Source: Candidatus Desantisbacteria bacterium CG1_02_49_89 (lineage in GTDB: Bacteria > Desantisbacteria > UBA1551). From it: a stretch of DNA of 15,540 nucleotides. How positions within the stretch are numbered: the stretch's first letter is position 1; each line of letters opens with the position of its first letter. Positions 1 through 15,540 of this stretch are shown here, piece after piece. The notes beneath the pieces are model-generated. The model did no database searches. It saw nothing but the letters and a program-made list of their open reading frames with translations, and was not told the DNA's origin. The stretch covers positions 1 through 15,540 of the forward strand of contig MNUP01000030.1 in assembly GCA_001871075.1 (NCBI GenBank), written 5' to 3'. A program made the position numbers and the translations under genes.

Positions 1-233
1 AGGAATGCCTGGTGGTTATCTATCGCCCAGATCTCGCCCTTTGAAAGCCTTGCCAGCTCAAGGGTCTGCATCCCCGGGCCGCACCCGACATCCAGGATCC
101 TTGGCCTTTCAGGCAGATCTTTCAAAAAACCGTATGCCCTGCGCGTGGAAAGGTTGTTACCGGGACCTCCCCTGGGCAGTTTTTCGAATATTGAAAAGAA
201 AACATCCCACTCTTTGCTTGTCCAGTCTTCCAT
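1..233 (-). CDS. Class I SAM-dependent methyltransferase, N-terminal part (runs off the left edge)
   Basis: This gene reads leftwards from an ATG at 233-231 and stays open to base 1, giving 77 codons. An AAGGAG ribosome binding site lies about six bases upstream (complement of 240-245). The protein begins MEDWTSKEWDVFFSIFEKLP. Around residues 46-54 it carries ILDVGCGPG, the glycine-rich motif I that holds S-adenosylmethionine in Rossmann-fold methyltransferases. About 20 residues later IWAIDNH matches motif II, whose acidic residue contacts the ribose. The family call is solid from these motifs. The methyl acceptor cannot be told, because the substrate-specific C-terminal half is outside the window. 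The next gene to the right, a mannosidase, ends 134 bases upstream of this start. Confidence 0.85.
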   Translation of the reverse strand, partial: MEDWTSKEWDVFFSIFEKLPRGGPGNNLSTRRAYGFLKDLPERPRILDVGCGPGMQTLELARLSKGEIWAIDNHQAF

Positions 234-300
234 TTCTAACTCCTTAAAGAATAATCACCCTCACCACAATCCTCCCCCGCATTAACACCCCCATCTCAAT

Positions 301-360
301 CTTCCCCCGTCTAAGGGGGAAGAAGACTTAGGAATAGATAAATTCTTAGGGGGAAGAAGA
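301..360. repeat. Hairpin repeat CTTCCCCC/GGGGGAAG plus a second half-copy
   Basis: Bases 301-308 (CTTCCCCC) and 315-322 (GGGGGAAG) form a perfect 8-bp inverted repeat around a 6-base loop. The right arm with its flank (CTAAGGGGGAAGAAGA, 311-326) recurs as CTTAGGGGGAAGAAGA at 345-360, a direct repeat with one change. It sits between the mannosidase stop and the methyltransferase start. No run of T follows on either strand, so a standard intrinsic terminator is not supported; a dispersed palindromic repeat is more likely. Confidence 0.6.
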
Positions 361-367
361 TCAAGGT

Positions 368-2956
368 TTAAAATTTTATTTTAAAGGTTTTGATCTCGAA
401 GGGGCGGAAACTGGCGGAGACCGTATTATCAATAACTTTAATAGGACTAAGGGAGTCTTCAAGAAGGTTGGCTTCTTCGGCGGAAACAACTTTCGCAAGG
501 CTTCCGCCAGAGGCGGATCCGCCAATCTCTGTGGCGGAAAAGCCCTGCACTCCATTAAAAAATTTTATTTCAACGTTCTCCGCGGGCTGGCCTGCCGCTT
601 CGTACGCGCGCAGGATCAAGCCGCCCTTCTCGTCCTGCTTCAGCGCTGAAACAACGATATTAGGATGTGAGATCTCAAGCAAACCCCACCTTGCAGGCAG
701 GTCTCCGGGATGGGATCCTGCCAGGCGGCAGATGAGCGGGTTGTTGAACTCAAGGCCTTCCCTGAAGATCCCGGCTTCCTGCCAGGTCCCCTTGTGCGGG
801 ACAAGCGCGTATTCAAATTCCAGCTCTTTTTCAAGCTCCAACCCTGTATCAGAAGACATCCCCTCTTCGTAGCCGCCGGCAAAAGCGTAGGATGTTATGC
901 GGGTTGAGCGCATAAGCGAAAGCATCATTACGCTGTCCGCGACGTTGTTGCCAGGCAGGCCCTTGTTAAGAAGCGCGACCCCCCTGTCAGGACCCGAATG
1001 ATCTATCCAGTTCTGCGCGGGGAATTCAATGCCGTCAGGGCGTTCTATCGCCCCGAACGGGATCTCGTGGAAACTCCTGCTCTTTCCGACCGCAACCGGA
1101 AAAAGCGCGCGGTAACGGACGAACTGCGCCCTGTTCTTTATGCGCGTGCGGATCTCAATCCTGCGCAGGTTCCTATAAAGGCGTATTTTCGTGGAAAAAG
1201 TGCCGCTGCCGAAAAGATGCGTTACTTCAAACTCGCTGTAAACGCTGCCCTTTACTGTTTTTTCAGGCCTTCCCTTGAACTGGTTACTGAAAACAGCGCC
1301 TATTCCAGGTTTCGGCGCCGGATGCCTGTCCTTCATGGCTATAGCCGATCCGCCGTCCAGCGACCTGTAGAGTTCCCAGAAATCCCCTTTGTCCTGCTCC
1401 TGGACAACCACGTTCGCGGAACCGCCCAGCACGCTCATTTTATCCGGCTTTATCTGGATCTTCGTTATCGTCCCGGCTGCGGAATCTAGTTCAACGGAAC
1501 AATACCTGCCCTCCATTGAATTCTCTTTTTCCATCCCCCGGGCCGGCTTGGTAACAGGGGATCTAAAGAACGTCTTAAGCCTGAACACCGAATAGCCGAA
1601 AGCGGGAATGTCTTCCGCGACAAAAGTAACCCTTGCCTTGCTGATCGTCTCGTTATCATAGCGTTCAACGCCGGAAAGCTGGACCGCAACCTCCCGGTTG
1701 TCCGGGTCGAACAACTTAATATCCAGAACTTGCCTGCTGGTAAAAACCATCTCAATACTTGACGAGTCCGCGCGCTTCCATCCCAGGGAATTGAAAACAA
1801 CAATGGCCTGGCCTTCTCCGCCTTCTGTATTTATTCCAAGGACAAATTCTTCCAGCCTTTTCTCAAATTCCGCTGCTGCTGTTTCCCCGGAGAAGTTATA
1901 TCCTTTTAGCGTATCCTCGTAAACCTTATCGGTCATAACGCCTGACATCAGATCGTGCGCCTGGTTAAAAAGCAAGGGCTCCCACGCCTGCCTGAGAGTA
2001 TCATCTCTAACAGACATACCAGTGCATTTAAGCATTACTCCCAGTTTTTCGGCTGCGAGAAGCAGGTTCTCGGTCTCCCTTAACTTTTGCTTGAGCTCTA
2101 TCCTCGAGCTATATGTGCCCTGGAATATCGGGTTGAGCTCACCCTTTATAATTGGCCTTTCGGGTTTTTGCGAAACCTCCTTTTCGTATTCAGAGGGAAC
2201 CGCAAAGCTTATTTTGAAGGGCGGGGTATCGGGCTGGGCATTGAATTTCTCCGCAAGATCAGGCAGGTGTTCCTCAGGCGGAGCTACGTCAACTCCCGCG
2301 AGGATCACCCTGCAGCTGCCTTTTGCCCTGGGCACGAGCGCGTCAAATTTTTTCTGAAAGAACTCGGTAAAGCTCTTCAGGAACTGCGGCGAGCCGTATC
2401 CGTCTCCGTAAGGAACCCAGAAGGCGGGTATCCTGGAGCCGTCAATCCCCTCCCACAGGAATTCCACGGGTGTGCCCGGGTCCGGAACGCCGCGGGAAAA
2501 CCAGAACGATGTATATCCCGCAAGCTTTAAAAGCTGGGGCATCTGCGCGTGGTGGCCGAACGTGTCCAGCTGCCAGCCTGCTGTCACCTCAACGCCCAGT
2601 TCTCTGCGGAAAAATCCCTTCGCGTGAAGCACCTGGCGGACGAACGATTCGCCGCAGGGCATGTTGACGTCAAGCATCACGTGCGTGCCGCCGCAGATCT
2701 CAAGCCTGCCTTCGGATATGAATTTTTTAAGCTTGTCGCCTTCCGGAAAAGGATATTTTTTAAGGAAGGGCTCCACGTAGCAGGACTGGTCAAGCACGAA
2801 CCTGTAATGAGGGTATTTTTCAAGTATCGCCAGCGCCTTGAGGATGTTAGGCAGCCCTATTTCAAGGTATTCTGCCCGCGTCTTAAACACAGCGCCTTCC
2901 CAGTGGGTGTGGGGAATAATAAATAATAATGTGGGCTTGATTTCCTTAGCTTTCAT
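368..2956 (-). CDS. Glycoside hydrolase family 38 type alpha-mannosidase (862 residues)
   Basis: Predicted retaining alpha-mannosidase that releases mannose from alpha-mannosides. The N-terminal barrel shows family landmarks: IPHTHWEG (residues 14-21, metal site), GGTHVMLDVNMPCGES (89-104) and WQLDTFGHHAQMPQLL (128-143), where D131 is the expected nucleophile. The helical-domain motif AHDLMSGVMTDKVYED (333-348) follows, then a long C-terminal beta-rich region typical of GH38. In characterised members the residue two after the second motif histidine is a zinc-binding Asp; here it is Glu (E20). No signal peptide is visible, so the enzyme is probably cytoplasmic. The ATG at 2956 lacks a good ribosome binding site, but the family motif starts just 14 residues in, which favours this start. 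A small palindromic repeat lies in frame near the C terminus (502-539). Substrate linkage is not determinable. Confidence 0.9.
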   Translation of the reverse strand: MKAKEIKPTLLFIIPHTHWEGAVFKTRAEYLEIGLPNILKALAILEKYPHYRFVLDQSCYVEPFLKKYPFPEGDKLKKFISEGRLEICGGTHVMLDVNMPCGESFVRQVLHAKGFFRRELGVEVTAGWQLDTFGHHAQMPQLLKLAGYTSFWFSRGVPDPGTPVEFLWEGIDGSRIPAFWVPYGDGYGSPQFLKSFTEFFQKKFDALVPRAKGSCRVILAGVDVAPPEEHLPDLAEKFNAQPDTPPFKISFAVPSEYEKEVSQKPERPIIKGELNPIFQGTYSSRIELKQKLRETENLLLAAEKLGVMLKCTGMSVRDDTLRQAWEPLLFNQAHDLMSGVMTDKVYEDTLKGYNFSGETAAAEFEKRLEEFVLGINTEGGEGQAIVVFNSLGWKRADSSSIEMVFTSRQVLDIKLFDPDNREVAVQLSGVERYDNETISKARVTFVAEDIPAFGYSVFRLKTFFRSPVTKPARGMEKENSMEGRYCSVELDSAAGTITKIQIKPDKMSVLGGSANVVVQEQDKGDFWELYRSLDGGSAIAMKDRHPAPKPGIGAVFSNQFKGRPEKTVKGSVYSEFEVTHLFGSGTFSTKIRLYRNLRRIEIRTRIKNRAQFVRYRALFPVAVGKSRSFHEIPFGAIERPDGIEFPAQNWIDHSGPDRGVALLNKGLPGNNVADSVMMLSLMRSTRITSYAFAGGYEEGMSSDTGLELEKELEFEYALVPHKGTWQEAGIFREGLEFNNPLICRLAGSHPGDLPARWGLLEISHPNIVVSALKQDEKGGLILRAYEAAGQPAENVEIKFFNGVQGFSATEIGGSASGGSLAKVVSAEEANLLEDSLSPIKVIDNTVSASFRPFEIKTFKIKF
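502..539. repeat. In-frame GGCGGA palindromic repeat inside the mannosidase gene
   Basis: TTCCGCC (502-508) and GGCGGAA (533-539) pair, and between them lies the perfect 12-bp palindrome GGCGGATCCGCC (512-523). On the coding strand this gives the low-complexity stretch GGSASGG near the mannosidase C terminus, just before the ordinary-looking AEEANLLEDSL segment. It looks like a short repeat tolerated in frame, though a native Gly/Ser loop is possible. Confidence 0.5.
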
Positions 2957-2980
2957 AGTTTAGCCAGTTCTATTAAAAAC

Positions 2981-3120
2981 AATTATGAATTATGAGTTAT
3001 GAATTATGAATCATAAGCATAAGGAATTAATTTTAATAAATCAGCTTCTTTTCAATCTACAATCTGAAATCTACAATCTGCAATTTCACCCATGACCCAT
3101 GACACATGACTCATGACTGC
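2981..3120. repeat. Cluster of tandem short-word microrepeats between genes
   Basis: Three blocks of degenerate short tandem repeats fill the gap between the two large genes. Variants of AATTATGAGTTATG occupy 2981-3013, variants of AATCTACAATCTG occupy 3054-3080, and variants of CATGACC/CATGACA occupy 3090-3118. No open frame or promoter stands out. Repeats of this kind are dispersed in many uncultured bacterial genomes; their role is not known to me. Confidence 0.65.
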
Positions 3121-3142
3121 TGTTATTGTTCGGCAATAACAG
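3120..3142. other. 9-bp hairpin spanning the stop codon of the large secreted protein
   Basis: CTGTTATTG (3120-3128) and CAATAACAG (3134-3142) are perfect inverted repeats around five bases. On the coding strand they cover the last codons (VIAEQ) and the TAA stop at 3125-3123. No T-run follows on the minus strand, so it is not a standard terminator. It could be an mRNA-protecting stem or chance. Confidence 0.4.
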
Positions 3143-6100
3143 TGAAACGGAGACGCTCACCGAAGGCGCAGCGACCGTCAGCGGACATTTCAAGTTCGAC
3201 AACACGCGGGCTAAAGCCCGCGGCTACCGTCCCCTCACCTCTATCCTCTCCCGCCCGCCCAGCAAGATTGGCGGGCAAGCCAGGGGGAGAGGATAAAACA
3301 AAATCTGAAAGGACGGCGTCGGCAAGGTATGGAACGTCTGCCTTGATCTCAATCTTAATTTTGATCTGAGAATTAGTGGTTGACACGAGGAACACCCCGC
3401 CCTTCGCGCCTTTCGCGTTCGAGGGAGCGATCCATCCTGCCTCGCCGTTATTCCCTATGACAGCGGATGCCAGCACAGGTTCATTTGCTTTCACAGTATA
3501 TCTCTTCCCGTTCTCAACTTCCTTCCACCCGTCAGCGGTCTTTATTTTAAACCGCATAAACATCGCGTTCAGGTACTTGGGCGGGTTTGTTCCGTTGTAT
3601 TCTACGTTGCCCACCGCGATAAGCGGGGTGTTCAGGGAATTCGTTCCCGTGCCTTGTGTCCTGAAGCCGCATACCTTACCGGACTTCATTGACGAGAAAT
3701 ATTCGTCCTTTATCTCCTCGTAGAACGCCTTGTAACCGCGGCAGTATTTATCCCTGTCAAATTCAAACCACTTGACAGGCTTTGGGATCTCCCTGGAAGC
3801 CGTGATCTTCGAAGAATTCTGCATTATGGCTTTTCCCGCGGGCCGCAGGTTCCTGTCAGGCGGCGCGATGCCGTAATCGCTTTTCTCGTCCACCCGGTAA
3901 CCTCCCGGATACCACCATCCGAACCCGCCGTTCGCGCCGCTCTCGTACATCATCCGTAGTATATCCGTCCACAGGCCTCCCTGTTTTTCCATAAGCCCCT
4001 GGTCGTAGTCAAAAGTGCTGCCGGTCCATATCGACATCCCGAATTCCGCCCATATCACGGGTAAAATCGGGGCGGCGTAACGGGCATACGTCACGGTAAA
4101 CAGCCCGCCCTTCACCTTTTCCCAGTCACCGCCGTTCAGCCCGTATCCCTCAGGGCAAAGCATATCCACTGCCTTTGCAATGCCGCGGAAATCGTAGCTA
4201 AAAGAAGAAGACGGCACCCCCACGTCTCCTGCAACGTTCATCCTGAAACTCACAAGGTGGTTTGGGTCAATGTCCTTTATTTTCCTGTTTATGTCCCAGT
4301 ATTTCCTGCACAGGAAATCGTCGACAAACCTCCTGTATGAGCAGATATACCGCAGATGTTCGCCTTCGCTGTCCATCTCCTTGTCAGACGGGGCAGGCAG
4401 GCGCGAGCCCTGAGACACGGAGATACCCCAGTCCTTTTCCGCGTTCTCAACACCGCCGTATTTTTCAATGACCCAGTCCTTCCACTGCTTTTCAAACCCC
4501 TTCCTCCCTGCCTGGTTCCCGTAACCGCCGTTGTATGTCCCCCAGACCGGCTCCCACGCAACGTCATACGCGAAAAGCACGTCGTTAAGGTCAAGCCTCG
4601 CGAACTTTATCACCTGATAACTTTCGCCGATATAGCAGTTCACGTGCATGCCGTATTTCCCGCACCTGCGCATGAAATCCAGCGCGTTCCTGATGCTGTT
4701 CCTGTCACCCGCTGAAATGCTCAGGGCAGTCACCCCCCATTCCTTCAACTGGCGCAGGTCCGGCTCAACCAGCTCAGGGTCATAGTTACCGTAGGTGAGC
4801 CAGTGAGACCAGTATTCATCCCTGCTCATCCCGGAAATATACAAAGGCCAGTAATTCACGCCGAAAGGATACCATTTCTGGCCGCGCAGGTAGAAATCCC
4901 CGTCTTTCGCCGTAACGAATTCCTTCTTTGAATCAGGGGTCCATGGCAGGATCCCCAGCTCCTGGACAAGCACGTCAATGACCTTTCCGCTCTCAAGAAG
5001 TTCAGTTCGAATATCGTACGCTTCCGCGCTGAATCTGTCGACTTCCCACACTGTTTCCAGGGAATCTTTCTCCCCTGCCGGGATCTTCATTGCCTGTTCC
5101 TGTTTGAATACTGCCGTGGTTGACTTCTTCGGAAAGACAGAGATGCGCGCTGTCACATTTTTTTCCTCTTGGCTGAAGTTCCCGATAAGCGCGCTGATCT
5201 TCACGGAAGTTTCATCCGTAAAAACACTGAATTCCTTTGAGCCCGCTTTCAGGATGTAGGCACCATCCCTTATACGGTCAATAACGCCTGTAAGCGCGGA
5301 CATAAGTGCGGGATTTTTCAGGAATTCTTCCTTCGGGATGCTGAATGCGCCCCATAAAGACCTGTTGTATTTGCCTGAATGGCTGATATAAAGGTAGGCA
5401 AGCGTGCCGCGCGTCTCACCTGATTTGTCCTTCGCGTAGATGAGCGGGACCCACCTTGTTTTCATGCTCTGCTGAAATCCGACTCCCCGGGGCCTGTGAA
5501 CGCAGGACCAGGATTGCTGGGGCGGATTGAATTTCAGGTCAGGCTTAATAAACGCCTGTTCCGGCTCAACCGCGTAACCGGTAATGTCTTTCAGCTGGTA
5601 ATGCTTGTAAAGCGGGGTCATTGCCTCAAGCTCCATCTCAATCTCAGGCCCTGCTAACTGGAATGGATTTTTCATGGCGCCTATCTCGTCTATCCAGAAC
5701 GTGTGCGGGCCGGCTTCAACCGCGTTTGTCTGTCCGAACGCGAGCCCTATCATAAGCTGGGCAGCGTTCTCCGGCTTGAGCACGTCTCTGGCTCCGCCCC
5801 TTCCCTTACTGGGGTTGTCAGGCCAGTATTTGAAATCCTTAGGGGAAAGCATGAAAAATTTCCATTTCGTCTCAAGATTAATTATAGCGAACCAGCGCGA
5901 CTTATCCTCTTCTGTCCATTCGACCAGCAGCTGCTTTGTTTTTTCATCTCCTTTTGCCCAGAACGATATGATATTGCATCCGGGCGGGAACGGGTTATCG
6001 ATCTGCTGAAAATAACAGTCCCATCCCTGCAGGTCTTCCACGTCAACCCTGGCGCTTTGCTTTGTGCCGCCGCACCCCGTCCCCTCGGCTTCTATGGCGC

Positions 6101-7079
6101 TCTGGCTGCCGTTCGAGGAGTGGACCCACCCGTCAACCCCGTCCTCAAAATTGAAAAGAACCGTCCTGTCAGGGGAAGAGGAAAGATATTCCTCAAGCTC
6201 GGGCCTTGTCATCCACTTCACCCCGCCTTTCGGGTCTGCCTGCTTCCACGCGGTATCCCTGAACGGCGGGCCTTCAAAACACAGCATGCTGCCGCCTGTT
6301 TTCAGGAACGACATCAGCGGCAACTGGGCGTTCGCGGGAAAAACTTTTGAATGCGGCAAAAGCAAAAGGAAAAAGTTATCGGTTGAAAGTATGGACTTGT
6401 CTGAAAGCTGTTCGCCGTCAAGGAAAGTTACTCCGAAACCTGAGCCGCGCAGCTCTTTCGCCATCGCATCCGGAAAACTCATGTCCGCATCCCTGAATTT
6501 TTCCTTAAGTATCGCGATACTTCCCTTCCTACCTTTTTCGACACTGATTAACACAGATGGACTCTGATTTTCAGAAGATACAGATTTTTCAACCTGGGAC
6601 CCAGCATCTTTTTTGACACTGATTTCCGCAGATTCAGATTTCTTGTCGGATGCCTGGGCAGCGGATGCCTTAACTATCGGTATCTGGTCAGTGAAAACAA
6701 TAGGGGCAAGCGGGTTCTGCCAGTCTTCGCCCAGCCACACAGCCATAATAAGCGCCTCCTTCTCTGAGAGTTTCGGGGCAACGAATTTGAATTTCTTCTC
6801 GCCCTTGCCCGAAACCTTTTCCTTATAAGCCTTCAGCACGCCATGTTCAGGGTCTTTCATCTCGCAGTTAATGGAGGCGGAGCCTTCGGGGATCCCGAAC
6901 TTCGCGGTCACCTCGAACTGCTTTCCTTCCTCTATCGTGTCAGGGGTCTTTGAGAACTCGCAGACAGCGTCCTCTGCCCAGCAGACCGTGTAAGGTGTAA
7001 CGTGTAACGTGTAAGGCAGGCAGAAACTAAAAACTAAAACCAAAACAGGCACAAAAAACCACAGAAGAGTTCGCTTCAT
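3123..7079 (-). CDS. Secreted multidomain glycosidase-like protein (1318 residues, clan GH-A type barrel)
   Basis: Predicted exported glycan-active enzyme. The ATG at 7079 follows AAAGGAG (about 7085-7091). Residues 1-36 form a signal peptide (MKRTLLWFFVPVLVLVF..., likely cut near CWA-EDA). Then come a beta-sandwich domain (38-136); a Ser/Lys-rich linker (137-183); a Rossmann-like domain resembling the amidotransferase-type domains of glycosidases (185-275, ELRGSGFGVTFLD, FLKTGGSML); a jelly-roll carbohydrate-binding-like domain (308-468, FEDGVDGW, WIDEIGA); further beta domains (about 475-715); a TIM barrel (728-1090); and a C-terminal beta region. In the barrel, AWEPVWG places a likely acid/base at E843 and VIWAEFGM a likely nucleophile at E1012. 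I cannot assign a GH family. Residues 1263-1292 are encoded by palindromic repeats and look inserted. The N-terminal half is paralogous to the gene at 7611. Confidence 0.8.
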   Translation of the reverse strand: MKRTLLWFFVPVLVLVFSFCLPYTLHVTPYTVCWAEDAVCEFSKTPDTIEEGKQFEVTAKFGIPEGSASINCEMKDPEHGVLKAYKEKVSGKGEKKFKFVAPKLSEKEALIMAVWLGEDWQNPLAPIVFTDQIPIVKASAAQASDKKSESAEISVKKDAGSQVEKSVSSENQSPSVLISVEKGRKGSIAILKEKFRDADMSFPDAMAKELRGSGFGVTFLDGEQLSDKSILSTDNFFLLLLPHSKVFPANAQLPLMSFLKTGGSMLCFEGPPFRDTAWKQADPKGGVKWMTRPELEEYLSSSPDRTVLFNFEDGVDGWVHSSNGSQSAIEAEGTGCGGTKQSARVDVEDLQGWDCYFQQIDNPFPPGCNIISFWAKGDEKTKQLLVEWTEEDKSRWFAIINLETKWKFFMLSPKDFKYWPDNPSKGRGGARDVLKPENAAQLMIGLAFGQTNAVEAGPHTFWIDEIGAMKNPFQLAGPEIEMELEAMTPLYKHYQLKDITGYAVEPEQAFIKPDLKFNPPQQSWSCVHRPRGVGFQQSMKTRWVPLIYAKDKSGETRGTLAYLYISHSGKYNRSLWGAFSIPKEEFLKNPALMSALTGVIDRIRDGAYILKAGSKEFSVFTDETSVKISALIGNFSQEEKNVTARISVFPKKSTTAVFKQEQAMKIPAGEKDSLETVWEVDRFSAEAYDIRTELLESGKVIDVLVQELGILPWTPDSKKEFVTAKDGDFYLRGQKWYPFGVNYWPLYISGMSRDEYWSHWLTYGNYDPELVEPDLRQLKEWGVTALSISAGDRNSIRNALDFMRRCGKYGMHVNCYIGESYQVIKFARLDLNDVLFAYDVAWEPVWGTYNGGYGNQAGRKGFEKQWKDWVIEKYGGVENAEKDWGISVSQGSRLPAPSDKEMDSEGEHLRYICSYRRFVDDFLCRKYWDINRKIKDIDPNHLVSFRMNVAGDVGVPSSSFSYDFRGIAKAVDMLCPEGYGLNGGDWEKVKGGLFTVTYARYAAPILPVIWAEFGMSIWTGSTFDYDQGLMEKQGGLWTDILRMMYESGANGGFGWWYPGGYRVDEKSDYGIAPPDRNLRPAGKAIMQNSSKITASREIPKPVKWFEFDRDKYCRGYKAFYEEIKDEYFSSMKSGKVCGFRTQGTGTNSLNTPLIAVGNVEYNGTNPPKYLNAMFMRFKIKTADGWKEVENGKRYTVKANEPVLASAVIGNNGEAGWIAPSNAKGAKGGVFLVSTTNSQIKIKIEIKADVPYLADAVLSDFVLSSPPGLPANLAGRAGEDRGEGTVAAGFSPRVVELEMSADGRCAFGERLRFTVIAEQ
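3203..3228. repeat. REP-like palindrome (GGGCTAAAGCCC core) inside a coding region
   Basis: CGCGGGCT (3205-3212) and AGCCCGCG (3215-3222) are perfect 8-bp arms around AA. The same layout, 8-bp arms and a 2-base loop, recurs at 7509-7526 and 11808-11825. This copy lies within the frame of the large secreted protein and encodes part of AAGFSPR near its C terminus. Palindromes like this are often moved by REP-associated tyrosine transposases; none is visible here. Confidence 0.65.
3231..3299. repeat. CCTCACC/CTCTCCC palindromic repeat inside a coding region
   Basis: Outer arms ATCCTCTCCC (3243-3252) and GGGAGAGGAT (3285-3294) pair perfectly; an inner stem CCCGCC/GGCGGG lies between them. The element begins CCCCTCACCT and ends GGATAAAA. 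A relative with the same outer arrangement lies between genes at 15344-15401 (CCTCACCCT ... GGGGAGAGGATAAA). Here it stays in frame and encodes the residues SSPPGLPANLAGRAGEDRG of the secreted protein. Confidence 0.65.
6540..6634. repeat. GACACTGATT microrepeats encoding an inter-domain linker
   Basis: GACACTGATT occurs at 6540-6549, followed by AACACAGATG, and again at 6615-6624, followed by TCCGCAGATT. Both lie in the segment coding for the Ser/Lys-rich linker (about residues 148-182) between the first beta-sandwich and the Rossmann-like domain. The same word appears twice in tandem at 11026-11045 in the linker of the paralogous gene. Confidence 0.6.
6987..7041. repeat. GTGTAAGGTGTAACG microrepeat within the signal-peptide codons
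   Basis: On the plus strand, variants of CGTGTAA(C/G)GTGTAA run from 6987 to 7014, followed by GGCAGGCAGAAACTAAAA. On the coding strand this gives LPYTLHVTPYTVC, the stretch between the hydrophobic core and the predicted cleavage site. A near-identical block occurs at 11504-11548 in the paralogous gene. Confidence 0.55.
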
Positions 7080-7110
7080 TGAAGCTCCTTTAAAAATTAG
7101 CCACGGACTG

Positions 7111-7223
7111 TAACGATTTTACAACGATTTCCGGAGAGTCATTAACCCGGTTCTGACTCGTAGGTCCCTGTGTTAAGTTCCAGTTTCACCGGAACTACAG
7201 GGATAACGATGTTACAACGATTC
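7111..7223. repeat. Direct repeats flanking dual-hairpin element copy B
   Basis: TAACGATTTTACAACGATTT (7111-7130) and TAACGATGTTACAACGATTC (7204-7223) match at all but two positions, and a third partial copy CAACGATTCTCAACGATTC follows. They bracket the two-hairpin element at 7136-7202. They could be a target-site duplication, but the word is itself a tandem microrepeat, so this reading is uncertain. Confidence 0.5.
7136..7202 (+). repeat. Two-hairpin element, copy B
   Basis: Hairpin 1 is GAGTCA (7136-7141) with TGACTC (7154-7159) around a 12-base loop. Hairpin 2 has an outer stem CCCTGT (7166-7171) with ACAGGG (7197-7202) and an inner stem AGTTCC (7176-7181) with GGAACT (7191-7196), with a four-base bulge on the 5' side. 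It lies upstream of the secreted protein starting at 7079 but points the opposite way. Copy A (11576-11644, minus strand) agrees at roughly four in five positions by hand alignment, and three stem pairs change on both sides. Confidence 0.75.
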
Positions 7224-7238
7224 TCAACGATTCTCAAC

Positions 7239-7394
7239 CTATCGTTTTATATACATCGGGCGTTTCGCCATCTTGCGGATCGAGTCCCTTTGCATTTCCC
7301 GCCGCATCTGTTCGCGCAGCTTCCTCATATCAACAAGCTGCTTCTGTTTCACCGGATCCTTTGCCGCAGGTGCCTTGTCTTTTGACTCTTCCAT
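7239..7394 (-). CDS. Small basic charged protein (51 residues), function unknown
   Basis: The frame is open further upstream (to 7508), but that extension runs through repeat sequence. The ATG at 7394 has a purine-rich site, GGGAAAGGAC, about seven bases before it, which decides the start. The product begins MEESKDKAPAAKDPVKQKQL and continues with a helix-prone, Lys/Arg/Met-rich stretch (residues about 16-45), ending RPMYIKR. It has no signal peptide, no membrane segment and no cysteine. I recognise no family. The strong basic charge could suit nucleic-acid or membrane-surface binding, but that is a guess. It sits between the two paralogous secreted proteins, 159 bases upstream of one and 216 bases downstream of the other. 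A non-coding reading remains possible. Confidence 0.5.
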   Translation of the reverse strand: MEESKDKAPAAKDPVKQKQLVDMRKLREQMRREMQRDSIRKMAKRPMYIKR

Positions 7395-7432
7395 TTTTTT
7401 GTCCTTTCCCTTTTTTATGGATAATAAATATA

Positions 7433-7478
7433 GCAAGCCTCCCTCCTTAAAAACTGGCGGGTCTGCGAAAAGGCTTGC
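7433..7478. repeat. GCAAGCCT/AGGCTTGC inverted repeat
   Basis: GCAAGCCT (7433-7440) and AGGCTTGC (7471-7478) are perfect 8-bp inverted repeats 30 bases apart, upstream of the small basic gene. The right arm continues into CCTACG, resembling the palindrome a few bases further on. Likely part of the same repeat-rich patch. Confidence 0.4.
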
Positions 7479-7508
7479 CCTACGAAATCCTAAGGTGAGG
7501 GTGTTCAA

Positions 7509-7526
7509 GGGCGGGCAAGCCCGCCC
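7509..7526. repeat. REP-like palindrome GGGCGGGC-AA-GCCCGCCC
   Basis: Perfect 8-bp arms (7509-7516 and 7519-7526) around AA, followed by CCTACG. The architecture matches the palindromes at 3205-3222 and 11808-11825. It lies between the small basic gene and the second large secreted protein. Confidence 0.65.
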
Positions 7527-7563
7527 CTACGCGTATTCGCAAGCTAAAAACATAAAATTATCA

Positions 7564-7592
7564 TAATCCGTGATAATCCGTGTGAATCCGTG
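7564..7592. repeat. Tandem AATCCGTG microrepeat
   Basis: Three near copies of AATCCGTG(A/T)(T/G) occupy 7564-7592, immediately downstream of the second large secreted gene. A related word (ATCCGTGCTAATTCGTGG on the minus strand) lies at the other end of that gene, at 11719-11749. Confidence 0.6.
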
Positions 7593-7610
7593 GTTAAAAT
7601 TCAGTGGTTT

Positions 7611-10600
7611 TTATTGAATAGTTACTGCTTCGCCTTCAAGCAGGTCGAGGATGAGGAGGTCGCCGTCTTTTTTGGAGCCGGCATTCCTGCCGGTAATTTT
7701 GGAGCCGGATTTGAGAGTTGAAAGGAATTTTGAAGGGGATATTTTTACCTGAAGGTCGCATGTGGACATAATTTTAAGTTTTCCGCTGCCCCAGTCCAGC
7801 ATAACGTTGGCGGGTTTTCCGCCCTTGAACTGGAGGCCATCCGACTTGTATTCAGTGTTGCCGATAAAGAGGGCTTTGTCTCCCTTGAAAACATAACCTG
7901 TGCCGATCATGTTCTGCGCCTGCGCGGTTTCCATTGTCCCTGTTGGGCCTGCCCTGTTGATATATTCTGAAAGGAACTGGGTCGCGTGCGCGATCGGTTT
8001 CCTGTGCCCGAAAGGAGTGCCGTCATAGTAGAAGAACCCGAACCTTTCCTCGTAGAAATTGTCGTCCCCGCGCCAGGCATTGGGATTGTCGTTCAGCATC
8101 CACTTGTAACTTCCTTCATACCCCCTGCTAAGCGGGTAAAGGTAATGGATCATTTCACCCACGGCTGAAGAGTAGAAATCCAGGTATCTTGAACCCATCA
8201 TAATGCCGTTCGAATACCCGAACTCACCGAAGCTGACAGGTTTTTCAGGCCATACAGCCGCTATACGGTCAAACGTAGTTATGTTCTGAATGACCGAATC
8301 GTATGAGAAAGGCCTTACGTAAACATGGTGCGAGATAAAATCCAGCTCAGAAGCGCACGGGAACGCGGAGAACGGAGTATTGAACCCGACTGTGACCAGG
8401 TGGTTCTTGTCAACCTCCCTTATCGCATCCTTGTTAAGCTTAATCCAGATACGGAAGCTCTCGTCACCCGCTTTCACGACTTCATCGTCCAGCATCGGGA
8501 CTTTGTTATCCTTCAGCTTGGGGAAGGTGGTCCACTCGCCCAGGTTCTCGCCTACGTATATACCGAACTTATTGACTCCGTCCTGAATGTCCGTAATAGG
8601 AAGTTTTATACCCGCCGGATATTTTTCGGCAATAATAGCGGGAAGCCACGGCTCGTTCTGGATGTCGTAACCGAGCACCATTGGTTCGTCCTTAAGGTGG
8701 GCGCATAGCTTCCTGATGCACTCCTGCGATTTTTCCATCTGCCCGTAGCGTGCAAGGTGCACGAGCAGGTGTATGTCATAGCGCCTCGCGAATGTAAGCA
8801 TAATATCGATCTTGTGGAAATCGTCCTTCATAATGTCGTCAGCAAGCTTATAAAGGAAGAGCCTGAAGGTATTTATCCCTGCCTCGTGCGCCTTCCTGAA
8901 ATCCAGCTCCATCTTGACCGGGTCAAAATATTCCTTCCACTCGTTCCAGCACCTGTCAAACCAGCCGTGGTAGTTCGAGCCGATGCAGAAGAACCTTTTT
9001 CCGTCAGGATAAACCAGGTGTTTTTTGTCAGCGCTTACTTTCATGAAACCTTGTTGCACTGGCGGCATCGGCGCGACATCAAACATATGTTCGGCGATAT
9101 CGGATACACCCTTGCCGCTCTCTCTCAATACCACCCTCAGCATATAGCTTCCCGCGTCCATAGGGGTAACCCAGCCGCATTCAACTGCCTGGTTCTTTCC
9201 GGGCTCAAGCCCGATTTCAAATGCTTTACTGAATACAGTTTTGCCGTCCTTCACAACGCTTATCTCAGCATTCGCCTGTTTTGCCGCAGATCCAAGGTTG
9301 CATACCCGTGCAGAAAACAAGGCTTCTTTACCCGGTTCGTAAGTAAGCCGGCCCGGACTTATGCTTCCCAAAAACAAACCATTTTTCATCGCTCCGATTA
9401 TTTTTGAAAGCGCGGGAATGAAGGACGGGTCCTTGTAAAACCCGGGATCCTTTATCCCGAAACAGGCAATGACCGAGTTTTTCATAGCCTTGCTGTAATT
9501 TACAAGCATAGACGCGATAGCGCCCTTGTATCTGCCATATTTATCATAGGCGTTGATAAGCGGCACGTACCTGCCGCCTGTCTGGTTCGGATACGCAATG
9601 GCAAAATCCCCGCCTGTTACGCCCGCAAGGTTAAGCCCGGATTCAAGCAGCGCCTGCGCGGAATTTATTTCCGCCTTCGCGACATCATTAATAACATAGG
9701 CGCTGTAGGCGTCGTTGAAAACAGGGACCTTCATCCTCGCGGTAAGGTCCATTTTCGGGTAGGGATTCTTCGCAATGCCCACCTCGTCTATCCAGATCTC
9801 GTGCTGGCCGCCCTCCACCGAAGTGTGAGAATACGCAAGCCCGATGCTGATAATGGACGCGTTCTCGAGTTTCACCGCGTCGCCCTTGCCGCCCCTTCCC
9901 TTGCTGGTATTATCCTTCCAGTACGCGAAGGCCTCGGGCAGGAGGCAGTAGTGTTTCCATTCGGTTCCCATGTTAACCGTGGCGATCCAGCGCGAACCGT
10001 CCCGCTCCCCGATCTCCACGGCGATCTGTTTTGTCCTCTGAGACCCTTTTGCCCAAAAGCAGACAAGGTCCTGGCCTTCGGATATGGAGCCGTCTATGCC
10101 GGCGCTCCAGTTGTCCCACCCGGTAAGTCCGGGTATGAATATTTTAGCTCCTTTGCCCTTGTATCCCTTGTCGGCCTCCAGGCTTCCCGGGGTTGAAACG
10201 TCGTTAGTTGCCCTGCGCCACCCCGAAGGCTCGTCCTCAAAATCAAAAAGCATGTTCTGGGGCTGGACCGATGAGATCGTTTCCTCTATCTGGGACTTTG
10301 TCATCCACTTGCCGTTAAAATTCCAGACAAGCTCTTTGAACGCGTACCCTCCAAGCGTCACGAGGTCGCCGCCCCTGGTCAAAAACCTCAGCAGGGAAGC
10401 GGAAGCGGAAGCCGGAAAATAATCCGCACCTCCGGCAATTACCAGGCAGTCAAAATTCTCTATATTAAGTATGGAGCTATTCCGTATTTTCTCGCTGTCA
10501 AGCACTGTCACGCCGAAACCGGATCCGCGCAGGCCCGTAACAACAGCGTCCGCAATGCCTGTTCCATCCATTCCGGGAAGGCTGTCCCTGAACACCGCGA

Positions 10601-11678
10601 TGCTCCCGTTCTTCCCTTTTTCCACGTCAGGTTTCCCTCCGGGCATACCGCTCATCTCCTTTCCGGTTATCGGTATCGGCTCTGAAAACTGTATGGGCGC
10701 GAGCGGTTGCTGCCAGTCCTGCCCGAGCCAGGCGGCGATCACCACCTGCCCGGTTGAAAGGACCGGAGCAGTAAAAGAAAAAGTCGCCTTTCCTTTTCCT
10801 TTAACTTCCGGCGACTCTGATTTCAGAACGTTGTTGGACATATCCTTCATTTCGCAGTTCAGCCTTGCTTTTCCGGCTGAGGAAGGAATGCTGTATTCCA
10901 CTGTTGTCATAAATTCCTTTCCTTCCACCACCTCGCCTGGCAGGTCTGCGATGGCGCAGGTTGCTTCCTTGCCGGGAGGCTCCCCGGATTCCTTAACTTC
11001 GGATTTCGAAAAAATCTCTAATTTTGACACTGATTCGACACTGATCTTACTGGTTTCTTCAGACTTGGAAGCTTCCTTCTTTTCTTCCTTCGGCTGGGGC
11101 GCTGATCTTTTCTCCACAACAGGGATAGGATCCGAGAATTTTATGGGGGCAACCGGGTTCTGCCAGTCTGTGCCGGCCCAGCAAGCCATGACTATTGCCT
11201 CCATCTGGTCCATTTTCGGCGCTACAAAAGTAAGGGTTTTCTCGCCCTTGCCCTTTACCCTCGGGGACTGGGCTTTCAGGACATTGACGCTGTCCTTGTC
11301 CTTCATCTCGCACTGCAGGATCTGCTGGCCCGCGTCCTCGGGAATGTCGTATGAAACCGTGACCTCGAACTTCTCGCCTTCGCCCACCTCGGACGGCAGC
11401 TTTGTGAATTCACAGGAAGCGTCTTCAGCCCAGCAAACCGTAGAAAGTGCCCACCCTGCGCAAAGGCAGGGCGAGGTCTCGCCCCGATATTGATCGGGGC
11501 GGATAAGGTGTAAGGTGTAAGGCAGGCAGAAACTAAAAGTTAAAACCAAAGGAATCACCACGGAGGCACGGAGTCCCCTACAGCTCCGGAATAAAATCGG
11601 AGCTAAACGCAGGGACCTTCGGGTCAGAACGGAGTTAATGACCCTACGGCACGGAGAAAACACAGGTCTTTTCTTCAA
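7611..11678 (-). CDS. Secreted multidomain glycosidase with GH5-like catalytic barrel (start uncertain)
   Basis: Predicted exported endo-acting glycan hydrolase. The frame is open to 11732 (GTG), but that end is microrepeat. I prefer the TTG at 11678, which has GAGG five bases upstream and gives MKKRPVF, 1355 residues. Domains by that numbering: degraded signal region (1-87); two copies of a beta-sandwich (88-187 and 239-337; both hold NCEMKD-like and WQ(N/Q)P(V/L)API motifs) joined by a Lys/Glu/Ser linker; Rossmann-like domain (357-445); jelly-roll sugar-binding-like domain (477-640); beta-sandwich (765-870); TIM barrel (878-1240); short beta tail. DIQNEPW places the acid/base at E1009, ISHHVY supplies the usual active-site His/Tyr, and SFGEFG gives the nucleophile E1152, all GH5-like. 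Everything before the barrel parallels the protein at 3123-7079. Palindromes interrupt the signal region and the tail in frame, so export efficiency is uncertain. Confidence 0.8.
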   Translation of the reverse strand: MKKRPVFSPCRRVINSVLTRRSLRLAPILFRSCRGLRASVVIPLVLTFSFCLPYTLHLIRPDQYRGETSPCLCAGWALSTVCWAEDASCEFTKLPSEVGEGEKFEVTVSYDIPEDAGQQILQCEMKDKDSVNVLKAQSPRVKGKGEKTLTFVAPKMDQMEAIVMACWAGTDWQNPVAPIKFSDPIPVVEKRSAPQPKEEKKEASKSEETSKISVESVSKLEIFSKSEVKESGEPPGKEATCAIADLPGEVVEGKEFMTTVEYSIPSSAGKARLNCEMKDMSNNVLKSESPEVKGKGKATFSFTAPVLSTGQVVIAAWLGQDWQQPLAPIQFSEPIPITGKEMSGMPGGKPDVEKGKNGSIAVFRDSLPGMDGTGIADAVVTGLRGSGFGVTVLDSEKIRNSSILNIENFDCLVIAGGADYFPASASASLLRFLTRGGDLVTLGGYAFKELVWNFNGKWMTKSQIEETISSVQPQNMLFDFEDEPSGWRRATNDVSTPGSLEADKGYKGKGAKIFIPGLTGWDNWSAGIDGSISEGQDLVCFWAKGSQRTKQIAVEIGERDGSRWIATVNMGTEWKHYCLLPEAFAYWKDNTSKGRGGKGDAVKLENASIISIGLAYSHTSVEGGQHEIWIDEVGIAKNPYPKMDLTARMKVPVFNDAYSAYVINDVAKAEINSAQALLESGLNLAGVTGGDFAIAYPNQTGGRYVPLINAYDKYGRYKGAIASMLVNYSKAMKNSVIACFGIKDPGFYKDPSFIPALSKIIGAMKNGLFLGSISPGRLTYEPGKEALFSARVCNLGSAAKQANAEISVVKDGKTVFSKAFEIGLEPGKNQAVECGWVTPMDAGSYMLRVVLRESGKGVSDIAEHMFDVAPMPPVQQGFMKVSADKKHLVYPDGKRFFCIGSNYHGWFDRCWNEWKEYFDPVKMELDFRKAHEAGINTFRLFLYKLADDIMKDDFHKIDIMLTFARRYDIHLLVHLARYGQMEKSQECIRKLCAHLKDEPMVLGYDIQNEPWLPAIIAEKYPAGIKLPITDIQDGVNKFGIYVGENLGEWTTFPKLKDNKVPMLDDEVVKAGDESFRIWIKLNKDAIREVDKNHLVTVGFNTPFSAFPCASELDFISHHVYVRPFSYDSVIQNITTFDRIAAVWPEKPVSFGEFGYSNGIMMGSRYLDFYSSAVGEMIHYLYPLSRGYEGSYKWMLNDNPNAWRGDDNFYEERFGFFYYDGTPFGHRKPIAHATQFLSEYINRAGPTGTMETAQAQNMIGTGYVFKGDKALFIGNTEYKSDGLQFKGGKPANVMLDWGSGKLKIMSTCDLQVKISPSKFLSTLKSGSKITGRNAGSKKDGDLLILDLLEGEAVTIQ
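7670..7708. repeat. In-frame CCGGC palindrome with 12-bp flanking direct repeats
   Basis: TTTTGGAGCCGG occurs at 7670-7681 and again at 7697-7708. Between and overlapping them, CCGGC-ATTCCT-GCCGG forms a small palindrome. The repeat period is 27 bp, nine codons, so the frame is kept: the protein reads GSKITGRNAGSK. This looks like a short insertion with target duplication near the C terminus of the GH5-like protein. Confidence 0.6.
11026..11046. repeat. Tandem GACACTGAT microrepeat in a linker
   Basis: GACACTGATTC (11026-11036) is followed directly by GACACTGATC (11037-11046). It encodes ISVESVS in the linker between the two N-terminal beta-sandwich domains, the same position type as the copies at 6540-6634 in the paralogue. 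Confidence 0.55.
11454..11500. repeat. Cluster of three overlapping hairpins inside the signal-peptide region
   Basis: CCCTGC/GCAGGG (11454-11459 with 11466-11471), GGGCGAG/CTCGCCC (11469-11475 with 11478-11484) and GCCCCGAT/ATCGGGGC (11481-11488 with 11493-11500) form consecutive, overlapping stems. On the coding strand they encode about 20 residues (IRPDQYRGETSPCLCAGW) lying between FCLPYTLH and STVCWAEDA. The paralogue at 7079 has FCLPYTLHVTPYTVCWAEDA without that stretch, so it is an in-frame insertion. Confidence 0.7.
11565..11656. repeat. 9-bp direct repeats flanking dual-hairpin element copy A
   Basis: GGCACGGAG occurs at 11565-11573 and 11648-11656, exactly bracketing copy A of the two-hairpin element. 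The interval between them is 74 bases, against 73 bases between the repeats around copy B. This suits target-site duplication, although the word is part of a common microrepeat (CTCCGTGCCTCCGTGG). Confidence 0.5.
11576..11644 (-). repeat. Two-hairpin element, copy A
   Basis: Read on the minus strand: hairpin 1 is GGGTCA with TGACCC (11644-11639 and 11626-11621); hairpin 2 has outer stem CCCTGC with GTAGGG (11614-11609 and 11581-11576, one G-T wobble) and inner stem AGCTCCG with CGGAGCT (11604-11598 and 11588-11582). Relative to copy B, pairs G-C/A-T, C-G/T-A and C-G/T-A change on both sides. It lies at the 5' end of the GH5-like gene and the reading frame passes through it. Confidence 0.75.
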
Positions 11679-11687
11679 AGTTACCTC
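11679..11687 (-). promoter_or_regulatory. Candidate ribosome binding site for the GH5-like gene
   Basis: GAGGTAAC reads leftwards just before a TTG codon at 11678, with GAGG five bases from it. The longer GTG start at 11732 has no such site. This is the main reason for the chosen start; it still requires the two-hairpin element to be translated. Confidence 0.4.
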
Positions 11688-11718
11688 ACAAAAATTACTT
11701 TTTAAACTACTTTTGCAA

Positions 11719-11749
11719 CCACGAATTAGCACGGATTTCCACGAATTTC
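11719..11749. repeat. CCACGAATT/CACGGATT microrepeat
   Basis: CCACGAATTAG, CACGGATTT and CCACGAATTT follow one another here, a degenerate tandem. The longest open frame of the GH5-like gene would begin inside it, which speaks against that start. Confidence 0.55.
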
Positions 11750-11807
11750 AAGCTTGTAAGCTTTGTAAACTACACTTGAAACCAAAGGTGAACACGGGTT
11801 AGATACA

Positions 11808-11825
11808 TCAGGGCTGAAGCCCTGA
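11808..11825. repeat. REP-like palindrome TCAGGGCT-GA-AGCCCTGA
   Basis: Perfect 8-bp arms (11808-11815 and 11818-11825) around GA, sharing the GGGCTRAAGCCC core with the palindrome at 3205-3222. It sits between the ligase stop and the GH5-like gene. No T-run follows, so it is not called a terminator. Confidence 0.65.
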
Positions 11826-11896
11826 GTTACAGTAAATTCCTTGCTGTTGATTCATAACTCATAATTGATTTTGCCCGCTATGGTCTATGGACTGCG

Positions 11897-14308
11897 CTAC
11901 TCCCACTTCACCACCCTGCCTTCCTTCACCCATTGCAGGCGCATCGCGGCGTCGCCGTTACCTGGATCCACCCTCAGCACGGATTCGTAATACGTAGCGG
12001 CTTCAGGAAGCTTGCCCAGCCTGTAGTAGATATTACCGATATTAAGGTCCGCTGCGGGATAATAGGGGCTCAAGAACTCATCAAGATACTTTTTTGTAGA
12101 CTGCCTGGCTACCGTGGCGCACCTGAAAGCCCACAGTGCTTTTTCCCATTCCTTCTTCGCGGAATAGCAAACGCCCAGCATGAAAAAACCCACGTCGTTG
12201 GACCAGTCATACTTTACAGTCGTCTCGAACTCCTTAAGAGCCTCGTCGATCCTGCCCAAGTTGTAATACGTGATACCGAAATTATAATGAATCTGGGTGT
12301 AATGGGGGCAGAGGCGTTCTATCGACCTGTAGGTTGTCAGCGCCTCGTTCCACATTTTTTTCTGGGCGTAAATGTAGGCGAGTTTGTACGGGACTTCAAT
12401 ATTGGTAGGCTCGTATTTAAGGGCTTTGTTGTAAGTCTGGATGGACATATCCCATTCCTGAGGCGCGTCCCTGCGAAGATTGCCATTCCTAAGGTTTATA
12501 TCGGCAAGGAAAGGATAGATCACCTGTACGCAAAGGAAAATGAGCAGAACAACCGAGCCGATATAAGCAAGCACCCTGATCTCAGGGCTCAGCAGTTTCT
12601 TCTTCTCCTGCGCAGCCCTCTGCTGCGGCTGGGGCGGCGCCTGGGGTTTCGCCTTCTGTTTCTGCTGCTCCTGGGGTTTATTCTTCATCTGCGCCGCAAC
12701 AGGCGTTATTCCGTTCAGGTCAGTGCGGTCAGGCAGCCTTGAAACAACGATACCCAAGGCAAGCGTAAGCCAGAAGAACGGGGCGCAGGAGGTCCATCGC
12801 AGGTTGACGCTTCCCAAATTCTCAAAAAGTATCGCGAAAACACCGGTCATCAGCCCGAAAAGAAGGTTCTGTTTCCACCGGTCAGGGGTATGCAGGGGGC
12901 CTGATCTTTTCATAAAAAAGACCCACGCGATCCACAGAAATAATATAATGCCTACCGCGCCCTGTTCTGAGAGTATCTCAAAATATTCGCCGTGCGCGTG
13001 CTCTGTGTTGTGGCTGACGGTCTTGAACCTGTAGAAAGGAGGCCTGTGAGGGGGGAACGCCTGCCTGTATGTGCCCAGGCCCTGGCCGAAGACCCAGGTG
13101 AACGGCCTTTCAAGGAACATTCTCCAGGCGCCTGTCCATATCAGCACACGCACGCCCGCTGTCCCTAATATTTTACTGCGGTAGATATGCGCCTTTGACA
13201 GAAGCTCGCGGTTGCCGCCGTCCTCGAGCCACTCCGGAGGCGGGTATTGCGGAAACGGTTTCACGTATGTTATGAACTCGGGTGCTTCCTTAATCAGATC
13301 GACACCGAATGTAAGCGTGGTTACCATCCTGTCACGGAGAGGGCGCAGAGGTTTGGCTGTGAAAAAGATCAAGACGCCTACGCAAAGCGCCGCAAGAGCT
13401 ATCAAGGACGCCCGGATAACGGTCTTGTTCTTCAGGACATTCTTGAACCCCGTTACATAAACCTTAAGGAAAACAAGGTAAACAAACGCGAGGGGTATTG
13501 CAGCTAACCCGCCGCGCGTTAACGTATAGAACAGCCCCATGAGCTGAAGGACGGTGAGGATCACGTAAGAAACACGGTTGATGGTGGATTTTGTGGCGAA
13601 TATAAGCCCGGCCCCTATCGGTATCGTGACGCAGAGGTACCCGCTGTAGAAATCCGGGTTCCCGAGGCTCGCGGGTATGCGCGCCTGCGAGGCCCAGGAC
13701 ACAAAATCATACCCGAAATGCTGGAATATGCCGTATACGGCAATGATCGCCGAAGTTATCATCAGCGTAGTTATTATGCGCCAGACCTGCGTCCTTTCCT
13801 TAATATTGTTTATTATTATGAAGAAAATAAGGAAGTAGGTTACGAACCTGTAAAGCTCCTCGAGGGAAACGTATTTATACTGCGATGTTACAAAAGTGAC
13901 CACGCACCAGATCCAGAATGCCATAATGGGAATGTTGATGGGGGCCTTTGCCAGGCTGAAAGAACCCTCCTCGATGATCTTCAGGAACCACATTATCGCG
14001 ATAGTGAAAACTATTATCTGCGTGAATACGGTCTTGATGAAAATCGCATCGTTCGCGCGGGTATCAAGCTGCCAGGGCACTATGGCGACCAGCAGAAGTA
14101 TCCCGGTCTCTATCACTCTTTCATAAAACAGAGCGAGCCTTGCCTTGGGGTTTACGCGCGTTTTGCTGCTTCCCAGAAAATCCACAAGCAGCGGGATGAC
14201 GAAAAGGAACGAAAGCAGGATCACCTCTATTTTGGTAGATGGACGCCAGCTGCATATCCACGTAAGAACGTAAATTATAGGCAGAACAAGCCACCAGACG
14301 AGATTCAT
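11897..14308 (-). CDS. O-antigen ligase/polymerase family membrane protein with C-terminal TPR domain (803 residues)
   Basis: Predicted inner-membrane glycan ligase or polymerase (Wzy/WaaL superfamily), acting on the periplasmic side with lipid-linked sugars. The ATG at 14308 follows AAAGGAG at six-base spacing. Residues 1-525 carry about a dozen hydrophobic segments. Family landmarks are SLGNPDFYSGYL (214-225), YTLTRGG (261-267) and, after a large loop, SHNTEHAHGEYFEILSEQG (432-450), which matches the conserved His-containing motif of the ligase domain; H433 or a nearby His is a candidate key residue. A Gln/Pro/Lys-rich linker (540-571) leads to a last membrane segment (578-600). TPR-like helices then fill 603-790 (for example YYNLGRIDEALKEFETTVKYD and YYRLGKLPEAATYYESVLRVDPGN) and would face the periplasm or bind partners. 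WaaL-like ligation versus Wzy-like polymerisation cannot be settled from sequence, nor can the substrate. Confidence 0.88.
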   Translation of the reverse strand: MNLVWWLVLPIIYVLTWICSWRPSTKIEVILLSFLFVIPLLVDFLGSSKTRVNPKARLALFYERVIETGILLLVAIVPWQLDTRANDAIFIKTVFTQIIVFTIAIMWFLKIIEEGSFSLAKAPINIPIMAFWIWCVVTFVTSQYKYVSLEELYRFVTYFLIFFIIINNIKERTQVWRIITTLMITSAIIAVYGIFQHFGYDFVSWASQARIPASLGNPDFYSGYLCVTIPIGAGLIFATKSTINRVSYVILTVLQLMGLFYTLTRGGLAAIPLAFVYLVFLKVYVTGFKNVLKNKTVIRASLIALAALCVGVLIFFTAKPLRPLRDRMVTTLTFGVDLIKEAPEFITYVKPFPQYPPPEWLEDGGNRELLSKAHIYRSKILGTAGVRVLIWTGAWRMFLERPFTWVFGQGLGTYRQAFPPHRPPFYRFKTVSHNTEHAHGEYFEILSEQGAVGIILFLWIAWVFFMKRSGPLHTPDRWKQNLLFGLMTGVFAILFENLGSVNLRWTSCAPFFWLTLALGIVVSRLPDRTDLNGITPVAAQMKNKPQEQQKQKAKPQAPPQPQQRAAQEKKKLLSPEIRVLAYIGSVVLLIFLCVQVIYPFLADINLRNGNLRRDAPQEWDMSIQTYNKALKYEPTNIEVPYKLAYIYAQKKMWNEALTTYRSIERLCPHYTQIHYNFGITYYNLGRIDEALKEFETTVKYDWSNDVGFFMLGVCYSAKKEWEKALWAFRCATVARQSTKKYLDEFLSPYYPAADLNIGNIYYRLGKLPEAATYYESVLRVDPGNGDAAMRLQWVKEGRVVKWE

Positions 14309-14324
14309 TTTTTCTCCTTTATCC

Positions 14325-14360
14325 GTCGTACGTCGCCCTGGCGGGTCGTACGTCGTACGT
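14325..14360. repeat. GTCGTACGTCG microrepeat upstream of the ligase gene
   Basis: GTCGTACGTCG (14325-14335) recurs at 14345-14355 and extends as TACGT to 14360; GCCCTGGCGG lies between. It sits in the 5' leader, about 17 bases from the ligase start. The remaining leader up to 14554 is AT-rich with weak promoter-like words only. Confidence 0.55.
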
Positions 14361-14554
14361 AAAAACTTGGATTTTTATATACGATTGAAACATCCAACGC
14401 ATAATGTTATTTAGCTCTTATTACATGTTATAAGCTTATGCGGTATTTATTTCGCAATAGTTTTACAGGCAAGGATCTTTAAAAATATCCTTAAGTAGTT
14501 GCCATAGGCTATACACTATAAGCCATAAGCAATATTTTCACATTCAGCTTTTAG

Positions 14555-15076
14555 CTATTTCGGTTTTTTGGTGCCGAGGAATGTGAACTTCACGGCGTCA
14601 GCGATACCGTTGCCGTTCCCGCCTGAGTTCGTGCTGACATACGCCTTATCGCCTTTCTTGCATTTGAACACGCCCAGGGAATTCCATTTCCCGAAATCTT
14701 TTTTAAGGTCAATTACGAATACCTTGGTTTCCTTGTCATTCACAGCCACTATGAAGAGAGCATTGGTCGCATGGTCATTGTTGGGATCCCCGCAGTACCA
14801 GATAGAAACATCATAATAGCCTTCCTTCGGAAGGTTCGGCCTCCACCACGCTATGTCAGAACCCTTAGGGTTCACCATTGCCCACAGGGAGTCTGTGCCG
14901 AAGCCCTGCCCGCCCTGGCCCTCATCGGTCATCCACTGCCCTTTCGTCACAAATCCTTCTTTGCTGGAATTGTCTATGATAAACTCCGTCACTTCCTTTG
15001 CCTTCTCCGCCGCCATTACCGCGATGGAACCGGCAAACAAACAAACCAGCAAACCAACCAACAATACTTTTTTCAT
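14555..15076 (-). CDS. Secreted golvesin-like beta-sandwich protein (173 residues)
   Basis: Predicted exported glycan-associated or matrix protein. Residues 1-22 (MKKVLLVGLLVCLFAGSIAVMA) are a clear signal peptide with cleavage after VMA or MAA. The mature part resembles the golvesin C-terminal-like domain often found attached to polysaccharide lyases: FIIDNSSKEGFVTKGQW, then AWWRPNLPKEGYYDVSIWY, VFVIDL, GKWNSLGVFKCKKGD and a closing GNGNGIADAVKFTFLG. It consists of this domain alone, so it is more likely a binding or structural protein than an enzyme. It has a promoter of its own just upstream; GGGGGTGG about four bases before the ATG is only a weak ribosome binding site. It is next to the ligase-like gene, 246 bases upstream of that start. 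Family call is by recall of the motif pattern. Confidence 0.75.
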   Translation of the reverse strand: MKKVLLVGLLVCLFAGSIAVMAAEKAKEVTEFIIDNSSKEGFVTKGQWMTDEGQGGQGFGTDSLWAMVNPKGSDIAWWRPNLPKEGYYDVSIWYCGDPNNDHATNALFIVAVNDKETKVFVIDLKKDFGKWNSLGVFKCKKGDKAYVSTNSGGNGNGIADAVKFTFLGTKKPK

Positions 15077-15119
15077 TGAGCCACCCCCATTAATATATTT
15101 TGAATATTTCTTATAGTGT

Positions 15120-15147
15120 ATTATATATATATTTTAAATAATGTCAA
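15120..15147 (-). promoter_or_regulatory. Near-consensus sigma70 promoter of the golvesin-like gene
   Basis: Reading leftwards, TTGACA (15147-15142) is separated by 16 bases from TATAAT (15125-15120), both perfect hexamers. Transcription would start near 15112, leaving a leader of about 36 bases before the ATG at 15076. The -35 box touches the direct repeat at the edge of the decayed insertion sequence. Confidence 0.8.
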
Positions 15148-15188
15148 GGAAAAAACCACACTCTGTTCCGCAACATTCAAAAGCGGAC
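15147..15188 (+). repeat. 42-bp direct repeat, copy 1
   Basis: AGGAAAAAACCACACT followed by the left end of the decayed insertion sequence up to AAAAGCGGAC. It matches 15498-15540 with one gap and one mismatch. The first 16 bases lie outside the element; the rest is its terminus. Confidence 0.75.
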
Positions 15189-15216
15189 ATTTGGGAACCT
15201 TAAAACCGAACATTAA

Positions 15217-15349
15217 TTAAAGATGGAACTCTCCAATTTTCTGCTCATCCTTTAAAACAATAATCTTTCTGTTGGGGATAAGACCCACGGTTACTTCCTG
15301 TTCTGGAAATCGTCCTACTTTCCAGGTTCTGCCTTCGAGAGTACCCCCC
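15217..15349 (-). pseudogene. C-terminal remnant of a DDE-type transposase
   Basis: On the minus strand the frame reads TLEGRTWKVGRFPEQEVTVG then LIPNRKIIVLKDEQKIGEFHL and a TAA at 15219-15217, three bases inside the left terminus. The beta-rich pattern with a final KIGEFHL resembles the C-terminal barrel of retroviral-integrase-type bacterial transposases. About 43 codons survive; the rest has been lost and a palindromic repeat abuts the break. It is non-functional. The family is recalled from pattern, not confirmed. Confidence 0.5.
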
Positions 15350-15401
15350 CCCTCACCCTACCCCTCTCCCTCGAGGGGAGAGGATAAAGGAGAGGGTGAT
15401 T
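15344..15401. repeat. CCTCACCC/CTCTCCC palindromic repeat, intergenic copy
   Basis: CCTCTCCC (15363-15370) and GGGAGAGG (about 15376-15383) pair around a short CG-centred loop, with an outer CTCACCCT/AGGGTGA pair and trailing GATAAA. It starts in a run of nine C. It is related to the copy inside the coding region at 3231-3299. Confidence 0.65.
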
Positions 15402-15497
15402 ATTACCTGATTTTTAAACCAGCCAGCCTAAATAATTTTCCCCCGGCTATGTGACACTTTGATTGTTCCCAATGTGACCTTTTGATTATTTCCGCAC

Positions 15498-15540
15498 AGG
15501 AAAAAACCACACTTGTGTTCCGCAACATTCAAAAGCGGAC
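15498..15540 (+). repeat. 43-bp direct repeat, copy 2 (next element's left end, cut by the window edge)
   Basis: Repeats 15147-15188 with one gap and one mismatch, at a period of 351 bases. It includes a fresh TGTTCCGC terminus from 15516, so a second copy of the element, whole or partial, probably continues beyond the window. Confidence 0.7.

Follow-up and report, generated by a model that had tools for sequence, protein, structure and literature searches.

A self-nesting family of two-hairpin repeats dispersed in a Candidatus Desantisbacteria genome

Two copies at the 5′ ends of paralogous genes

The 15,540-nt stretch of DNA analysed here (the window) carries two copies of a two-hairpin element, each at the 5′ end of one of two related genes, which raises the question of whether this is a structured RNA common to the two genes or a piece of DNA that arrived twice. 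Copy B lies at 7131..7203 on the plus strand (covariance-model match 90.9 bits, E 1.9e-17; also recovered in the BLAST family search) and copy A at 11575..11649 on the minus strand (81.6 bits, E 2.6e-15), and both are complete; a sequence-only reading had located them at 7136-7202 and 11576-11644, which is right apart from about 5 nt more on the 5′ side. Copy B is of the subtype with an AGTCA/TGACT stem in hairpin 1 (H1) and TGTTAAG in the bulge region of hairpin 2 (H2). By alignment and pair counts its H1 (7131..7164, +) reads CC-[GGA]-GAGTCA..TGACTC-[GTA]-GG, i.e. a GNA/GNA internal loop closed by 2 bp with a 6-bp stem on top, and its H2 (7165..7203, +; pair counts, 51.4 bits with an H2 model) consists of an outer stem TCCCTGT/ACAGGGA, a 4-nt 5′ bulge GTTA and an inner stem AGTTCC/GGAACT. 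Copy A is of the GGTCA/TGACC H1 subtype, with a GTA/GAA internal loop in its H1 (11616..11649, −; alignment) and a 4-nt bulge in its H2 (11575..11615, −; 48.5 bits). The copies share 77% local identity over 70 positions, agreeing with the earlier hand count of about 53 of 67, and the differences described between them were all present, namely A-T/G-C in H1 and two T-A/C-G in H2 as compensatory changes and a single G-C/G-T wobble near the H2 bulge. On either strand, the predicted fold of each copy surpasses that of shuffled controls, whether computed with RNA parameters (z -2.8 to -3.4) or with DNA parameters (z -2.7 to -3.9).

Copy B lies upstream of, and antisense to, a gene for a secreted glycosidase-like protein (3123..7079, −), the product of which gave no match in a Pfam search; copy A lies in sense inside the nominal 5′ end of the gene at 7611..11732 (−), the true start of which is probably downstream of copy A, as judged from the signal-peptide alignment with its paralogue. 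The two genes are real paralogues (32-49% identity), as had been proposed, but the proposed link between element and genes did not stand: given the opposite gene-relative orientations, the different subtypes and the different target repeats (AACGATTT| for copy B versus CTCCGTG| for copy A), the shared 5′ position is a coincidence, and the copies were not inherited along with the gene duplication. A riboswitch or cis-regulatory RNA common to the paralogues is rejected in view of orientation together with the copy number and nesting described below. The left flank of copy B (7112..7130, +) is an AACGATT-type short repeat; AACGATT recurs to the right of the insert (7206-7240), and the copy B junction re-aligns at 90% to an uninterrupted AACGATT repeat elsewhere (locus L014). 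The left flank of copy A (11650..11662, −) ends in ..TTCTCCGTG|, and further copies have gone into its target repeat at the identical base, CTCTGTG|element|ACTCCGTGCC. A named relative was sought through the neighbouring protein and none was found. Separately, a palindromic repeat (GCCCCGATCAATATCGGGGC..) lies in frame at 11460-11520 (−), at the signal-peptide end of the 7611-11732 gene, and adds about 18-20 residues to the product relative to the paralogue.

Size, structure and covariation of the family

The genome searched comprises 2,481,651 bases in 150 contigs and is 93.5% complete. With copy B as BLAST query it gave 38 matches (best non-self E 1.4e-25), and a covariance model built from 31 copies, a search that the sequence-only reading had proposed, gave 114 matches at E<1e-3 with covarying stems and variable neighbours; sequence was read in stretches around the matches, and copies too diverged for the models are missed by this count. 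That reading was to be given up if no further copies turned up or if their stem changes were not compensatory; copies proved abundant, and their stem changes compensatory. The family makes up ∼0.3% of the genome (114 x 72 nt in 2.48 Mb), with 101 of the 114 copies between predicted ORFs. Between co-oriented genes 46 copies are antisense and 28 sense (p 0.047), and strand is weakly biased with respect to local GC skew (66:44, p 0.045), so that either gene or replication direction may be the source of the weak antisense bias.

Outside this genome, the complete element was absent from 58 other genomes searched, an exact pattern search of the genome_contigs collection gave no match, and the element was not found in the plasmid and phage collections. 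The viral_contigs collection yielded four pattern matches, two of which scored 11.7-12.3 bits with the covariance model and the rest nothing, and the sole match in Rfam 15 was a chance msiK match (E 0.75) away from the element. The earlier statement that the layout belongs to no named family thus holds for Rfam and every collection searched, and the element is restricted to one genome among those searched, the host phylum being represented by two genomes in the genome resource used. In an order-mate genome the complete element was not found; two weak H2-like bulged hairpins there (E 0.003-0.006; L146 and L147; GACCCCTGCGTTAGTTTTC..GAAAACTGCAGGGGTC) suggest an older layer of the family common to the order.

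The element is ∼67-77 nt long, has the ends CCG...CAGGG plus A/G, and on its sense strand consists of H1, C-C-[G N A]-G-5 bp-loop-5 bp-C-[G N A]-G-G, directly adjoined by H2, which has a 7-bp outer stem (T/C)CCCTG(T/C), a 4-nt GTTA-like bulge in the 5′ arm, a 5-6-bp inner stem and the end CAGGG(A/G). G3, A5, G30 and A32 are invariant in the 31 copies and both N positions can be any base, while the pairs closing the GNA/GNA loop covary in 96 copies (C-G 82, T-A 10 and other 4 for one; C-G 91, T-A 4 and other 1 for the other). GNA/GNA loops with sheared G-A pairs are known from studies of both single-stranded DNA and RNA. Each hairpin carries the tetranucleotide GNAG at its 5′ foot, with all four bases occurring at N and GTAG accounting for 51 of 96 first feet (53%) and 31 of 96 second feet (32%); by covariation, the two GNAG regions are each other's pairing partners across H1. 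Among the 31 copies, double compensatory changes were found in 14 of 24 pairs (shuffle mean 7.2) and in 70 cells (19.2 in shuffles), neither value being reached by any of 500 shuffles; 96.2% of the cells are paired, versus 28-44% when the partners are slid by 1-3 columns, and RNAalifold, unprompted, recovered the same structure (15 of 24 pairs).

Strong covariation alone is not evidence of RNA, and here G-U intermediates are missing and mismatches are symmetric. In 96 distinct copies, 755 of 768 H1 pair-cells (98.3%) are Watson-Crick even though the stems vary over all bases, with 6 G-T and 5 A-C, and H2 contains 5 G-T and 6 A-C when its terminal pair (24 T-G) is left out because the outer base lies at the target boundary. 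Pairing changes almost always lead from one Watson-Crick pair to another, as at one H1 position with 50 T-A, 45 C-G and 1 T-G. Since pairing preserved in RNA should tolerate G-U intermediates and not A-C, this symmetry removes the argument, drawn earlier from the single wobble, for an RNA or for the sense strand, and favours preservation of stem pairing at the DNA level. A weaker strand argument survives, in that the invariant GNA/GNA loop (TNC/TNC on the antisense strand) and the H2 bulge take that form on the sense strand only.

The two hairpins are exchanged as modules. H1 stems include AGTCA, GGTCA, AGCCA, CGCCA, AACCA, AATCA, GCCCA and an unrelated stem CCCGCCACGATTATTGGCGGGC, the CCCGCC module of which recurs inside H2 in either orientation, and many different H2 inner stems occur. 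A model of H2 alone found 112 sites, and most of the 19 stretches where the first model had missed H2 lack H1; in many of these its place is taken by a mini-hairpin, TCCCTAAAGGA, or by a GNAGA foot alone. Seven loci (L148, L149, L154, L155, L160, L162 and L163) show a second family architecture, in which the TCCCTAAAGGA mini-hairpin is followed by an H2-type hairpin within arrays of AATCACCGTAATCA-like short repeats.

Insertion sites and nesting

The ends of the element are constant, and the flanks vary between copies but fall into target types, i.e. ..CGTG|GAAATCCGTGG; ..CTCTGTG|(A)ACTCCGTG; ..TTTCGT|; ..CCGA|TCGG palindrome tips; AACGATTT|; TTAACCTT|; CATTGCGA|; and the H1 loop of other copies, CCCAG|CTCTGG, so that some copies sit in short repeats or palindrome tips. 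Unfilled versions of targets exist elsewhere in the genome, as for C30:12270 (L094:1160-1209), C143 (L119), C50:29788 (L087) and C123:10845 (L109). Moreover, when the element was removed in silico, the joined flanks at 14 of 114 copies matched a further member of the family, or the hairpin of one, at >=30 bits in the same-strand orientation; no junction reached that score in the opposite orientation, and among 1140 random junctions 7 did so. Two of the 14 (C135:22660 and C119:19301) are more plausibly a tandem neighbour and the right half of an interrupted copy, respectively, and a further copy nested on both sides (C135:24279) stands outside the count. For a family occupying ∼0.3% of the genome, nesting is thus far above chance.

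H1 loops are entered cleanly and without loss; where the target is an H2 tip or the bulge, 4-10 nt of loop are missing, although the unfilled relatives could simply have had different loops. At symmetric palindrome tips either orientation relative to the outer hairpin occurs (weak opposite-strand matches). H1 type is the strongest correlate of the left flank (z 10.3), and H2 that of the right flank (z 7-8); this association ignores shared descent and may mean either that target recognition is divided between the two ends, each for its own side, or that flank and hairpin were copied together or descended together. The element lacks terminal inverted repeats, and a duplication of the target was not evident. 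The sequence-only reading, in proposing that a folded strand is under selection or recently mobile, was right, and its mobility half is well supported by the number of copies, their differing neighbours, the unfilled sites and the nesting: the dispersed repeats form a small mobile DNA family that has spread by insertion into other repeats and into each other.

Candidate movers and known relatives

Short palindromic repeats are common, and their way of moving is largely inferred. The present genome contains one IS200-type tnpA and at least seven RAYT-like Y1 genes, and the reading we favour, tentatively and at a little below an even chance, is that of lineage-specific, non-autonomous mobile DNA whose folded single strand is moved by a Y1 enzyme supplied in trans. 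The head-to-tail pair of unlike hairpins, with the GNA/GNA base of H1 and the 5′ bulge of H2, would be recognised in its folded single-stranded form, the most likely enzyme being a trans-acting Y1 (HUH) tyrosine transposase of IS200/RAYT type; landing sites would be short repeats, palindrome tips and loops of the element's own relatives, with H1 perhaps reading the left side of the target and H2 the right. Constant ends, same-strand nesting, unfilled sites, the Watson-Crick stems of H1, the GNAG feet and the presence of Y1 genes argue for this reading, as do the left-flank/H1 and right-flank/H2 pattern and the weak strand bias. Counted against it are that none of the Y1 genes examined has a nearby copy, that the N of GNAG is free, that the GNAG regions are paired across H1 instead of being free as guides, and that the loss of 4-10 nt of loop at tip insertions is, to our knowledge, no feature of IS200/605. 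The element was not found within 1.5 kb of any of the Y1 loci examined, 8 of 10 (best covariance-model score 11 bits, E 0.44), and a cognate transposase in cis was discarded on this ground.

In its behaviour the element resembles REP-type repeats and, as far as the account in PMC4478555 goes, mitochondrial double-hairpin elements (PMC3733652, PMC4478555). GTAG-REPs, and REPINs/BIMEs with their RAYT (TnpA-REP), are likewise dispersed, mostly intergenic short hairpins in ∼100 copies (PMC2817692, PMC3116915, PMC3733652, PMC6006769), and the 5′ tetranucleotide, bulged stems, subfamilies with complementary changes, RAYT-like genes in the genome and palindrome settings are common to both; IS200/605 and REP hairpins carry such a foot tetranucleotide and some RAYT-like subclasses have no REP nearby (PMC6006769), and the T. 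roseum GTAG-23 and A. variabilis GTAG-15 REP families lie inside palindromes (PMC3733652). However, GTAG-REPs are defined by 5′ GTAG or GTGG beside the hairpin in >90% of members (PMC3733652, PMC6006769), whereas here the N of GNAG is free and the GNA regions pair across H1; REP dimers are mainly head-head or tail-tail, whereas the basic unit here is two unlike hairpins head to tail; and the element inserts inside its own hairpins and flanks no RAYT at those 8 of 10 loci. Dispersed extragenic copies were thus found, but tag conservation, a cognate RAYT in cis and inverted dimers were not, and the family is therefore not filed as REP.

Non-autonomous IS200/IS605 derivatives resemble the element in having a left and a right hairpin with 5′ tetranucleotide, no target duplication and subfamily flank specificity, but differ in that here the hairpins abut directly and the guide-like bases are paired. 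With respect to the fixed tetranucleotide target of IS200/IS605, copies of one subtype have the same left flank, which goes with H1, shared descent being possible. The IS200 copy on contig C83 has hairpins unrelated to H1/H2 and no ends in common with the element; its GNAG hairpins were set aside as relatives, the motif being short and no H1/H2 sequence being shared. In integron attC sites, RYYYAAC/GTTRRRY core boxes pair at the base and act with IntI, whereas the GTTAAG of the element lies, by eye, in the H2 bulge outside the pairing box. The fungal mitochondrial double-hairpin elements and GC clusters (Paquin et al. 2000, as cited in PMC4478555) are, in the account given there, also small, mobile, geneless two-hairpin elements with stems kept by complementary change, which merge and shuffle; unlike them, the present element is on a bacterial chromosome, has defined target subtypes and nests at fixed bases, and a common origin is not claimed. 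It is a new family, set apart among palindromic mobile repeats by its head-to-tail unlike hairpins, GNA/GNA loop and self-nesting.

Unlikely, yet to be taken seriously, is that no transposase is involved and that template switching at replication, with micro-homology-driven gene conversion among short repeats and palindromes, spread the hairpins. This would also keep both arms perfectly complementary, and would account for the scarcity of intermediates between Watson-Crick pairs, the swapping of modules between arms and orientations (CCCGCCACGAATATTGGCGGGC as H1 or within H2), loops replaced instead of cleanly entered at palindrome tips, flanks going with their adjacent hairpins, and a chimeric site (C47:29487) with the left flank of one target type and the right flank of another; the exact constant ends (CCG..CAGGG) look instead like the work of an enzyme with defined ends, as do recurrent insertions at an identical base of a given target, lossless entry into H1 loops among them. 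That the family is a MITE of some other enzyme (a DDE transposase, an IS110-type, XerC/D, or the single reverse transcriptase) we regard as distinctly unlikely: two full-length tyrosine recombinases and one partial reverse transcriptase are encoded, but the element has neither terminal inverted repeats nor an obvious target duplication, and the recombinases, one of them beside a topA-like sequence, look like an ordinary chromosomal pair. A structured RNA (riboswitch, sRNA or terminator-type) acting on downstream genes would fit the covariation and the intergenic positions and is nevertheless highly improbable in view of both orientations in tandem gene pairs and in the window, G-T being no commoner than A-C, nested copies and the lack of an Rfam match.

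A more specific proposal, rather improbable as a whole, is a self-targeting hairpin transposable element, in which two unlike GNA/GNA-held hairpins would serve as exchangeable left and right ends, each with its own target-side specificity, and subfamilies would evolve to enter loops and bulges of older members, giving branched nested DNA; the mover could be Y1-type in trans or an unknown enzyme. The family amounts to ∼100 natural experiments in one genome, with fixed ends, filled and unfilled sites, target subtypes tied to hairpin subtypes and self-insertions, and allows a test of whether the choice of target is set by the sequence of the hairpins, in the way that guides set it in IS200/605.

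Several other features of the genome were observed. Two RAYT-like genes on contig C23 (L048 and L049) are flanked by different palindromes (TGAGTTACGGAGACTGCGTAACTCA..), which looks like a second, more conventional REP/RAYT system, and the other Y1 loci examined are flanked by none of note; a related palindrome, ACTCAGGGCTTCAGCCCTGA, lies in the window at ∼11800-11823 on the minus strand. The gene at L046:1453-2463 (+) encodes a RAYT-like protein whose C-terminal part matches models of DnaA (TIGR00362, E 5e-9). The partial reverse transcriptase (L142), cut by the end of contig C119, carries GIPIGNLTSQ and YMDD motifs and is possibly part of a diversity-generating retroelement.
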